A stretch of DNA of 64,000 bases from positions 56,251 to 120,250 of the forward strand of contig ONPU01000014.1 of assembly GCA_900319795.1 (NCBI GenBank), read 5' to 3'. The notes below the pieces were generated by a model. That model was not told the DNA's origin. It made no database searches and saw only the letters and a program-made list of their open reading frames with translations. Within the stretch, counting starts at the first letter, position 1. Each line of letters begins with the position of its first letter. The stretch is from an uncultured Eubacteriales bacterium (GTDB lineage: Bacteria; Bacillota; Clostridia; Lachnospirales; Lachnospiraceae). Positions 1 to 64,000 of the stretch are shown piece after piece. A program made the translations under genes and the position numbers.

Positions 1-610
1 GACAACGCTGATCAATCTGCTCATGCGCTTTTATGAAATCGGATCGGGAAAAATCAGCGTATCCGGGACTGATACGAAGAAGATCACGCGGGATTCGTTA
101 AGAGGCGCGTTCGGTATGGTTCTTCAGGATACCTGGCTGATGAACCGTTCGGTGGCCGACAATATCGCTTACGGGCGGCCGTCCGCGTCCAGGGAAGAGA
201 TTACGGCGGCTGCGAAGGCGGCCCACGCCCACAGCTTTATCCGAAGGATGCCGCAAGGCTATGACACGATCATCGAGGGGGACGGCGGAAACCTGTCCGA
301 AGGGCAGAAACAGCTGCTTTGCATCGCCCGTGTGATGCTCACCCTTCCTCCGATGCTGATTCTCGATGAGGCGACGTCCAGCATCGATACCAGAACGGAA
401 CTGAAGATCCAGAAGGCCTTCGATATGATGATGCAGGGCAGAACCAGTTTTGTGGTGGCTCACCGCCTGTCTACGATCCGGGAAGCCGACGTGATCCTGG
501 TTATGAAAGACGGCTCCGTAGTGGAACAGGGGACGCATGAGGAACTGCTGTCAAAAGGCGGTTTTTATGAACACCTCTACAACGCCCAGTTCGCCGGAAA
601 TGCCATATAA
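1..610 (+). CDS. ABC exporter ATPase, C-terminal part (cut by window edge)
   Basis: This is the nucleotide-binding domain of an exporter-type ABC protein. The open frame runs in from the left edge (codons start at base 2) and begins just after where the Walker A lysine would lie (TTLINLLMRFYE). Visible motifs are the Q-loop (MVLQDTW), the signature LSEGQKQLL, Walker B MLILDEAT and the switch histidine in VAHRLST. The order and the tail (EQGTHEELL) are those of the fused membrane-ATPase MdlB/BmrA class, so an upstream membrane domain is expected outside the window. The substrate cannot be told from this part. A hairpin terminator follows directly. Confidence 0.9.
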   Translation, partial: TTLINLLMRFYEIGSGKISVSGTDTKKITRDSLRGAFGMVLQDTWLMNRSVADNIAYGRPSASREEITAAAKAAHAHSFIRRMPQGYDTIIEGDGGNLSEGQKQLLCIARVMLTLPPMLILDEATSSIDTRTELKIQKAFDMMMQGRTSFVVAHRLSTIREADVILVMKDGSVVEQGTHEELLSKGGFYEHLYNAQFAGNAI

Positions 611-633
611 ATATCATTTAAACGCCATACAAA

Positions 634-662
634 AACAGCGGGGTAAAAAACCCGCTGTTATC
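634..662. terminator. Bidirectional intrinsic terminator
   Basis: Arms AACAGCGGG and CCCGCTGTT enclose a TAAAAAA loop. A T-rich run follows on the + strand and T residues follow on the - strand, so it can end both the ABC exporter and the convergent gene at 677. Confidence 0.75.
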
Positions 663-676
663 ATTTTCAAAATCTG

Positions 677-1171
677 TTAATTCAGCCAGCCTTTTTGCAG
701 CGCCGTGCGTCCCGCCACAACGGCCAGCGCAAGGAGGCAGCCCATGAATACCGGAAGCATCGTGCTGATCGCGTGAGTGCTTACCGCCAGAAGTCCGAAT
801 ACCACAAGACCGATTGCCAGGACTGTAAACAGAGTCATCATAAAGGAGGCAATCTTCGAAATGGTTTCCGGTTTCATAAAATCGAGAGAGAGAAGCTCAA
901 GGATGCCGAGATCCGGTTTATAGTTTGACTTCTTATCTGAATTTGCCTCTTTGGCGGAAGCAAGCCAGGAAAAAGCCACGTCTTCCGGTTTGCCGATTTC
1001 ATTTAAAACTCTTCTTACAGCAAGAATATCCGGATCCTTTCCGGCGGACTCCTGAATCGTCTCGCGAATGAATTGATTCAGCTCTTTTGAAGCACGGCTT
1101 CTGTACTTGATGGGGAGGTTCTCACACACTCTGGAGAGGTAACGCTCGATTTTTCTGTCAATTGTACTCAT
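677..1171 (-). CDS. HAAS/DUF1700-like small membrane protein
   Basis: This 164-residue protein has a helical N-terminal half (about residues 1-70) resembling the HAAS or DUF1700 signalling region: a [20 protein letters not shown] start, a conserved [11 protein letters not shown] patch and charged helices. Two membrane segments lie at about 108-130 and 135-158. Such proteins are often encoded next to a PadR-type regulator, but none is adjacent here. It is convergent with the ABC exporter and divergent from mtnA. Its function is unknown, and the family assignment is by eye. Confidence 0.7.
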
Positions 1172-1257
1172 TTACAAAAACCTTCTATATTTAGTGGGCA
1201 TAACCCGCAAAAATCCTAAATCATGTATTAATTATAAGATATTGCCCATTGATGTCA

Positions 1258-1279
1258 AGTGCCATAAGGGCGCTTTTTT
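1258..1279 (+). terminator. Orphan terminator-like hairpin upstream of mtnA
   Basis: A 6-bp stem (AGTGCC with GGCGCT, one G-T pair) is followed by six T residues on the + strand. No + strand gene ends just before it: the nearest gene upstream is on the - strand. It may end a short leader transcript or be fortuitous. The rest of the 1172-1427 gap holds the mtnA promoter and otherwise shows nothing recognisable. Confidence 0.45.
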
Positions 1280-1338
1280 CATGTTTTTTCAAAGCCGGAA
1301 CATGCCGCCGACGTTTCTCCATTATAGCAGTTCCTTCG

Positions 1339-1367
1339 TTGACATTGATTACAAAAATCACTATAGT
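1339..1367 (+). promoter_or_regulatory. Sigma-A-type promoter for mtnA-deoD
   Basis: A consensus TTGACA (1339-1344) is separated by 17 bases from TATAGT (1362-1367), about 55 bases before the mtnA start. Confidence 0.75.
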
Positions 1368-1427
1368 TTAAAGAAGAAACAGGTCAATTTATACAAAAAC
1401 AGATCCGTAAAGAGGAGGCGTTTTTCC

Positions 1428-2495
1428 ATGAATATCACACATGAAGACAGAATGGGCGGCAGCGTACACCTTTCGGAAGACGGAAAAAAGGTAATCATCC
1501 TGGATCAGACACAGCTTCCGAACAGACAGGTCTATCTGACGCTCGGAACGGCCGAAGAGATCTATGACGCGATCAAGGTTCTCGCCGTGCGCGGAGCGCC
1601 CGCGATCGGAATCTGCGCGGCATATGGCATGTATGTGCTGGCTGAGGGCAGGGAGAAGGAGGATGCCGATTCCTTTTACGCCGGACTTCATAAAGACGGA
1701 GAGTATCTGATTTCCTCAAGACCGACGGCCGTCAATCTGAGCTGGGCGGTAAAGAGAATGCTCGCTGTTGCCGATCAGAATAAAGAGGCGGGCGTACCGG
1801 AAGTCGTAAGACTTCTCGGTGAGGAATGTATCGCGATTCATAACGAAGATATCGAAATGTGTTCCAGAATATCGGAATACGGTCTTTCCCTTGTGAAGGA
1901 CGGAGACGGAATCCTTACGCACTGCAACGCCGGCCCGCTCGCGACGTCCAAGTACGGCACGGCCATCGGACCGATGCTTCTCGGTAAGGAGAGAGGACTT
2001 CATTTCCATGTCTTTGCCGATGAGACGAGGCCGCTTCTCCAGGGGGCAAGACTGACCTCCTACGAGCTTTACAAAGCGGGAGTGGACGTGACGCTGATCT
2101 GCGATAATATGGCGTCTTTGGTGATGAAGAACGGATGGGTACAGGCCTGCTTCGTGGGATGCGACCGTATCGCCGCCAACGGGGACTTCGCGAATAAGAT
2201 CGGAACGAGCGGAGTCGCGATTCTTGCAAAGCATTACGGCATTCCGTTCTATACGCTGGGACCGACGTCCACGATCGACATGAGCTGTCCTTCCGGCGCG
2301 GATATCCGGATTGAAGAGAGAAATCCGGATGAGATTAAAAATATGTGGTACAAGGAACCGATGGCTTTGAATGAAGTCAAATGCTTTAACCCCGCGTTCG
2401 ACGTGACCGATCACGAACTGCTTACAGCAATCGTTACGGATCAGGGCATTATCTACCCGCCGTTCGATGTCAACCTTAAAAAAATGTTCGGCTGA
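1428..2495 (+). CDS. mtnA: Methylthioribose-1-phosphate isomerase family (MtnA)
   Basis: This 355-residue aldose-1-phosphate to ketose-1-phosphate isomerase is of the MtnA family. The family cysteine lies in THCNAG (Cys166) and the aspartate in [10 protein letters not shown] (Asp246). The start ATG at 1428 has an AGAGGAGG site 7-8 bases upstream; the same frame is open further upstream, but without a site. MtnA opens the ring of 5-methylthioribose-1-phosphate, and relatives act on 5-deoxyribose- or ribose-1-phosphate. The next gene, 53 bases downstream, is a purine nucleoside phosphorylase, which makes exactly such sugar-1-phosphates, and a nucleoside importer follows. No MTR kinase or other methionine-salvage gene is nearby, so the true substrate is open. 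Confidence 0.88.
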
Positions 2496-2548
2496 ACCGG
2501 CCTTAAGGCTTTCGCCTGCATCATTCATCATCATAAGGAGGAAAAAAT

Positions 2549-3280
2549 ATGGACAATTACTCACCGTCAGCATGCATCAAACTGAAAGAAGGGACGCATA
2601 TCGCCAAGATCGTCCTCATGCCCGGGGATCCGCTGAGGGCAAAATATGTCGCGGAGCACTATCTGGAAAACCCGGTCCTCTTCAATGACGTCCGGAATAT
2701 GTACGGCTATACGGGAACCTTTGAAGGAAAAGAAGTATCGGTCATGGGCTCCGGAATGGGCATGCCTTCATTTACCCTTTACGCGTATGAACTTTACAAC
2801 TTCTTCGGCGTAGAGGCCATCATCCGGATCGGAAGCGCGGGCGCGCTGCCTGAAGATGTTCATGTCAGGGACGTGGTCATCGCGATGTCGGCATCCACGA
2901 ATTCGGGTATGTGCGCGGCCTACGGCCTTCCGGGAACAATTGCCCCTACGGCAACTTACGGACTTCTGAAGGAAGCGGTCAAGGCAGCGGAGGAACTGGG
3001 TGCCAGAACACATGTCGGCGCGGTCTACTGCTCGGATTTCTTCTATTATCCGGACAAGGAACTGAATCAGAAGGCGAGAGATCTGGGACACCTGGCCGTG
3101 GAAATGGAATCCGCCGGACTCTACCTGTGCGCGCAGCAGAACCACAAAAAAGCGCTGGGTATTTTCACGATCAGCGACCACATTTTTACCGGCGAATCCC
3201 TCACTCCGGAAGAGCGTCAGGACAGCTTCCACGAGATGATGGAAATCGCGCTGAAAACAGCGGTTCGTTCGGAAATCTGA
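2549..3280 (+). CDS. deoD: Purine nucleoside phosphorylase, DeoD type
   Basis: This 243-residue protein has the full length of hexameric bacterial purine nucleoside phosphorylases. It splits purine (deoxy)nucleosides with phosphate into base and (deoxy)ribose-1-phosphate in the cytosol. Motifs are the phosphate-binding MPGDPLRAKYVAE, the RIGSAGAL loop, the ribose-contacting VEMESAGLY and the base-site SDH segment near the C-terminus (TISDHIFTGE). The ATG follows a strong AAGGAGG. It sits between mtnA and a BMP-type nucleoside transporter, which fits uptake, phosphorolysis and isomerisation of the sugar. Whether it prefers adenosine-type substrates such as methylthioadenosine cannot be read from the sequence. 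Confidence 0.93.
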   Translation: MDNYSPSACIKLKEGTHIAKIVLMPGDPLRAKYVAEHYLENPVLFNDVRNMYGYTGTFEGKEVSVMGSGMGMPSFTLYAYELYNFFGVEAIIRIGSAGALPEDVHVRDVVIAMSASTNSGMCAAYGLPGTIAPTATYGLLKEAVKAAEELGARTHVGAVYCSDFFYYPDKELNQKARDLGHLAVEMESAGLYLCAQQNHKKALGIFTISDHIFTGESLTPEERQDSFHEMMEIALKTAVRSEI

Positions 3281-3304
3281 ACCGTCTTTAAGGGAAATAC
3301 CAGG

Positions 3305-3333
3305 TTCCCATTTAGGCTTCGTACTGGTATAAT
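3305..3333 (+). promoter_or_regulatory. Extended -10 promoter for the nucleoside transporter operon
   Basis: TGG directly precedes a perfect TATAAT (3328-3333), giving an extended -10. A weak -35 (TTCCCA) lies 17 bases upstream. It would allow the transporter genes to be transcribed separately from mtnA-deoD. Confidence 0.65.
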
Positions 3334-3383
3334 ATGTAAGTACAAAACTGTCGGATTTTTCCGCTTATAAAAAGGAGGTTTTT

Positions 3384-4532
3384 ATGAAAAAGAAGACACT
3401 TCAGATGATTAGTATTCTTTTGGTACTGGTACTGACGATGGCTCTTAACGTGTACGCCGCGGATGACGCTTCTGCAGGCGGAAAAGCTCTTAAGATCTGT
3501 ATTGTCACTACTTCCGGCGTTGACGACGGTTCTTTCAACCAGAACTGCTACGAAGGAATCAAGGCATTTATCGCCGATCATCCGGACTGCACTGTGAAGG
3601 ATGTCAAGGAAGCGGATCTCAGCAGAGTCATCGAGACTGTTTCTTCTCTCGTTGGCGAATATGATGTCATGGTACTTCCGGGCTTCAACTTTGCCGCGAT
3701 CGGTGACATTGCCATGGCGAACTCCGACAAGTATTTCATCGTTGTCGACTCCACCATTACAGACTCCGAAGGAGCTGAGGTAAAGGGGCTTCCGAACGTC
3801 TATACAATGACATTCATGGAGCAGGAAAGCGGCTTCTTCGCAGGTATTGCTGCCGCCCTTTCCACCCAGACCGGAAAAGTCGCTGTTGTGAACGGCATTG
3901 CGTTCCCGTCCAACGTCAACTATGAATTCGGATTTATGGCCGGTGTGAACTATGCGAACGCCAAGCTCGGCGCTTCCGCGGAATATGTTGAAATCCCGTC
4001 CTATGCCGGTGAAGCAGCTGTTCCGGTTGAAGCAGGCGGAATCGGCACATCTGTCGGCGGCAACTATATCGGCGACTTCGCTGACCAGGCGAAGGGCAAG
4101 GAAGTAGGCCAGGCTCTGATTAACGAAGGCGTAGACGTGATCTTCCCGGCAGCCGGAACAGCCGGCAACGGATGCTTTACCGCGGTCAAGGAAAACGGAA
4201 GCGGCTTTGTAATCGGCTGCGACGTAGACCAGTATGATGACGGCCAGAGCGGAAGCTCCAACATCATCCTGACATCCGTACTGAAAGTCATGGACGTCAA
4301 TATTACAAAACAGCTGAACGCCATCTATGACGGAACATTCCAGGGCGCGGACGACGTGCTCGGCGCCAGCACCGATTCCACGGGCTTTGTATCCGCAGAA
4401 GGACGTCAGCAGCTCGCCGCTGATGTTCTGGAGAAAATGCAGGCCGCATACGAAGAAGTAAAGGCCGGCACGATTGTTCCTCCTTCAAACTTCAATGGCT
4501 ATACACCGACGGATTTCCCGGGCCTTAGCTGA
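3384..4532 (+). CDS. BMP/PnrA-family nucleoside-binding protein
   Basis: This 382-residue extracytoplasmic binding protein belongs to the BMP family (pfam Bmp), whose members bind purine nucleosides for ABC import. Recognisable family segments are ICIVTTSGVDDGSFNQ, the FNF and GFFAG region and DVDQYDDG near the C-terminal lobe. A signal peptide (residues 1 to about 26) ends in NVYA-AD, a signal peptidase I site. No lipobox cysteine is present, which is unusual for a Gram-positive binding protein that normally needs lipid anchoring. The RBS AAGGAGG is strong. A strong terminator separates it from the ATPase gene, as expected when the binding protein is needed in excess. Confidence 0.9.
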   Translation: MKKKTLQMISILLVLVLTMALNVYAADDASAGGKALKICIVTTSGVDDGSFNQNCYEGIKAFIADHPDCTVKDVKEADLSRVIETVSSLVGEYDVMVLPGFNFAAIGDIAMANSDKYFIVVDSTITDSEGAEVKGLPNVYTMTFMEQESGFFAGIAAALSTQTGKVAVVNGIAFPSNVNYEFGFMAGVNYANAKLGASAEYVEIPSYAGEAAVPVEAGGIGTSVGGNYIGDFADQAKGKEVGQALINEGVDVIFPAAGTAGNGCFTAVKENGSGFVIGCDVDQYDDGQSGSSNIILTSVLKVMDVNITKQLNAIYDGTFQGADDVLGASTDSTGFVSAEGRQQLAADVLEKMQAAYEEVKAGTIVPPSNFNGYTPTDFPGLS

Positions 4533-4543
4533 TTATTGAGATC

Positions 4544-4584
4544 AAACGGGCCGCCAACTTAAAACGGGCGGCGGCCCGTTTTTT
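4544..4584 (+). terminator. Strong hairpin terminator/attenuator between binding protein and ATPase genes
   Basis: The 12-bp perfect arms AAACGGGCCGCC and GGCGGCCCGTTT are followed by TTTTTT. It sits inside the transporter operon, so partial read-through would lower expression of the ATPase and permeases relative to the binding protein. Confidence 0.85.
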
Positions 4585-4634
4585 ACGTGGTTTTTCTTTC
4601 ATTTTTAGAAACCTTATTGTGAAACGGAGCGGAT

Positions 4635-6179
4635 ATGGGAGCAAACAAAGAAGAATACATTGTTGAAATGCGGCATATCACGAAGCGCTTCCCGGGTATT
4701 ATTGCGAACGACGACGTCACGATTCAGGTGCGCAAGGGTGAGATCTACGCGCTTCTGGGCGAGAACGGAGCCGGAAAGTCAACCCTGATGAGCATGCTTT
4801 ACGGCCTTTATGAGCCGGATCACGGCGAGATCATCATCAGGGGAAAAAGCGTGAAATTCAAGTCCCCGTCAGAAGCCGCGGAGATGAATATCGGTATGGT
4901 CCACCAGCACTTTAAGCTGGTCGACAATTATACGGTCGGTGAAAATATCGTCCTCGGCATCGAGCCGATGAAGAAGAAATTCGGTATTTTCCCCTATGTC
5001 GATATGAAGGAGGCGAACGAGAGGATCCGTACACTGTCCAAACAGTATGGTCTGGAGGTCAATCCGGATGCCCTCATTTCGGACATTAACGTCTCCATCC
5101 GCCAGCGCGTGGAGATCATGAAGATGCTTTACCGCGAGGCGGAGATCCTCATCTTCGACGAGCCGACATCCATCCTGACGCCTCAGGAAGTCGAATACCT
5201 GCTCAAGATTATGGAAGAGCTGAGAAAAGGCGGAAAAACCATTCTTCTCATCACGCATAAAATTGAGGAGATTAAGAAGATTGCCGACCGCTGCGCGATC
5301 CTTCGCAGAGGCGCGCTGGTGGATGTTCTTGACGTAAGAACGACATCCACTCAGGACATGGCCAATATGATGGTCGGAAGAACCGTGGCCTTAAAGACGA
5401 CCAAGTCTCCGGCTCATTTCGGCGATCTGGTTCTCTCCGTCAAGGATATGTGCGTCAGGAACGAAGATAAAGTGGAAACCGTCAAACATGTCAGCTTTGA
5501 TATCCGTGCGGGAGAAATCTTTGCCATTGCCGGTGTTTCCGGGAACGGACAGGTGGAACTGGCGGACGCCATCACGGGCCTCGAAAAGATCGAAAGCGGA
5601 ACCGTGACGCTTAACGGACAGGATATCACAAACGAGACCATCAGAAAGAGAACGGAAGCCGGGATCAGCTATATTCCGGAAGACCGACAGAAGTTCGGCA
5701 TCTTCATGGATTTCAGCCTGAGAGACAATTTCGCGATCCGCCGCTATTACAAAGAACCGTTTTCGAAGAACGGGATCTTCGACTTCAAAGTCTCAGAAGA
5801 GTATTCTGACAGACTGATCGAAGAGTATGACGTCCGAAGCGGACAGGGCGGGAAAACGATTATGAGATCGATGAGCGGCGGCAATCAGCAGAAAGCCATT
5901 GTCGGCCGTGAGATAGAAGAACATACACCGCTCGTAATCTTTGTGCAGCCCACAAGAGGTCTCGATATGGGAGCGATCGAGAATATCCACAAGCAGATCC
6001 TTGCGGAACGGGACAGAGGCGCGGCAATTCTTCTGATTTCTCTGGAACTCGATGAGGTGATGGGACTTGCCGATACGATCGGCGTTATCTTCAATGGGAA
6101 AATCCTGAAGATCGCAGATGCTTCCACTCTGACATCGCAGGATGTCGGAAGATACATGATGGGGGTGACTGAGGAGTGA
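4635..6179 (+). CDS. Nucleoside ABC importer ATPase (two fused domains)
   Basis: This 514-residue protein carries two ATPase domains in tandem, as in the NupO/YufO and RbsA class. Domain 1 has Walker A GENGAGKST and Walker B ILIFDEPTS, but a diverged signature (INVSIRQRVEI where LSVGQQQ-like is usual). Domain 2 has the family's degenerate Walker A (GVSGNGQVEL) and a good signature MSGGNQQKA. The pattern implies one functional composite site, as in other members. It powers import through the two permeases that follow, with a 4-base frame overlap or near-contact to the next gene. Substrate assignment to nucleosides comes from the BMP protein. Confidence 0.92.
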   Translation: MGANKEEYIVEMRHITKRFPGIIANDDVTIQVRKGEIYALLGENGAGKSTLMSMLYGLYEPDHGEIIIRGKSVKFKSPSEAAEMNIGMVHQHFKLVDNYTVGENIVLGIEPMKKKFGIFPYVDMKEANERIRTLSKQYGLEVNPDALISDINVSIRQRVEIMKMLYREAEILIFDEPTSILTPQEVEYLLKIMEELRKGGKTILLITHKIEEIKKIADRCAILRRGALVDVLDVRTTSTQDMANMMVGRTVALKTTKSPAHFGDLVLSVKDMCVRNEDKVETVKHVSFDIRAGEIFAIAGVSGNGQVELADAITGLEKIESGTVTLNGQDITNETIRKRTEAGISYIPEDRQKFGIFMDFSLRDNFAIRRYYKEPFSKNGIFDFKVSEEYSDRLIEEYDVRSGQGGKTIMRSMSGGNQQKAIVGREIEEHTPLVIFVQPTRGLDMGAIENIHKQILAERDRGAAILLISLELDEVMGLADTIGVIFNGKILKIADASTLTSQDVGRYMMGVTEE

Positions 6180-6193
6180 ATAAGGAAAAAACA

Positions 6194-7366
6194 ATGAATG
6201 AAAACGGCCTCAAAGCGAAACTGGCCCGTTTTCTGACCAATGAAAGATGGTCCGGTCTCAATGTCTCTCTGTTATGTATCGTATTGATGTTCATCGTCTC
6301 GAGTATCCTTCTGCTGATTCTCGGAAAGAATCCGTTTACCGCGTTTTACAGTTTTCTGGCAGGCAACGGGTTCGCGATGAAATCCAGCTACGGTGCCGGT
6401 TCCGGCATGCTGTCGGATTTCTTCCAGTTTCTCAATATCATGGCGCCGATGCTTCTGGCATCGCTGGCCTTCATCTTTGCCTATCGCTGCGGTCTTTTCA
6501 ATATCGGCATTTCCGGACAGATGCTTCTTTCCGGATTTGTGGCATCGGTGACCATCGGTTATATGAAGCAGCTTCCGCGCCCTGTGGCCGTTCCGCTGGT
6601 GATTCTGGTCGGAATCCTTGTGGGAGGAGCACTGGGAGCGTTCGTGGGATACCTGAAGTTCCGATTCAATATCCATGAAGTTGTTTCAACCATTATGATC
6701 AATTACATCATCTCGTATCTGACGGGGTTCTTTATCAACTCCAAATTCGTGGATCCGATCAGCCGCGCTTCAAAGATTATTTCGCCTCAGGCCAGACTTA
6801 CTTTCACGAAGGTCAACATCGGCGGTTATTTATGCAATCTGCCCATGGGCATTGTGCTTGCGGTAGTGATGGCGATCATTGTTCATTTTATTTTTGAAAA
6901 GACGGTTTTCGGATTTGAACTTCGTGCCGTTGGTTCCAACCGGAGCGCCGCTCTTTACAGCGGCATCAATGTCAAAAGACAGATTGTCTTCTCGATGATG
7001 CTCTCCGGTGTTCTTGCGGGTCTGGCCGGTGTTACATACTATCTCGGATATACGAACACGATTCTTCCGAAGACGCTTCCGGGCATGGGTTACGACGCGA
7101 TTGCCACGGCGCTTCTCGGAAACTCCAATCCGATCGGTGCGATTTTCTCATCCATGCTGATTACACTTTTCCAGAACGGAAGCAACTATATGAGTTCTGT
7201 TCTGGGAGTCGCGAAAGAAATTGCCTCCGTTATCACGGGAATCCTGCTTCTGTTTTCCGCGTGCGGAGACTACTTCCGCTATGTTGCCCGCGGATACCTT
7301 GACCGCCTGGCCGATTGGACAGCGGAACAGGGTAAGGTGCTGAAGAAGGAAGGAGACAAAAAATAA
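6194..7366 (+). CDS. Nucleoside ABC importer permease 1
   Basis: This protein of about 390 residues has some eight to ten membrane helices of the BPD_transp_2 family (NupP/YufP-like). It carries the EVVSTIMINYI segment and the GFELRAVGSNRSAALYSGI cytoplasmic loop that contacts the ATPase. The ATG at 6194 has AAGGA 8 bases upstream. A GTG at 6176 overlaps the previous stop, but its GAGGAG site touches it, so the ATG is preferred. It works as a heterodimer with the next permease, with which it shares an ATG/TAA junction. Confidence 0.9.
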   Translation: MNENGLKAKLARFLTNERWSGLNVSLLCIVLMFIVSSILLLILGKNPFTAFYSFLAGNGFAMKSSYGAGSGMLSDFFQFLNIMAPMLLASLAFIFAYRCGLFNIGISGQMLLSGFVASVTIGYMKQLPRPVAVPLVILVGILVGGALGAFVGYLKFRFNIHEVVSTIMINYIISYLTGFFINSKFVDPISRASKIISPQARLTFTKVNIGGYLCNLPMGIVLAVVMAIIVHFIFEKTVFGFELRAVGSNRSAALYSGINVKRQIVFSMMLSGVLAGLAGVTYYLGYTNTILPKTLPGMGYDAIATALLGNSNPIGAIFSSMLITLFQNGSNYMSSVLGVAKEIASVITGILLLFSACGDYFRYVARGYLDRLADWTAEQGKVLKKEGDKK

Positions 7367-8334
7367 TGAATTATATCAATAATATGATCATTGACGGTCT
7401 TGCCTTCGGTATCCCGCTTTTCATCATGGCTGTGGGCGCGATTTACTCTGAAAAGAGCGGTATCACGAACCTGGCGGTGGAAGGCTTTCAGGGATTCGGC
7501 GCGTTCTGCGGAGCCGTATTCGCTACATTGATGTCCATCAACTCAGGCCTTAATGACCAGGTGATCCTGTATCTGGCAATTGTGGTGGCCTTCTTCGGCG
7601 GCGCGCTGTATTCCATACTGCACGCGATGCTGTGCATCAAGTTCCGTGCGGATCAGACGATCAGCGGCGTGGTCATCAATATCCTGGCGGTTGCTCTGAC
7701 GACGTTCCTGACATCGCAGATCAGCGGCGTCCTGTATGGAACAGCGTCCAACAAATTCATGCTTGGCGTATCCAACCGTTTTACCGTTCCGGTGATCAGT
7801 AAAATTCCGGTCATCGGCGCCATCTTCACGAGTGTTTATCCCTTCGAGGTTCTGATCCTGATCCTTGCGGTTTATATGTGGTATCTGATGTATAAATCCA
7901 AATTCGGTATGAGACTTCGTGCCTGCGGCGAGAATCCTCAGGCTGTCGACGCGGCCGGCGGCGATGTGGCGAAAACACGTTTCATCGCGGTTCTGATTTC
8001 GGGCGGTCTGTCGGGAATCGGCGGAATGTGCTTCGCGTATTCCATTCTTTCCATGTTCTCACCGAGCATCTATCTCGGCTACGGCTACCTGGCGATTGCA
8101 GCGATGATCTTCGGAAACTGGGATATCACATCCACGTTCTTCGTATGCGTGTTCTTTGGTCTCGCGAGAGCAGGCGGCAACCAGCTCTGCCTGAAGGCCG
8201 GTCTTTCTTCACTCTACACGGACCTCTTTATGATGATTCCGTACATCCTGACTCTGATACTTCTCATGTTCTTCTCAAAGAGAAATCATCCGCCGAAGGC
8301 AGCCGGAGAAGTTTACGACAAGGGTAAGAGATAA
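7366..8334 (+). CDS. Nucleoside ABC importer permease 2
   Basis: This 322-residue BPD_transp_2 membrane protein (NupQ/YufQ-like) has the diagnostic GAIYSEKSGITNLAVEG opening and the FGMRLRACGENPQAVDAAG coupling loop. Its start codon touches the end of the preceding permease gene, showing translational coupling. It completes a binding protein, ATPase and two-permease set. A terminator follows at 8364. Confidence 0.92.
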   Translation: MNYINNMIIDGLAFGIPLFIMAVGAIYSEKSGITNLAVEGFQGFGAFCGAVFATLMSINSGLNDQVILYLAIVVAFFGGALYSILHAMLCIKFRADQTISGVVINILAVALTTFLTSQISGVLYGTASNKFMLGVSNRFTVPVISKIPVIGAIFTSVYPFEVLILILAVYMWYLMYKSKFGMRLRACGENPQAVDAAGGDVAKTRFIAVLISGGLSGIGGMCFAYSILSMFSPSIYLGYGYLAIAAMIFGNWDITSTFFVCVFFGLARAGGNQLCLKAGLSSLYTDLFMMIPYILTLILLMFFSKRNHPPKAAGEVYDKGKR

Positions 8335-8363
8335 GGGAGAAGCTCCTAAAAACTTTATAAATC

Positions 8364-8394
8364 AAGGCCGGATGCTTGTCATCGCGGCCTTTTT
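8364..8394 (+). terminator. Intrinsic terminator after the nucleoside importer
   Basis: The arms AAGGCCG and CGGCCTT are followed by TTTTT, starting 30 bases after the permease stop. Confidence 0.75.
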
Positions 8395-8410
8395 GCATTA
8401 AGATTTAGAC

Positions 8411-8827
8411 GTGAAAACGATTATTGAAAAAGTGAATCGATTGATTCGGAATACACTGGTAGGACGTTACGGAACGGACGCATTGTCGAAACTTCTTCTC
8501 GTATGTTCGCTGGTGGTATTTTTGCTGTTTATTTTTATTCGCAATCCGTTTCTCTATCTTGGGGCGCTTGCTCTGCTGATCTTTGCGTATTACAGAATTC
8601 TGTCCAGGGACTTCGCTGCCCGGAAAGCAGAAAACGAGCATTACCTGAAAGGGTCTGAGATCATGCGCGCCCAGGTCAAGATGGCCAGACAGAAATTCAG
8701 CGAAAGAAAGATCTACCGCTATTTCAAATGTCCCGGCTGCGGTCAGGAAGTACGGGTTCCGAAAGGAAAAGGCCGGATCCGGATCACCTGTCCGAAATGT
8801 CATATCAGATTTGACCGTACCGTTTGA
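8411..8827 (+). CDS. Membrane-anchored zinc-ribbon protein
   Basis: This 138-residue protein begins at a GTG with no clear ribosome site. Two membrane helices span about residues 25-60. A charged cytoplasmic linker (residues 64-100) follows, then a C-terminal zinc ribbon built from CPGCG and CPKC pairs. It is the first of three tightly packed genes (overlapping stop/start, then a 4-base overlap) leading to a DnaJ-domain protein. The role is unknown; the zinc ribbon could bind nucleic acid or a partner. The grouping suggests a membrane-linked chaperone accessory set, which is inference. Confidence 0.8.
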   Translation: MKTIIEKVNRLIRNTLVGRYGTDALSKLLLVCSLVVFLLFIFIRNPFLYLGALALLIFAYYRILSRDFAARKAENEHYLKGSEIMRAQVKMARQKFSERKIYRYFKCPGCGQEVRVPKGKGRIRITCPKCHIRFDRTV

Positions 8828-8850
8828 AAACAGAAAAGGAAGGAAATGCT

Positions 8851-9699
8851 TTGTTCGGATATGTGACTGTCAATCAGGAAGAACTGAAAATGAAGGATTT
8901 CAAAAGATACCGCGGTTTCTACTGCGGGCTCTGCCATTCCTTAAAAACCCGTTACGGGCTGAAAGGACAGGCCATTCTTCCTTATGATATGGTATTTCTC
9001 AACATCCTCCTCAACGGTCTCTATGAGAAAAAGCTGACCGAGGAGGACCGGTTCTGTCTTACGCATCCGCTGAAAAAACAGCATATGATCTTTAATGAGA
9101 TTACAGACTACGCGGCGGATATGGGGATGATCCTCATTTACTACAAGCTCCTGGACGATATTGAGGATGAGCATTCCAAAAAGGCGAAGATTGCCCTTAT
9201 GACAATCCGCAAACCCGCTCAGAAAGCCTTGAAAAGATGGCCTCGTCAGGCACAGGCGACAGAAGAATATGTGGCGGAGCTCCGGAAGATGGAGAAAGAG
9301 GAAGTCTATGATCTGGACCGGGTAGCCGGACTTTCCGGAAAGGCTCTGGCTGAAATCTTTGTGATGGAAGAGGATATGTGGTCGGACTTCCTTCGGGAAA
9401 CCGGGTTCTACCTGGGAAAATTCGTGTATCTGATGGACGCGTGGGATGATCTCGAGGACGACCTGAAAAAGCATCGATACAATCCCTGGAAAGAGGCTTC
9501 CGCGCGGAAAGACTTTGACGCCCTTGTCGAAAACACGCTGACGATGATGATGGCAGAGTGCGCTAAGGGATTTGAAAAGCTGCCGATTGTACAGGATATC
9601 GATATACTGAGAAATATTATTTATTCCGGTGTCTGGAGTAAATACAACGATAAAAAGAGCCGGCAGGCCAAGAACAGCAAAGAGGAATACAGCGAATGA
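8851..9699 (+). CDS. DUF5685 family protein
   Basis: This protein of about 282 residues starts LFGYVTVNQEEL. The TTG at 8851 is chosen because AAAGGAAGG lies about 7 bases upstream and this family starts with FGYVTVN. An upstream TTG at 8824 is in frame but has no site. It is rich in helices. The CGLCHSLK cysteine pair and two acidic clusters (LLDDIEDE and DAWDDLEDD) resemble the metal-binding Asp-rich helices of all-alpha isoprenoid-type enzymes. That resemblance is by eye and no activity is claimed. The stop overlaps the start of the DnaJ-domain gene by 4 bases. Confidence 0.8.
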   Translation: MFGYVTVNQEELKMKDFKRYRGFYCGLCHSLKTRYGLKGQAILPYDMVFLNILLNGLYEKKLTEEDRFCLTHPLKKQHMIFNEITDYAADMGMILIYYKLLDDIEDEHSKKAKIALMTIRKPAQKALKRWPRQAQATEEYVAELRKMEKEEVYDLDRVAGLSGKALAEIFVMEEDMWSDFLRETGFYLGKFVYLMDAWDDLEDDLKKHRYNPWKEASARKDFDALVENTLTMMMAECAKGFEKLPIVQDIDILRNIIYSGVWSKYNDKKSRQAKNSKEEYSE

Positions 9700-10454
9700 T
9701 TACAGACCCATACAGCGTACTCGGAGTCAGTGAGAAGACCAGTGACGCGGATCTGAAAAAAGCATATCGGGAACTCAGCAAGAAATGGCATCCGGACGCG
9801 AATCCCGGCAATACCGAGGCGGCGGAAGAGCGTTTTAAGGAGATTCAGGAAGCATACAGGCAGATCGTGGACGCCAGAGCAAGAGGTACCAGCGCTTATG
9901 GCCCGTCTTCTTCCTCGGGACCGCAGACATCGTATTATGATTACCGTGAAGCGAACCCATACGGAAACGCGAGCGGCAATACACAGTACTCATCACACTG
10001 GACATATGCGGATCCGTCTGATTTTGAGGACTTCTTCAGACAGTGGAGCCAGTATTCGGAAGCGCGGGCCTCGTCCGAGGACAGCATTGAGATGCAGGCG
10101 GCTCTGAACTATATCAATAACGGATATTACAGAGAAGCGATGACGGCACTTGAACAGGTTGCCGAAGCGAACAGGGGAGCCAGATGGTACTTCTATGCGG
10201 CGCATGCCTCACAGGGAATCGGCTACAATATCAACGCCCTGAACTATGCCAAGAAGGCATGTGATCTGGAACCGGAGAATTTCCAGTACCAGCAGTATCT
10301 GCGCCAGCTGCAGAGCGGCGGAACCTGGTATGAGTCCCGCGGCGAAACATACAGCGGGCGCCCGGCGTCGAGCAGTACCGGCTGGTGCCTGTCCGTGATC
10401 GCGCTCAATGTGATGTGCAATCTCTGCTGCCCGGGCAGCGGTTTCTGCATCTGA
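9696..10454 (+). CDS. J-domain protein with TPR-like tail
   Basis: Residues 1-65 form a J domain with the Hsp70-stimulating HPD triad (KKWHPDANPG). A Gly/Ser/Tyr-rich linker follows (about 70-120). A helical region (about 125-205) then resembles two TPR units, with ALNYINNGYYREAMTALEQ and ALNYAKKACDLEPEN. The C-terminus is a short hydrophobic, cysteine-rich stretch (CNLCCPGSGFC) that may anchor to the membrane or bind metal. It is not the general DnaJ, because it lacks the Gly/Phe plus CxxCxGxG zinc domain. It is probably a client-specific co-chaperone working with the two genes before it. ATGA overlap gives translational coupling. Confidence 0.88.
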   Translation: MITDPYSVLGVSEKTSDADLKKAYRELSKKWHPDANPGNTEAAEERFKEIQEAYRQIVDARARGTSAYGPSSSSGPQTSYYDYREANPYGNASGNTQYSSHWTYADPSDFEDFFRQWSQYSEARASSEDSIEMQAALNYINNGYYREAMTALEQVAEANRGARWYFYAAHASQGIGYNINALNYAKKACDLEPENFQYQQYLRQLQSGGTWYESRGETYSGRPASSSTGWCLSVIALNVMCNLCCPGSGFCI

Positions 10455-10460
10455 AAACCA

Positions 10461-11276
10461 TTACAGCATAAAGCGCTCGATAATTTCAGCCACGCCGCTG
10501 TTGTTGCAGTCTCTGACCGTGACATAATCAGCGGCGGCTTTTACTTGAGGCGACGCATTTGCCATGGCGCATCCGATGCCGGCGGCTTCGATCATGGAGA
10601 GATCATTTTCCATATCACCTGCCGCGAGGGAATTCTCAAGCGAAATTCCCAGATGCTCGCAGAGCATGCGGACGGCGGATCCTTTGGAAATGCCCTTCGG
10701 GACAAATTCCAGATAACTCGGATGCGAATAGAACGAGGATACCCTGCCGCCTGTCTTTTCATCGGCACTTTGGCGCAGCTCCTCCAGCTTTTCCGGATGA
10801 TCCAGGCTGATGGACAGAACCTTCCCCGGAGGATCCGTGACGCCGTCCGGAAGTTCGGGAACAATGCGATATGCGCATTGGACGTAGTAGAGATACGACT
10901 TGCTTTCTTCGTCGAGTTCCCTGATGAGAAGTTCCTTGTCACTGTAAGACTGAAGATGAAGACCGAGGCGGTCTGCTTCCTTAAAAATCAGCCTGACATC
11001 TGCGGGATCCAGACTTTTTTTGAATATGGATTTTTTCGAAGCGCAGTCATAGATCTGCCCCCCGTTGTAGCAGATCAGGAAGAAGCCGGGATCGGCAAGA
11101 TGGTAGCGTTCGGCAATATTTAAGGCGCCGAAAAGGGGACGTCCCGTGCAAATGACAAGCTTATGACCCATCTCGCGGGCTTTCTCCATTGCCCGGCGGT
11201 TTTCTTCAGTCAGTTCTCTGTCGGCTGTCAGCAGTGTGCCGTCTATATCCAGAAACAGTATTTTGCGATTTGGCAT
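10461..11276 (-). CDS. Cof-type HAD phosphatase
   Basis: This 271-residue HAD-IIB hydrolase has motif I FLDIDGTLL, motif II CTGRP, a lysine in the cap-proximal KGSAVRML region, and motif III/IV AAGDMENDLSMIEAAG. It is expected to remove phosphate from sugar phosphates or similar small metabolites in the cytosol; the substrate is not predictable. Its start (CGGAGGAAAAAT before ATG) faces the sortase promoter, so the two are divergently transcribed. It is convergent with, and only 6 bases from, the J-domain gene. Confidence 0.9.
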   Translation of the reverse strand: MPNRKILFLDIDGTLLTADRELTEENRRAMEKAREMGHKLVICTGRPLFGALNIAERYHLADPGFFLICYNGGQIYDCASKKSIFKKSLDPADVRLIFKEADRLGLHLQSYSDKELLIRELDEESKSYLYYVQCAYRIVPELPDGVTDPPGKVLSISLDHPEKLEELRQSADEKTGGRVSSFYSHPSYLEFVPKGISKGSAVRMLCEHLGISLENSLAAGDMENDLSMIEAAGIGCAMANASPQVKAAADYVTVRDCNNSGVAEIIERFML

Positions 11277-11314
11277 ATTTTTCCTCCGTAAAGCGGATCC
11301 TTGTGCAATCTGTT

Positions 11315-11343
11315 TTGCATCCGCCTGTCCAGTAGAGTATACT
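11315..11343 (+). promoter_or_regulatory. Promoter for the sortase gene
   Basis: TTGCAT (11315-11320), 17 bases, TATACT (11338-11343). The same hexamer pair and spacing precede the secreted transglutaminase gene at 24725. Confidence 0.7.
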
Positions 11344-11402
11344 ATATCCTCAGAAAACTGTCATGGAATCCTTTTCGGAATGAACAGCGGAAACATGAGC
11401 AT

Positions 11403-12341
11403 ATGAAAGAACGAAAGCAAAAAAACGGATATTTGGTTCGTGCGGCAGCGCTGCTTCTTGCGGCCGCTTTGCTGATGTCGGCTCCGGTGTCCGCTTCGAA
11501 AACACAGACGTCAAAGCAAAAGACAGAGAAGGCCACAGCGAAAACGACACAGAAGCGCCAGAAACCGTGGATTCCGGAAGGTTTCGCGTTTCCCGGGGAC
11601 CTGATTGAGGACGCGGAGCCTCCCATGAAGGTGGACTGGAAGGAGATGAAAGAGCTGAATCCGGATATCATCGGCTGGCTCTATATGGAGGCGATTCCGC
11701 AGATCTCCTATGCCATCTGCCAGTCTGGAGACAACGATTTTTATCTCCATCACAACTACCTGCAGGAATCCGAATACGCGGGAGCCATTTTCGCGGACGC
11801 GATCAACAGAGGAGACTTTACCGATCCCAATACGCTGCTGTTCGGGCACAATATGCGAAATGGCACGATGTTCGGCTCCCTGAAATTTCTCCATACGGAG
11901 GGCAGGATTGAGAAAAGTCCCTATTTCTGGGTCCTGACGCCGAAAGGAAATTACCGCTATCACATTTTCTCAATGTTCTATACCCCCGTGGACTCCGATG
12001 CCTATCTGCTTTTCAGCTGGAACGGCATGGAATTTTTCGACTGGGAACAGGAGATCCGGAAACAGAGTCTCTATGAAAATGACGTCCCTTTGTATCCTTG
12101 GGATAAAGTCGTCTATATGTCGACCTGCACCTCGGATTCCTCACAGAGATTCGTGGTATTCGGCAAATGCGTTTCCACGGAAAGACCTTACCGCTACGTC
12201 AATATTTTCGAATATCTGAATCAGAGTGATTCGGAAACTGATAACAAGGACAGCGGGGAATCGCAGGAGGGCAATGCAGATTCTGAAGGGGAAGGGACAG
12301 AACCCTCAGGAGAGACCGAATCTTCAGACGGAACGGAATGA
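11403..12341 (+). CDS. Class B sortase
   Basis: This 312-residue exported cysteine transpeptidase has an uncleaved signal or anchor at residues 9-27 and a basic linker. The sortase B fold follows, with the catalytic histidine in LFGHNM, the cysteine in STCTSD and the arginine in QRFVVFGK. It would cut a sorting motif on a surface protein and join it to the wall or a pilin. The ATG at 11403 begins MKERKQK before the hydrophobic segment; its ribosome site is weak. The last 35 residues form an unusual Ser/Glu/Gly-rich acidic tail. No LPxTG-type or NPQTN-type substrate gene lies nearby, so the target is encoded elsewhere. Confidence 0.9.
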   Translation: MKERKQKNGYLVRAAALLLAAALLMSAPVSASKTQTSKQKTEKATAKTTQKRQKPWIPEGFAFPGDLIEDAEPPMKVDWKEMKELNPDIIGWLYMEAIPQISYAICQSGDNDFYLHHNYLQESEYAGAIFADAINRGDFTDPNTLLFGHNMRNGTMFGSLKFLHTEGRIEKSPYFWVLTPKGNYRYHIFSMFYTPVDSDAYLLFSWNGMEFFDWEQEIRKQSLYENDVPLYPWDKVVYMSTCTSDSSQRFVVFGKCVSTERPYRYVNIFEYLNQSDSETDNKDSGESQEGNADSEGEGTEPSGETESSDGTE

Positions 12342-12365
12342 AAAGCACAAGGAAAAAGACTGAGT

Positions 12366-12896
12366 ATGGAAGAGTATTTTGACGTATATGACGAGCGGAA
12401 ACAGAAGACCGGCCGCACCATGGCAAGGAAAGGATATTTCCTTCACGAAGGAGAGTACTGCCTGATCGTGCTCGGGATCATTCAAAAACCGGATGGCCGC
12501 TTTCTTATTACAAAGCGCTCCGCAGATAAGCGCTGGGCTGCCGGAGCCTGGGAAGTTCCCGGAGGCGGTGTGCGGGCAGGAGAGAGTTCGGAAGATGCGG
12601 TCCGAAGAGAAGTGAAGGAAGAGACCGGCCTCACCGTGTCTTCGGTCCTTCTCATCGACACTTACTCCAATGTGGATCTTAAGCGTGGAGACAACTACTT
12701 TGTGGATATCTATTTTATCCGCGAGGAGTTTGACGAGAAGGATGTCCGGATTGATCCCCATGAAGCGACGGGATTTCAGCTGGCTTCCTTTGATGAGATC
12801 AAGGCGCTTGAGGATGAGGGCCAATTTTTGCATTATTCGAGGATCAAAACGGCTCTCGAAAAGGCTGGGGAACTGCCTTTTTCCGATGATTGTTGA
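12366..12896 (+). CDS. Nudix hydrolase
   Basis: This 176-residue protein contains a complete Nudix box (GGGVRAGESSEDAVRREVKEETGL at about residues 76-98), with the REVKEE metal-binding core. The N-terminus (EEYFDVYDERKQKTGRT) resembles the isopentenyl-diphosphate isomerase-like Nudix subgroup (YfcD-type). The substrate, a nucleoside diphosphate linked to another group, cannot be chosen. It starts 24 bases after the sortase stop and may be co-transcribed. The ribosome site (AAGG) is weak. Confidence 0.88.
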   Translation: MEEYFDVYDERKQKTGRTMARKGYFLHEGEYCLIVLGIIQKPDGRFLITKRSADKRWAAGAWEVPGGGVRAGESSEDAVRREVKEETGLTVSSVLLIDTYSNVDLKRGDNYFVDIYFIREEFDEKDVRIDPHEATGFQLASFDEIKALEDEGQFLHYSRIKTALEKAGELPFSDDC

Positions 12897-12976
12897 TTTT
12901 TTTGAATAAATGCAGTAAATTATTGCAGTAATTGGTTGACGGGAGTAGAAGATTCTTTAAGGGGACGACCTGCTAT

Positions 12977-15562
12977 ATGAATAGTTTTAAAAAGTTTCTC
13001 AGTATTTTAGGTAAAATACTGTTCTATCTGTTTGTCTTTATATCATTCCTTCTGGCGTTCAGTATCCGCTGGGGCCTTACGACCTGGCAGAATCTGAAGA
13101 TGGATGAAATGATCTTCGAGCTGACCGCTCCTCTTGAGGGAACAGGCGACAGCTATATCAGCGACTATATTCTGAACGGACCGATTCCGGCTCTGCTGAT
13201 CACGGGTCTTGTTCTGATCCTCTTTATCGTTCTCATCAAAAAGCGTAAAAAGACGGGTCTTCCGCGCCTTCTGGCTTTCATTGTCTCCGCGGTGGTACTC
13301 GGTGTTTCCGTAGGCATTTTCTGGGTCCGGCTCGATGTGGGCTCTTTTATACAGGGACGAATGAGCGGGTCCCATTTTATTGAGGACCAGTATGCGGATC
13401 CCAACAATGTGGAAGTGACATTTCCCGAAAAGAAAAGGAATCTGATCTATATTTATCTGGAAAGTATGGAAAATACGTTTGCCGACGCCGAAAGCGGCGG
13501 CTCTTTCCCGGATAACCTGATTCCGAATCTGACGGAAATTTCAATGGCAAATGAGAACTTTTCCGGTGGCAGCAACAAGCTGAACGGCGGCATCTCACTG
13601 CCCGGAACAACCTGGACGATGGGCGCGATCTTCGCGGAGACTTCGGGACTTCCGCTGAAGATCTCCGTCGGTACGAACGGCATGTCCTCGATGGACAGCT
13701 TTTTCCCGAAAATTCGTACGATCGGAGATATTCTGGAGGACGAGGGATATAACCAGACCTTCCTCCTTGGATCAGACGCTTCGTTCGGCGGTCGGCGCCT
13801 GTATTTTACGGAACACGGCAATTACGAGTTCCTGGATTACAAGTGGGCCAAGGAAGCGGGAAAGATTCCGGACGATTACAAGGTCTTCTGGGGCTATGAA
13901 GACGAGAAGCTTTTCGAATATGCGAAAGAAAGCCTCCTCAAAAAGGCTTCGTCTTCCGAACCGTTCAACTTTACGATTCTGACGGTAGACACCCATTTTG
14001 AGGATGGCTATGTCTGCGAACTCTGCCAGAATGAGTATCCGGACAATCAGTACGCGTCGGTATTCCGCTGCTCGGACCGCCAGGTGAGTGAATTTATCAA
14101 ATGGTGTGAGGAACAGGACTTCTACGAGAATACCACCATTGTGGTCAGCGGCGACCATCCGACGATGGACAGCGATTTCTGCAAGGATGTTCCCGGCGAT
14201 TATCAGAGAAAGGTTTATACAACCTATATCAACGCGGCAGCGGAACCGGATCCGTCCATGGGAGAAAGAGTCTATTCCACATTTGACGCGTTCCCGACGA
14301 CACTGGCTGCCCTTGGAGCAACAATCGACGGGGAGCGTCTGGGCCTTGGAACCAATCTGTTTTCAAGCAAGCAGACTCTGACGGAAGAATTCGGACTGGA
14401 ATACGAGCAGGAAGAGATGAACAAGCGGTCTGCCTTCCTCGAAAGCATTGAGGAGACCGATATCACCTCCGAAAAATACAGAAAGAGAAGGGGCCTTGTT
14501 CCGAAGTGCACGATCAGCGTGGAAGAACCGGAGGCCGCAAGCGATGAAATGATCTTCCGGATGACGAAGTTCCTGTATCAGGAGGAGCATCTGGACAGGG
14601 TTTATCTCGCGATTACGGATCCCGAAAAGGGTGAGGACGCGGAGCCTCAGATCGTCGAGGCTGAACTTCATGAAGACGGAGACTGGTTTGCCCGGGTCAA
14701 CCTTACGGAAGAGGAGAGGCTGAGAGATTCCCTCTATGTCTACGGCGTGGGTGCCTCCGGGGAGGAATACAAGCTGGCGGGAAGAAAGGGACGTCTGGAA
14801 CTTCTTTCGACAGCGACGATGCCGGAATACTTAAAGATGGCCGGAAAACAGAAAGACTGTGCTTTATTCTTCGCGGTGGCGGATGAAGCTTCCGCAAATC
14901 TGACTGTGGACCAGAGAGGAGCACTGGCCGATCTGGGACTCATCCATCATCCGGGATTCAGACAGGCGTTCATCGGCATCATTGAAGACGGCAAGGTCAT
15001 TCTGGACGAAAACTCTTCAGAAAGACTTTCGGAAGACGGAACGTTAAGCGACGGAAGTGAATATCATATCGAAAGCCAGGGCTTCAGCGTAGGCCGGTAC
15101 GCCCGCTTTAAGATCAACGGAAAGACCATTTTCGATTCCAAGGAACGCGGGCTCCATGTCTGGTTCTATGATAAGAACCTCGGTAAGGTCGTGGACGATG
15201 TGAACTTTGACACGTATCTGCCGATCGCCAATTGTGACCTGATTCTGAAGGACAGAAGCCTCATTTTCCATAAGATCAAAGTCGATGTGGATAATCTCGT
15301 CGGCGGCTATACCACTGACCGTACGGGTGTGCACTATGTCAACAAGGTCCGTCTCGACATCTGGGATGCGGAGCACCCTGAGGATGTGGAATCGGTTATG
15401 ATGACCGTAAAGAAGGAAAATGACGAAGGAGAAATACTGAAGCTGCACGCGGATATTGACAGCCGGAAGTATGAAGGCAAGAAGGTCTATATCCGGGCAG
15501 TCGGAACCAATCCGAAGGGACGTGAATATGTCCTCAATCAGGTATCCAGGGAGATCCGGTAA
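12977..15562 (+). CDS. LTA synthase/phosphoglycerol transferase-like membrane enzyme
   Basis: This 861-residue protein has three N-terminal membrane helices (about residues 8-28, 55-76 and 85-107). An extracellular sulfatase-fold domain (about 150-480) follows, then a long beta-rich tail of about 380 residues. Expected LtaS-type catalytic parts are present: metal-binding Glu in YIYLESMENT, the candidate nucleophile Thr in SLPGTTWTMG, and the Asp-His pair in VVSGDHPTMD. It would move glycerol-phosphate or a similar group onto a surface polymer outside the membrane. The ATG at 12977 precedes the first helix. It opens the surface-polymer locus. The tail of unknown function is much longer than in LtaS of Bacillus. 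Confidence 0.88.
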   Translation: MNSFKKFLSILGKILFYLFVFISFLLAFSIRWGLTTWQNLKMDEMIFELTAPLEGTGDSYISDYILNGPIPALLITGLVLILFIVLIKKRKKTGLPRLLAFIVSAVVLGVSVGIFWVRLDVGSFIQGRMSGSHFIEDQYADPNNVEVTFPEKKRNLIYIYLESMENTFADAESGGSFPDNLIPNLTEISMANENFSGGSNKLNGGISLPGTTWTMGAIFAETSGLPLKISVGTNGMSSMDSFFPKIRTIGDILEDEGYNQTFLLGSDASFGGRRLYFTEHGNYEFLDYKWAKEAGKIPDDYKVFWGYEDEKLFEYAKESLLKKASSSEPFNFTILTVDTHFEDGYVCELCQNEYPDNQYASVFRCSDRQVSEFIKWCEEQDFYENTTIVVSGDHPTMDSDFCKDVPGDYQRKVYTTYINAAAEPDPSMGERVYSTFDAFPTTLAALGATIDGERLGLGTNLFSSKQTLTEEFGLEYEQEEMNKRSAFLESIEETDITSEKYRKRRGLVPKCTISVEEPEAASDEMIFRMTKFLYQEEHLDRVYLAITDPEKGEDAEPQIVEAELHEDGDWFARVNLTEEERLRDSLYVYGVGASGEEYKLAGRKGRLELLSTATMPEYLKMAGKQKDCALFFAVADEASANLTVDQRGALADLGLIHHPGFRQAFIGIIEDGKVILDENSSERLSEDGTLSDGSEYHIESQGFSVGRYARFKINGKTIFDSKERGLHVWFYDKNLGKVVDDVNFDTYLPIANCDLILKDRSLIFHKIKVDVDNLVGGYTTDRTGVHYVNKVRLDIWDAEHPEDVESVMMTVKKENDEGEILKLHADIDSRKYEGKKVYIRAVGTNPKGREYVLNQVSREIR

Positions 15563-15573
15563 AAAAGGCGCTT

Positions 15574-16314
15574 ATGTCCGGAAAAGAGGTATCGCTTAAA
15601 AAGAACTTCATAATGAATGCGGCACTCGGAATGTCCGCATTCATTTTTCCTTTAGTGACTGCTCCGTATGTCCTTCGGGTTCTCGGACCCGAGGGCAACG
15701 GAAAGGTTTCTTTTGCGATCTCCGTAGTATCTTATTTTGCCCTTTTTTCCCAGCTCGGGATCCCGACATACGGTGTGCGTGCCTGCGCTGAGGTGCGCGA
15801 TGACAGGGAAGCTCTTTCCCGATGTGTTGAGGAGCTGCTGTTCATCAACCTTGTGATGAGCGCTGTTTCCTATGCGGCATTTTTTGCCGCGGTTTTTCTT
15901 GTGCCCAATTTCAGAGAAAATAAAGAACTGTTCTTTATCGCTTCTCTGACAATTCTTTTTAACTGTATCGGTATGGAATGGCTTTTCAAAGGACTTGAAA
16001 AATACCGATATATCACCATTCGTTCCCTGATATTTAAAGTCATTGCTCTTATTGTGATGTTCGCGATCGTAAGAACGCGGGACGACACGGCGGCTTACGC
16101 GTTTACAACTGTACTGGCGGCAGGAAGCGCTGCTTCAATTCTTGTAAAAAGGGTACTTCCGTCGGACAGTGCCTTACAGTGTTTCGTCATTCTTTTGATT
16201 TCGGCCGTGCTGTCCTTCGGCGTATACGGAGGGATTCTCCTTGCGGGACGTGAAAGCCTTGTGACGGAGATTACGGGCCAGGTCCTTCGGAAGATCGGAA
16301 AGGAGCGGCGATGA
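15574..16314 (+). pseudogene. Polysaccharide flippase (Wzx-like) with in-frame internal deletion
   Basis: The first 190 residues match the N-terminal half of a MATE/Wzx flippase (KKNFIMNAALGMSAFIFPLVT, LRVLGPEGNGKVSFA, FNCIGMEWLFKGLEKY). After AAGSAASIL the sequence jumps to what looks like the last 55 residues of such a protein (ILLISAVLSFGVYGGILL, LVTEI). Full-length members are about 480 residues; this one is 246. The deletion of about 230 codons near 16140 is in frame, so a protein is still made, but only six or seven of the usual 12-14 helices remain. It is likely non-functional or dependent on a partner. Its stop overlaps the next start by 4 bases. Confidence 0.75.
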
Positions 16315-18758
16315 GTTTCCTGATCCTATGGACGTTGCATATTTGCTTCTGCCTCAATACGGAGACCCAGGCGATCAACGATCCCCGGATCAAAGGAATG
16401 TGGGACGGATGGAACTACGTGTTCGTAATCCTTCTCCTTGTCTGGCTCGGACGTTTCGGGAGGCTGAAGATCCGGGAACTGATCTTCACCGCTGTCATGG
16501 CTGCGCTCATCGTGCCGGTCATGAGGGAGAGCGGAAAAGAGCTGGATATGGCGATCTTTTTCCTCCTGACCATCTGCGCGTTCCGGATCCCGGAAGACCG
16601 CCTTCTGAAAACGCATCTTATGGCGGTTTTTCTGATTACGGCGCTGACACTTATACTCTATGCATGCGGCATTTACACCTATGAGTATGTAGGTCGCAGC
16701 GGCACCGCGAGCGGAGTAAGGAGACTGTATCTGGGCTTTAACTACACGACTACTTTGCCGAATCATTTTTTCCATGCGGTGCTTATGTGGTATATGATAA
16801 AGCCCCGCAAAATCCGGCTTCCAGAGACAGCCGTGATCCTTGCAGTCAATCAGCTGCTTTTCGTGCTGACGGATACGAAGGCAGTATGGGCGATGATGAT
16901 TCTCTTCGTGGCTTTGATGTGGCTCATCCGCGTGGTACCGGGCATCTGCCGCACGTTTCTTGCGAGAGGCCTTTCCGTCTGGTTTATGACGGGGCTTGCG
17001 CTTCTGATGGTTTTTCTGTCGCTTAACGCGGCATCCTGGCCCGCAATCGACCGGATTTTGAACGACCGCTTAAGCCATGCTTCTACAGCTTTTGAACTCT
17101 ACGGGATCCGCCTTTTCGGCTCGCCCGTGGAGTGGGTTACCGGACGCTACGGGATTGAGAGACTGACGCACGACTATTTCTTCGTGGATTCCTCTTATTC
17201 GAATGTGCTGGTCTCTTTCGGCGTCATCATGTTCGTCTATCTTCTGGCAGGGTTTGCATTTTACGGAAAATGTAAATGGGAAGAGCAGAACTACAGCGCC
17301 TGCATCGCGCTTCTTTTACTGGGAATCCATTCCTTTACCGATCCCCAGCTGTTTAATCTTCGTTATAACCCACTGATCGTGCTTTTAGGTGTATACTGGG
17401 TAAGAGGATGCCGTATACGGAAAGGATACAGTGTAATGAGTAAGGACCAGGTACCGACGGAAAGAGAGATCTCTTTTGGCTTGCTGATGCTTCGAATCGC
17501 GAGAAGATGGAAAATGATTCTTCTTGCGGGCCTTCTTGCGGCGATCGTCTGCGGAGGCGTAAAGGCGTATTCCGTTTCCCGTAAAGCCGGAAATGTAAGC
17601 GGAAGCGAATCTGATGAAAAACTCAGTGCCTATCAGAAGAAAAAGGACGCGCTCGATCATGAGATCGCTTCTTTGGAGCAGGACATTCTGGAAAAACAGG
17701 AGTACCTGGATCAGTCCATCTACGCGAACCTGAACGGGTATGATCTTTATGAGGGAAGCGAAGCTCTGTACATCAGCAGCCCGGACGCAGCAGCGTCGGA
17801 TCAGCTGGCTTCTTTCTACCTGAATACACTCTCCGGAGGCATAGACTGGAGCGGCTTCAGGGAATTCGGGGACGTACGGGATACCTACCTGAATGAACTG
17901 CTGTTCGCGGAAAAGGAAGGCAGTACCGTCCGCTACTCGGTCCTCTACAGCGATGAACAGGGGGCGGCTGCGCTGCTCGACTATGTAACAGAACAGCTTT
18001 CCGCAGCTTTCGGGGAAGCCGAGCAGAGTTTCGGAACACATAAAGCGGAATTCCTGGGCAGGAAAGTAACCGGAAATGTGAAGGCCGATTACGAAGACAG
18101 GCCTTACACACGCGTATACGATATTCAGGAACTCAACATGACCGTGAAGGCCTTGCAGGCAATGCGGGAAGACCTGAAGAAACCTGCCTCCGCGCCTTCA
18201 CGAAGCTCCGCTTTGAAAGCAGCTGTTAAAAATGCAGTCGCTGCATTTATCCTCGCCGCGGTTCTCATTTCAATCCTGATCGGAATCCGTCTGATCGCGA
18301 AAGGCGTTTTTCTGGCTCCTTCGGATCCGGTCCGCACGTTCGGAATTCCGCTTCTTGCGGTGGTCAATACCGGCAGCGGCGACGCGGTACAGAAGAAACT
18401 TGAGAATCTCGACCCGGATGTTAAAGCGTTTGCCGGGTCCAAGGATCCATACGGACCGACGGCCGAACTGATCGCGTGCTGTGCCGCGGAGAAAAAGCCC
18501 GTGGCGCTGATCGGGGACGTTTCGGAGGAACGGTTCGCGGCCGCTGCGGAAAATCTGGAGCGGGCGGATAACAGAATCCGGTGCCGGATTCTTCAGAACG
18601 CGAATGCAGATCCGGCACATCTGCAGGATCTGCGTTCGTGCTGCGCGGCGGTTCTTTTGGCTGAGACGGAGAAGAGCGGAGTGCGGAGCTGCGGGGCGGA
18701 CATTCAGGCGGCATCCCTTCGGGATGTGCCGGTGATCGGCTGCATTGTATATAATTAA
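16311..18758 (+). CDS. Fused Wzy-like polymerase and Wzz-like chain-length regulator
   Basis: This 815-residue protein has two parts. Residues 1-370 hold about ten membrane helices with a Wzy/O-antigen-ligase character (long loop at 240-290 with a VDSSYSNVLVSFG segment). Residues 376-815 are laid out as a polysaccharide co-polymerase: first helix at about 400-418 (MILLAGLLAAIVCGGV), coiled coil at 435-475, second helix at about 645-665, then a cytoplasmic alpha/beta tail resembling a tyrosine kinase without a P-loop. An in-frame ATG at 17436 with AAAGGA nine bases upstream begins MSKDQVPTERE, so the second part may also be made alone. It should polymerise surface-polysaccharide repeats and set their length. 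Confidence 0.72.
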   Translation: MSFLILWTLHICFCLNTETQAINDPRIKGMWDGWNYVFVILLLVWLGRFGRLKIRELIFTAVMAALIVPVMRESGKELDMAIFFLLTICAFRIPEDRLLKTHLMAVFLITALTLILYACGIYTYEYVGRSGTASGVRRLYLGFNYTTTLPNHFFHAVLMWYMIKPRKIRLPETAVILAVNQLLFVLTDTKAVWAMMILFVALMWLIRVVPGICRTFLARGLSVWFMTGLALLMVFLSLNAASWPAIDRILNDRLSHASTAFELYGIRLFGSPVEWVTGRYGIERLTHDYFFVDSSYSNVLVSFGVIMFVYLLAGFAFYGKCKWEEQNYSACIALLLLGIHSFTDPQLFNLRYNPLIVLLGVYWVRGCRIRKGYSVMSKDQVPTEREISFGLLMLRIARRWKMILLAGLLAAIVCGGVKAYSVSRKAGNVSGSESDEKLSAYQKKKDALDHEIASLEQDILEKQEYLDQSIYANLNGYDLYEGSEALYISSPDAAASDQLASFYLNTLSGGIDWSGFREFGDVRDTYLNELLFAEKEGSTVRYSVLYSDEQGAAALLDYVTEQLSAAFGEAEQSFGTHKAEFLGRKVTGNVKADYEDRPYTRVYDIQELNMTVKALQAMREDLKKPASAPSRSSALKAAVKNAVAAFILAAVLISILIGIRLIAKGVFLAPSDPVRTFGIPLLAVVNTGSGDAVQKKLENLDPDVKAFAGSKDPYGPTAELIACCAAEKKPVALIGDVSEERFAAAAENLERADNRIRCRILQNANADPAHLQDLRSCCAAVLLAETEKSGVRSCGADIQAASLRDVPVIGCIVYN

Positions 18759-18820
18759 GGCGGATATGTCAGAATTGTTTTATATCTGAAGTCAGACTTT
18801 TTGCTTCATGTGATTGTGAT

Positions 18821-18989
18821 GTCAAAAGTACCACTGAAGATCATTGTATAAACAATTCAGACATCTGCACAAGTGATTAGTACTTCTTAGCTCGTCAGAA
18901 ATTGTGTTGTTCGAAAAAATCAGCACTGTCTGAGCGAAGCGAGTTTGCGATATTGTTTATACAATGATCTCAGAGTATACTTTTGGTGG
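18821..18989. repeat. Intergenic inverted-repeat element, copy 1
   Basis: This element of about 170 bp is bounded by a perfect 18-bp inverted repeat (18839-18856 with 18952-18969) that extends imperfectly outward (CAAAAGTA against its complement at 18979-18986). A second pairing, TCAGACA (18857-18863) with TGTCTGA (18927-18933), nests inside. The central 50 bases are identical to a second copy at 37441-37610. It lies between the Wzy-Wzz gene and a glycosyltransferase gene. No protein is encoded. It could be a MITE-like element or a structured RNA; the two copies differ in the stem only by paired changes. Confidence 0.85.
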
Positions 18990-19014
18990 CTCAGCATGTG
19001 AGAAACGAGGGACG

Positions 19015-19851
19015 ATGAACGGGAAGAAGAAAATAATCGCAGTAGCGGCGCATAAGGAATACCGGATGCCGTCGGATCCGATCTACCGCCCGGTCTTTGT
19101 CGGCGCGGCTCTCAATCCCGACGGCGCTTCCAAAATGGCCGAAAAGGGTTGGGACAGGGATGACCTGGGAGATCAGATATCCGAAAAGAACCCCGGTTAC
19201 TGCGAACTGACGGCACTATACAGAGTCTGGAAAAACACGGACGCGGATTACATCGGCCTCGTTCACTACCGCAGACACTTCACGGCGGAGAGAAAGAGAA
19301 AAGCGTCTTTTGAGGCCGTGCTTTCAGACGCGGAACTTACTGAGATCCTGAAAGACGCGGACCTGATCGTGCCGGACAAAAGACATTATATGATCGAGAC
19401 GCTCTATTCCCATTACGCGATGACGCATTACGCGAGACATCTCGACCTTACAAGAGCCGAAATCCGGAAGACATGCCCGGACTATCTGCCTTCCTTTGAC
19501 GCCGCGGTAAAACAGAGATCTGGATACATGTTCAATATGATCATCGCGAGAAGGGACCTCCTGGACGCTTACCTGTCATGGCTGTTTCCTCTGCTTGCGG
19601 GCCTTGAGCGGGACCTCAAGGACGACAGTGAGACCGAGGGGCTGTCCGCTTACCAGGGGAGGCTGTACGGGAGAGTGAGCGAAATCCTTCTCAATGTCTG
19701 GATTGACTACGCGGTCCGGAATTCGATTGTAGACCGGAACCGGATTCGCGAGCTGCCGTACATGAATATGGAAGGCACAAACTGGACCCGTAAGATCTTC
19801 GCGTTTTTACGGGCAAAACTGTTCAGAAAGAAATATACCGGGAGTTTCTGA
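19015..19851 (+). CDS. DUF4422 family glycosyltransferase
   Basis: This protein of about 278 residues belongs to the DUF4422 family of capsule and exopolysaccharide glycosyltransferases. Typical segments are AVAAHKEYRMPSDPIY, NPGYCELTALYRVWKN, YIGLVHYRRHF and DLIVPDKRHY. The start at 19015 follows CGAGGGACG. The frame is open further upstream into the repeat element, but those codons are not conserved family sequence. It is the first of a run of surface-polymer genes and would add one sugar in the cytosol. The donor and acceptor are not predictable. Confidence 0.85.
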   Translation: MNGKKKIIAVAAHKEYRMPSDPIYRPVFVGAALNPDGASKMAEKGWDRDDLGDQISEKNPGYCELTALYRVWKNTDADYIGLVHYRRHFTAERKRKASFEAVLSDAELTEILKDADLIVPDKRHYMIETLYSHYAMTHYARHLDLTRAEIRKTCPDYLPSFDAAVKQRSGYMFNMIIARRDLLDAYLSWLFPLLAGLERDLKDDSETEGLSAYQGRLYGRVSEILLNVWIDYAVRNSIVDRNRIRELPYMNMEGTNWTRKIFAFLRAKLFRKKYTGSF

Positions 19852-19887
19852 CTTTCAGAAACAAGTGTATAAACGGAGAGGAAACAT

Positions 19888-20793
19888 ATGAATCTGTCCA
19901 CGGGAACGATGTTCAAAAATCTGAATACTTCGGGAGAGGATTTTATCCATCTGGAAGGGGAACTGCTCCGCAGGGTGCAGCTCACTCTGGCTTCCATGAT
20001 GGACGACGTGGCATATGTATGTGACAAATCGGGGATCACCTGGCTTCTCAGCGGAGGAAGCGTCCTCGGCGCAGTGCGTCACGGCGGGTTTATTCCGTGG
20101 GATGACGATATGGACATCTTCCTTTGCGGAAAGGACCGCAGGAAGTTCTACCGCGCGATGCGAAAGGAGTTCGGCGACAGATACGCCATACAGACGGAAC
20201 GGACGCCGGGCTACGGCCTTACCGTGAGCCGTGTACGTCTTCGGGACAGTATCTTCAGGGTGAACTTCGATACGGAAGCGGAAGAATGCGGGTTCTTTAT
20301 CGACATTTTCTGGATTGAAAATGTTCCTGACAGCAAGGCGCTGCGTTCCATCCACGGCTTTTGCTGTCTTGCGTCGGGCCTTCTGCTTTCCTGCAGAACA
20401 TTTTTCAAAAACCGTGAAACCATGAAGAAGATCATGAAGGACAACCCGCAGGTCCGCAGGACGTTCCGGACCAAAATGGCGATCGGATCCCTCATCAGCT
20501 GGATTCCGCTCGAAAAGCTCTGCATTTTTACCCAGTCGGTTTACGGGGCTTCGAGAAATGAGCGCTCCGCCTTTGTGACCGTTCCCTGCGGCAGGCTTCA
20601 CTATTTTAAGGAGATGCTGCCAAGAGAGGTGATGTTCCCTCCCGTAAAAATGGAATTCGAAGGCCGTATGTGGAATGTTCCCCATGATACGGACGCCTAT
20701 CTGAAGAACCTTTACGGAGATTATATGACGGTGCCTCCGGAATCGGAGCGCGAAACGCACGCGCTTTTAGAGCTGAAGTTTCCGGAGGAATAA
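19888..20793 (+). CDS. LicD family phosphotransferase
   Basis: This 301-residue protein has the LicD/nucleotidyltransferase-fold signature WLLSGGSVLGAVRHGGFIPWDDDMD (residues about 50-74), in which the two Asp residues of DDDMD bind metal. LicD proteins transfer phosphocholine or other CDP-activated polyol phosphates onto surface sugars. The CDP-polyol synthase-like gene directly downstream fits a donor-supply role. AGGAAAC before ATG is a fair ribosome site. A second LicD homologue is encoded at 23671 on the other strand. Confidence 0.88.
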   Translation: MNLSTGTMFKNLNTSGEDFIHLEGELLRRVQLTLASMMDDVAYVCDKSGITWLLSGGSVLGAVRHGGFIPWDDDMDIFLCGKDRRKFYRAMRKEFGDRYAIQTERTPGYGLTVSRVRLRDSIFRVNFDTEAEECGFFIDIFWIENVPDSKALRSIHGFCCLASGLLLSCRTFFKNRETMKKIMKDNPQVRRTFRTKMAIGSLISWIPLEKLCIFTQSVYGASRNERSAFVTVPCGRLHYFKEMLPREVMFPPVKMEFEGRMWNVPHDTDAYLKNLYGDYMTVPPESERETHALLELKFPEE

Positions 20794-20871
20794 TGAAAAC
20801 GCGATGCCTGTATCCGTGGATGAGGCAGGCTGGTGACAGAATACAAGATCAGAACAGAAAGGAAAGAGAAC

Positions 20872-21585
20872 ATGATTGCAGCACTTTTAACAGCGGCCGG
20901 ATCCGGGAGCCGAATGGGACAGGATATTCCGAAACAGTTTATGCACGTGGAAAATAAACCGCTGATTATTCATACAATGGAAGCGTTCCAGAGACATCCT
21001 TCCATCGACGCGATTATCGTGGTGACCCTTCCGGCATGGACGGAAGTCCTGAAGGCTTACGCGAAACAGTTCGGCATCACAAAACTCAGATGGGTCGTAC
21101 CGGGCGGAGAGACGGGACAGGAGTCGATCCGGAACGGTCTGATGGCTTTGAAAGAAGAGCTTTCGCCGGACGATATCGTGATGGTTCATGACGGAAACCG
21201 CTGCCTCGTATCCGATGAGATCATCTCCAACAGTCTCGCGGTCTATTACAAGCACGGAAGCGCGGTGGCCGCGATCCCCTGCGTGGAAGCGGTATTCCGG
21301 AGCGCGGACGGAGGGGAGTCCTCAACGGATTCCATTCCCAGAGAACAGCTGTGGAGGACCCAGACACCACATACCTACAGCCTCGGCAAGCTGCTGTGGG
21401 CTCACGAGGAAGCCGAAAAGAGAGGCATTAAAAGCTCTGCTGCTTCCTGTGCTCTCATGCAGAGCCTTGGAGAAACAGTCTATTTTTCAAAAGGATCCGA
21501 GGAAAATCTGAAGATTACGACGGTTGACGACCTGATGATTTTCAAAGCCCTTTTGCACACGAAAAAAGACGGTTGGCTGAAATAA
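20872..21585 (+). CDS. IspD/TarI-like cytidylyltransferase
   Basis: This protein of about 237 residues uses CTP to activate a polyol phosphate. The CTP-binding loop ALLTAAGSGSRMGQDIPKQF and the TVDDLMIFKAL tail are family-typical. The usual HDxxRP motif is changed to HDGNRC. IspD makes CDP-methylerythritol; the close relative TarI makes CDP-ribitol. Location between licD and an SDR gene in a surface-polymer locus favours a CDP-polyol donor for LicD rather than the housekeeping MEP step, although ispG lies 11 kb away. The ATG at 20872 has GAAAGGAAAGAG upstream. Confidence 0.82.
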   Translation: MIAALLTAAGSGSRMGQDIPKQFMHVENKPLIIHTMEAFQRHPSIDAIIVVTLPAWTEVLKAYAKQFGITKLRWVVPGGETGQESIRNGLMALKEELSPDDIVMVHDGNRCLVSDEIISNSLAVYYKHGSAVAAIPCVEAVFRSADGGESSTDSIPREQLWRTQTPHTYSLGKLLWAHEEAEKRGIKSSAASCALMQSLGETVYFSKGSEENLKITTVDDLMIFKALLHTKKDGWLK

Positions 21586-21597
21586 ATGGAGGGTTCT

Positions 21598-22656
21598 ATG
21601 CTTTATACGGATGAATATCTGGAGGATCTCATAAAAGCGGTCGGTCAGACGGCAGGAATTGAAGAGCTGAACGGCAGGACCGTGTTCATCACGGGAGCGA
21701 CGGGAATGCTTTGCTCCGGCGTGGCGGACGCACTTCTGGAAATGAATAGAAGAGGGCTTCTGGATACAAAGCTTATTCTTGCAGGAAGAAACAGGGAACG
21801 CCTCTGCGAGCGCTTCGGCGCTTTTCAGGAGGGAAAAGACTTTCAGTTTTTCGAATATGACGCCGCGAATCCCGTGAGCCTTTCGTTTCAGGCGGACTAT
21901 GTGATCCACGGCGCGTCCAACGCGCATCCCGCGAAGATCATCAGCGAACCTGTGGAAACAATGCTCTCCAATCTGAACGGGCTTGCGGCCCTTCTTTGCG
22001 CCGCCTCGAACTGCGGCGCCAAAAGGCTTCTTTATGTCTCATCCAGTGAAGTATACGGAAATATCGGCGAAAGAAGGCCCATGAAGGAAGACGACTACGG
22101 ATTTGTGGATATTCTGAATCCGCGGGCATGCTATCCTTCCGCGAAAAGGGCTGCCGAAACGTTCTGCATTTCCTGGATGAAGGAATACGGGCTGGAATCC
22201 GTGATCGTGCGGCCCGGCCACATTTACGGGCCGACAGTCAGGAGAGAGGACAGCAGGGCTTCGGCCGCATTCTCATGGAACGCGGCGGACGGCGAACCGA
22301 TCGTCATGAAGAGCGCCGGGCTGCAGCTGAGATCCTATACCTACGTCGCGGACTGCGCGTCCGCGCTTTTGACCGTGCTTCTGAAAGGAGCAGCCGGAGA
22401 GGCATACAATATTTCGAACCCGGATTCGATTGCTTCCATTCGCGAAATCGCGGATGCGCTTGCTGCTGCCGGTCAGACAGAAGTGGTTTATGAAAATCCT
22501 TCCGACGCGGAAAAAAGCAGTTTCAATCTGATGTCGAATTCGGCTCTCAATTCCGATAAACTCTGCGCACTCGGATGGAAGGGCCTCTTTTCTTTGGAAG
22601 AAGGATGCCGGCGCACGATTCAGGTTCTGAAGGCGCGAATCAGGGAAGGAGAATAA
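21598..22656 (+). CDS. NAD-dependent epimerase/dehydratase (extended SDR)
   Basis: This 352-residue extended SDR has the nucleotide-binding TGATGMLCSGV loop, the catalytic serine in VSSSEVYG and the YPSAK Tyr-Lys pair. It would modify a nucleotide-linked sugar or polyol. The ATG at 21598 follows GGAGGGTTCT; an ATG four codons earlier overlaps that site. It starts 12 bases after the cytidylyltransferase gene, a pairing that resembles tarI-tarJ layouts, although TarJ itself is an alcohol dehydrogenase of a different fold. The exact reaction is unknown. Confidence 0.85.
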   Translation: MLYTDEYLEDLIKAVGQTAGIEELNGRTVFITGATGMLCSGVADALLEMNRRGLLDTKLILAGRNRERLCERFGAFQEGKDFQFFEYDAANPVSLSFQADYVIHGASNAHPAKIISEPVETMLSNLNGLAALLCAASNCGAKRLLYVSSSEVYGNIGERRPMKEDDYGFVDILNPRACYPSAKRAAETFCISWMKEYGLESVIVRPGHIYGPTVRREDSRASAAFSWNAADGEPIVMKSAGLQLRSYTYVADCASALLTVLLKGAAGEAYNISNPDSIASIREIADALAAAGQTEVVYENPSDAEKSSFNLMSNSALNSDKLCALGWKGLFSLEEGCRRTIQVLKARIREGE

Positions 22657-22686
22657 GGAGGCGACAGCGTTTCCTGTGAAAGAGTG

Positions 22687-23667
22687 ATGAGTGATAAGAT
22701 CCTGACCATTTCTGTAGCAGCCTATAATATGGAGCTGTATATAAGGGAACTTCTTGATTCCGTGACATCCATTCCTTCAGCGGATGCCGTGGAGCTCTTC
22801 GTATGCGATGACGGAGGGACTGACGGGACACTGGAGATTGCCCGAGAATATGCGGATCGTTATCCGGGAACAGTGATTCCCCTTCATAAAGAAAACGGCG
22901 GATACGGTTCGGTGCTGAATATGACGGTTCCCATGGCTTCCGGCGTTTATTTTAAGACTCTGGACGGGGACGACCTGATGGATCCGGAAGGACTCGAAAA
23001 GCTCGTCTCATTTCTTAAGGACTGCGCGGCGGACTGGGTGCTGACCAAAGCGGAGAAATTTTACGAAGACGGGAAACGGGTTCCTTCTCCTTCGAAGTGG
23101 ACAGGCCTTGAAGGCACCATGCCGATCGAGGAGACCGGGGACGAACACATCGGGTTCTGGCATATCAACAGCTGTTTCAGGACTAAGATGCTGAAAGCAG
23201 CATTTCGTCCGCTTCCGGAGCACACGCTCTACACGGATCTGCTTTACATGGCGTGGCCGATGCCCTATGTAAAAACAGTCGCCTTCCTTCCTGAGACCGT
23301 CTATCTGTACCGTGCCGGCCGGCCCGGGCAGAGTATGGATCTTGGCTCGAAGAGAAAGCATTTTGAGGAACAGATCCGGGTAGTGAAGAGCGTTATGCGC
23401 TATTACAATGAAAAAAACGGCCCGAGCCTTTCTTCGATGGCCCGTGACCGTTTCTATTTCAGTTACAAATGGCTGGTTCTGGTTCTCCTTATTCTGCCCC
23501 CTTCTTTTTCAAACTGGAAGAGGATTATTGAAAATGAGGCGTACGCGAGAAAGTACATGCGCGGATTCTACGATATGGGCGGCCGTGAGAGCTCTCAGAT
23601 CCGTCTCCTTCGAAGAACGGCGTACCTGGCATACTGGCCGCTCGCTCTCTATTACCGGAGATTTTGA
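22687..23667 (+). CDS. Family 2 glycosyltransferase
   Basis: This 326-residue GT-A enzyme has the N-terminal TISVAAYNMELYIRELLDSV, the nucleotide-binding ELFVCDDGGTDGT and the metal-binding KTLDGDDLMDP. Hydrophobic residues near 255-272 (KWLVLVLLILPP) may attach it to the membrane. It is the last + strand gene of the locus; its stop lies 3 bases before the stop of the convergent licD gene. The sugar is unknown. Confidence 0.88.
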   Translation: MSDKILTISVAAYNMELYIRELLDSVTSIPSADAVELFVCDDGGTDGTLEIAREYADRYPGTVIPLHKENGGYGSVLNMTVPMASGVYFKTLDGDDLMDPEGLEKLVSFLKDCAADWVLTKAEKFYEDGKRVPSPSKWTGLEGTMPIEETGDEHIGFWHINSCFRTKMLKAAFRPLPEHTLYTDLLYMAWPMPYVKTVAFLPETVYLYRAGRPGQSMDLGSKRKHFEEQIRVVKSVMRYYNEKNGPSLSSMARDRFYFSYKWLVLVLLILPPSFSNWKRIIENEAYARKYMRGFYDMGGRESSQIRLLRRTAYLAYWPLALYYRRF

Positions 23668-23670
23668 AAA

Positions 23671-24468
23671 TCATTTTTCATATGCCGTAAAGCCGTGAAC
23701 GGATACCTGTTTCTCTTCAGGAGGCAGCTGCATATAGTTTCCGAACAGATGGGTCAGGTAGACATCGTAACCTGGCGGACAGGGCAGCATCAGATCCTCG
23801 AACGGGAGGAGAAGCGGATCCGGTTCCGCAAAAACCGCTTCTTTCAGGTTCCGCTCTTTGAACAGATGATCCGTTGTGCCGGTCACGCCCACGAAACGGC
23901 TGCTCCGGAACGGATACTTCATGCCGAGACGGTTGATCCGGACTGCGTAGGTGTTTGGGGATTTCCTGAAAAGGAGCATCAGAATCCGTTTCAGAACCAT
24001 ATATTTTTCACCACGCAGGAGTTTCTTGCGGGCGATGTTGTTCATGAAGCGAAGCAGCCAGAGACGGCGGGTATGGATCTTCGCGGCGAATTCATTTTCC
24101 GGATAACCGTCGATCGGAAAAATATCGATAAAGACTCCGAGATCGGGGTCTTTTACTTTTTTCCATTTGAGAAAGGTCTGTGTGTCATAAATCTGGGCAA
24201 AAGGAATGGCGGCTTCCGGATTGTTCCGGCATTCGGACAGACGATAGCGCTCATGACGGAATGTCTTCAGCATTTTTTCATAGTCCTCACGGGGCATCAT
24301 GATGTCGATGTCGTCATCCCACGGAATAAACCCCTGGTGCCTGACTGCGCCGATCAGCGTTCCGCCCGCAAGATACCAACGGAGATGTTCCTCTTTCGCA
24401 AAACGGTCAAAAGCCCGCAGAATCGCGAGCTCGAGGTTCTGAATTTCTTTTGTTGTGAGTTTTTTCAT
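23671..24468 (-). CDS. LicD family phosphotransferase (second copy)
   Basis: This 265-residue LicD protein starts MKKLTTKEIQNLEL, with AGGAAAGC just upstream on the - strand. Longer frames start before that site and are not preferred. The core is LRWYLAGGTLIGAVRHQGFIPWDDDIDIMMPR. It is a shorter, more typical LicD than the one at 19888. It faces the surface-polymer genes tail to tail and may decorate the same polymer. Confidence 0.9.
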   Translation of the reverse strand: MKKLTTKEIQNLELAILRAFDRFAKEEHLRWYLAGGTLIGAVRHQGFIPWDDDIDIMMPREDYEKMLKTFRHERYRLSECRNNPEAAIPFAQIYDTQTFLKWKKVKDPDLGVFIDIFPIDGYPENEFAAKIHTRRLWLLRFMNNIARKKLLRGEKYMVLKRILMLLFRKSPNTYAVRINRLGMKYPFRSSRFVGVTGTTDHLFKERNLKEAVFAEPDPLLLPFEDLMLPCPPGYDVYLTHLFGNYMQLPPEEKQVSVHGFTAYEK

Positions 24469-24596
24469 GCTTTCCTCCGAAGATGCTTTGAACTGTCGGC
24501 GCTCATGGAAAAAGTATAGCATCGGAACATAAAAATAGGAAGAACAGGCAAAAATGAATTTGGTCACAAAACGGATGAAAAAATTTAAAAATTTGC

Positions 24597-24625
24597 TTGC
24601 ATGTTACCAAATGCTCTAGTATACT
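24597..24625 (+). promoter_or_regulatory. Promoter for the secreted transglutaminase gene
   Basis: TTGCAT (24597-24602), 17 bases, TATACT (24620-24625), the same elements as the sortase promoter. A leader of about 90 bases follows. It contains short GC-rich blocks (GGATCCGGGGGC) but no riboswitch class I can identify. Confidence 0.65.
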
Positions 24626-24724
24626 AAACTTAAGAAAAACGGGAAATATGTAGGGACGAAAACGTTTGAGACTGACGCAATACATTTGGATCCGGGGGCT
24701 TGAATTAAAGAAAGCGGTGTGGTT

Positions 24725-26239
24725 ATGAAGAACGGAATGATAAAAACAAAAGCAGCGGTCTTGATGATGCTTACGCTTCTTATGCTGCCACTTTTTTCGG
24801 TAAAGGCTTTTGCGGCAAAAGGTACTTTGAATGATCCTGTTACGGTTTCCAATACCAGTTATTCCGAGGCGACGGCCATCTTAAGAGAAGCTCTTATGAA
24901 CCGTGAGAGCGAATGCAAGATCTATGCAAAGAAGAACGGGACGGTATCCTTAAGCACGGTCATGCGCGGCATCAAGGAAGATGCGTTCAAGCATACGGGC
25001 AAAGCGGCGGAAGGAGATTACCTCCTCTACAATCTGGACGGCATTACATACGGGTATCATACCGGCTCTTATGATCCGAGCATCGGTGCGGCCATTCCTT
25101 ATTTTGAATACTCCATGACCTATCATGACAGCGCGTCTGAGGAAAGAACGATGGCGTCCAAGGTCTCCTCGGTTCTTTCCGGTCTTTCCTTAAGCGGCAA
25201 GACGCAGTACCAGAAGGTCAAGGCGATCTATGACTATATGACCGCCAATATCCGTTATGACAACAGTTATACGAAGTACAGCGGTTATGACGCGCTTTGC
25301 CGCAATTGCTCCGTCTGCCAGGGATATGCTTCTTCCTTCTACAGACTGTGCCTGAGCACGAATATTCAGTGCCGGGTGGTGACCGGTATTTCCACAAATA
25401 CAAAAGGCGGAAAAGAAGAGCACGCCTGGAATATCGTAAAGATCGGTTCTTACTGGTATAACGTGGACGTCACATGGGATGCCGTCTACAGACAGGCCAA
25501 TCAGGACTACAAATACTTCCTGAAGAGCAATTCGGATTTTGCCGGACATTCGAGAGATTATGAGTTCTCCGACAGTGAATTCAACAGCTCTTATCCGATG
25601 ACGTCCAAGAGCTATGACGCCGGCAGCACCAAAAAGTACAGGCTGACCATTAACGGCGGAAGCGGCTCGGGAACCTATTCTTCCGGCACAATTGTGACGA
25701 TTAAGGCAAGCAATGCCACAGCAGGCAAAAACTTTATAAAATGGATCGGTACCGCCACATATAACGGAGGCACGACCTCCAGGTCGGCGACCGCGAGGAT
25801 CAGGGTCAATAAGAACACGACACTGACCGCGAGTTATGACTACGCCGATGCCGGTGTGAAGGCCGGCAATTACAAGGTGGCCAGCGTGAATTCTCCCGCG
25901 AAGAAGACGATCCAGATCAAGGGAAACAGCAAGAAGAACAACGCGAGAGTCGTGGTCGGCAAGAAATCCGCGAAAACCGCTACGTTCCAGATTAAGAGCG
26001 CCGGCGGAGGATACTACTATCTGGTCAATAAAAAGACCAAGAAGTACCTGAACCTGAAAGGCAACAATGCCGTTCAGGGCAGCAGAGGCAGTACGAGCAG
26101 ATGGAGAATTGTGAAGAGCAGTCCTTCCGTTTACCGCATGATCAACACGAACGGCAAGGCGGCTACCTTAAGCGGCAAGAATCTGGTGGCTCAGCCGGAT
26201 ACCAACAGGGCCGTGCAGCAATTCAAAATCGGAAAATAA
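24725..26239 (+). CDS. Secreted transglutaminase-like protein with ricin-type lectin tail
   Basis: This protein of about 504 residues has a signal peptide that ends near AFA-AK (about residue 30). The transglutaminase-like cysteine-protease fold lies at about 130-290, with catalytic Cys in CSVCQGYA, His in EEHAWNIV and Asp in NVDVTWD. Residues 310-375 are a Gly/Thr-rich bacterial repeat of the kind seen in surface proteins (INGGSGSGTY, TLTASY). The last 125 residues form a lysine-rich beta-trefoil, probably a ricin-type carbohydrate-binding domain (YYYLVNKKTKKYLNLKG). It probably processes or cross-links protein or peptidoglycan at the cell surface. It is a single-gene unit with its own promoter and terminator. 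Confidence 0.88.
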   Translation: MKNGMIKTKAAVLMMLTLLMLPLFSVKAFAAKGTLNDPVTVSNTSYSEATAILREALMNRESECKIYAKKNGTVSLSTVMRGIKEDAFKHTGKAAEGDYLLYNLDGITYGYHTGSYDPSIGAAIPYFEYSMTYHDSASEERTMASKVSSVLSGLSLSGKTQYQKVKAIYDYMTANIRYDNSYTKYSGYDALCRNCSVCQGYASSFYRLCLSTNIQCRVVTGISTNTKGGKEEHAWNIVKIGSYWYNVDVTWDAVYRQANQDYKYFLKSNSDFAGHSRDYEFSDSEFNSSYPMTSKSYDAGSTKKYRLTINGGSGSGTYSSGTIVTIKASNATAGKNFIKWIGTATYNGGTTSRSATARIRVNKNTTLTASYDYADAGVKAGNYKVASVNSPAKKTIQIKGNSKKNNARVVVGKKSAKTATFQIKSAGGGYYYLVNKKTKKYLNLKGNNAVQGSRGSTSRWRIVKSSPSVYRMINTNGKAATLSGKNLVAQPDTNRAVQQFKIGK

Positions 26240-26279
26240 CGCATGAATCAATACTGTGCAGGATGGTATTTTCATGAAG

Positions 26280-26309
26280 GCAGCACCGGATTTTACCGGT
26301 GCTGCTTTA
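26280..26309 (+). terminator. Intrinsic terminator after the transglutaminase gene
   Basis: The 10-bp arms GCAGCACCGG and CCGGTGCTGC are followed by TTTATTT. Confidence 0.8.
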
Positions 26310-26316
26310 TTTCCGC

Positions 26317-26344
26317 TTGACAAAAAAAAGGAAGATGATATGAT
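26317..26344 (+). promoter_or_regulatory. Promoter for lon
   Basis: A consensus TTGACA (26317-26322), 16 bases, TATGAT (26339-26344). The CIRCE operator begins 8 bases downstream, over the expected transcription start. Confidence 0.75.
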
Positions 26345-26352
26345 ACATGATA

Positions 26353-26379
26353 TTAGCACTCGAGCAATATGAGTGCTAC
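26353..26379 (+). promoter_or_regulatory. CIRCE operator (HrcA binding site)
   Basis: TTAGCACTC, nine bases, GAGTGCTAC: 17 of the 18 arm bases match the CIRCE consensus (TTAGCACTC-N9-GAGTGCTAA). It lies between the lon promoter and the lon start, where HrcA binding would block transcription until heat or protein stress. Confidence 0.93.
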
Positions 26380-26414
26380 CAGCTTTCTTAATCGACGCAG
26401 AAAGGAGGCGTAAC

Positions 26415-28850
26415 ATGGCTGCGAATATCATACTTGCCACATATGATACCGTACTGCTGCCGGATGTGGATTACAGACTCGGCATCAGTGAGATAGATGA
26501 ACAGGAAAAAAGCAGAATTAAAATTGACGGTGGAAAAGCGATCCTTCTTCCTCTGAAAGAAGAGTGTAAAAAGGAAGAGTTGAAAAAGGAGCTGTTCTAT
26601 CCGCTCGGCGTTCTGATCGACATCGAAGATATCGGGGAAGGGCCGATGGGAACCTATATACAGGGCCGTTCAAGAGAAAAGGTGCGTGTGAACGAGATCC
26701 ATGCGATCGACGGATATTTCGAGGGCGACTGGGAGACCGTCGACGAAGTGATGGACGTGACATTTGCCGGAGAAGAGGCACTTCTGGAACGCTTTAAAAA
26801 GACGGCAACCTCTTTGGCGTCCCAGATGAGAGGCGGCGAATACGCGGTCCAGTATATTCGGAAGATCGGTTCCGTCAATGAGTTCGCGGCCGCATTCTGC
26901 CAGTTCTTTGACATGACCGTGGAGGAAAAATACGCGCTTCTGAAAACGGACTCGTTCAAAGAGCGCGGTCTCCTCGTCAACGAAGCTCTGAAGCGGTTCG
27001 AGGCGACGATCGATCTTCAGATTAAGCTGGCCAATGCGGACGACCCGGACGCAAAGGCCTATAAAAAGGCGGCGATCCAGAAACAGATCGGCCTTCTGGA
27101 AGAGGCCCTTTCGGAGATTGAGCCGGAAGAGGAAGAGGATGAAGACTCCTTTGAGAACCGGATCGCGAAGGCGGGCATGCCGGATGAGGTCCGGAAAGAA
27201 GCCGAATCCGTGCTGAAGAGGCTCAAGAGAGAGTCTCCGAACGGAGCGGAATACAATTCCCTCTATGAGTACATGGAGTTTATCACTCAGCTGAAATGGC
27301 AGGTTGGGGAAACTCCGAAGATCGACCTGAAAAAGGCGGAACGAATCCTGAACAGGGATCACTACGGCCTCAAGAAGGTCAAAGAACGAATCCTTCAGTA
27401 TCTGGCCGTGATGGCGCTTCAGGAAGAGAACAAGGAAGAAAATGGCGGAGAGCCGAAAAAAGGTACGATTCTCCTTCTGGTCGGCGCCCCGGGTACCGGA
27501 AAGACCAGTATGGGACGCTCCATTGCAGAGGCGCTCGGCAGGAAATACGTTCGCATCTCACTGGGCGGCATCCGTGACGAGGCGGAGATCAGAGGCCACA
27601 GACGGACCTATATCGGGGCGATGCCGGGAAGAATCATGGACGGAATCAAGCGTTCCGGTGTCATGAATCCCGTAATTGTGCTGGACGAAGTGGACAAGCT
27701 GCAGGCCAGCTATAACGGAGACCCGTCCGCGGCACTTCTCGAAGTGCTGGATCCGGAACAGAACACGACTTTTGAAGACCATTATGTCAACCTTCCGTAT
27801 GATCTCTCACATGTGGTCTTTATCTGTACGGCAAATACCTGGTCAACGATTCCGCAGCCGCTTCTGGACAGGCTGGAAGTCATCGAGCTGCCCGGATACA
27901 CGCCGGATGAGCATTTCCATATCGCGAAGGAGCATCTGGTAAAACAGGTGCTTGCGGAGACAGGACTCAGTAAAAAGGAACTGCGGTTTACGGACGGTGC
28001 CCTGAAGAAAATCATTTCCGATTATACGATGGAAGCCGGTGTCAGAGGCCTTAAAAAGCAGCTGCTCGCTGTCTGCCGCAAGGCGGCGGTCAGCATCGTC
28101 GGAGGACAGATCGAAGATAAGGAACGGGAGGAACAGGCGACACCGCTGGAACTTCCGATCGTGATCCGCGAGAAGAATGTCGCGGACTATCTCGGAAATA
28201 AGAAGTTCATCCATGACAAGGTACGGAAGAACAATCCCGCAGGGGTCGTTACCGGTCTTGCGTGGACGCAGGCAGGCGGAGAGATCCTCTTTATAGAGAG
28301 CGTCGCCATGAAGGGAACGGGACAGATTCACCTCACCGGCCAGATCGGAGACGTGATGAAAGAGTCCGCAGAAACGGCAGTCAGTCTTGTAAAGAGTACG
28401 TTCATGGACGAAGAACTGGATTTCAAGGATAAGGATCTTCACATCCATATTCCGGAGGGGGCTGTTCCCAAAGACGGACCAAGTGCCGGCATTACGATGT
28501 TTACTGCGGTGACCTCCCTTGTGACGGGAATCCGGGTCAATCCGGAGCTCGCCATGACCGGAGAAATCTCCCTCCGAGGCCAGGTGCTGCCGATCGGCGG
28601 CCTTCCCGAAAAGCTCATGGCAGCGGTTCGCGCGGGTATTAAAAAGGTTCTGATTCCGAAGGACAACGTCCGGGACCTGGACGACGTTCCGAAGGAGACC
28701 CTGGAGAAACTGGAGATCGTTCCCGTATCGGATGTTTCGGAAGTGATCCGTGAAGCTCTTCACATCTCGCTTCCGAAGCACAGAACGAGCCCGTTTACTT
28801 TGAAAAACAGCAAAAAGCTGCTTCCGGCCGCGAATACACAAGCACTGTGA
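26415..28850 (+). CDS. lon: ATP-dependent Lon protease
   Basis: This 811-residue protein has the full length of LonA proteases, which degrade misfolded and regulatory proteins in the cytosol. The N-terminal substrate domain (1 to about 200) is diverged. A coiled region with an acidic stretch (EPEEEEDEDS) leads to the AAA+ domain, with Walker A GAPGTGKTS and Walker B VIVLDEVDKL. The protease domain has the Ser690 (KDGPSAGI) and Lys733 (PEKLMAAVR) dyad, spaced 43 residues apart as in E. coli Lon. The ATG at 26415 has AAAGGAGG; the frame upstream runs through the CIRCE site and is not coding. Control by HrcA is inferred from the operator. Confidence 0.95.
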   Translation: MAANIILATYDTVLLPDVDYRLGISEIDEQEKSRIKIDGGKAILLPLKEECKKEELKKELFYPLGVLIDIEDIGEGPMGTYIQGRSREKVRVNEIHAIDGYFEGDWETVDEVMDVTFAGEEALLERFKKTATSLASQMRGGEYAVQYIRKIGSVNEFAAAFCQFFDMTVEEKYALLKTDSFKERGLLVNEALKRFEATIDLQIKLANADDPDAKAYKKAAIQKQIGLLEEALSEIEPEEEEDEDSFENRIAKAGMPDEVRKEAESVLKRLKRESPNGAEYNSLYEYMEFITQLKWQVGETPKIDLKKAERILNRDHYGLKKVKERILQYLAVMALQEENKEENGGEPKKGTILLLVGAPGTGKTSMGRSIAEALGRKYVRISLGGIRDEAEIRGHRRTYIGAMPGRIMDGIKRSGVMNPVIVLDEVDKLQASYNGDPSAALLEVLDPEQNTTFEDHYVNLPYDLSHVVFICTANTWSTIPQPLLDRLEVIELPGYTPDEHFHIAKEHLVKQVLAETGLSKKELRFTDGALKKIISDYTMEAGVRGLKKQLLAVCRKAAVSIVGGQIEDKEREEQATPLELPIVIREKNVADYLGNKKFIHDKVRKNNPAGVVTGLAWTQAGGEILFIESVAMKGTGQIHLTGQIGDVMKESAETAVSLVKSTFMDEELDFKDKDLHIHIPEGAVPKDGPSAGITMFTAVTSLVTGIRVNPELAMTGEISLRGQVLPIGGLPEKLMAAVRAGIKKVLIPKDNVRDLDDVPKETLEKLEIVPVSDVSEVIREALHISLPKHRTSPFTLKNSKKLLPAANTQAL

Positions 28851-28913
28851 CCGGACGTCCCCGGAAGGGCTAAATATGGTATTTCAAGCATAATGAAATT
28901 ATGATAGAATGAG

Positions 28914-28936
28914 AGCGCACTTATACGTGCGCTTTT
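28914..28936 (+). terminator. Hairpin between lon and malQ
   Basis: AGCGCAC and GTGCGCT arms are followed by TTTT. The stem is perfect but the T run is short. It sits 34 bases before the malQ start, so it may end lon transcripts or act in the malQ leader. Confidence 0.6.
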
Positions 28937-28969
28937 ATTATGAAGTATGAAAAAAGTGAGGTTTTGATA

Positions 28970-30505
28970 ATGAGAAGAAGCGGCATATTGTATCCGATTT
29001 CATCGCTTCCGTCCAAATACGGGATCGGCAGCTTTTCCAAAGAGGCATATGAATTCGTGGACTTCCTGAAAAAGGCCGGACAGTCCGCCTGGCAGGTGCT
29101 TCCCTTTGGACCGACCGGATACGGTGATTCACCCTACCAGTCGTTTTCTACTTTTGCGGGCAACCCGTATTTTATAAGTCTGGAGCAGCTGATTGAGGAT
29201 GGCCTGCTTACGGCGGAGGAGTGCGATTCTGTTTACTGGGGATCCAATCCTGAGTACTGTGACTACGGCGCGCTCTATGAGGGCCGGTTTGCGGTGCTGA
29301 AAAAAGCATTTGAGAGATTTCGTGAAGAGCCTGATGAAGAATATCAGGAATTCATTAAAGAGGAAAGCCACTGGCTTGATGATTACTGCCTGTTCATGGC
29401 ATTAAAAGATAAGCATGAGGGAAAACCCTGGATTGAATGGGAGACGGAATACAGAAACCGTGACAAGAAAGCGATGTCGGTTGTCGCTGAGGTGCTTGCC
29501 GACACGATCGAGTTCTTCCGTTTCCAGCAGTATGAATTCATGAAGCAGTGGACAAAACTGCATGAATACGCGGCAAAGAACGGCGTCAGCATTATCGGGG
29601 ATATTCCGATCTATGTCGCGTTCGACAGCGCGGATACGTGGGCGAATCCGGACATGTTCCGTTTTGACGAGGAAAATGTACCGACAGTCGTCGCGGGATG
29701 CCCGCCGGATGCGTTCTCCGCTACGGGACAGCTCTGGGGCAATCCGATTTATCGCTGGGACAAGCTGAAAAAAGACGGTTACAGCTGGTGGATGCGCAGA
29801 ATCGCCAGATGCTTCTCTTTCTATGATATTCTGCGAATCGACCATTTCCGCGGATTTGACGAGTACTATGCGGTGCCGTACGGCGATGAGACAGCCGAGA
29901 ACGGAAAGTGGGAAAAAGGCCCCGGCATGGACTTCTTCAAAGCGGTCCGGAAGAAATTCGGCGATGTGGAGATCATAGCGGAAGACCTCGGCATTATCAC
30001 CGACAGTGTGAGAGAACTTCTGAAGGAAACCGGCTTCCCGGGAATGAAGGTGCTGCAGTTTGCCTTTGATGACACTGAATCCAGTACTTACCTGACATAC
30101 AAACATGAAACCAATTCGGTGGTGTATACCGGTACTCATGACAATATGACGACCCGCGGATGGATTGAGTCGGTCAGCGATCATGACCGTGACTTCGCGC
30201 GCCGTTATATTAACTCCCTGTATACGGACTACGGCCAGTTCACCTGGGATTTTATCAGGGAAGCGTTCCGCTCCCCGGCGGATCTGTGCATCGTGCCGAT
30301 CCAGGATTTCCTTGTAAAGGGAAATGAAGCCCGTATGAACTGCCCGGCGGTCGGCAGCGGCAACTGGCAGTGGAGAGCTCTTCCGAATTACCTTTCTGAT
30401 GACCTGGCAAGGAGTATCGCGGAACTCACCAGCGTTTACGGCAGATACGCGGTTCTGCCTGTTTCTTCCGAAGAGGAAGAGGATGCCGCGGAAGAGGAAG
30501 AATAA
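28970..30505 (+). CDS. malQ: 4-alpha-glucanotransferase
   Basis: This protein of about 511 residues is a GH77 amylomaltase that transfers maltooligosaccharides between alpha-1,4-glucans during starch or glycogen use. Family motifs are SGILYPISSLPSKYGIG, DIPIYVAFDSADTW, the nucleophile region RIDHFRGFDEYY, the acid/base Glu in IAEDLGIIT, and YTGTHDNMTTRG. The ATG at 28970 follows GAGGT. The C-terminus ends in a run of Glu codons (EEEEDAAEEEE), whose GAAGAGGAAGAA sequence doubles as the ribosome binding site for thyA, one base downstream. Confidence 0.93.
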   Translation: MRRSGILYPISSLPSKYGIGSFSKEAYEFVDFLKKAGQSAWQVLPFGPTGYGDSPYQSFSTFAGNPYFISLEQLIEDGLLTAEECDSVYWGSNPEYCDYGALYEGRFAVLKKAFERFREEPDEEYQEFIKEESHWLDDYCLFMALKDKHEGKPWIEWETEYRNRDKKAMSVVAEVLADTIEFFRFQQYEFMKQWTKLHEYAAKNGVSIIGDIPIYVAFDSADTWANPDMFRFDEENVPTVVAGCPPDAFSATGQLWGNPIYRWDKLKKDGYSWWMRRIARCFSFYDILRIDHFRGFDEYYAVPYGDETAENGKWEKGPGMDFFKAVRKKFGDVEIIAEDLGIITDSVRELLKETGFPGMKVLQFAFDDTESSTYLTYKHETNSVVYTGTHDNMTTRGWIESVSDHDRDFARRYINSLYTDYGQFTWDFIREAFRSPADLCIVPIQDFLVKGNEARMNCPAVGSGNWQWRALPNYLSDDLARSIAELTSVYGRYAVLPVSSEEEEDAAEEEE

Positions 30506-30506
30506 G

Positions 30507-31355
30507 ATGAGCCGAGCGGATGAAATCTTTGTGGCAATGTGCCGCGATGTATTGGATCACGGAACGGATACGAAAGGAGAAGCAGTCCGTCCTCATTGGG
30601 AGGACGGCACTTTGGCCTATACAATCAAACAGTTTGGAGTGGTAAACCGCTATGATCTGCGCGAGGAGTTCCCGGCGCTGACGCTTCGGAGGACTGCTCT
30701 GAAAAGCGCTATGGATGAAATTCTCTGGATCTGGCAGAAGAAATCCTCCAATATCCATGACCTGAATTCCCATATCTGGGATGAGTGGGCTGATGAAAAC
30801 GGTTCGATCGGCAAGGCCTACGGCTATCAGATGGGGATTAAACACGAGTACAAAGAAGGGTGGTTTGATCAGACGGACCGTGTGCTCTTCGAACTGAAAG
30901 AGCATCCTTACAGCCGCAGAATCCTGACGTCCCTTTATAATCATCACGATCTGTCTGAAATGGCACTCTATCCCTGCGCGTGGTCGGTAACGTTCAATGT
31001 GACGCACCATGAAGGGGATGAGAAGATGACTCTGAACGCGGTTCTGACGCAGAGATCGCAGGATATCCTTGCGGCAAATAACTGGAACGTCTGTCAGTAC
31101 GCGATCCTTCTGATGATGTTCGCGCAGGTCAACGATATGATTCCGGGCCAGCTGCTTCACTGCATTGCGGATGCCCATATCTATGACCGGCATGTGCCCC
31201 TGATCGAGGAACTGATCAAAAGGCCGCAGTATCCGGCCCCGAAGGTCAGCCTCAATCCGGAAATCAGGAACTTCTATGACTTCACAACCGACGATCTGAT
31301 TGTAGAGAATTATCAGCACGGTCCTCAGATCAAAAATATACCGATCGCGGTGTGA
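30507..31355 (+). CDS. thyA: Thymidylate synthase
   Basis: This 282-residue enzyme methylates dUMP to dTMP using methylene-tetrahydrofolate and produces dihydrofolate. The catalytic cysteine is in ALYPCAWSVTF. The substrate-binding RSQD and the RPQYPAPKVSLNPE, YQHGPQIKNIPIAV tail are present. It is the longer, Bacillus-ThyA/phage-like form with inserts relative to E. coli. The ATG lies one base after the malQ stop; its GAGGAAG site is inside malQ. The next gene, folA, recycles the dihydrofolate made here. Confidence 0.94.
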   Translation: MSRADEIFVAMCRDVLDHGTDTKGEAVRPHWEDGTLAYTIKQFGVVNRYDLREEFPALTLRRTALKSAMDEILWIWQKKSSNIHDLNSHIWDEWADENGSIGKAYGYQMGIKHEYKEGWFDQTDRVLFELKEHPYSRRILTSLYNHHDLSEMALYPCAWSVTFNVTHHEGDEKMTLNAVLTQRSQDILAANNWNVCQYAILLMMFAQVNDMIPGQLLHCIADAHIYDRHVPLIEELIKRPQYPAPKVSLNPEIRNFYDFTTDDLIVENYQHGPQIKNIPIAV

Positions 31356-31378
31356 TCTTAAAGGGAAAGGGAGCGACA

Positions 31379-31936
31379 ATGAACTGTATTGCAGCTGTTG
31401 ATGCTTCGTGGGGAATCGGAAAAGGGGGACAGCTTCTTGTATCCATTCCTCAGGATATGAAATATTTTCGCCAGGTTACCGCGAATAAGGTCCTGATCAT
31501 GGGCAGAAAAACCCTGGAGTCCTTTCCGGGCGGCAAGCCTCTTCGCGGCAGGATCAATATCGTAATCAGCAGGAACCCTCATTCTCTCAATGAGGAATTC
31601 ATCCGTGTCCGGGAGGGAGAGAGCATTTCCGAAGCCATGAAAAGGGTCGGGCCGGGTCAGGCGATCGTACTGACTTCCCCGGCTGAAGCGCTTGCTGCGG
31701 CAGCTCTTTTCGATGAGGAGGATGTGTTTGTAATCGGCGGCGGAAGCATCTACCGTGAATTTCTGCCGTACTGCAGGAGAGCTTATATTACCAAAATCGA
31801 CTATCGCTACAGCGCGGATACCTATTTTCCGAATCTCGACGAGGATCCTTCCTGGATTCTGGAGTCGGAAGGTGAAGAACAGACGGCGTTTGACCTGATC
31901 TATACATTTACAGTCTACAGGAATACAAAGCTATGA
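31379..31936 (+). CDS. folA: Dihydrofolate reductase
   Basis: This protein of about 185 residues reduces dihydrofolate to tetrahydrofolate with NADPH. Motifs are NCIAAVDASWGIGKGGQL, the folate-binding PQDMKYFR, NKVLIMGRKTLESFPGG and the NADPH-binding VFVIGGGSIYREFL. The active-site acid is the Asp of PQDM. The N-terminal Met20-loop Trp-Gly-Ile-Gly is intact. The ATG at 31379 has AAAGGGAG. Its last four bases overlap the ispG start. Confidence 0.93.
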   Translation: MNCIAAVDASWGIGKGGQLLVSIPQDMKYFRQVTANKVLIMGRKTLESFPGGKPLRGRINIVISRNPHSLNEEFIRVREGESISEAMKRVGPGQAIVLTSPAEALAAAALFDEEDVFVIGGGSIYREFLPYCRRAYITKIDYRYSADTYFPNLDEDPSWILESEGEEQTAFDLIYTFTVYRNTKL

Positions 31937-33003
31937 ATGAAAAGAACGCTCCGGCAAGAAGCCGCACAAGAGAAATCCGCATCGGAGACCGTGTCATCGG
32001 CGGCGGAAACCCGATCGCGATTCAATCGATGACCAATACGAAAACTGCCGATGTGGAAGCCACGGTGAACCAGATTCTGAAGCTGGAAGCAGCCGGCTGC
32101 GAGATCATCCGCTGCACGGTTCCGAATCAGGAATCCGCCGACGCGCTTCGTGAAATCAAAAAGAGAATTCATATTCCGCTCGTGGCGGATATTCATTTTG
32201 ACTACCGCATGGCGATCGAAGCCATCCGGAACGGAGCTGATAAAATCCGGATCAATCCGGGCAATATCGGCGGGACAGAAAGGATCCGGGCGGTCGTCGA
32301 CGCTGCCAGGGAGAGAGACGTCCCTATCCGTGTGGGGGTGAATTCGGGCTCTCTGGAAAAAAGCCTTCTCGAAAAATACGGACACGTGACGGCGGAGGCT
32401 CTGGTGGAGAGCGCCCTTGACAAAGTCCGCCTGATTGAAGAGACGGGCTATGACCGGATCGTGATCAGCATCAAATCTTCAGACGTCATGATGAGCGTAA
32501 AAGCTCATGAACTGATCTCGGAAAAGACGGACTATCCTCTTCATGTCGGCATTACCGAAGCGGGGACGCTCTTTTCGGGAAATATCAAATCCGCCATCGG
32601 ACTCGGTCTCATTCTGGACAAGGGGATCGGCGATACGATCCGCGTGTCTTTGACGGGAGATCCCGTGGAAGAGATCCGGACCGCCAGACTGATTTTAAAG
32701 ACGCTCGGGCTTCGGCAGGGCGGGATCGAAGTGGTATCCTGTCCTACCTGCGGACGTACGGAGATCGACCTGATCGGCCTGGCCAACAAAGTGGAGCAGA
32801 TGGTTGAGGACATTCCTCTCAACCTGAAAGTTGCCGTAATGGGCTGTGTTGTAAACGGCCCCGGAGAGGCAAGGGAGGCTGACATCGGAATCGCCGGAGG
32901 GAAAAAAGAAGGCCTCCTCATGAAACATGGCGAAATTATCGCAAAGGTCCCGGAAGACGAGCTCCTCGGGGCCCTCAGGAAGGAACTGGAAAACTGGTCA
33001 TGA
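31933..33003 (+). CDS. ispG: 4-hydroxy-3-methylbut-2-enyl diphosphate synthase
   Basis: This 356-residue iron-sulfur enzyme catalyses the penultimate MEP-pathway step of isoprenoid synthesis. The N-terminal barrel begins RTREIRIGDRVIGGGNPIAIQSMT. The 4Fe-4S ligands are in SCPTCGRT and MGCVVNGPGEA, which also gives the fourth ligand Glu. It is linked by 4-base ATGA overlaps to folA before it and polC after it. Other MEP genes usually near ispG (dxr, rseP, uppS) are absent from this window. Confidence 0.95.
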   Translation: MNEKNAPARSRTREIRIGDRVIGGGNPIAIQSMTNTKTADVEATVNQILKLEAAGCEIIRCTVPNQESADALREIKKRIHIPLVADIHFDYRMAIEAIRNGADKIRINPGNIGGTERIRAVVDAARERDVPIRVGVNSGSLEKSLLEKYGHVTAEALVESALDKVRLIEETGYDRIVISIKSSDVMMSVKAHELISEKTDYPLHVGITEAGTLFSGNIKSAIGLGLILDKGIGDTIRVSLTGDPVEEIRTARLILKTLGLRQGGIEVVSCPTCGRTEIDLIGLANKVEQMVEDIPLNLKVAVMGCVVNGPGEAREADIGIAGGKKEGLLMKHGEIIAKVPEDELLGALRKELENWS

Positions 33004-36000
33004 GCTCTCTGCCGATGCCTTTTCTTAAGGCATTTCCGAAACTGAACATCGATGAATCTCTTATGGATCTGATGAGATTCGTAACCGTAGAAAGGGTGAT
33101 TTTCAATCAGTCCAGATCCAGACTGCGCATTTATATACTGTCTGAAAACTGGCTTAAGAGAAAGAATGTGGAGCTGCTTGAATCGAAGATCGCAGCTCTG
33201 TTTCCTGAGCGCAAAACCGAAGTGCGGATCGTCGAACGCTATCATCTTTCCGCTTCCTATACCCCTGTTTCGTTCTATAAAGCTTATAAAAGCAGCATGC
33301 TCTTTGAGCTGAAAAAAGCGGACCCGCTGATCAGGCAGGTCTTTTTAAGCGCGGAGATCGAATTTAAGGACGGGGAGCTGATCTGCCGTATTCCGGAGAG
33401 CATTATCAGTAAAAGGCTGGAGCCGCGTCTTATTGAGTATCTCGAAAAGGTCTTCGCGGAACGGGCAGGATTCAGCAATCTTCAGATCAGGGGCGAGTTT
33501 GTCGCTCCGGCGAAGAATGAGCTGGAAACTTCGGAAGAGGAGAAGATTCTCGCCAGAGTGCGTGCCATTTCCCAAAAAGAAGCTCCGAAGGAGGTGGAAG
33601 AAGCCCCCAAGAAGCTGCCTGTAAAGGAAGAGAAGCATTACAGGAAAAAAGCGGAGCTCAACAAAGACAAAACGCTGATTTACGGACGCGGTTTCGATTC
33701 CGAAGCGGAAGACATGGCACTTCTTGGCGATGACCCGCGTACGGTGACGGTATGGGGAGAAATCTTCTCGACGGAGATCCGGGAGACCAAGAGCGGCCGG
33801 AGAATTATGACGGTTGCGCTCACCGATTATACAGACTCCGTCAGAATGAAGCTCTGGTTCGATGAGGAAGAAGAGGAGGAGTATACCTCCGTATTCCGTA
33901 AGGGAGAGTGTTTTCTCGTAAACGGCCTTCTCGATTTCGACCCGTTTGACCGGGAAATGATGCTCAAAAGCGTCTACGGAATCAAGAAAGCCGCGAAGCA
34001 GAGAAACGAACGAATCGATACGGCTGAAGTCAAGAGAGTGGAACTCCACTGCCATACGCAGATGTCGGATATGGACGCGGTATCGTCCGCGACGGCGCTC
34101 ATCAAGAGGGCGCATGGTTTCGGCATGAAGGCGCTGGCCATTACGGACCACGGGGTCGTCCAGGCATTTCCCGAGGCGAATAAAGCCCTCGGAGGAAAGG
34201 GCGGCATTCCGAAAGACGCGGATTTCAAGGTCCTGTACGGATGTGAGGCCTATCTTGTCGATGATATGAAAGAGGCCGTCAAGGGCAGAACAGACCGCTC
34301 GATTGAGGATCCATACCTGATCCTTACTTTGGTGACGACGGGTCAGAGCCCTCTGAAACACGATATCCTGGAGATCGCTGCCTTGAAGTATGAGGGCGGA
34401 CAGATTACGGGGCGCTTCGAAAAACTGATCAATCCGGGCCGGCCCATTCCGTTTGCCATCCAGAGTGTTTGCGGGATTACGGACGAGATGGTTCTGGAAA
34501 AGGGCGAAGCAAGGGAGGATGTGCTCCGGGACTTTTTCGAGTTTGCGGGAAATGCGGTTCCTGTTCTCTACGAAGCCGAATCGGAACTGAATTTCCTTAT
34601 GGACGCCGCTGGAAAATGCGGTCTCAAAGTCCCCTGGACTTCGTCGGTGGATGTACAGGCCGTCGTGAGAAGCCTGGAGCCGCAGGTGGGTAAGATTCAG
34701 TTTAAAAGCCTTCTCCGGCATTTCAAGCTGCCGGTTACGGAAGAGCTGCGCGCGATGCCGAGGGCAGAGGCGCTTTCCGGCATTTACGGCGAACTGCTGA
34801 AAAGAATGAGAGAAGAGGGAATCCGGAATTTCTCCGAATTGAACGAAAAGGGCCGGCTGTCCGAAGAACGGATCCGGAACCTTCGCTATTATCATGCCAT
34901 TATTCTTGTGAAAAATGAAACCGGAAGGCGCAACCTGTACACACTGGTTTCCGAATCACATCTGCACTATTTCAACAGGAGACCGCGTATCCCGAGGAGT
35001 CTTCTCAATAAATACCGGGACGGCCTTATCCTGGGGAGCGCCTGCTCCGCGGGAGAACTGTATCAGGCCGTTTTAGGAGGCGCGTCGGAGCCGGAAATAG
35101 CAGGCATAGTCAATTACTACGACTATCTGGAGATCCAGCCCGCGGCGAACAATTTCTATATGCTGCGGGATCCGAAATACGGAATTGCTTCCGAAGCGGA
35201 TCTTCAGGATATCAACAGGATGATCGTCCGTTACGGAGAACAGTTTGACAAGCCTGTCTGCGCGACCTGTGACGTGCACTTTATGAATCCTGAGGACGCC
35301 ATTTACCGTACGATCATACAGTCGGGCAACCACTATGACGCTTCGGAGTCGGAAAACCAGCCTCCGCTGTTCCTTCGGACAACGGATGAGATGCTGAAGG
35401 AGTTCGAGTATCTCGGCGAGAAAAAGGCCTATGAGGTCGTTGTGGAAAATACAAACCTCATCGCGGACCGGATTGAGAAAATCTCACCGATCTATCCGGA
35501 CAAATGTCCTCCTTCCATTCCGAACTCGGAGGAGGACCTTCACGATATCTGCTATGAGACAGCACATTCGCTTTACGGGGATCCGCTGCCGGAGATTGTC
35601 AAATCCCGGCTGGACAGGGAGCTGAACTCCATTATCAGCAACGGCTACGCCGTCATGTATATTATTGCCCAGAAACTGGTGGACAAATCCAACGAGGACG
35701 GGTATCTGGTCGGTTCCCGGGGATCCGTCGGATCTTCGTTCGCGGCAACCATGGCCCGTATAACGGAAGTGAATCCGCTTCCGCCTCACTACAGGTGTCC
35801 CGAGTGTCTCTACAGTGATTTTGACTCCGAAGAACCGCAGAAGGCTCACGAAGAGGGACGGTGCGGCTGTGACATGCCGGACCGGATCTGTCCGCGCTGC
35901 GGCACAAAGCTGATTAAGGACGGTTTTGACATTCCGTTTGAGACGTTCCTCGGGTTTGAAGGAAATAAAGAGCCGGATATCGACCTGAATTTTTCAGGCG

Positions 36001-37400
36001 ACGAGCAGGGTGTCGCTCAGGCTTACACCGAAGTGATCTTCGGCAAGGGGCAGACATTTAAGGCGGGAACAATCGGTACGGTGGCCGACAAGACCGCGAT
36101 CGGGTACGCGCTCGGTTATTTTGAAGAAAAAGGAGTCACGAAAAAACGCTGTGAACTGGAGCGTCTCGCTTCCGGCTGCGTCGGTGTCAGGAGAACAACC
36201 GGGCAGCATCCCGGAGGTGTTATCGTTTTGCCGAAAGGGATGGATATCAACTGGTTCACACCGGTACAGCACCCGGCCAACGATGTCAACTCGCCCATCA
36301 TTACCACGCATTTTGACTACCATTCCATCGATCAGAACCTTCTGAAGCTGGATATCCTCGGGCACGATGATCCGACGATCATCCGTATGCTGGGAGACCT
36401 GACGGGAACGGATCCGAAGAAGGTGCCGCTTGATGACAAAGGAGTGCTCTCGCTGTTCTCCGGAACTGAGGCACTGGGAGTGACGGCTGAGGATCTGGAT
36501 GGCTGTGACAGAGGAACGCTCGGCGTGCCCGAATTCGGAACCAATTTTGTTATGGGCATGCTGAGAGACACGAATCCGTCCACATTTTCAGAACTGATCC
36601 GCATTTCTGGCCTTTCGCACGGCACGAATGTCTGGCTCGACAACGCGCAGTTCTACATCCGGAACGGGGACTGTACGCTTGGCAGCGCGATCTGTACGAG
36701 AGACGATATCATGCTGAACCTGATCAATCAGGGTGTGGAGCCGGAACATTCCTTTAAGATCATGGAATCCGTGAGAAAGGGAAAAGGCCTCACAGCGGAT
36801 CAGGAGGCGGAGATGAGGAGCCATGGGGTTCCCGACTGGTATATCGAATCCTGCAAGAAGATCAAATACATGTTCCCTAAGGCTCACGCGGCGGCTTACG
36901 TCATGAACGCGTTCCGGATCGCCTATTACAAAATCAATTATCCGCTTGCCTATTACGCGGCGATGTTCTCGATCCGCATCAAGACATTCAACTATGAGCG
37001 GATGTGCCTCGGGAGAGAGCGGCTGGAGTTTTTCGCCGATCAGATCCGGTCGAAACCGGAGCCCAGCGAGAAGGAAAAGGCGGAGCTGGATGATATGAAA
37101 CTGGTGCGGGAAATGTATGCCAGAGGCTTTGAGTTCTGTCCGATCGACCTGTACCGGGCGTCGGCGCTGAAATGCCGGATCGAAGACGGAAAGATCATGC
37201 CGTCATTCGCGTCCATCACCGGGATGGGAGATACGCAGGCTCTTTCCGTGGAGGCGGCCGCGAAGAAGGGGCCGTTCCTGTCGAAAGATGATTTCAGGGA
37301 CCGGACCAAAGTGTCGAAAACCATTGCGGATCTGATGGCGGAGCTGGGGATCCTTAAGGATATCCCGGAGAGTAATCAGTTCTCGCTCTTCGATTTGTAA
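33000..37400 (+). CDS. polC: DNA polymerase III alpha subunit, PolC type, with degenerate exonuclease domain
   Basis: This 1466-residue replicase has the Gram-positive PolC order. An N-terminal region and OB fold (about 235-335) come first. The PHP domain starts at LHCHTQMSD and resumes after the exonuclease insert (about 437-610). The palm (PDIDLNFSG) with a CPEC/CPRC zinc module, fingers (KAHAAAYV) and a C-terminal region follow. The embedded 3'-5' exonuclease fold aligns throughout with Bacillus PolC, but the DEDDh residues read Thr443, Val445, Glu529, Leu583 and Arg588. Proofreading by this domain should be lost. PHP metal residues (HxH, TDHG, GCE, DVH) look intact. The start overlaps ispG by 4 bases. 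Confidence 0.95.
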   Translation: MSSLPMPFLKAFPKLNIDESLMDLMRFVTVERVIFNQSRSRLRIYILSENWLKRKNVELLESKIAALFPERKTEVRIVERYHLSASYTPVSFYKAYKSSMLFELKKADPLIRQVFLSAEIEFKDGELICRIPESIISKRLEPRLIEYLEKVFAERAGFSNLQIRGEFVAPAKNELETSEEEKILARVRAISQKEAPKEVEEAPKKLPVKEEKHYRKKAELNKDKTLIYGRGFDSEAEDMALLGDDPRTVTVWGEIFSTEIRETKSGRRIMTVALTDYTDSVRMKLWFDEEEEEEYTSVFRKGECFLVNGLLDFDPFDREMMLKSVYGIKKAAKQRNERIDTAEVKRVELHCHTQMSDMDAVSSATALIKRAHGFGMKALAITDHGVVQAFPEANKALGGKGGIPKDADFKVLYGCEAYLVDDMKEAVKGRTDRSIEDPYLILTLVTTGQSPLKHDILEIAALKYEGGQITGRFEKLINPGRPIPFAIQSVCGITDEMVLEKGEAREDVLRDFFEFAGNAVPVLYEAESELNFLMDAAGKCGLKVPWTSSVDVQAVVRSLEPQVGKIQFKSLLRHFKLPVTEELRAMPRAEALSGIYGELLKRMREEGIRNFSELNEKGRLSEERIRNLRYYHAIILVKNETGRRNLYTLVSESHLHYFNRRPRIPRSLLNKYRDGLILGSACSAGELYQAVLGGASEPEIAGIVNYYDYLEIQPAANNFYMLRDPKYGIASEADLQDINRMIVRYGEQFDKPVCATCDVHFMNPEDAIYRTIIQSGNHYDASESENQPPLFLRTTDEMLKEFEYLGEKKAYEVVVENTNLIADRIEKISPIYPDKCPPSIPNSEEDLHDICYETAHSLYGDPLPEIVKSRLDRELNSIISNGYAVMYIIAQKLVDKSNEDGYLVGSRGSVGSSFAATMARITEVNPLPPHYRCPECLYSDFDSEEPQKAHEEGRCGCDMPDRICPRCGTKLIKDGFDIPFETFLGFEGNKEPDIDLNFSGDEQGVAQAYTEVIFGKGQTFKAGTIGTVADKTAIGYALGYFEEKGVTKKRCELERLASGCVGVRRTTGQHPGGVIVLPKGMDINWFTPVQHPANDVNSPIITTHFDYHSIDQNLLKLDILGHDDPTIIRMLGDLTGTDPKKVPLDDKGVLSLFSGTEALGVTAEDLDGCDRGTLGVPEFGTNFVMGMLRDTNPSTFSELIRISGLSHGTNVWLDNAQFYIRNGDCTLGSAICTRDDIMLNLINQGVEPEHSFKIMESVRKGKGLTADQEAEMRSHGVPDWYIESCKKIKYMFPKAHAAAYVMNAFRIAYYKINYPLAYYAAMFSIRIKTFNYERMCLGRERLEFFADQIRSKPEPSEKEKAELDDMKLVREMYARGFEFCPIDLYRASALKCRIEDGKIMPSFASITGMGDTQALSVEAAAKKGPFLSKDDFRDRTKVSKTIADLMAELGILKDIPESNQFSLFDL

Positions 37401-37415
37401 ATTAAAGAAGAATTT

Positions 37416-37465
37416 GTCAAAAGGGTTGCTAAAGATAATTGTCAAAAGGGTTGCTGAAGATAATT
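37416..37465. repeat. 25-bp tandem duplication at the edge of the repeat element
   Basis: Two adjacent 25-base units (37416-37440 and 37441-37465) start GTCAAAAGGGTTGCT and differ at one base. The second unit is also the left edge of the intergenic element, matching GTCAAAAG at 18821, so the edge of the element has been duplicated. Confidence 0.85.
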
Positions 37466-37610
37466 GTATAATCAATTCAGACATCTGCACAAGTGATTAG
37501 TACTTCTTAGCTCGTCAGAAATTGTGTTGGACGAAAAAATCACACTGTCTGAGCGAAGCGAGTTTGGGATTTTTTCGGATTATACAATTATCGCAGAGAA
37601 CATTTCCGGT
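37441..37610. repeat. Intergenic inverted-repeat element, copy 2
   Basis: This is the second copy of the element at 18821-18989. A perfect 15-bp inverted repeat (37459-37473 with 37578-37592) bounds a core that is identical over about 50 bases and nearly so for the rest. Relative to copy 1 the left arm has C to A and A to T changes, and the right arm has the matching G to T and T to A changes. It fills the 267-base gap between polC and the DUF5717 gene. The remainder of the gap (37611-37667) holds nothing else I recognise. Confidence 0.85.
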
Positions 37611-37667
37611 GTTATAGTCAAAACGTTAAGCGCTTCAATCAGGCACACTTTCTTTGTGAGGGATATT

Positions 37668-40600
37668 ATGCTGAAGATCAGGAACAATCAATCAAAGGCC
37701 GTTGAGGATCCGAATCCGCTGATGACTTCCTATGGCGAGCTTCGGAACCTGGGTGATTTTGCGTTCTATGCTTCCGAAGAGAGCACGGAAGCGGCAAGGC
37801 TCTTTCGGAGTAAGGACTTCCGGCGCCTTCTTCCGGAAAATGACAAGGTTCTGTCCGCTCTTTGGAAAGGACTTACAAAACCGCCTTCGGGGAAGCTGCA
37901 GATGGAAGAATTTCTCACAGCTGCAGGTCTTAAGGAAGCAGTGAAGCTCAGTCTGGACGAGGAGGGTGCCTCTTATCAGGAAATTACGGATTCCCAGGGT
38001 GAGCGCTTTGCGGTGAGGCGAAGTGCCAAAGGCTGTGTGCAGTTTACTGTAAGAAGCGATTCCGACTTTATCATTCTGGGAAAAACGACATATACCGAAG
38101 ACGATTTTACGGGCAGCATCTGTGATGTGGAATACGGTCTCGATGTATCGAAGATGGGACGTACCGAAAGACGCGGAGTAATCACCGTCAGCAGCCTTAC
38201 GGGAGAACTGAAGTATTCGGTGAGAGCCAGCCTCAAATCGGGAATCCGTTCGTCTCATTCCGATCAGAACCGCTTTGGCAGAGATCTGTTAAAAAGCAGA
38301 CTGATGTATGTACTCGGCAGAACGGATAAGAGTCTCTATGTTCTGGAGTCCCTGAATCTGATCAGTGAACGGTATGAGATGAGCACCGGTAAGCTGGGCC
38401 TTTACAGACTCTATCAGGCATATCTGGAGGAGCTGAGGGGAAACAGAAAGGACGCGCTCGCGATCCTGAGAGAGTTCAGGGAAGAACGTTTCACGGAAGA
38501 GGAGTATGAAGAGCGCGCTGCCTGGCTTTACTTAAGCGGCCTTCTCGGCATTCGGAAAGAGACGGCGAAAGAGACAGCTGAGGAGATTCGGGACCTGTAT
38601 CTGAGGCATGACGACAGCTATCTGATGATGAAGCTGCTGTTCCTCACCAATCCGGATATCGGCCACTATCCCGGAAGAAAACGGGTTTTTGAACGGAGAC
38701 TGTACGAAGGCGGCTGCCGTAGCCCTCTGCTCTACGCGGAGGTTCTGAAGGATCTGCAGGACGCGGATGAGCTTCTGGATGAACTCACACCGCTGAATCT
38801 GCAGGTGCTCTCATTCGCGACCCGGTACGGGCTCATGAACCGTGTCCTGACCCTGAGAACGGCCTATCTGTCAGACCATGTGAAGCGCTATTCCCCGCTT
38901 CTGTTCAGGGTCCTGTCCAAGGCCTATTCCACCTGGCCTTTAGACGGCATACTGGAAGCCATGATCCGGCTTCTGATGAAAGGGGATCCGGCCGACACAA
39001 GGAATTTCCGCTGGTATGAGAGGGCAGTGAAACGGAATATCCGGGTGATCCGCCTTTATGAGTACTATATCGAAACAATGCCTCAGGGAAGAAATGACAT
39101 CCTGCCGGCTTCCGTGAGAAAATATTTCCTGTATAACAGCACGCTGTCCGAAGCCGGAACCGCAAGAGTGTACGCGAATATCGTACGCCACCGCGAAGAG
39201 GATCCGGATACTTTTGAAGCCTACAGGGAGCGCGTCGAGAATTTCGCGTATTCCGGACTCAGAAAGGGGATTGTGACCGCGGATCACGCGATTTTATACC
39301 AGGAACTGATCGGGCATATTCCGGACGACGCGTCGGCGAATACATATGCGCATGCCGCATTTGCGGAGAAAATTACGGTTGGAGACGACCGGTTCCGAAC
39401 CGTCGTGGTCCTTCACGACGAGTTGAGCGAAGAGTCGAAGACAAGGCTTGTAAAAGGCGAGGCCTGCATTTTCCGCTATAACAACAAGGCCCAGATTTTC
39501 TTTGAAAACGCGCAGGGACAGCGTGTCAGCGCGCGCGGGAGAAGCTGGATTTCGGAAGAACTCATGAACCGCAGGCAGGCGCTTCAGAAACTGAAGAAGA
39601 GCGAAATTACGGACGAGGGCCTTCTGCTGATCCGGGCCGAAGAGGCGAAAAAGAAGAAGGATGCCCGCTCACGGGGCTTGTTTTTGAGACTGATCGAGGA
39701 TCCGCGGTTTACGGAGGAGTACAGACTCGATACCGCACGCTGTCTCCTTGAAATGTGGAGCGAGGACTCCATACCGCCTCTGTTTGCGGGGGGAGAACCG
39801 GAAAAGCGAACGGAGTTCTTTTTCCGTGCCGATCCCGGCCTGACCGTACGTGCGCTGGCCGAGGAAGGACTTTACCAAAGGGCGTTTGAGCTGATTCAGA
39901 CTTACGGAAGCGAGGGCGTTCCCAAAGAACTGATGGTCCGGATTGCCGGACGTCTCGCGGATGACGCGGGAGAGAGCGAGGACGAGGAACTGACCGCCTT
40001 CGCGATGGGGATTGTAAGAAGCGGGATCTCAGAAGAGAGGATCCTCAAATATCTTGTCCGCCACTTTAAGGGCAGCATGGATGACATGAGGCTCCTTAGA
40101 CGGGAAGCAGCCGCGTTTTACGTGGACACCTGGCTTCTGGATGACAGAATTCTGATGAGGCTTGTATCAGGCGGGCAGGACATTCCGGAAAGCACTGAGA
40201 TCTTAAAGAGCTATGTGAAGAGGGGCGGCCGCAGAGGCCTGATCCGTTCGTTCCTGAAGATGAAAGCAAGGAAGCTGTGCGCGGAAGAGGAGGAAACGGA
40301 TCCGTTCCTTGTGACGATGTATATGGAGGCTGAAGAGGAAGGGGACGATACCGACCTTGCCATGAAACTCGTTCTCTTAAGAGCGCTGTCTTCAAAAGAA
40401 AGCCTGAACACCTATGAGACGGAGATCGCGGAAAAGCTGATGGAGGAATGTGCTTCGGAAGATATTTTCCTGCCGTTTATGAAAAAGCTTCCGCATAAGA
40501 TTACGGCCAGATGGCGCATTTCCGATAAAACCTTTATCACGGTGAAGGCCGATGAAAAAGACAGTGTGACCGTCCGGTACCATTTCCTGAAAAACGGAAT

Positions 40601-40913
40601 CAGCGGACCGGTCAAAAGCGAAAGTATGAAACATGTTTTCGGCGGACTCTTTGTCAGAGGCTTCACACTGCTTTACGGGGAAGAACTGTATTATCAGGCG
40701 GAAATCCGGCATGGCGGAACGGAAACGGTTGAGGCCAAACAGCATATCTTATCGGATTCCGAATGGGAAAGAGGTACGGACGGATTTAAACGCCTGAACC
40801 GGATGCTGAAAGCCCGGGAAGAGGGAGAGAGCGAGAGCCTCAAAGAGGAACTGAAGGACTACATGCGCTCACGTTATGTGGCGGAGGCGCTCTTTCCGGC
40901 GGGATCATTTTGA
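37668..40913 (+). CDS. DUF5717 family giant helical-repeat protein
   Basis: This cytosolic protein of about 1081 residues has no signal peptide or membrane helix. Residues 90-200 are beta-rich. Residues 200 to about 560 and beyond are built of helix pairs resembling TPR or alpha-solenoid units (LYRLYQAYLEELRGNRKDALAILREF and similar). The last 150 residues return to beta strands (DSVTVRYHFLKNG, ELYYQAEIRHGG). The ATG at 37668 follows GAGGGA; the frame is open upstream through the repeat element, which is not coding. It heads a three-gene unit with an Hsp70-like and a TPR-like protein. I know no experimentally defined function; a scaffold or client-binding role is inference. Confidence 0.82.
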   Translation: MLKIRNNQSKAVEDPNPLMTSYGELRNLGDFAFYASEESTEAARLFRSKDFRRLLPENDKVLSALWKGLTKPPSGKLQMEEFLTAAGLKEAVKLSLDEEGASYQEITDSQGERFAVRRSAKGCVQFTVRSDSDFIILGKTTYTEDDFTGSICDVEYGLDVSKMGRTERRGVITVSSLTGELKYSVRASLKSGIRSSHSDQNRFGRDLLKSRLMYVLGRTDKSLYVLESLNLISERYEMSTGKLGLYRLYQAYLEELRGNRKDALAILREFREERFTEEEYEERAAWLYLSGLLGIRKETAKETAEEIRDLYLRHDDSYLMMKLLFLTNPDIGHYPGRKRVFERRLYEGGCRSPLLYAEVLKDLQDADELLDELTPLNLQVLSFATRYGLMNRVLTLRTAYLSDHVKRYSPLLFRVLSKAYSTWPLDGILEAMIRLLMKGDPADTRNFRWYERAVKRNIRVIRLYEYYIETMPQGRNDILPASVRKYFLYNSTLSEAGTARVYANIVRHREEDPDTFEAYRERVENFAYSGLRKGIVTADHAILYQELIGHIPDDASANTYAHAAFAEKITVGDDRFRTVVVLHDELSEESKTRLVKGEACIFRYNNKAQIFFENAQGQRVSARGRSWISEELMNRRQALQKLKKSEITDEGLLLIRAEEAKKKKDARSRGLFLRLIEDPRFTEEYRLDTARCLLEMWSEDSIPPLFAGGEPEKRTEFFFRADPGLTVRALAEEGLYQRAFELIQTYGSEGVPKELMVRIAGRLADDAGESEDEELTAFAMGIVRSGISEERILKYLVRHFKGSMDDMRLLRREAAAFYVDTWLLDDRILMRLVSGGQDIPESTEILKSYVKRGGRRGLIRSFLKMKARKLCAEEEETDPFLVTMYMEAEEEGDDTDLAMKLVLLRALSSKESLNTYETEIAEKLMEECASEDIFLPFMKKLPHKITARWRISDKTFITVKADEKDSVTVRYHFLKNGISGPVKSESMKHVFGGLFVRGFTLLYGEELYYQAEIRHGGTETVEAKQHILSDSEWERGTDGFKRLNRMLKAREEGESESLKEELKDYMRSRYVAEALFPAGSF

Positions 40914-40931
40914 TAAAGGACGGTGGTTGAC

Positions 40932-42182
40932 ATGAATAAAGTCCGTACATACGCGGTCGGGTTTGAACTGAACAGCGACACATCCCAGATCAGCATCTAC
41001 AGCGAGAAGGAAAAAGACGCGATTCCGCTTCCATCGAAGACGGGAAGTACGGAAGGCCGTTTCCCAACCGCGCTCTTCAAGAGGGCGGGATCCGATGAAT
41101 GGTTCGCGGGGATTGAAGCCGGTTATTATGAACATGTGGAAAAGGGAACGTCGGTCAGACATCTGCTTACGAAGGCCGAAAGCGGGAGTACCCAGCTGAT
41201 CGACGGGAAGCGGTATACGGGGCAGGAGCTGCTCGCGGAGTATTTCCGGGCCGCGCTCCGGATGCTGGGGACCGAGGACGCGGCATCGGCGGTCAGCAGG
41301 ATCTGCGTGACCGGAAGAACTGTTCATGAGGCGTTCGCGGACGCCGTCCATCAGGCGCTTTCCCTTCTGGGCTTCAAGCCGGAACAGATTCTGATCGCCG
41401 CGTATGACGAGTGCTTTTACCGGTATGTGTACGCGCAGAAGCCGGAGCTGTGGACGCGCGGTTCCCTTCTTCTGGAAGTCACCGAAGACGATGTGACCGC
41501 GTCGCGCATGACGGAGTACAGAGTGCGGAAACCGGCCTATGTGAAAATGGAAGAGCTCGGCCAGGCCGCGCTTCCGAGGGACGCGAGCGATCGCGACAGG
41601 GCATTTTCCGAAGCGGTCCGTGAATGGACGGGAGGCAAGAGTTTTTCTTCGATCTTCTTAAGCGGCAGAGGATTTGGCCGTGAGTGGGCGAAGGAATCGC
41701 TTCCCATTCTGATGAAATCCTCTTCGAAAATATTTGCCGGAGACAATCTGTATCTGAAGGGCGCCTGCCTGATCGCCGAAAAGTTCGCAGAGGGAAACGG
41801 GGCGGATGAAAGAATCTTTGACGGCAGTGAGTCATTGAAGGCGTCGCTTTCGATCGATGCTTCCGATAAGGGAAAACCGGCCGTACTGACTCTGCTGAAA
41901 GCGGGAGAGAACCGGTTCCTGGCCGGAACGGAGTGCGAACTGATCCTTGGGGATGTTTCATTTCTTCTCTTTGTGCTGACATCGTATCCGGACGGAAAGC
42001 GCAGGACCGTGAGGATGGATCTGGACGGGCTGCCGAACCGCCCGCCGCGTGCCACCAGAATCGGTCTTTCCGTAAAAATGACAGACAGGACGCATGCGGC
42101 GATTCACGCGACGGATCTCGGTTTCGGCGATCTGTATCCCGCGTCCATGAAAGAGTGGCATTCCGTACTGGAACTGGTTTAA
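40932..42182 (+). CDS. DUF5716 family protein, degenerate Hsp70-like
   Basis: This 416-residue protein follows the DnaK plan by eye. An opening strand pair (YAVGFELNSDTSQISIY) stands where DnaK has GIDLGTTNS. A FPTALFK segment matches the PSVV strand. ICVTGRTVHEAFADAVHQALSLLGF matches the ITVPAYF helix region. FSSIFLSGRGFGREW matches the VILVGGSTR strand. A C-terminal DLDGLPNRPPRATRIGLSVK segment matches the beta substrate-binding domain of DnaK. The phosphate-1 and phosphate-2 glycine loops are lost, so ATPase activity is doubtful. The ATG at 40932 is preferred over a GTG at 40923 on ribosome-site spacing. It lies 18 bases after DUF5717. Confidence 0.8.
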   Translation: MNKVRTYAVGFELNSDTSQISIYSEKEKDAIPLPSKTGSTEGRFPTALFKRAGSDEWFAGIEAGYYEHVEKGTSVRHLLTKAESGSTQLIDGKRYTGQELLAEYFRAALRMLGTEDAASAVSRICVTGRTVHEAFADAVHQALSLLGFKPEQILIAAYDECFYRYVYAQKPELWTRGSLLLEVTEDDVTASRMTEYRVRKPAYVKMEELGQAALPRDASDRDRAFSEAVREWTGGKSFSSIFLSGRGFGREWAKESLPILMKSSSKIFAGDNLYLKGACLIAEKFAEGNGADERIFDGSESLKASLSIDASDKGKPAVLTLLKAGENRFLAGTECELILGDVSFLLFVLTSYPDGKRRTVRMDLDGLPNRPPRATRIGLSVKMTDRTHAAIHATDLGFGDLYPASMKEWHSVLELV

Positions 42183-42194
42183 GGAGGAAGAGAC

Positions 42195-42965
42195 ATGGCA
42201 TATTATGAACTTTCGAGAACCGGAAGAACAACGAGGCCTTACTATCTTTCTTCCGTGGGACTCAATCTGTACTCCGTTGAAGAGCTGTTATTTTTTCTGC
42301 ACAGACACCCTGCCCTGATCGACGAAGACATCCGCAGTGAAAAACTCCTCGGATGGCTGGCGGAGGAATTCGGCCTGACGCATGTGACCTATGCCATGCG
42401 GAGGGGCCTCACAAAAGACGGAGATACGACATTGCTGATTCTGCCGCTGATGCGGGAAATGTCCTATCTTACGCCCGGAGAACTGAACAGCTATCTGAAA
42501 AAGCTCCAGACTCTGGATCATGCCTCCAAAGAGGTACGGCTGAAAATGCAGGCGGAAGACCTTTACTCGATGAGACGTTACGGCGCCGCGGAAGATCTCT
42601 CAAGGGAGGCACTTGAAACGGCGCCTCTTTCGGAAAGAGGCTTTCGCGCGTCCATGCTGACGATTGAGGCCGCTTCCAGAATGCAGCTCCTTATGTGGGA
42701 AGAAGCCGCGGATCTTTTCAGGGAAGCCTATGAACTGCATCCTACCGCGGAACGAAAGCTGCGCCTTCTCCTTGCGCTGCGTCTTACGAAGCCCCGTGAA
42801 CGGTATGAGGAACTTGCCGAAGAGATCGGAGCTGACGACGAACAGCTGAAGATGGTCAGAGAGAAAATCGAGGAAGCATATGCTGCCGATCTGCCGGATC
42901 CTGATCATCCGGAGGAACTGTTGGAGAAATACTGCACTCTTTATCACGAGGAGAGCGGCCGCTGA
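42195..42965 (+). CDS. TPR-like partner of the DUF5716/DUF5717 pair
   Basis: This 256-residue soluble helical protein has an N-terminal half (MAYYELSRTGRTTRPYYLSSVG) that is distinctive and unfamiliar. Residues 110-195 show TPR-like helix pairs (AEDLYSMRRYGAAEDLSREALETAP, MLMWEEAADLFREAYELHPTAERK type). The C-terminus is acidic. A strong AAGGAGGAAG precedes the ATG, 12 bases after the DUF5716 stop, so the three genes form one transcription unit. The function is unknown; TPR units usually bind chaperones or peptides. Confidence 0.8.
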   Translation: MAYYELSRTGRTTRPYYLSSVGLNLYSVEELLFFLHRHPALIDEDIRSEKLLGWLAEEFGLTHVTYAMRRGLTKDGDTTLLILPLMREMSYLTPGELNSYLKKLQTLDHASKEVRLKMQAEDLYSMRRYGAAEDLSREALETAPLSERGFRASMLTIEAASRMQLLMWEEAADLFREAYELHPTAERKLRLLLALRLTKPRERYEELAEEIGADDEQLKMVREKIEEAYAADLPDPDHPEELLEKYCTLYHEESGR

Positions 42966-43010
42966 AATGCTGTTAAGAGAATTTGTCCCGCTTTTAAGCA
43001 AGAATGTTTC

Positions 43011-43040
43011 TTTACAGAAACAGCGCTTTTATTGTATGAT
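43011..43040 (+). promoter_or_regulatory. Promoter for purB
   Basis: TTTACA (43011-43016), 18 bases, TATGAT (43035-43040), about 60 bases before the purB start. Confidence 0.6.
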
Positions 43041-43101
43041 AGCCGCGGTAAATGAAGCCGGACAAGAAACCGCTTCCGATTGAAAATGAAATGAGGTAAA
43101 C

Positions 43102-44532
43102 ATGAGTTCACAATATATCAGCCCTTTCGGAGAACGTTATGCCAGCCCCGAAATGCAGGAGATTTTCTCCGAAGACAGAAAGTTTAAAACCTGGCGGAAA
43201 CTTTGGATCGCTCTTGCCCGCACAGAGCAGGAACTCGGACTTCCCATTACCGATGAGCAGATCGAGGAACTCTGTGCTCATGCCGATGATATCAATTACG
43301 AAGACGCGAAAAGACGTGAAAGAGAAGTGCGTCACGACGTGATGTCGCATGTGTATGCCTACGGACTTCAGTGCCCGAAGGCAAAGGGAATTATCCATCT
43401 GGGAGCGACATCCTGCTATGTGGGCGACAATACGGACCTGATCATCATGAGGGACGGATTGAAGCTGGTCCGCAAAAAGCTCCTGAACTGCATTTCCAAT
43501 CTGGCGGATTTCGCGGAGCGCAATAAGGATCTTCCGACTCTGGCATTCACGCATTTTCAGCCGGCGCAGCCTACGACAGTGGGAAAGCGCGCCACGCTCT
43601 GGATCAATGAATTCCTTATGGATCTCGAAGATCTGGATTATGTCCTTTCAAGCCTCCGCCTTCTCGGATCCAAGGGAACAACAGGGACGCAGGCCTCTTT
43701 CCTGGAACTTTTTGAAGGTGATCAGGAAAAATGTGACAGGCTGGATCCGATGATCGCCGAGAAGATGGGCTTCCCCGGCTGCTATCCGGTATCGGGGCAG
43801 ACCTATTCGAGAAAAGTGGACGCGCGGGTTTTGAACGTGCTTTCCGGAATCGCCCAAAGTGCGGCCAAGTTTTCAAATGACATCCGTCTCCTTCAGCATC
43901 TGAAAGAAGTAGAGGAACCGTTTGAAAAGAAACAGATCGGATCTTCCGCAATGGCATACAAACGCAATCCGATGAGATCAGAAAGAATCGCTTCACTGGC
44001 GCGCCTTCTGATGACCGACGCGCTGAATCCGGCTTTGACCGCGGCGACCCAGTGGTTCGAGAGGACTCTGGATGATTCCGCGAACAGAAGGATCTCGGTC
44101 GCAGAGGGATTCCTCGCGGCTGACGGCATTTTGAATCTGGTTTCGAATGTGTCGTCCGGACTGGTCGTCTATCCGAAGGTAATCCGGAAGCATCTCATGG
44201 CGGAGCTTCCGTTTATGGCAAGCGAGAATATCATGATGGACGCGGTGAAAGCCGGAGGAGACCGTCAGGAGCTTCACGAACGGATCCGCACGCTGTCTTT
44301 GGAGGCGGGCAGACAGGTCAAGGAAGAAGGAAAGGAAAACAATCTGCTGGAGCTGATTGCTTCGGATCCTCTCTTCGGACTTGGCGAAGAAGAACTGCGC
44401 AATACCCTGGATCCGGAAAAATATACCGGGCGGGCCGCCTATCAGACGACCGCGTATCTGAGGGATATTGTGAAGCCGCTTCTGAAAGAAAATGAAAGCG
44501 ATCTCGGGTGGAAACCCGAAATCAATGTCTGA
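43102..44532 (+). CDS. purB: Adenylosuccinate lyase
   Basis: This 476-residue fumarase/aspartase-superfamily enzyme releases fumarate from SAICAR and from adenylosuccinate in purine synthesis. The superfamily signature is SSAMAYKRNPMRSERI, with the catalytic serine in its flexible loop. The GATSCYVGDNTDL and TLAFTHFQPAQPTTVGKR segments carry the active-site histidines. Length and sequence resemble the longer eukaryote-like PurB. It is followed 65 bases later by purA, which makes its second substrate, so the pair converts IMP to AMP. Confidence 0.95.
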   Translation: MSSQYISPFGERYASPEMQEIFSEDRKFKTWRKLWIALARTEQELGLPITDEQIEELCAHADDINYEDAKRREREVRHDVMSHVYAYGLQCPKAKGIIHLGATSCYVGDNTDLIIMRDGLKLVRKKLLNCISNLADFAERNKDLPTLAFTHFQPAQPTTVGKRATLWINEFLMDLEDLDYVLSSLRLLGSKGTTGTQASFLELFEGDQEKCDRLDPMIAEKMGFPGCYPVSGQTYSRKVDARVLNVLSGIAQSAAKFSNDIRLLQHLKEVEEPFEKKQIGSSAMAYKRNPMRSERIASLARLLMTDALNPALTAATQWFERTLDDSANRRISVAEGFLAADGILNLVSNVSSGLVVYPKVIRKHLMAELPFMASENIMMDAVKAGGDRQELHERIRTLSLEAGRQVKEEGKENNLLELIASDPLFGLGEEELRNTLDPEKYTGRAAYQTTAYLRDIVKPLLKENESDLGWKPEINV

Positions 44533-44597
44533 TCAATATCGTTGTACATCAATAAACCGGAGTCAGCCTGACGCCGGAAGTAAGGGAGAACATCAAT

Positions 44598-45872
44598 ATG
44601 GTTACAGCAGTTACCGGTGCGAACTGGGGAGATGAAGGCAAGGGAAAAATCACGGATATGCTTGCAGACCAGGCCGATATCGTGATTCGTTTTCAGGGAG
44701 GAGCGAATGCCGGACATACGATTAAAAATCACTACGGCAAATTCGCGCTCCATACACTTCCGTCCGGAGTATTTCATCCGGATGTGATCAATGTGATCGG
44801 AAACGGTGTGGCCCTCAGCCCTCATAAAATCAAGGCGGAACTTGACGAGATCATGGGCAGGGGAGTACCCGCTCCGAAACTGATGATTTCGGACAGGGCT
44901 CAGATTGTCATGTCCTATCATGTCCTTTTTGACACGCTTGAAGAAGCGCGCCTTGCGGGGAAGTCCTTCGGATCTACCAAATCCGGCATTGCGCCGTTCT
45001 ACTCCGATAAATTCGCGAAGATCGGAATTCAGGTCAGTGAACTTCAGGATATGGACGCTCTGCGCGAGAAGGTGGACGGAATCCTCGTTAAGAAAAACAT
45101 CCTGCTGAAGCATCTGTACCATGCCGAAGAACTCCGTACGGAAGATATCATGGAGGAACTTGAGGAGTACAGACAGATTCTTGCTCCTTATGCCGCGGAT
45201 ACCGCTGCATTTCTTGACAAGGCAGTGAAAGAGGGAAAGCGTATCCTTTTGGAAGGACAGCTCGGTACGATGAAGGATCCGGATCACGGAATTTATCCGA
45301 TGGTGACATCCAGCTCCACACTCGCGGCTTACGGGGCCATCGGAGCGGGCATACCTCCTTATGAGATCAAGAAGATCGTGACCGTCACTAAGGCCTATTC
45401 CAGCGCGGTCGGAGCCGGAGAATTCGTTTCCGAAATCTTCGGAGACGAAGCGGAGGAACTGAGAAGAAGAGGCGGAGACGGAGGAGAGTACGGCGCGACT
45501 ACAGGCCGCCCGCGGCGCGTCGGCTGGTATGATACGGTAGCTTCTTCCTACGGATGCCGTCTGCAGGGAGCTACGGACGTCGCTCTGACTGTGATTGACG
45601 TTCTGGGCTATCTGGACGAGATTCCGGTTTGTACGGCCTATGAGATCGACGGGAAACAGGTTACGGATTTCCCGACGACGGTGCAGCTGAAAAAGGCAAA
45701 GCCTGTCTGGACCTATCTTCCGGGCTGGAAATGCGACATCACCGGTATCCGGAACTATGAGGACCTTCCGGAAAACTGCAGGAAATATGTAGAGTTTATA
45801 GAAGAGAAAATCGGATATCCGATCACGATGGTCTCGAACGGACCGGGCAGAGAAGATATCATCTACAGATAA
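44598..45872 (+). CDS. purA: Adenylosuccinate synthetase
   Basis: This 424-residue enzyme joins aspartate to IMP using GTP. Motifs are the GTP loop NWGDEGKGKITD, GANAGHTI with the catalytic histidine, GSTKSGIAPFYSDK and TTGRPRRVGWYD for IMP and Mg binding. It forms the IMP-to-AMP branch with purB upstream. GGGAGAAC precedes the ATG. A strong terminator follows directly. Confidence 0.96.
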   Translation: MVTAVTGANWGDEGKGKITDMLADQADIVIRFQGGANAGHTIKNHYGKFALHTLPSGVFHPDVINVIGNGVALSPHKIKAELDEIMGRGVPAPKLMISDRAQIVMSYHVLFDTLEEARLAGKSFGSTKSGIAPFYSDKFAKIGIQVSELQDMDALREKVDGILVKKNILLKHLYHAEELRTEDIMEELEEYRQILAPYAADTAAFLDKAVKEGKRILLEGQLGTMKDPDHGIYPMVTSSSTLAAYGAIGAGIPPYEIKKIVTVTKAYSSAVGAGEFVSEIFGDEAEELRRRGGDGGEYGATTGRPRRVGWYDTVASSYGCRLQGATDVALTVIDVLGYLDEIPVCTAYEIDGKQVTDFPTTVQLKKAKPVWTYLPGWKCDITGIRNYEDLPENCRKYVEFIEEKIGYPITMVSNGPGREDIIYR

Positions 45873-45898
45873 AAAAGGGGCTTTAAGCCCCCTTTTTT
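45871..45898. terminator. Bidirectional terminator after purA
   Basis: AAAAAAGGGG and CCCCCTTTTTT arms make a symmetric hairpin with T runs on both strands, between purA and the convergent HAD gene. Confidence 0.85.
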
Positions 45899-45899
45899 A

Positions 45900-46715
45900 T
45901 TACCACCGGATATCGATTTTTGCCAGCTGGGCGCGGACGTCATCATATCCCTTGAAACGAACGGACGGAATCCCGACAAGGCGGGCAGCGTCTATATTTT
46001 CCTGATTGTCATCGATGAAGACACAGCGTCCCGGATCCAGGTGATAGTTCTTAAGCAGCATCCGGTAGATTTCGGGATCCGGTTTCGCGACGTGGGCGTT
46101 GAAAGACCAGATTCCTCCGTCGGTCAGTTCCTCAAATGTGAGACCTCCCTGTTCTTTCATCTTGCGGTAGGTCATCGCGCTCCAGTTTGACAGGAACAGG
46201 ACCCGGTATCCTGCATTTTTCAGATCCTGAATCCACTGCTCTGAGTAATCATATGGAATCAAACACTGATCGAGGTCGAAAATGAGCTTTTTGACCAGTT
46301 CCTTCTTCTTAGGCATCCGGTCAGACAGTTCTTCCGCGATTTCTTCCGCCGGACGCAGGTCTGTATCCAGTTCGGCCCACAGCGGTGTCCCTACGACCTT
46401 CTGCCCGAGTTCGCGGATGTCGTCCTCACTCATTCCCAATGAGGCGGCAAAATCACGCCAGCCGAAGCGGATGAGCACATTTCCGACATCCAGAATGACG
46501 GTGTCGGTTACGGGCGTCTTCCGCGGCTTCAGAATTCTGGCAATCAGCAGGAAGGCATAAAGGATGACCGGCAAAAGGACCGTACAGGCCAGAGCCCCGC
46601 GGAACATGGCAGCGGCCTGCTCGCTCTTCATAAGAGAGAAGATGAAAGTCAATATATACATCCCCGCCAGGAGGACTGCAGCCAGAAGGGCGAGGATCCG
46701 TTTCAGTTTGTCCAT
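45900..46715 (-). CDS. Membrane-anchored HAD-family phosphatase
   Basis: This 271-residue protein has two N-terminal membrane helices (about residues 8-28 and 38-61) fused to a HAD-IA hydrolase. Motif I is VILDVGNVLIRF, motif II FLSNWS, motif III the lysine in AKPDPEIY, and motif IV FIDDNQENIDAA. The short loop between the helices places the catalytic domain in the cytosol. The HAD part resembles alpha-D-glucose-1-phosphate phosphatase (YihX-like) proteins. The fused anchor is unusual for that group and suggests a membrane-linked substrate or partner. Confidence 0.87.
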   Translation of the reverse strand: MDKLKRILALLAAVLLAGMYILTFIFSLMKSEQAAAMFRGALACTVLLPVILYAFLLIARILKPRKTPVTDTVILDVGNVLIRFGWRDFAASLGMSEDDIRELGQKVVGTPLWAELDTDLRPAEEIAEELSDRMPKKKELVKKLIFDLDQCLIPYDYSEQWIQDLKNAGYRVLFLSNWSAMTYRKMKEQGGLTFEELTDGGIWSFNAHVAKPDPEIYRMLLKNYHLDPGRCVFIDDNQENIDAARLVGIPSVRFKGYDDVRAQLAKIDIRW

Positions 46716-46798
46716 ATTGTTTATTCCTTTATCAATTCTTTTTTCAGCTTTTCAGACAGCCGATTTACAGATATCTATTGTAAACCGTACAACGGAAC

Positions 46799-46827
46799 TT
46801 GCGCAAGGCGGCAGTTTGTGATATATT
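46799..46827 (+). promoter_or_regulatory. Promoter for the SEC-C protein gene
   Basis: TTGCGC (46799-46804), 17 bases, TATATT (46822-46827), about 60 bases before the ATG at 46886. Confidence 0.65.
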
Positions 46828-46885
46828 GCAGATTATCTGCGACCGGGTTTGAAAGACGAGAACCCTGTAATGAAGGAGAATAGAA

Positions 46886-47449
46886 ATGGCTGATATAAAG
46901 ACAAAAGAAGAACTGCTTGAAGAGGAACTGAAGGTTGATAAACATTCTCTTCTCGGACAGTGGAGAGCAAAGGCATATGATGAGAAGGCGAACAAGGGCT
47001 GGCTGCAGAAATTCTGGCAGAGCTATTTCCTTGTGGAAAAGGGCATCTATGAGAAGCTCCTGAAGAATCCTGAGGAAAAAGTGGAAGGAACCGTGGCCGA
47101 GTTGGCGGAAAAATTCGGGACATCCGTTGAAAATATGGTCGGCTTCCTGGATGGAATTAACGACTCCCTGGTAGAGCGCAATCCTATTGAGACGATGACT
47201 GAGGATACACACGTCAGCCTGAATTTTGACAACGCGAAGCTCTACAAGAACATGGTTGACGCCAAAGCGGACTGGCTCTATGAACTTCCGGAATGGAACG
47301 ACATTTTCTCAAAGGATGAGCAGAAAAAGCTCTATCTGGAACAGAAGAAGTCAGGCACGATCATCAAGCCGAAGAAGATCGGACGCAACGATCCGTGCCC
47401 GTGCGGAAGCGGCAAAAAATATAAGCAGTGCTGCGGAAGAAATGCTTGA
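46886..47449 (+). CDS. SEC-C motif protein
   Basis: This 187-residue soluble protein ends in a SEC-C zinc motif ([18 protein letters not shown]), the same metal-binding tail that SecA uses to bind SecB and ribosomes. The preceding 165 residues are helical and acidic, with no domain I can name. AAGGAGAATAG precedes the ATG. It lies just before infC; the infC -35 box overlaps its stop codon. A ribosome or chaperone contact is plausible from the tail but unproven. Confidence 0.85.
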
Positions 47450-47475
47450 CACAGCTCTTTTCATTGTGATAGATT
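47446..47475 (+). promoter_or_regulatory. Promoter for infC-rpmI-rplT
   Basis: TTGACA (47446-47451) overlaps the preceding gene's stop region. TAGATT lies 18 bases downstream (47470-47475). Confidence 0.6.
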
Positions 47476-47479
47476 AATG

Positions 47480-47588
47480 AAGTTGAAAACAAGCAGAGGA
47501 GAAGCTCTCACCCCTGAACGCTTAAGTGAAGGGCGTAGATATCGGCAATAAGAACCGTTCATAACGGTATCTGTTCTGTTGTATTGAC
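47480..47588 (+). promoter_or_regulatory. infC operon leader (L20-type autoregulatory leader candidate)
   Basis: The leader of about 110 bases before the attenuator contains AGAGGAGAAGCTCT, a short self-pairing block, then CACCCCTGAACGCTTAAG, and is followed by a Rho-independent terminator. Leaders of this layout before infC-rpmI-rplT in Firmicutes bind ribosomal protein L20 and control read-through. The assignment is by position and general layout only. Confidence 0.55.
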
Positions 47589-47617
47589 GAGCGAATCCTC
47601 CGGGATCCGCTCTTTTT
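47589..47617 (+). terminator. Attenuator upstream of infC
   Basis: GAGCGAATCC pairs with GGATCCGCTC with one mismatch and is followed by TTTTTT. It lies between promoter and gene, so it regulates by premature termination. Confidence 0.8.
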
Positions 47618-47679
47618 TGCGGATTGGCTTTACTCAATGGAATACCGTCGGAACATCTGTCTTAATGGAGGGTAGAAAC

Positions 47680-48186
47680 ATTAGCGATTATATGATTAAC
47701 GAACAGATCCGTGATCGCGAGATCCGGCTGATCGGAGCAAACGGTGAGCAGTTGGGCATTATGTCTGCCCGTGAAGCGCAGGAGAAGGCTGATGAAGCTG
47801 GTCTTGATCTGGTTAAGATCGCTCCGCAGGCAAAGCCTCCGGTATGTAAGATTATCGATTACAGCAAATTCCGTTATGAGCAGTCCCGCAAGGAAAAGGA
47901 AGCCCGCAGGAAACAGAAAACCGTGGAGATCAAGGAGATTCGCATGTCTCCGAACATTGACACGAACGATCTGAATACGAAGATTTCCGCGGCCAGAAAG
48001 TTCCTTGAAAAAGGAAACAAGGTCAAGGTAAGCATTCGTTTCCGCGGCCGCGAGATGGCTCACACTCAGGCATCGAGACCGATGATGAACGAGTTTGCCG
48101 AAAAGTTATCCGACATTGCGCAGGTGGATAAACCGCCTAAGATGGAAGGTCGTTTTATGACCATGATTCTGACAGAGAAAAAATAA
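47680..48186 (+). CDS. infC: Translation initiation factor IF-3 (ATT start)
   Basis: This protein of about 168 residues binds the 30S subunit and checks start-codon pairing. The N-domain begins [17 protein letters not shown]. The linker is Lys/Arg rich, and the C-domain carries [11 protein letters not shown] and [15 protein letters not shown] choose the rare start ATT at 47680, which lies 7 bases after GGAGGG. The in-frame ATG at 47665 overlaps that site, and the ATG at 47695 is too far from it. An ATT start is the classic device by which IF-3 limits its own synthesis. It is followed by rpmI and rplT. Confidence 0.93.
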
Positions 48187-48203
48187 GAGAGGAGAATATT
48201 ATT

Positions 48204-48401
48204 ATGCCGAAGATGAAGACTAAGAGAGCCGCCGCGAAGCGTTTTCATGCGACCGGAACAGGAAAACTCAAGAGAATGAAGGCTTATAAGAGCCATATCC
48301 TGACCAAGAAGGATCGTAAGACCAAGAGAAACTTAAGACACGCGACTATTACCGATGCGACGAACGCAAAGGTCATGAAGAAGATCTTACCGTATATCTG
48401 A
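48204..48401 (+). CDS. rpmI: Ribosomal protein L35
   Basis: This 65-residue basic protein ([20 protein letters not shown]) has the complete bL35 length. GAGAGGAGA precedes the ATG, 17 bases after infC. It is part of the large subunit and is co-transcribed with infC and rplT. Confidence 0.96.
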
Positions 48402-48419
48402 GAAGGGGAGGGATAAAAG

Positions 48420-48770
48420 ATGGCAAGAATTAAAGGCGCTTTAAATGCCAGAAAAAGACATAATCGTACATTGAAGCTGGCCAAGGGTTACTATGGTGCC
48501 AGATCCAAACAGTACAGAACAGCCAAGCAGTCTGTGATGCGTGCTTTAACCAGCGCATACGCGGGCCGCAAGCAGAAGAAGAGAGATTTCAGAAGACTCT
48601 GGATTGCCAGAATCAACGCGGCTGCCAGACTGAACGGCATGAACTACTCCACTTTTATGCATGGACTGAAGATGGCTGGCATCGAGATCAACCGCAAGGT
48701 TCTCGCGGACATCGCGGTAAACGACGCGGAAGGATTCAAGACTCTGGTCGAAACAGCGAAGAACGCCTGA
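48420..48770 (+). CDS. rplT: Ribosomal protein L20
   Basis: This 116-residue bL20 protein has the [22 protein letters not shown] opening and the [18 protein letters not shown] core. It is essential for early assembly of the large subunit and, in Firmicutes, represses this operon by binding the leader. GAAGGGGAGG precedes the ATG. Confidence 0.96.
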
Positions 48771-48785
48771 TCAAAGGACAAATTA

Positions 48786-48817
48786 AGGGGTACAGGGGAG
48801 AGCCTGTGCCTCTTTTT
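48786..48817 (+). terminator. Terminator after rplT
   Basis: AGGGGTACAGG pairs with CCTGTGCCTCT (two wobble pairs), followed by TTTTT. Confidence 0.75.
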
Positions 48818-48840
48818 CTTTTCCGGCAAAAGGAGCAAGA

Positions 48841-50154
48841 ATGGATCTTTTTGATTACATGAAAGAAAAGAATATGGAACACGAATCGCCTCTGGCGATG
48901 AGGATGCGGCCGCGGACACTGGAAGAGGTTGTGGGTCAGCAGCATATTATCGGAAAAGGACGGCTGCTGTACCGTGCCATCAAGGCAGACCGTCTGAGCT
49001 CCGTGATCTTCTACGGACCTCCGGGAACCGGGAAAACGACGCTTGCGAAGGTGATCGCGAATTCCACAAACGCGGAATTCAGGCAGCTGAACGCAACTAC
49101 TTCCGGAAAAAAGGATATGGAGGAGGCAGTGGCGGAGGCAAAACGCCTCCTCGGAGGTTACGGCAGACGCACCATTCTTTTTATCGATGAAATCCATCGC
49201 TTTAATAAGGCCCAGCAGGACTACCTTCTGCCGTTTGTGGAAGACGGAACCGTGATCCTTATCGGCGCGACGACGGAAAATCCCTATTTTGAAGTCAACC
49301 GGGCGCTTCTGTCCAGATCGACGATTTTTGAGCTGAAGCCACTGACAAGGAAAGAAGTGGAAACGCTGATCGAAAGAGCCATGACCGATCCGGACAGGGG
49401 GTTCGGAAGCTATAAAGCTGTTCTGACGGAGGACGCAAAATCCTTTCTTGCGGATGTAGCCGGAGGTGATGCCCGTGCCGCGCTCAACGCGATTGAGCTT
49501 GCCGTGATGACGACGGAACGGGATGAGTCCGGGAAGCTGGTGATAGACCTTCAGACAGCTGAGGACTGTATTCAGAAAAGAGCCGTCCACTATGACCGCG
49601 ACGGAGATCAGCACTATGACACGATTTCTGCTTTCATAAAGAGTATGAGAGGATCGGATCCCGACGCGGCTGTATTTTATCTCGCCAAAATGCTTGCGGC
49701 GGGAGAGGATATTCGCTTTATTGCCAGAAGGATGATGATCTGCGCGTCGGAGGATGTTGGCAATGCTGATCCCCGTGCTTTGATCCTCGCTTCTTGTGCG
49801 GCACAGGCTGTCGAGAGAGTGGGCATGCCGGAATCGCAGCTGATTCTGGCTCAGGCAGCGATCTATATTGCTTCGGCACCGAAGAGCAATGCCTGTACAA
49901 ACGCGATATTCGCTGCTTCGGAAATGGTCCGGAACGTCAGGACGACGGTGCCTGTTCATCTGCAGGATGCCCATTATAAGGGACATGAGGATCTCGGCCA
50001 CGGCATCGGCTATCTGTACGCGCATGATTTCCCGAATCACTATGTGGAGCAGCAGTATCTGCCCGATGAAATCCGGGATGTTCATTTTTATGATCCGACG
50101 GATATAGGATATGAAGAACAGATCCGGGAATGGTTTCAGAAAATAAAAAAATAA
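48841..50154 (+). CDS. rarA: Replication-associated recombination protein RarA (MgsA)
   Basis: This 437-residue AAA+ ATPase acts at stalled replication forks with SSB. Walker A is GPPGTGKTTLAKV, Walker B LFIDEIHRFN, sensor 1 GATTENPYFEVN and the arginine finger region LLSRSTIFEL. The C-terminal tetramerisation part starts with DGDQHYDTISAFIKSMRGSDPDAA, typical of MgsA. AAAGGAGC precedes the ATG. A perfect 11-bp terminator follows. Confidence 0.95.
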   Translation: MDLFDYMKEKNMEHESPLAMRMRPRTLEEVVGQQHIIGKGRLLYRAIKADRLSSVIFYGPPGTGKTTLAKVIANSTNAEFRQLNATTSGKKDMEEAVAEAKRLLGGYGRRTILFIDEIHRFNKAQQDYLLPFVEDGTVILIGATTENPYFEVNRALLSRSTIFELKPLTRKEVETLIERAMTDPDRGFGSYKAVLTEDAKSFLADVAGGDARAALNAIELAVMTTERDESGKLVIDLQTAEDCIQKRAVHYDRDGDQHYDTISAFIKSMRGSDPDAAVFYLAKMLAAGEDIRFIARRMMICASEDVGNADPRALILASCAAQAVERVGMPESQLILAQAAIYIASAPKSNACTNAIFAASEMVRNVRTTVPVHLQDAHYKGHEDLGHGIGYLYAHDFPNHYVEQQYLPDEIRDVHFYDPTDIGYEEQIREWFQKIKK

Positions 50155-50184
50155 GAAGAAGGGGCGCGTCCCCTTCTTCTTTAT
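50154..50184. terminator. Terminator after rarA
   Basis: Perfect arms AGAAGAAGGGG and CCCCTTCTTCT with a five-base loop lie between convergent genes. Confidence 0.85.
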
Positions 50185-50188
50185 CTCT

Positions 50189-50701
50189 TTATAACAGTTT
50201 TGTCATGACATCGACGTAGATTTCCTGGGATTTCTCCGGCCAGCGTTCGCAGACGCGCTCGGCTTCTTCCGCGGTTGTGACATTGATCGTCAGGTCAATA
50301 ATCGTCTCTTTTCCCTCGCGGACACGGCAGTGTACGGCATAACCCCCATCCTCCGTCTGCTCCCAGTCAGCCAGCATGCAGCTTTCATTGCGCAGCTCAA
50401 ACGCGTTGTCACTCAGGTACTTGTCGATCTCTTTTTTGATGGGATATGAAATATCGCTGCTGAAATATTCCAGAGTCTTCTCACCGTCGATCGTGGCCGT
50501 ATACATGGAAGTATTGCGGATCGTTTCGACCGTAATCAGCTTGGAGTCCGCCAGATCGTTGATGGCCTGCTGGACATGAAAATAGTCCGTGTATTCCCTG
50601 TCCAGGATGAACTCGGTGATCTGTGTGTTGGAAAGAGGGAAATTCACCTTCCGCAGCATATAGAGAATCATCAGTTTATATAATGTCAGCCCTTCAGCCA
50701 T
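50189..50701 (-). CDS. DUF4364 family protein (winged-helix-like)
   Basis: This protein of about 170 residues begins MAEGLTLYKLMILYMLRKVNFPLS, with an AGGAGT site 7-8 bases upstream. The longer frame upstream overlaps the amino acid importer promoter and is not used. The N-terminal 75 residues look like a winged helix (QQAINDLADSKLITVE). The C-terminal half is a mixed alpha/beta domain. Members are widespread in Clostridia and are likely DNA-binding regulators, but no target is known. It is divergent from the amino acid ABC importer. Confidence 0.88.
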   Translation of the reverse strand: MAEGLTLYKLMILYMLRKVNFPLSNTQITEFILDREYTDYFHVQQAINDLADSKLITVETIRNTSMYTATIDGEKTLEYFSSDISYPIKKEIDKYLSDNAFELRNESCMLADWEQTEDGGYAVHCRVREGKETIIDLTINVTTAEEAERVCERWPEKSQEIYVDVMTKLL

Positions 50702-50801
50702 CTCTTTACTCCTTTTACAACGCCGTTCTTCCATATTATCAAATGAAAGAAGGATCGTAAAGCATGGATTCGCAAAAAGAGGAGGATCTCGAGAAAGACC
50801 G

Positions 50802-50830
50802 TTGACTTTAGTATTGCGCAGTATTAAAAT
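50802..50830 (+). promoter_or_regulatory. Promoter for the amino acid importer
   Basis: TTGACT (50802-50807), 17 bases, TAAAAT (50825-50830). The leader of about 55 bases shows no amino-acid riboswitch or T-box that I can recognise. Confidence 0.7.
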
Positions 50831-50891
50831 GGTCAAGTGCAAAACTTTAAATTGTGAAAGTGCGCGAAGCATAAAAGGGAGGACAGTGAAT

Positions 50892-51677
50892 ATGAAAATC
50901 AGATGGACAGCAGCGGTTGCGCTGGCAGCTCTTACGGCAGTTACATTCGCGGGATGCGGCGGCTCCGGATCGGCGTCGGCTACGGACAAGATCAAGAAAG
51001 CCGGCAAAGTCGTGATGACCACCAATGCCGAGTTCGAACCTTTTGAATATAAGGACGGAGATGAAATTACGGGCATCGATATTGAAATCAGCCAGGCCAT
51101 AGCCGATAAGCTCGGTGTGAAACTGGAGATTTCCGATATCGCATTTGACTCGCTTATTCCGAGCCTCAATGCCGGGAAGGCGGATTTCATCGCGGCCGGT
51201 ATGACGGCTACGGAAGACCGCAGAAAGAACGTGGATTTCTCCGAGGCCTATTTCAATGCTTCCCAGGCAATCATTGTCACGGTTGATTCTGAGATCGCGA
51301 GCCGTACGGATCTGAACGGAAAGATCGTCGGAGTTCAGCAGGGAACTACCGGTGACAGCTATTGCACAAATGAGGACGGATCCAGCGATGTCCAGGTTGG
51401 CGAAGTCAAGCGCTATCCGAAGGGTATGGACGCGGTATCCGATCTGATCGCAGGCCGTCTGGACGCGGTTGTCATCGACAACTTCCCGGCTGAAAAGCTT
51501 GTGGGCAAGAATGCGGACACAATCAAGAAACTGGATGAAGCCCTTACCGAAGAAGAGTACGCAATTGCACTTCCCAAGGGAAGCGACCTGACGGATACTG
51601 TCAATGAGACAATTAAAGAGCTCAATGAGAGCGGTAAGATGGATGAGATCGTGAGCAAGTATATCTCTGCCGAATAA
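50892..51677 (+). CDS. Amino acid ABC importer binding lipoprotein
   Basis: This protein of about 261 residues has a lipoprotein signal (lipobox TFAGC, Cys about residue 22), a Gly/Ser linker and a family 3 solute-binding fold. FEPFEYKDGDEITGIDIEISQAIADKLG and GMTATEDRRKNVDFSEAYF are the polar amino acid-binding signature. The ATG at 50892 has GGGAGGAC upstream. It delivers a polar amino acid to the permease and ATPase encoded next. The exact amino acid is not predictable; cystine, glutamine and histidine are all possible. Confidence 0.93.
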   Translation: MKIRWTAAVALAALTAVTFAGCGGSGSASATDKIKKAGKVVMTTNAEFEPFEYKDGDEITGIDIEISQAIADKLGVKLEISDIAFDSLIPSLNAGKADFIAAGMTATEDRRKNVDFSEAYFNASQAIIVTVDSEIASRTDLNGKIVGVQQGTTGDSYCTNEDGSSDVQVGEVKRYPKGMDAVSDLIAGRLDAVVIDNFPAEKLVGKNADTIKKLDEALTEEEYAIALPKGSDLTDTVNETIKELNESGKMDEIVSKYISAE

Positions 51678-51763
51678 CTTACTTTTTTACTGCTGAAGAA
51701 TCGTACCGGGAGGCACTTACGTGTATGACTTTTGAGTGCTTCCTGTGTCTTATAGGGGGTATA

Positions 51764-52462
51764 ATGAGCAACCTTGCCACACGGCTTTATGATGATTTTA
51801 TCTATCAGAAAAGATATCTCTATCTTGTACAGGGACTTGGAAACACAGTACTGATCACTATTTTCGCGCTGGTGATCGGTGTAATCCTCGGCTTTGCCGT
51901 CGCGCTGATCCGTGTGAGGTACGCGCGTGAGGAAAAACCCGGTTTCCTTCTGAAAGCCCTGAATCTTTTAAGCGGCATCTATCTGACGGTGATTCGCGGA
52001 ACACCGATCGTGGTCCAGCTGATGATCATGTATTTCGTGATCCTGGCAAGCGGAGCGCCTCTTCTCATCGCGATTCTGTCGTTCGGAATCAACTCCGGCG
52101 CTTATGTGGCGGAAGTTGTCCGAAGCGGGATTCAGTCGATTGACCGGGGACAGACGGAAGCCGGACGTTCTCTGGGACTTTCGGGAACCCAGACGATGAT
52201 CCACATTATTCTGCCTCAGGCGTTCAAAAATGTGGCGCCGGCCATTTTCAACGAGTTTATCGCGCTGCTCAAGGAAACATCGGTGGCCGGATATGTCGGT
52301 ATTCAGGATCTTACAAAAGGCGGAGACATTATCCGTTCCATTACGTATGACGCATTTCCGCCGCTTCTGGCTGTTGCGATGGTCTACCTGATCCTGGTAA
52401 TCTTTCTGACCCAGATCCTGCACCAGATCGAAAGGAGGCTTGCTAAGAGTGATCTCCGTTAA
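51764..52462 (+). CDS. Amino acid ABC importer permease
   Basis: This protein of about 232 residues has five membrane helices of the HisM/GlnP family. It carries the [20 protein letters not shown] opening, the [12 protein letters not shown] segment and the [22 protein letters not shown] coupling motif. The ATG at 51764 follows AGGGGG. The end overlaps the ATPase gene by 14 bases, showing translational coupling. Confidence 0.94.
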
Positions 52463-53186
52463 GAACCTGAAGAAAACATTTCATACCCTCAACGGCCCGA
52501 CAGATGTCCTGAACGGAATTGACCTGGATATCCAAAAAGGCGAAAAAGTTGTTATCGTAGGTCCGTCCGGCTCAGGCAAAAGTACACTCCTTCGGTGTAT
52601 GAACCTTCTGGAGAAGCCTACATCCGGTGAAGTCTGGTTTGACGGTCAGCAGATCAATACCGACAATGTCAATCTGGACGCGGTCAGAGCTCAGATGGGA
52701 ATGGTGTTCCAGCACTTTAATCTCTTTCCTCATCTGTCAGTCAGGGAAAATATTACCCTAGCTCCGGTGCTTCTGAAGAAAATGACGCAGAGTGAAGCTG
52801 ACGAGACAGCGCTGAACCTGCTGAAGAGAGTCGGACTTGAGGATAAGATCGATGCTTATCCGAATCAGCTTTCCGGCGGACAGAAGCAGAGAATCGCGAT
52901 TGTGCGGGCCATGGCCATGGACCCGAAGATGATGCTCTTTGACGAGCCGACCTCGGCACTGGATCCGGAGATGGTCGGCGAAGTTCTGGAAGTGATGAAA
53001 GAACTCGCGGAAGCCGGTATGACGATGGCCGTGGTTACCCATGAAATGAATTTCGCCAGGGAAGTGGCGAACAGAGTTGTGTTTGTGGACGAAGGGAAAA
53101 TACTGGAAGAGAACTCACCGGATGAGTTCTTCAGCAATCCGAAGCATCCGCGTACTCAGGATTTTCTTTCCAAGGTACTGATCTGA
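52449..53186 (+). CDS. Amino acid ABC importer ATPase
   Basis: This 245-residue GlnQ/HisP-type ATPase has Walker [11 protein letters not shown]-loop [11 protein letters not shown], signature LSGGQKQR, Walker [15 protein letters not shown] and switch His [11 protein letters not shown] at 52449 is preferred because AAAGGAGG lies 10 bases upstream. TTG at 52440 touches that site. It completes a binding protein, permease and ATPase importer. Confidence 0.95.
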
Positions 53187-53253
53187 AGTGAAGCAGCTGA
53201 TAAACAAGCGTGTTTATGTGAAATGACATCAAAATAAAAGAGGAGAGTATCAA

Positions 53254-53562
53254 ATGGGTAATAAACTGCACAACGAATCCGTGGACAGCCTTTTCGACGC
53301 GATCCTGTCACTTGAGAACAGAGAACAGTGCTATGCGTTCTTTATGGATGTCTGTACGATGAATGAGATTGCTTCGCTTTCGCAGCGCTACGAAGTGGCC
53401 GGAATGCTGAGAGATAAAAGAACTTATCTGGACATCTCTGAGAAAACGGGAGCTTCAACGGCAACGATCAGCCGCGTCAACCGCTCCCTGATATACGGGA
53501 ATGACGGATATGACATCGTCTGGTCCAATCTCGCCAAAAAGAAAGAGGAAGAAAACAAATAA
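53254..53562 (+). CDS. YerC/TrpR-like DNA-binding protein
   Basis: This 102-residue protein of the YerC/YecD family is related to the Trp repressor. The helix-turn-helix is DISEKTGASTATISRVNRSL. The N-terminal helices (SLFDAILSLENREQCYAFFMDVCT) form the dimer core. It is usually found next to pcrA in Firmicutes, as here with one convergent gene in between. The regulon is not known. A strong terminator ends it. Confidence 0.92.
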   Translation: MGNKLHNESVDSLFDAILSLENREQCYAFFMDVCTMNEIASLSQRYEVAGMLRDKRTYLDISEKTGASTATISRVNRSLIYGNDGYDIVWSNLAKKKEEENK

Positions 53563-53566
53563 AGAA

Positions 53567-53592
53567 CGGCGGCCGGTCGGCCGCCGCTTTTT
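53567..53592. terminator. Terminator between yerC-like and DUF1836 genes
   Basis: Perfect 9-bp GC arms CGGCGGCCG and CGGCCGCCG with a two-base gap are followed by CTTTTT. Confidence 0.85.
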
Positions 53593-54205
53593 ACTCCTTG
53601 TGATCCGTGTCCTCTCTGATTTTGTTGAGCTCGTCAATCACGGATTCGATCAGATGTTTTTTGACATAGACGTCAAAACTGAGCAGACATACGAAAGCGA
53701 AGATATAGAGATATACTTCCTCATCGGTTTCCGCTTCGGGAAAGGTGTCCTGCGCGAGTTTTAAGCGCCTGACGATGTCCTTTGTCATATAGTCCGTCTG
53801 AGATGCGACAAGGTCAAACGCGGACTGGTAGATATCGGACATGGACTTTCCGCTGCTGCCCATGAAGAAGTGCTCTTCAAGGGGACTTAACAGTGTTTTG
53901 ATATCGTTGATCTGGAGGAAGTCCTTCAGGTAGTAGACAAAGATCATAAGAAGCAGGTGATCCTTGGAATATTTTTTCTTTTCCGGAGGCGGAATCACTC
54001 TGTTTTTGGTATAATTGTTAATCATTGTTTTTGTAAGGATCTTATCTTCCGGATGCCGCTTGCAGCTTTCAAGCTTGGAATCCATAAATCCCGTAATCTG
54101 ATCCATGTAAAGAGGAATATCCGGGACGTCTTCCGGGCGGATATAGCTCAGATCTGAAAATTGCTTTATTACATAGTGAAGAATATCACGTGATCTGTCA
54201 TCCAT
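53591..54205 (-). CDS. DUF1836 family protein
   Basis: This 204-residue protein has an N-terminal half carrying a MerR-like helix-turn-helix (TKTMINNYTKNRVIPPPEKKKYSKDHL). The C-terminal half is helical and partly hydrophobic (YIFAFVCLLSFDVYVKK) but probably soluble. DUF1836 proteins are putative transcription regulators of Firmicutes with no characterised target I can name. The gene is divergent from pcrA with an 88-base gap. Confidence 0.88.
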   Translation of the reverse strand: MDDRSRDILHYVIKQFSDLSYIRPEDVPDIPLYMDQITGFMDSKLESCKRHPEDKILTKTMINNYTKNRVIPPPEKKKYSKDHLLLMIFVYYLKDFLQINDIKTLLSPLEEHFFMGSSGKSMSDIYQSAFDLVASQTDYMTKDIVRRLKLAQDTFPEAETDEEVYLYIFAFVCLLSFDVYVKKHLIESVIDELNKIREDTDHKE

Positions 54206-54293
54206 ATCTTATATCTCCATTTTCTTCAGATATGATTCTTCCGATACTATGATATAGTTTTTATTACAACATGACAAGGGGAAGTCTGGAAAA

Positions 54294-56594
54294 ATGAATT
54301 CTGATCTTTTGAAAAAACTGAATCCCATGCAGCAGGAAGCCGTCCTGGCAACAGAGGGTCCCGTGCTGATTTTAGCAGGCGCCGGATCGGGAAAGACCCG
54401 TGTCCTCATTCACAGAGCCGCCTGGCTGATCAGTGAATGCGGGGTTTATCCATGGCATATTCTTGCGATTACATTTACCAATAAGGCTGCCGGTGAGATG
54501 AGACAGCGCGTGGACGACCTGATCGGTGAGGAAGCCCGCGATATCCGCGTCAGTACTTTTCACTCTTTTTGTGTGCGCATTTTACGCAGGCACGCGGATC
54601 TTCTCGGCTTTACCGGATCATTTTCAATCTATGACGCGGACGATCAGCTGCGCCTAATGAAGAATATTTTCAAACTGAGAAATATCGATACGAAACGATA
54701 TAAGGAAAAGGCTGTCCTTGCCAGGATATCCTCCGCGAAGGATGAGCTGATTGACGCGGAGGAGTACCGGAAGCTCAATGATGATTTTTATTCAAAGACC
54801 GTAGGAGACCTCTATGCGTCCTATGAGGAAAAGCTGAAAGAGTCTAATGCCATGGACTTCGACGATCTGATCATGAAGACCGTACAGCTTTTCGAAGAAT
54901 ATCCGGACGTCCTTGAGGACTGGCAGGACCGCTATCACTATCTGATGGTGGATGAGTATCAGGATACCAACACGGCACAGTTCCGCCTGATCTCACTTTT
55001 AGCGGCAAAAAGAAGAAATCTCTGCGTGGTCGGAGATGACGACCAGTCGATCTACCGGTTCCGCGGTGCCAATATCCACAACATTCTGGATTTCGAAAAA
55101 GTGTTCCCGGACGCGAAGGTGATCCGACTGGAGCAGAATTACCGCTCGACGAAAACGATCCTCAATGCGGCAAATGAAGTCATTCGCCACAACCACGGAC
55201 GAAAGGAAAAGACACTCTGGACCGAAAATGAAACCGGATGCGCCGTAAGCCTCCGCCGGTTTACGAGGAGCTTTGACGAGGCGGACTTTGTAAGCGGACA
55301 GATCGCACAGGGCGTACGAAATGGGGATGCCCATTATAAAGACTACGCGGTTTTATACCGAACAAATGCCCAGTCCCGTCTATTCGAAGAAAAAATGCTG
55401 TTTGCCAATATTCCCTACCGGATCGTGGGCGGAATCAATTTCTATTCCAGACGGGAGGTCAAGGACATCCTGGCTTATCTGAAAACGATCGACAACGCGC
55501 GGGACGACCTTCAGGCAATGAGAATCCTCAATGTGCCGAAGAGGGGCATCGGCGCCACAAGCGCGACAAAAGTCAGCATGTATGCGGAAGAGTGCGGTAT
55601 TCCGTTCTTTGACGCGGCCTGCGAAGCGGAGCATATACAGGGGCTTTCTTCCGCCGCGGCAAAGAAGATTGTTCGATTTACCGACCTCATCGGAAACTTC
55701 CGGGTCAGGGCAGCCGAGGTTTCTGTCAGTACTCTGGTAAAAGCGGTTATTTCGGATACGGGATACAGGGAAGAACTGGAAGCGGAGGACACAGAAGAGG
55801 CGGAAGCCCGTCTGGAGAACCTGGATGAACTGGTCAACAAGGCCGTCCAGTACGAAGAGAATACGGACAGCCCGTCTCTTTCGAACTTCCTCGAAGAGGT
55901 GGCGCTGATTGCCGATATCGATTCGGTCGATAACGAGGATGACCGGGTTCTGCTCATGACGCTTCATTCCGCAAAAGGACTGGAGTTCCCGTATGTGTTC
56001 ATGACCGGTATGGAAGAGGGCCTGTTCCCCGGGAGCATGGCTGTCAATTCGGACAACCCGGGAGAGGAAATTGAAGAAGAGAGAAGACTCTGCTACGTCG
56101 GCATGACACGCGCCAAGGAAAAACTGGTCATGACAAGTGCCAGGGAACGCATGGTGCGCGGGGAGACAACGGCAAGCCCGCTGTCCCGTTTCGTTCGCGA
56201 AATACCGAGAGAACTGGTTGATCTGGGAGAGGAGAACGCGAGAGTCGGAAGAACGATGCCGGCTCTTGAAAAGAGCAGTATCGGGCGCACATTAAGAGCG
56301 GCAATTAACGATGAAGCGTATACGCCGAAACCGTCTGCCTTATCGCCTTCTTCGACTGTAAGAGGAAAGAGAAAAGATAACTATGACAATCCTTACCTGA
56401 AGAAGCAGACATCGAAGGCCTCGGATTATAAAATCGACTATCAGGTCGGGGATACCGTCCGGCATGTAAAATTCGGAGAAGGAACGGTGCTCGAGATCGT
56501 TCCGTCCGGGAAAGACGCGATGGTGACTGTGGATTTTCGAACCTGGGGACAGAAGAGAATGCTGGCTGCTTTCGCGAAACTCGTGAAAGTATAA
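54294..56594 (+). CDS. pcrA: ATP-dependent DNA helicase PcrA
   Basis: This 766-residue superfamily 1 helicase of the UvrD/PcrA group unwinds 3' to 5' in repair and in removal of RecA and RNA polymerase. Motif I is AGAGSGKTRVL, Ia TFTNKAAGEMRQR, II MVDEYQDTN, III GDDDQSIYRFRGA, IV LEQNYRST, V TLHSAKGLEFPYVF and VI RRLCYVGMTRAKE. The C-terminal 45 residues (YQVGDTVRHVKFGEGTVLEI) form the RNA polymerase-binding Tudor-like fold. GGGGAAG precedes the ATG. Confidence 0.96.
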   Translation: MNSDLLKKLNPMQQEAVLATEGPVLILAGAGSGKTRVLIHRAAWLISECGVYPWHILAITFTNKAAGEMRQRVDDLIGEEARDIRVSTFHSFCVRILRRHADLLGFTGSFSIYDADDQLRLMKNIFKLRNIDTKRYKEKAVLARISSAKDELIDAEEYRKLNDDFYSKTVGDLYASYEEKLKESNAMDFDDLIMKTVQLFEEYPDVLEDWQDRYHYLMVDEYQDTNTAQFRLISLLAAKRRNLCVVGDDDQSIYRFRGANIHNILDFEKVFPDAKVIRLEQNYRSTKTILNAANEVIRHNHGRKEKTLWTENETGCAVSLRRFTRSFDEADFVSGQIAQGVRNGDAHYKDYAVLYRTNAQSRLFEEKMLFANIPYRIVGGINFYSRREVKDILAYLKTIDNARDDLQAMRILNVPKRGIGATSATKVSMYAEECGIPFFDAACEAEHIQGLSSAAAKKIVRFTDLIGNFRVRAAEVSVSTLVKAVISDTGYREELEAEDTEEAEARLENLDELVNKAVQYEENTDSPSLSNFLEEVALIADIDSVDNEDDRVLLMTLHSAKGLEFPYVFMTGMEEGLFPGSMAVNSDNPGEEIEEERRLCYVGMTRAKEKLVMTSARERMVRGETTASPLSRFVREIPRELVDLGEENARVGRTMPALEKSSIGRTLRAAINDEAYTPKPSALSPSSTVRGKRKDNYDNPYLKKQTSKASDYKIDYQVGDTVRHVKFGEGTVLEIVPSGKDAMVTVDFRTWGQKRMLAAFAKLVKV

Positions 56595-56611
56595 GCCGTA
56601 AACAGAGGACT

Positions 56612-56650
56612 AAAAAAGCGCGATCATCGGAAGATCGCGCTTTTTTTTAT
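56612..56650. terminator. Bidirectional terminator after pcrA
   Basis: AAAAAGCGCGATC and GATCGCGCTTTTT arms have long A/T runs outside. It serves pcrA and the convergent PurF-like gene. Confidence 0.9.
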
Positions 56651-56663
56651 AAATCTTATTTAA

Positions 56664-58094
56664 TCAGTTCAGACCGCCTTTTCCGCTCCAGCAGTAGGTG
56701 CAAAGGGAGCAGCTGTCGATACTGATTGCCTCCAGCATGTCGTCGAGGCGGTGATAGTGCAGGGAGGTGAAATTCAGTTCCTTTCGGATTTCTTCCAGCA
56801 TTGCCGCGTATTCCGGCGAATCCGGATTGACATAGCGGTCCAGCACTTCCGGATTATTTTCCGCGCCCTGTTCCAGTTTTCCGATGACACGTCTTGTGAT
56901 CAGCTCCATTTCGGAGTTGGAACGTGAGAAATTGAGGTAGGGACAGCCGTATAAAAGAGGCGGACACGCAGGCCTTATATGAACTTCCTTGGCTCCGTTC
57001 TGGAACAGATATTCCGTTGTCTCCCGAAGCTGGGTTCCTCTGACGATGGAGTCGTCGATGAGGAGCAGGCTTTTTCCGCTGATCAGATCCCGATTCGGAA
57101 TCAGCTTCATTTTGGCGATCAGTTCTCTCTTGTCCTGATGTGTCGGCATAAAGCTGCGGGGCCAGGTGGGTGTATATTTTACAAACGGTCTTTCGTACGG
57201 AATGCCGGATTCATTCGAATAGCCGACGGCATGGGCGATTCCGGAATCAGGAACGCCGGCGACACAGTCCGGGCGGATTCCACGCGTCAGATCTCTCCTG
57301 GCCAGAGCCTGGCCGCAGGCATAACGGGAGGCTTCCACATTGAGACCTTCATAGGACGAAGCGGGAAAGCCGTAATAGATCCATAAAAAGGTGCAGATAT
57401 GCATCTCGTTGAACGGTTCGCAAACTGTTTCAAATCCGTCTTCCGTCATGAAAATGACTTCTCCGGGGCCCAGTTCACGGACATCTTCATATCCGAGATT
57501 CAGATAGGAGAAACTCTCAAAACAGACGCAATAGCCGTTCTCTTTCCGGCCGATCGCTACCGGTGTTCTGCCATAGCGGTCTCTTGAGGCATAGATGCCT
57601 TTTTCGGTCATAATCAGAATGGTCATGGAACCTTTGATGAGATTCTGGGCAAGTCTTAACCCCTCCGCGTAGCTCTGCCTTTGATTGATAATGGAGGCCA
57701 CGAGCTCCGTCGGATTGATTCCGCCGCCGGACATTTCCAGGAAATGCTGATGCCCGTATTTGAACAGAAATTCAGTGATTTCATCGATATTATTGATTTT
57801 ACCGACTGTGGTAATAGCGTAGGTTCCGAGATGTGAACGAATGATTAAAGGCTGGGATTCATAATCAGAGATGCATCCGATGCCGAGATGGCCTTCCATG
57901 GACGCGATGTCCGGTTCGAATTTCGGACGGAAGTACGAATTCTCAATGTTGTGTATGGCACGGTCGAATCCTTTTGTTTTACTGTAGACAGCCATTCCGG
58001 CACGCCTTGTGCCGAGATGGGAGTGATAATCTGTTCCGTAAAAAAGATCAAAGACACAATCTTCTGAGGATGCTACTCCGAAAAAACCTCCCAT
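56664..58094 (-). CDS. Amidophosphoribosyltransferase paralogue lacking the Cys nucleophile
   Basis: This 476-residue PurF homologue keeps the two-domain layout. The N-terminal glutaminase-fold domain has lost the invariant Cys that follows the initiator Met: it begins MGGFFGVAS instead of MCGxxG. The phosphoribosyltransferase domain keeps the PRPP loop LLLIDDSIVRGTQ, the DSGIAHAVGYSNESG segment and a cysteine-rich end (CSLCTYC) reminiscent of PurF iron-sulfur ligands. It could use free ammonia, take ammonia from a partner, or act as a regulator. It is a single gene with its own promoter, apart from purA/purB. GAAGGAG precedes the ATG. Confidence 0.87.
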   Translation of the reverse strand: MGGFFGVASSEDCVFDLFYGTDYHSHLGTRRAGMAVYSKTKGFDRAIHNIENSYFRPKFEPDIASMEGHLGIGCISDYESQPLIIRSHLGTYAITTVGKINNIDEITEFLFKYGHQHFLEMSGGGINPTELVASIINQRQSYAEGLRLAQNLIKGSMTILIMTEKGIYASRDRYGRTPVAIGRKENGYCVCFESFSYLNLGYEDVRELGPGEVIFMTEDGFETVCEPFNEMHICTFLWIYYGFPASSYEGLNVEASRYACGQALARRDLTRGIRPDCVAGVPDSGIAHAVGYSNESGIPYERPFVKYTPTWPRSFMPTHQDKRELIAKMKLIPNRDLISGKSLLLIDDSIVRGTQLRETTEYLFQNGAKEVHIRPACPPLLYGCPYLNFSRSNSEMELITRRVIGKLEQGAENNPEVLDRYVNPDSPEYAAMLEEIRKELNFTSLHYHRLDDMLEAISIDSCSLCTYCWSGKGGLN

Positions 58095-58139
58095 AATAAC
58101 TCCTTCGTAAAAAACGCGGTCATCTCACAATTTACATGG

Positions 58140-58169
58140 ATTATAAAGGAGGTCCTTTTGTGAAATCAA
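58140..58169 (-). promoter_or_regulatory. Promoter for the PurF-like gene
   Basis: On the - strand, TTGATT, 18 bases, then a perfect TATAAT, about 45 bases before the start codon. Confidence 0.65.
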
Positions 58170-58237
58170 GCGCACGGAGGCAATTTCAGCGAGTTGAACA
58201 GCATTTTCGAAAAATGCGGGAAATATTCGGCAAAATG

Positions 58238-58268
58238 AAACCCCCGTACCCAGAAGGCCGGAGGTTTC
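58238..58268 (-). terminator. Possible terminator of the deacetylase gene
   Basis: On the - strand, AAACCTCCG pairs with CGGGGGTTT (one wobble), followed by CATTTT. The T run is broken, so support is modest. The rest of 58170-58286 shows nothing else. Confidence 0.4.
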
Positions 58269-58286
58269 TCAAAAGTCTTATTGATT

Positions 58287-59516
58287 TTAATTGGCATCGA
58301 CCGGATAGATTCCGAACTCAAAACCGCGCTCTCTGGCGCCGTCAATGAAGTCGCCCAGCATTGCAGTATTGGTATCGGATTTCGCATGAAGCAGGTAGAT
58401 GGCACCCGGATGCAGCGCGTCCAGAGCTTTCTGAAGCGATTCGTCTACCGGCGGCTGATCATCGTCGTTGTAATCCACATAGGCATAAGACCAGAAAACG
58501 GCCTTGAGACCCATATTGTTTACGAGGCCTAAAGACTGATCACTGTAAGCGCCTTCCGGGAAACGGAAAAGCTTCATGGTATATCCGAACTGATCCTTCA
58601 GGGCATTCTGCATGTTTTCGATCTGGATCGTCTGATCGTCGATCGAAAGCTCGGGCATCACGGGATGGGTGCAGGTATGGTTGCCGAGGATATGCCCTTC
58701 TTCGATCATCCGGCGGACCAGTTCCGGACGCTCTTCAATGAAATACTCTGTCAGGAAGAAGACGGCCTTTACGTTCTTTTCCTTCAGTGTATCCAGGATT
58801 TTGATCGTGTTGTCGTTGCCAAATCCTTCATCCAACGTCAGATAAATGGTTTTCTGGGTTGTATCCCCTATCCAGTCCACATTGAACTGTCCCCATTTGG
58901 ACTCATACCATCTCCAGTCGGTAGGAACATTGTCTCCGTCGCGGTTTTCCGAACTGTAACCGAAATCGAGGCGGTCATTCGGCAGAGTGGAGAGATCCCA
59001 CACAGTATCGTAGGTTGCGGATTCGGAGAGGAACTCTGTCTTGACATAACCTGTGCCGCCATTGAATTCCACTACAGACCAATCACCTTCTTCACCGGTA
59101 CGGGTCAGCGACTGACCGCGCTGGATGGTTCCGAGAGCTTCTGCTTCCTTGCTGGCGGAAGCACGCACGTTGATATCATATCCATTCGCGTAGACCGTAT
59201 CCGGATAGGTTTTTTCAGGAGCGGGTGCTTCTGTCGGTTCCGGAGTCTCGGTCGGTGTCGGTGTTGCTGTCGGCTTCGGCTTTTTGGTCGGAGTCGGTGT
59301 CGGAGTCTCGGTCGGCTCCGGAGTTTCGGTAGGTTCTTCATCCATATCGAATGATACAACAGTATCCTCCGGGGCGCCGGAAGATGAGGAAGAACCCTTC
59401 AGAGCGCCGAATCCGGCCCGGCCTACGAGGAAGGCCATGGCACCGAGAATACCTATCGCAAGCAGCGCCAGAATTACCGTAGCAAAGTTGCGGCCTTTTT
59501 TTGAATTATTTGCCAT
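58287..59516 (-). CDS. PdaA-like polysaccharide deacetylase with SH3 domain
   Basis: This 409-residue exported protein has a membrane anchor at about residues 12-34. A Thr/Pro/Glu-rich wall-spanning linker (TETPEPTETPTPTPT, about 58-100) comes next. A bacterial SH3 domain (about 105-165, YDINVRASASKEAEALGTI) and a NodB deacetylase domain (about 210-400) follow. The NodB motif 1 reads LTLDEGFGN, as in the PdaA group, motif 2 is GNHTCTH, and FRFPEGAYSD is motif 3. PdaA-type enzymes deacetylate N-acetylmuramic acid in peptidoglycan. AAAGGGGT precedes the ATG. Confidence 0.92.
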   Translation of the reverse strand: MANNSKKGRNFATVILALLAIGILGAMAFLVGRAGFGALKGSSSSSGAPEDTVVSFDMDEEPTETPEPTETPTPTPTKKPKPTATPTPTETPEPTEAPAPEKTYPDTVYANGYDINVRASASKEAEALGTIQRGQSLTRTGEEGDWSVVEFNGGTGYVKTEFLSESATYDTVWDLSTLPNDRLDFGYSSENRDGDNVPTDWRWYESKWGQFNVDWIGDTTQKTIYLTLDEGFGNDNTIKILDTLKEKNVKAVFFLTEYFIEERPELVRRMIEEGHILGNHTCTHPVMPELSIDDQTIQIENMQNALKDQFGYTMKLFRFPEGAYSDQSLGLVNNMGLKAVFWSYAYVDYNDDDQPPVDESLQKALDALHPGAIYLLHAKSDTNTAMLGDFIDGARERGFEFGIYPVDAN

Positions 59517-59605
59517 AATTTTACCCCTTTTTCTGATGTATTGTTTTTGTCCTATGATCAGCCCTTCTCCTGATCAGTATGGATTTATGTAACCATACTG
59601 CATTT

Positions 59606-59634
59606 ATTTTAGCGCAACATCCTATTTAGCGCAA
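59606..59634 (-). promoter_or_regulatory. Promoter of the deacetylase gene with duplicated TTGCGCTAAA
   Basis: On the - strand, TTGCGC, 17 bases, TAAAAT. The 10-base word TTGCGCTAAA occurs twice with a 17-base period, once over the -35 and once ending in the -10. This could be chance or an operator. Confidence 0.6.
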
Positions 59635-59687
59635 TTCTTTATGGAAGGGTTCACATTTTTTTCATCTCTATAAAATTCGAATCCTTA

Positions 59688-59716
59688 TGGAAAATACATT
59701 TTCAGCATGGTATAAT
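59688..59716 (+). promoter_or_regulatory. Extended -10 promoter of the small acidic membrane protein gene
   Basis: TGG followed by TATAAT (59711-59716), with a weak -35 (TGGAAA) 17 bases upstream. The 254-base gap 59517-59770 holds this and the divergent deacetylase promoter. Confidence 0.6.
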
Positions 59717-59770
59717 ACTTCATATCATTTTGTTCGGAAAATAACAGCGAACGGAAAGGCGGGTATTCCC

Positions 59771-60097
59771 ATGAAAAAAGGCAGCAGTAAGATTCTTAAG
59801 TTTCTGGCGGTGATTGGCGTCCTTGCGGTTTGCGCAGCGATCGGATATGCGGTATACAAGTTCCTGAATCCGGATTACCTTGAAGACTTCGAAGATGATT
59901 TCGACGATGATTTCGACGATTACTTTGAAGATGAAGAAGATACGTCAGACAAAGTGGCGAGCGTGAAGGAAGCTGCGGAGAAGGCCAAGGAAAAAGCCGA
60001 AGACGCCATTGAAGAAGCTAAGGAACAGGCAGCTGATGCTGTAGACGATGTGAAGAAGGCTGCGGAAGATGCAGGAGAAGCGGCTGCCGAAGAATAA
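59771..60097 (+). CDS. Small membrane-anchored acidic coiled-coil protein
   Basis: This 108-residue protein has a basic start (MKKGSSK), one membrane helix at about residues 10-29, and a very acidic Asp/Glu/Phe block (about 38-57, FEDDFDDDFDDYFEDEED). A regular amphipathic Ala/Lys/Glu helix (about 60-108, KEAAEKAKEKAEDAIEEAKEQ) resembles YtxH or LEA-like segments. No enzyme motif is seen. It may be a stress or envelope spacer protein, but the function is unknown. The ATG at 59771 is chosen because the charge-then-helix pattern starts there; AAAGG lies about 12 bases upstream. Confidence 0.75.
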   Translation: MKKGSSKILKFLAVIGVLAVCAAIGYAVYKFLNPDYLEDFEDDFDDDFDDYFEDEEDTSDKVASVKEAAEKAKEKAEDAIEEAKEQAADAVDDVKKAAEDAGEAAAEE

Positions 60098-60137
60098 TGA
60101 TTCGGAAGAACATCTGATTTGAGAACGGTAAAGATCG

Positions 60138-60164
60138 ATGCCCCGGTAACGGACCGGGGCATTT
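60138..60164 (+). terminator. Hairpin after the acidic membrane protein gene
   Basis: ATGCCCCGGT and ACCGGGGCAT are perfect 10-bp arms followed by TTTGT; the T run is short. Confidence 0.65.
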
Positions 60165-60206
60165 GTATGCGAAAATGTGCGAATGGAACCATAAGGAGAA
60201 GCCCGA

Positions 60207-61673
60207 TTGAAAAAGAGAGATATTGCGAGCGCGGTCATTGATTATACTGACTATCCGAATAAGGGAGTATTTCACGTTGAGGAGACCGGTGAAAAGGGAT
60301 ATGTGAAAAATGTAATTCCCGGCCAGGAAGTCCTCTTTCGCGTGACAAAGAAGCACGGCGATCAGGTCTGGGGCAACAGAATCGAAGTGTTAAAGAAATC
60401 TCCGCTGGAGACCAGAAAAGAGCTGTGTGACCACTTCGGAAACTGCGGAGGCTGCCTTTATCAGACCGTTCCTTACGAGAAACAGCTCGAACTGAAAACG
60501 GAGCAGCTTCAGAAACTCTTGAAGCCTATTCTGGAGCCGGACTCTGTATTTGACGGCATTCTTCGCGCGCCTCGCGAGTTCGGATACAGGAATAAACTCG
60601 ATCTCTCTTTCGGAGATGAGGTGCCGGGAGGGCCTCTGAATCTGGGAATGCATAAAACCGGAACACGCTATACGGTACTGGATGCCGAAAGCTGTGTGCT
60701 GGCTCACGAGGACCTGAGGACAATTTTATCTGCCGTCAGAGATTACTGCCGAACAGCGGATCTGCCATTTTACAACAAGCTGAAACATCTGGGATACCTG
60801 AGATATCTGATGCTCAGACGTTCGGAAACCAGCGGTGAGATCCTCATGGTACTTGCGGTCTCTTCTCAGATGAAACACGATTTCACCCCGCTCGTGGAGC
60901 AGCTGCTTAATCTGAAACTGGAGGGAGCGATCACGGGAATCCATCTGGCGATCTGCGACCGGTATGCCGACGCGCTGCTTCCGGATGAACTTCATGTTCT
61001 GTGGGGAAAGGATTACTTTTACGAAGAACTTCTGGGCCTCCGTTTTAAGGTGACGCTGTTCTCATTTTTCCAGACCAATACCAAAGGGGCGGAGATGCTG
61101 TACGCCCAGGTGCGTGAATATCTGAGATACGGGTGGAAGGAAGAAAACAGGGAAGACCCCGGAAAGCAGCCTGTTGTCTATGATCTGTATTGCGGTACAG
61201 GGACGATCGCCCAGATTGTCGCGTCGGAAGCCAGGCAGGTATACGGGATCGAACTGATTCCGGAAGCCGTGGAAGCGGCAAAACTGAACGCGGAGATGAA
61301 TGGTCTTTGGAACTGCGGATTTGTGGCCGGAGATGTGCCCCTTCTTTTGGAGACGCTGCCGGAGAAGCCGGATTTTGTCATTCTGGATCCTCCGAGGGAA
61401 GGTGTCCATGAGAAGGCCTTAAGGCAGATCAATGACTACGGGATCAGGCATATGGTTTATATTTCCTGTAAAGCAACCAGCTTTGTAAGGGATATGATCT
61501 ATCTGAGAAGAGAGGGATGGCAGGTTGCAAGGTATGCTCTTGCGGACCTTTTCCCGGGAACGCAGCATATCGAGACCGTGTGTCTCTTGAGCAACCGAAA
61601 ACCTGATACGAAAGTCAGGATCGATGTGGATCTGGAAGACTACTACCGTATCAAGGACGCAAAGAAAAATTAG
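60207..61673 (+). CDS. rlmD: 23S rRNA (uracil-5)-methyltransferase, RlmD/RlmCD type
   Basis: This 488-residue RNA m5U methyltransferase starts with a TRAM-like domain (1-60). Iron-sulfur cluster cysteines follow (CDHFGNCGGC, plus Cys in AESCVLAHED). The SAM domain has DLYCGTGTIAQIV and LDPPREGVHEKAL, and the catalytic cysteine lies in YISCKATSF. The TTG start at 60207 follows AAGGAG by 8 bases. The target uridine (747, 1939 or both) cannot be settled from sequence alone. A terminator ends it at 61704. Confidence 0.92.
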   Translation: MKKRDIASAVIDYTDYPNKGVFHVEETGEKGYVKNVIPGQEVLFRVTKKHGDQVWGNRIEVLKKSPLETRKELCDHFGNCGGCLYQTVPYEKQLELKTEQLQKLLKPILEPDSVFDGILRAPREFGYRNKLDLSFGDEVPGGPLNLGMHKTGTRYTVLDAESCVLAHEDLRTILSAVRDYCRTADLPFYNKLKHLGYLRYLMLRRSETSGEILMVLAVSSQMKHDFTPLVEQLLNLKLEGAITGIHLAICDRYADALLPDELHVLWGKDYFYEELLGLRFKVTLFSFFQTNTKGAEMLYAQVREYLRYGWKEENREDPGKQPVVYDLYCGTGTIAQIVASEARQVYGIELIPEAVEAAKLNAEMNGLWNCGFVAGDVPLLLETLPEKPDFVILDPPREGVHEKALRQINDYGIRHMVYISCKATSFVRDMIYLRREGWQVARYALADLFPGTQHIETVCLLSNRKPDTKVRIDVDLEDYYRIKDAKKN

Positions 61674-61703
61674 AACTGAAAATAAAACACCGAACTAAAG
61701 CGA

Positions 61704-61743
61704 AAGCTGCTGATGCGTAAAAGCATTGGCAGCTTATTTTTTT
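61704..61743 (+). terminator. Terminator after rlmD
   Basis: AAGCTGC and GCAGCTT arms with an inner ATGC/GCAT extension are followed by ATTTTTTT. Confidence 0.8.
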
Positions 61744-61759
61744 CGCCGAAGGGAGGTGG

Positions 61760-61917
61760 TGCCTATGATCTGGATCCGATGATCTTGGAACGGTAGCTGA
61801 CAATCAAAGACAATCTGAGAAACGGAGGAAATCATAATGGCAAAGGCAAGGCGAAGAGGGATATCTTGGCTGTCATCGAGAGCCTTACAAAGATTGCCCG
61901 GGAGCTGTAAGCCAACA
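61760..61917 (+). pseudogene. Decayed small coding sequence
   Basis: This stretch in the 312-base gap has two GGAGG-type sites (61751 and 61824). One frame reads MILER, a TAG, then LTIKDNLRNG and, further on, KAKRDILAVIESLTKIAREL before TAA. A different frame gives a 37-codon ORF at 61837-61950 behind GGAGGAAATCATA. The helical, ordinary composition of the first frame suggests a coding remnant interrupted by a stop. I cannot name the family. It sits at the boundary between housekeeping genes and the accessory region. Confidence 0.4.
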
Positions 61918-61925
61918 AAAATGAA

Positions 61926-61962
61926 GGAGCAGAGAGACCGCATTTATTAATCTCTCTGCTCC
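61926..61962. terminator. Terminator of the abiE operon
   Basis: Perfect 12-bp arms GGAGCAGAGAGA and TCTCTCTGCTCC are followed by T-rich sequence on both strands. It lies 24 bases beyond the toxin stop on the - strand. Confidence 0.75.
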
Positions 61963-61985
61963 AGTTTGTTTTATTTGCCAAAGGT

Positions 61986-62873
61986 TTATTTCCAGCACCC
62001 CTCATTCGGATCCCATTCAGTTACTGTGGTCTTGGTTTGAGTCAGAAGGGGCGTTACAAATGTCTTGATCTGGACCATAGCATCGTTCATTGAGACTGGG
62101 ATCAGAGCTTTTTTCTTTTTCAGGAATGAGTTCCATCTGGTCTGATGCATCGAATCACCACGAAACTCATCGCTGAAAGCTGCAGTGTCCATTGTAATGG
62201 GAGTTTTCCGGTTTGTGAATGTTTCCATGACAGCGTTGTTCAGTTCTTCATAGTCGAAGGGATACTTCTCTGAGAGGACATAAATATCGTAGAAGTCCTT
62301 ATAACGGCTGTTCAGGAAACCGTTTGTGACAATAGCTTCCAGTTTCTCAGCAATGGAAGATTCCAAAGAGTATGCGTTCACTTTGGGTGCTTCCATATCC
62401 AGGATCACGGGGAATTCCATCTCTACGGCATCGGGATAAATCACATCGCCAAATCCGATATCAATCCCGATTGGAATTCTGGTCCGGTCAAGAAATGCGA
62501 CCGCTGAGATATGCAGTCCATGGTACTCTTTGAATTCTGTGATATCTTCAGCTGTAATGGAATCAAGGTCGAAAACAAGAGCATCGTCAGTGTCCAGAGT
62601 AAAGATATCGCGGAAGACGGTTTTCATTTCCTCAGCGCTGTTTGAGATACGTCTGGCCAGCAGGTCAACGTCTGTTGTGGCACGCTCGTACTTCCTGTCG
62701 AAGATGGCATACAGAAAGATGCCGCCTTTCAGAACAAAATGGCTGGCATACGGAGATACTGAGATCCGGTAAATCGTCCGCTCAAGTCCGTAATAGACGA
62801 GAGCTTCCTGGAACGTGCAGCCGGAGCTGACAGCGAAATTCTTCAGTCTTGCCTTTACGGAATCTGCATTCAT
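61986..62873 (-). CDS. AbiEii-type nucleotidyltransferase toxin
   Basis: This 295-residue DUF1814/AbiEii protein is the toxin half of a type IV-like toxin-antitoxin and phage-abortive system. Family motifs are FVLKGGIFL with TTDVDL (motif I and metal ligands), GIDIGFGD, IAEKLEAIV with the conserved Lys (motif III) and RYKDFYDIY (motif IV). The start at 62873 overlaps the antitoxin stop by four bases (ATGA), the classic abiE arrangement. Such enzymes transfer nucleotides to RNA or tRNA ends. All motifs appear intact, so it is likely active. Confidence 0.92.
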   Translation of the reverse strand: MNADSVKARLKNFAVSSGCTFQEALVYYGLERTIYRISVSPYASHFVLKGGIFLYAIFDRKYERATTDVDLLARRISNSAEEMKTVFRDIFTLDTDDALVFDLDSITAEDITEFKEYHGLHISAVAFLDRTRIPIGIDIGFGDVIYPDAVEMEFPVILDMEAPKVNAYSLESSIAEKLEAIVTNGFLNSRYKDFYDIYVLSEKYPFDYEELNNAVMETFTNRKTPITMDTAAFSDEFRGDSMHQTRWNSFLKKKKALIPVSMNDAMVQIKTFVTPLLTQTKTTVTEWDPNEGCWK

Positions 62874-63451
62874 GAAACAAGCACCTCCAGATAAGTTCTT
62901 ACAATAGCTTCGCACCGCAGCATTTTGGCATAGGTGTAGAGCCGGTCGATCTGCCGATCCTTCCTCTTCAGGTAGTTGCGCAGCACCTCTGATGTTTCCT
63001 CAATGCCGATCTTATTGCGGTAGTAAATGATATCAACGACAGTCTTTTCAATGTCAAAAATACGGAATGAATCGCCGCCTTCCGTGATTTTCGTGATACC
63101 GGTATCCATGCGGGAAGGGTCAAAATAGAATATTTTGATCTGTGGCCAGTCAGGAAGAGTACTGACTTTTTTCTTCCGGTCGATCGCAACATCAATCACA
63201 TCAGGAAGGAAATTGGTAAGCTCATAATATCGGGCGGCACTCATCAGGCAGATCACACCCTCCGGAACATATGCAGCAGCGTTGATGAAATCATTCTCAT
63301 CACCTTTATAGGAGAGATTCTCATATGTGGTTCTGTTGATGCGGTGCAGCCTACCGTTTTCTTCCAGCTGGCCAATTTTGTAGTAGGAATAGCCCATGTC
63401 TTTCAGTTCACTGGTCGTGTAGTATTTCTGATTTGCATCAAGTGCGATCAC
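62870..63451 (-). CDS. AbiEi-type antitoxin
   Basis: This protein of about 193 residues has an N-terminal winged helix (YYTTSELKDMGYSYYKIGQLEENGRLHRINRTTY) followed by the AbiEi C-terminal domain (VICLMSAARYYELTN, RIFDIEKTVVDIIYYRNKIG). It neutralises the toxin and represses the operon. The GTG at 63451 lies 8 bases after AGGAGG. An ATG at 63457 overlaps the end of that site, and longer in-frame starts have none. It is first in the operon with the toxin, as usual. Confidence 0.88.
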   Translation of the reverse strand: MIALDANQKYYTTSELKDMGYSYYKIGQLEENGRLHRINRTTYENLSYKGDENDFINAAAYVPEGVICLMSAARYYELTNFLPDVIDVAIDRKKKVSTLPDWPQIKIFYFDPSRMDTGITKITEGGDSFRIFDIEKTVVDIIYYRNKIGIEETSEVLRNYLKRKDRQIDRLYTYAKMLRCEAIVRTYLEVLVS

Positions 63452-63643
63452 AGTCATCACCTCCTTGACCGGAGTATACATCATTCTCATAATGATTTCA
63501 ACTAAATTCGGCAGATAAAAATAATAGCAGAAAATAATTAAAATACCACCGGTGCAAATCATGATCCGCACCGGTCTTAAAAAGGACGGTGACCGGTCGC
63601 TTCAGGCGCTAAAATTCAGCTTTCACTGACCCTAAAATTGGAA

Positions 63644-63669
63644 CCGTAGGAGGGGTTTCCCTCCTACGG
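63644..63669. other. Perfect 11-bp hairpin between abiE and recombinase
   Basis: CCGTAGGAGGG and CCCTCCTACGG enclose GTTT, without a T run. It could be part of a mobile-element end or a regulatory stem. The rest of 63572-63685 holds no recognisable gene. Confidence 0.55.
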
Positions 63670-63685
63670 CGACATGGATCTTTGA

Positions 63686-64000
63686 AAACTGAATATCATT
63701 CATCAGATACATCCCTGTATCTTCAAACGCTATATTGAAGGAATGGGAGCGCATGTAATTGCCAGGGAGCTGGAGCAAATGGGAGCGCTCACCAATCGTG
63801 GCAATAAGAGCTGGTACGATTCAACCGTTCTCGGGATCATCAAGAATGAAAAGTATAAAGGGGATTTGCTGCAGGGGAAGACATTCACAGTCGATCCGAT
63901 CACAAAACGCAGGCTCGGCAACCTGGGAGAGGTTGACCAGTATCTGATGAAGGATCATCATGAACCGATCATTTCAGAAGAGATGTGGGAGCAGGCGCAG
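63686..64000 (+). pseudogene. Large serine recombinase, 5'-truncated and cut by window edge
   Basis: The frame is open from 63686, and recognisable sequence begins at about 63719 (RYIEGMGAHVIARELEQMGALTNRGN). It runs through the DNA-binding Recombinase domain (STVLGIIKNEKYKGD, FTVDPITKRRLGNLGE, HHEPIISEEMWEQAQ) to the edge. The N-terminal catalytic resolvase domain with its serine is absent upstream: a stop lies at 63683-63685, and the sequence before that is unrelated. The piece is therefore a remnant of an integrated element's recombinase. The C-terminal end lies outside the window. Confidence 0.82.

Follow-up and report, generated by a model that had tools for sequence, protein, structure and literature searches.

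The window analysed here is a stretch of 64,000 nucleotides from contig ONPU01000014.1 of an uncultured Eubacteriales bacterium (assembly GCA_900319795.1), whose genome is represented by 2.0 Mb in 23 contigs at 82% completeness. The polC gene, encoding the PolC-type alpha subunit of DNA polymerase III, occupies positions 33000-37400 (+) of the window and is open over 1466 amino acids. The protein reached 1582 bits against the NCBIfam equivalog PRK00448.1 (cut-off 873), and the Pfam models for PHP, pol3 alpha, finger, NI and HHH_6 were above cut-off, with two of the seven domains, NII and OB, slightly below their own cut-offs; equivalog and domain order are thus those of a PolC-type enzyme. The catalytic aspartates of the polymerase were assigned by alignment to D993, D995 and D1118 (35976-36353, +), columns that hold Asp in every one of the 15 rows examined from the clade defined below that have a residue there. 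At the C-terminus the sequence reads QFSLF (37377-37391, +), which we take to be a motif of the sliding-clamp-binding type. Directly downstream of polC, positions 37524-40913 (+) encode a 1129-amino acid DUF5717 protein of unknown function.

The PHP domain is divided in two by an insert. Its first half (34035-34295, +) carries the ligands H350, H352, D359, H384 and E416, and its second half (34875-35399, +) the ligands H632, C682, D758 and H760, as located by alignment and Pfam; the nine PHP metal ligands are given as HHDHEH[C/H]DH in PMC12926913. Between both halves lies a DnaQ-like exonuclease insert (residues 438-612, with borders set by alignment; 34311-34835, +), in which the catalytic set of a DEDDh exonuclease (D, E, D, H and D) is replaced throughout. 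By alignment, T443 and V445 replace Asp and Glu in the Exo I motif (34326-34334, +), which is read within ILTLVTTG starting at residue 441; E529 replaces Asp in Exo II (34584-34586, +), within YEAESE starting at 524; and L583 and R588 replace His and Asp in Exo III (34746-34763, +), which reads LRAMPR from 583. The preliminary description of this DNA had claimed these same five replacements within an uninterrupted frame, and both claims were confirmed. All 21 outgroup PolCs carry D, E, D, H and D in these columns.

Around the motifs, residues 438-612 align with relatives whose catalytic set is working and with the PolC of Enterococcus faecium (PDB 9qpc), although the Pfam RNase_T model (PF00929) gave no match to the window protein at E <= 0.01. 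In the phmmer alignment with the E. faecium protein, the counterparts of T443 and V445 are both alanines, in the stretch 'favattg'; according to PMC12592400, that construct carries D431A+E433A, made to inactivate the exonuclease. As judged from its sequence, the window protein is a PolC-type polymerase whose insert lacks the catalytic set of a DEDDh exonuclease.

To look at the fold, an AlphaFold model of residues 340-790 was built from 32 sequences (the window and the named loci), with a mean pLDDT of 79.8. Blocks of ten residues ranged between 81 and 97 within the insert and between 34 and 80 in the first PHP half, which is thus of low confidence. Foldseek matched the model to E. faecium PolC with a query TM of 0.84, and the insert to the DnaQ domain 8h18 of S. 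thermophilus with a target TM of 0.91 and an rmsd of 1.9 A. The insert is therefore predicted to retain the RNase H-like DnaQ fold, with its five catalytic residues replaced.

Distribution of the loss and constraint on the insert

The clade compared here has 37 members: the window, 33 of the 36 other genomes of the same genus (the exonuclease stretch was not readable in G030, G031 and G036) and three named records (L034, L043 and L044), counted by their position in the tree and not by genus label. The 34 named loci come from uncultured Lachnospiraceae or Clostridiales, several of them with ruminant-gut isolate names, and one (L046) is Candidatus Equihabitans merdae, placed in Lachnospiraceae by NCBI; 31 of them were taken, on equal scores, as the same records as genus genomes.

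A complete DEDDh set was found in none of the 37 readable clade PolCs, and the insert is still in frame. Glu at position 445 was lost in all 36 that cover the stretch and the last Asp (588) in all 37, and the single survivors were D443 in two members, D529 in one and H583 in four. Position 443 holds Q, S, A, T or D, position 445 V, L or T, and position 588 R, Q, L or K, with Arg in 32 of the 37. In the clade members with coverage the insert is kept between the PHP halves, so that these proteins do not belong to the PolCs without Exo insertion. The outgroups were 21 of 24 genomes of the same order, G047, G053 and G058 being left out as they gave no full PolC match; RNase_T scores were 125-152 bits for the inserts of the outgroup PolCs and only 31-56 bits for those genus PolCs that matched. 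Aligning related PolCs, as the preliminary description had proposed, thus revealed a loss common to the whole genus, with the residues intact in the outgroups. As many separate assemblies have the same state, a sequencing or assembly error can be ruled out as its cause, and so can a decay confined to a single species, the residues being lost genus-wide.

The same comparison was extended to a family sample of 299 searched genomes, with exonuclease residues read for roughly 70 genera. Among 28 loci from the family search, L159 (from genus member G016) was dead, whereas the remaining 27 loci, from the genera that scored best in the sample apart from this one, were intact in both exonuclease and PHP. 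A set of 29 family and order loci, four of them from genomes already in the clade or outgroup alignment, had all five residues in 28 cases; the remaining one, L134 (G227), has a single Exo I change from Asp to Tyr, with the PHP and the other motifs intact. In a midpoint-rooted FastTree phylogeny of part of the polymerase core, which leaves out L069, L198, L202, L205, L134 and L132 (short core) and L159, L219 and L155 (duplicate genome or genus), the 36 clade tips formed one group without any foreign tip inside. Because the loss is clade-wide, and both the order outgroups and the 27 best-scoring other family genera read are intact, it is placed on the stem of one genus, where a single event accounts for the pattern. 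One Lachnospiraceae genus of gut and rumen is thus found with a replicase whose in-frame exonuclease insert is, by its residues, apparently catalytically dead. In genus member G023 the polC gene (L049, L069) appears as two frames of 876 and 716 amino acids, split between PHP and polymerase core, which is attributed to a frameshift or an assembly error.

Selection on the insert was estimated by dN/dS (NG86), in which dS was saturated for many pairs, so that individual values are given for the closest ones. In the five closest genus pairs the insert showed values of 0.050, 0.084, 0.058, 0.135 and 0.161, with the core at 0.012-0.052. Among 84 genus pairs that had dS < 1.5 for insert, PHP and core alike, median dN/dS was 0.43, 0.17 and 0.14, respectively. 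The insert is therefore under purifying selection, but of a clearly weaker kind than elsewhere in PolC, and the long-term constraint on it is weak. Divergence rates were calculated without the partial rows L067 and L071. The slope of insert against polymerase core was 3.98 in the genus (561 pairs), and relatives whose insert is working gave 1.92 (near genera) and 1.54 (order outgroups), whereas the slope of the PHP was 1.44, 1.50 and 1.37, respectively; these slopes carry no p-value, as pairs are not independent. Insert-to-core divergence in the genus is thus about twice that of intact relatives. Selection on the insert is purifying yet relaxed, and none of that relaxation is seen on the PHP. 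With the fold kept and no complete DEDDh set in any of the 37 PolCs, the idea of a retained but probably dead domain put forward in the preliminary description is supported.

PHP and exonuclease states across PolC sequences

The PHP ligands, described from the window as still present, were complete in each of the 36 clade PolCs that are fully covered; the 37th, a partial sequence, has the last four. They were also complete in 20 of the 21 same-order outgroups; the exception, L085, has a broken PHP and an intact exonuclease. Besides PolC, the C-family polymerase detected in the window's genome is a DnaE1, whose PHP ligands were complete in all 21 cases read (the window's genome and 20 of the 36 relatives).

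To place the genus in a broader context, a phylum sample was drawn evenly. It comprised 149 searched genomes, 112 of them with PolC at E <= 1e-60; PolC was read in 109 of the 111 other PolC genomes (G549, a fragment, and G599 were left out), and was truncated in four of the 109. In this sample, 64 PolCs had no insert and kept all PHP ligands, 36 had both sites intact, four had an intact insert and a PHP changed only by Asn at position 8, and one had a dead insert with an intact PHP. The frequency of PolCs without the Exo insert in it (64 of the 105 readable, L218-L326) is far above the 6% given in PMC3919608, where such PolCs came, with one exception, from Clostridia and Negativicutes.

When the phylum sample was joined by the family and order sequences, 30 of which are loci from 33 genomes picked for low scores and thus not random, both states could be read in 232 PolCs. 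Both sites were intact in 107; the insert was absent with an intact PHP in 74, and dead with an intact PHP in 38, of which 35 belong to the clade; the PHP was broken in 13, all with an intact exonuclease. Hence, all 112 PolCs that have lost the exonuclease keep the PHP, and none of these 232 PolCs lacks both sites. A targeted search for such double losers in 40 low-scoring or non-matching genomes also gave none: 26 had no PolC match, and the 14 PolC cores comprised eight without insert and with intact PHP, two from the genus of L085 whose PHP was broken but whose insert was intact, and four that were truncated.

Fisher tests of the association, which ignore kinship and row choice, gave p 0.0019 for the 232 PolCs with the genus counted once and p 0.019 for the phylum sample alone. 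Parsimony required 18 changes of exonuclease state and nine of PHP state on the tree, and if the nine PHP changes are placed randomly by branch length, the probability that all of them fall on exonuclease-intact branches is about 0.002, as a crude estimate; an independent-pairs sign test had too few informative pairs, and in the Fitch counts gain and loss of the insert are indistinguishable outside the genus. In-place decay of the exonuclease outside the genus was seen in L191, L206 and L303, all with intact PHP, and in L201, whose PHP is partly covered. All four inserts are in frame and have lost catalytic residues, and those of L206 and L303 are also shortened, as if en route to deletion.

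Two further observations on polymerases were made during these searches. In one family of the order (f5; for example, G063, G076, G137 and G153), 14 of 18 re-searched genomes yielded no hit to the PolC core at E <= 1e-40, the genera searched being g40, g48, g70 and g96; 12 of these 14 are at least 90% complete, and the other four genomes of the 18 have PolC, so that replication in this family possibly proceeds without PolC. Genome G019 encodes an 800-amino acid compact relative of PolC (L094:732-3131, contig C230) with the exonuclease in front of the PHP stretch, not inside it, and without OB or N-terminal Pfam domain. Its ten best relatives out of 729 records, at 30-39% identity, come from phages, whose proteins it thus resembles.

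Candidate editors of the replicase

The above results are probably best accounted for if the PHP is the remaining proofreader of the main replicase, with the insert kept folded and non-catalytic after an ancestral loss in the genus. According to this scheme, the DEDDh exonuclease inside the PolC PHP would have lost catalysis before the members of this Lachnospiraceae genus diverged, and the dead insert would have remained folded within the replicase. The PHP would then most likely take over proofreading, and DnaE1, whose PHP is likewise intact, may help in trans. We infer that the PHP cuts DNA and edits, a possibility raised in the preliminary description that holds up by the conservation of its ligands and by the fact that no readable PolC has lost both sites.

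Several points count against the PHP as editor. Of the 120 PolCs with a working exonuclease, 107 have all PHP ligands as well, and thus the PHP may be conserved for a different purpose, such as a structural metal site or a pyrophosphatase role of the kind proposed for E. coli DnaE (PMC4822814). The weak long-term constraint on the insert, the low model confidence for the first PHP half and the small number of informative independent pairs also weaken the case. The main published counter-evidence is the negative result of an exonuclease assay on the PHP of Geobacillus kaustophilus PolC (PMC3666897), although one ligand is changed in that protein and its inactivity has been tied to this change (PMC5636811). 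By alignment and by a table in PMC3666897, the changed position is Asn in G. kaustophilus and corresponds to D758 of the window, and every exonuclease-lost PolC counted here as PHP-intact, those of the genus included, has Asp there. The available part of PMC3656037 holds nothing on PHP activity of an exonuclease-deficient PolC.

Proofreading could instead be provided in trans by a stand-alone DEDDh exonuclease. The window's genome does encode a 346-amino acid RNase_T-family protein with visible Exo I and Exo III motifs (C5:81123-81572), KapD-like by its best NCBIfam matches, though these are under their cut-offs, and similar proteins were counted in 29 of the 37 genus genomes by frame length and match span. 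However, of 100 family genomes searched, its own included, 66 contain relatives at E <= 1e-10 and 58 still do so at E <= 1e-55; among these genomes are G256, G257 and G321, whose PolC exonuclease is intact. As it is widespread in the family, even where PolC has a working insert, this protein is apparently no special partner of PolC. Moreover, G016 (98% complete) and G020 (97%) had no RNase_T match outside PolC at E <= 0.001, and DnaQ-like matches above 95 bits appeared in just seven of the 37 genus genomes, one of them being the phage-like polymerase of G019. The preliminary description had suggested searching for a DnaQ-like protein or a second DnaE: the KapD-like protein and DnaE1 are indeed present, but no dedicated DnaQ was apparent in the PF00929 search of the window's genome (82% complete), where the KapD-like protein, of a type common in the family, was the lone extra match. 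A dedicated stand-alone DnaQ was therefore rejected within the scope of PF00929, and editing in trans by such an exonuclease seems improbable.

It also appears unlikely that the lineage simply tolerates less proofreading and leans on mismatch repair and base selection. As this would require, 33 of the 37 genus genomes have MutS matches at E <= 1e-80 and 33 have MutL matches above cut-off, the window's genome being counted in both, and their presence also led to the rejection of mismatch repair loss as a cause. Yet, if editing were dispensable, the PHP ligands should sometimes decay after exonuclease loss, and all 36 fully covered clade PolCs keep them; the PHP-to-polymerase rate is unchanged in the genus, and no readable PolC lacks both sites. 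Finally, it is hardly credible that the insert still cuts DNA through a rearranged active site. The purifying selection on it in close pairs and the Arg that 32 of 37 members have at position 588 could be read in this way, but there is no acidic set common to the clade at positions 443, 445 and 588, and the double change D431A+E433A alone serves as exonuclease-null in E. faecium PolC (PMC12592400).

As for its retention, the insert may now brace the PHP or hold single-stranded DNA such as the primer end, because the exonuclease-null insert in the E. faecium structures still holds a three-nucleotide single-stranded DNA (PMC12592400). The metal pocket, now empty, may be occupied by the Arg at position 588. 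PolC most likely has two editing sites, of which one is sufficient. As described in PMC7694242, the DnaQ type is the newcomer, which replaced the PHP in at least three events; in this genus the newcomer would be dead and the ancestral PHP site left. Our inclination, by a little, is towards a more general reading, in which the two PolC proofreading sites are redundant and lineages keep either but never neither, the genus having returned to the ancestral PHP zinc site as sole editor, with the dead DnaQ domain as a scaffold or DNA-holding module.

The PolC that was assayed for PHP editing with a negative result had one ligand changed (PMC3666897, PMC5636811). A clade with a naturally dead DnaQ site and a complete PHP makes such editing by PolC directly testable: if the above reading is true, the PolC of this genus would be a natural separation-of-function enzyme, allowing PHP editing to be measured free of the DnaQ background. 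The reciprocal pattern over 232 PolCs, in turn, constitutes comparative evidence for a functional PHP.

Relation to known polymerases

No description of a naturally dead but retained PolC exonuclease was found among the titles and opening lines of abstracts of the open-licence literature. A PHP proofreader is known in DnaE1 of Mycobacterium tuberculosis, which has the same nine metal ligands as the window PolC; its activity has been demonstrated (PMC5636811), whereas for the PolC of the genus the likeness is one of ligand conservation. Compared to the canonical PolC of E. faecium (PDB 9qpc), the window protein has the same domain order, the same insertion point in the PHP and the same insert fold, but all five residues of the DEDDh insert are replaced while the PHP is complete. 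PolCs lacking the Exo insertion are likewise without a DEDDh site and have intact PHP ligands in 74 of 74 rows; in contrast to these, the genus keeps the domain instead of deleting it.

The retention of a DnaQ-like proofreading domain without catalysis has parallels in Pol I (PolA1 and PolA2) and PolB2, for which inactivated 3'-5' exonuclease domains are described in a 2026 survey (PMC12926913), although these enzymes, unlike PolC here, are not the main replicase. The same survey states that Pol III alpha inactivates the PHP and not DnaQ, and the genus described here, with predicted loss of catalysis in the DnaQ-like insert and a complete PHP, is an apparent exception to this generalisation.
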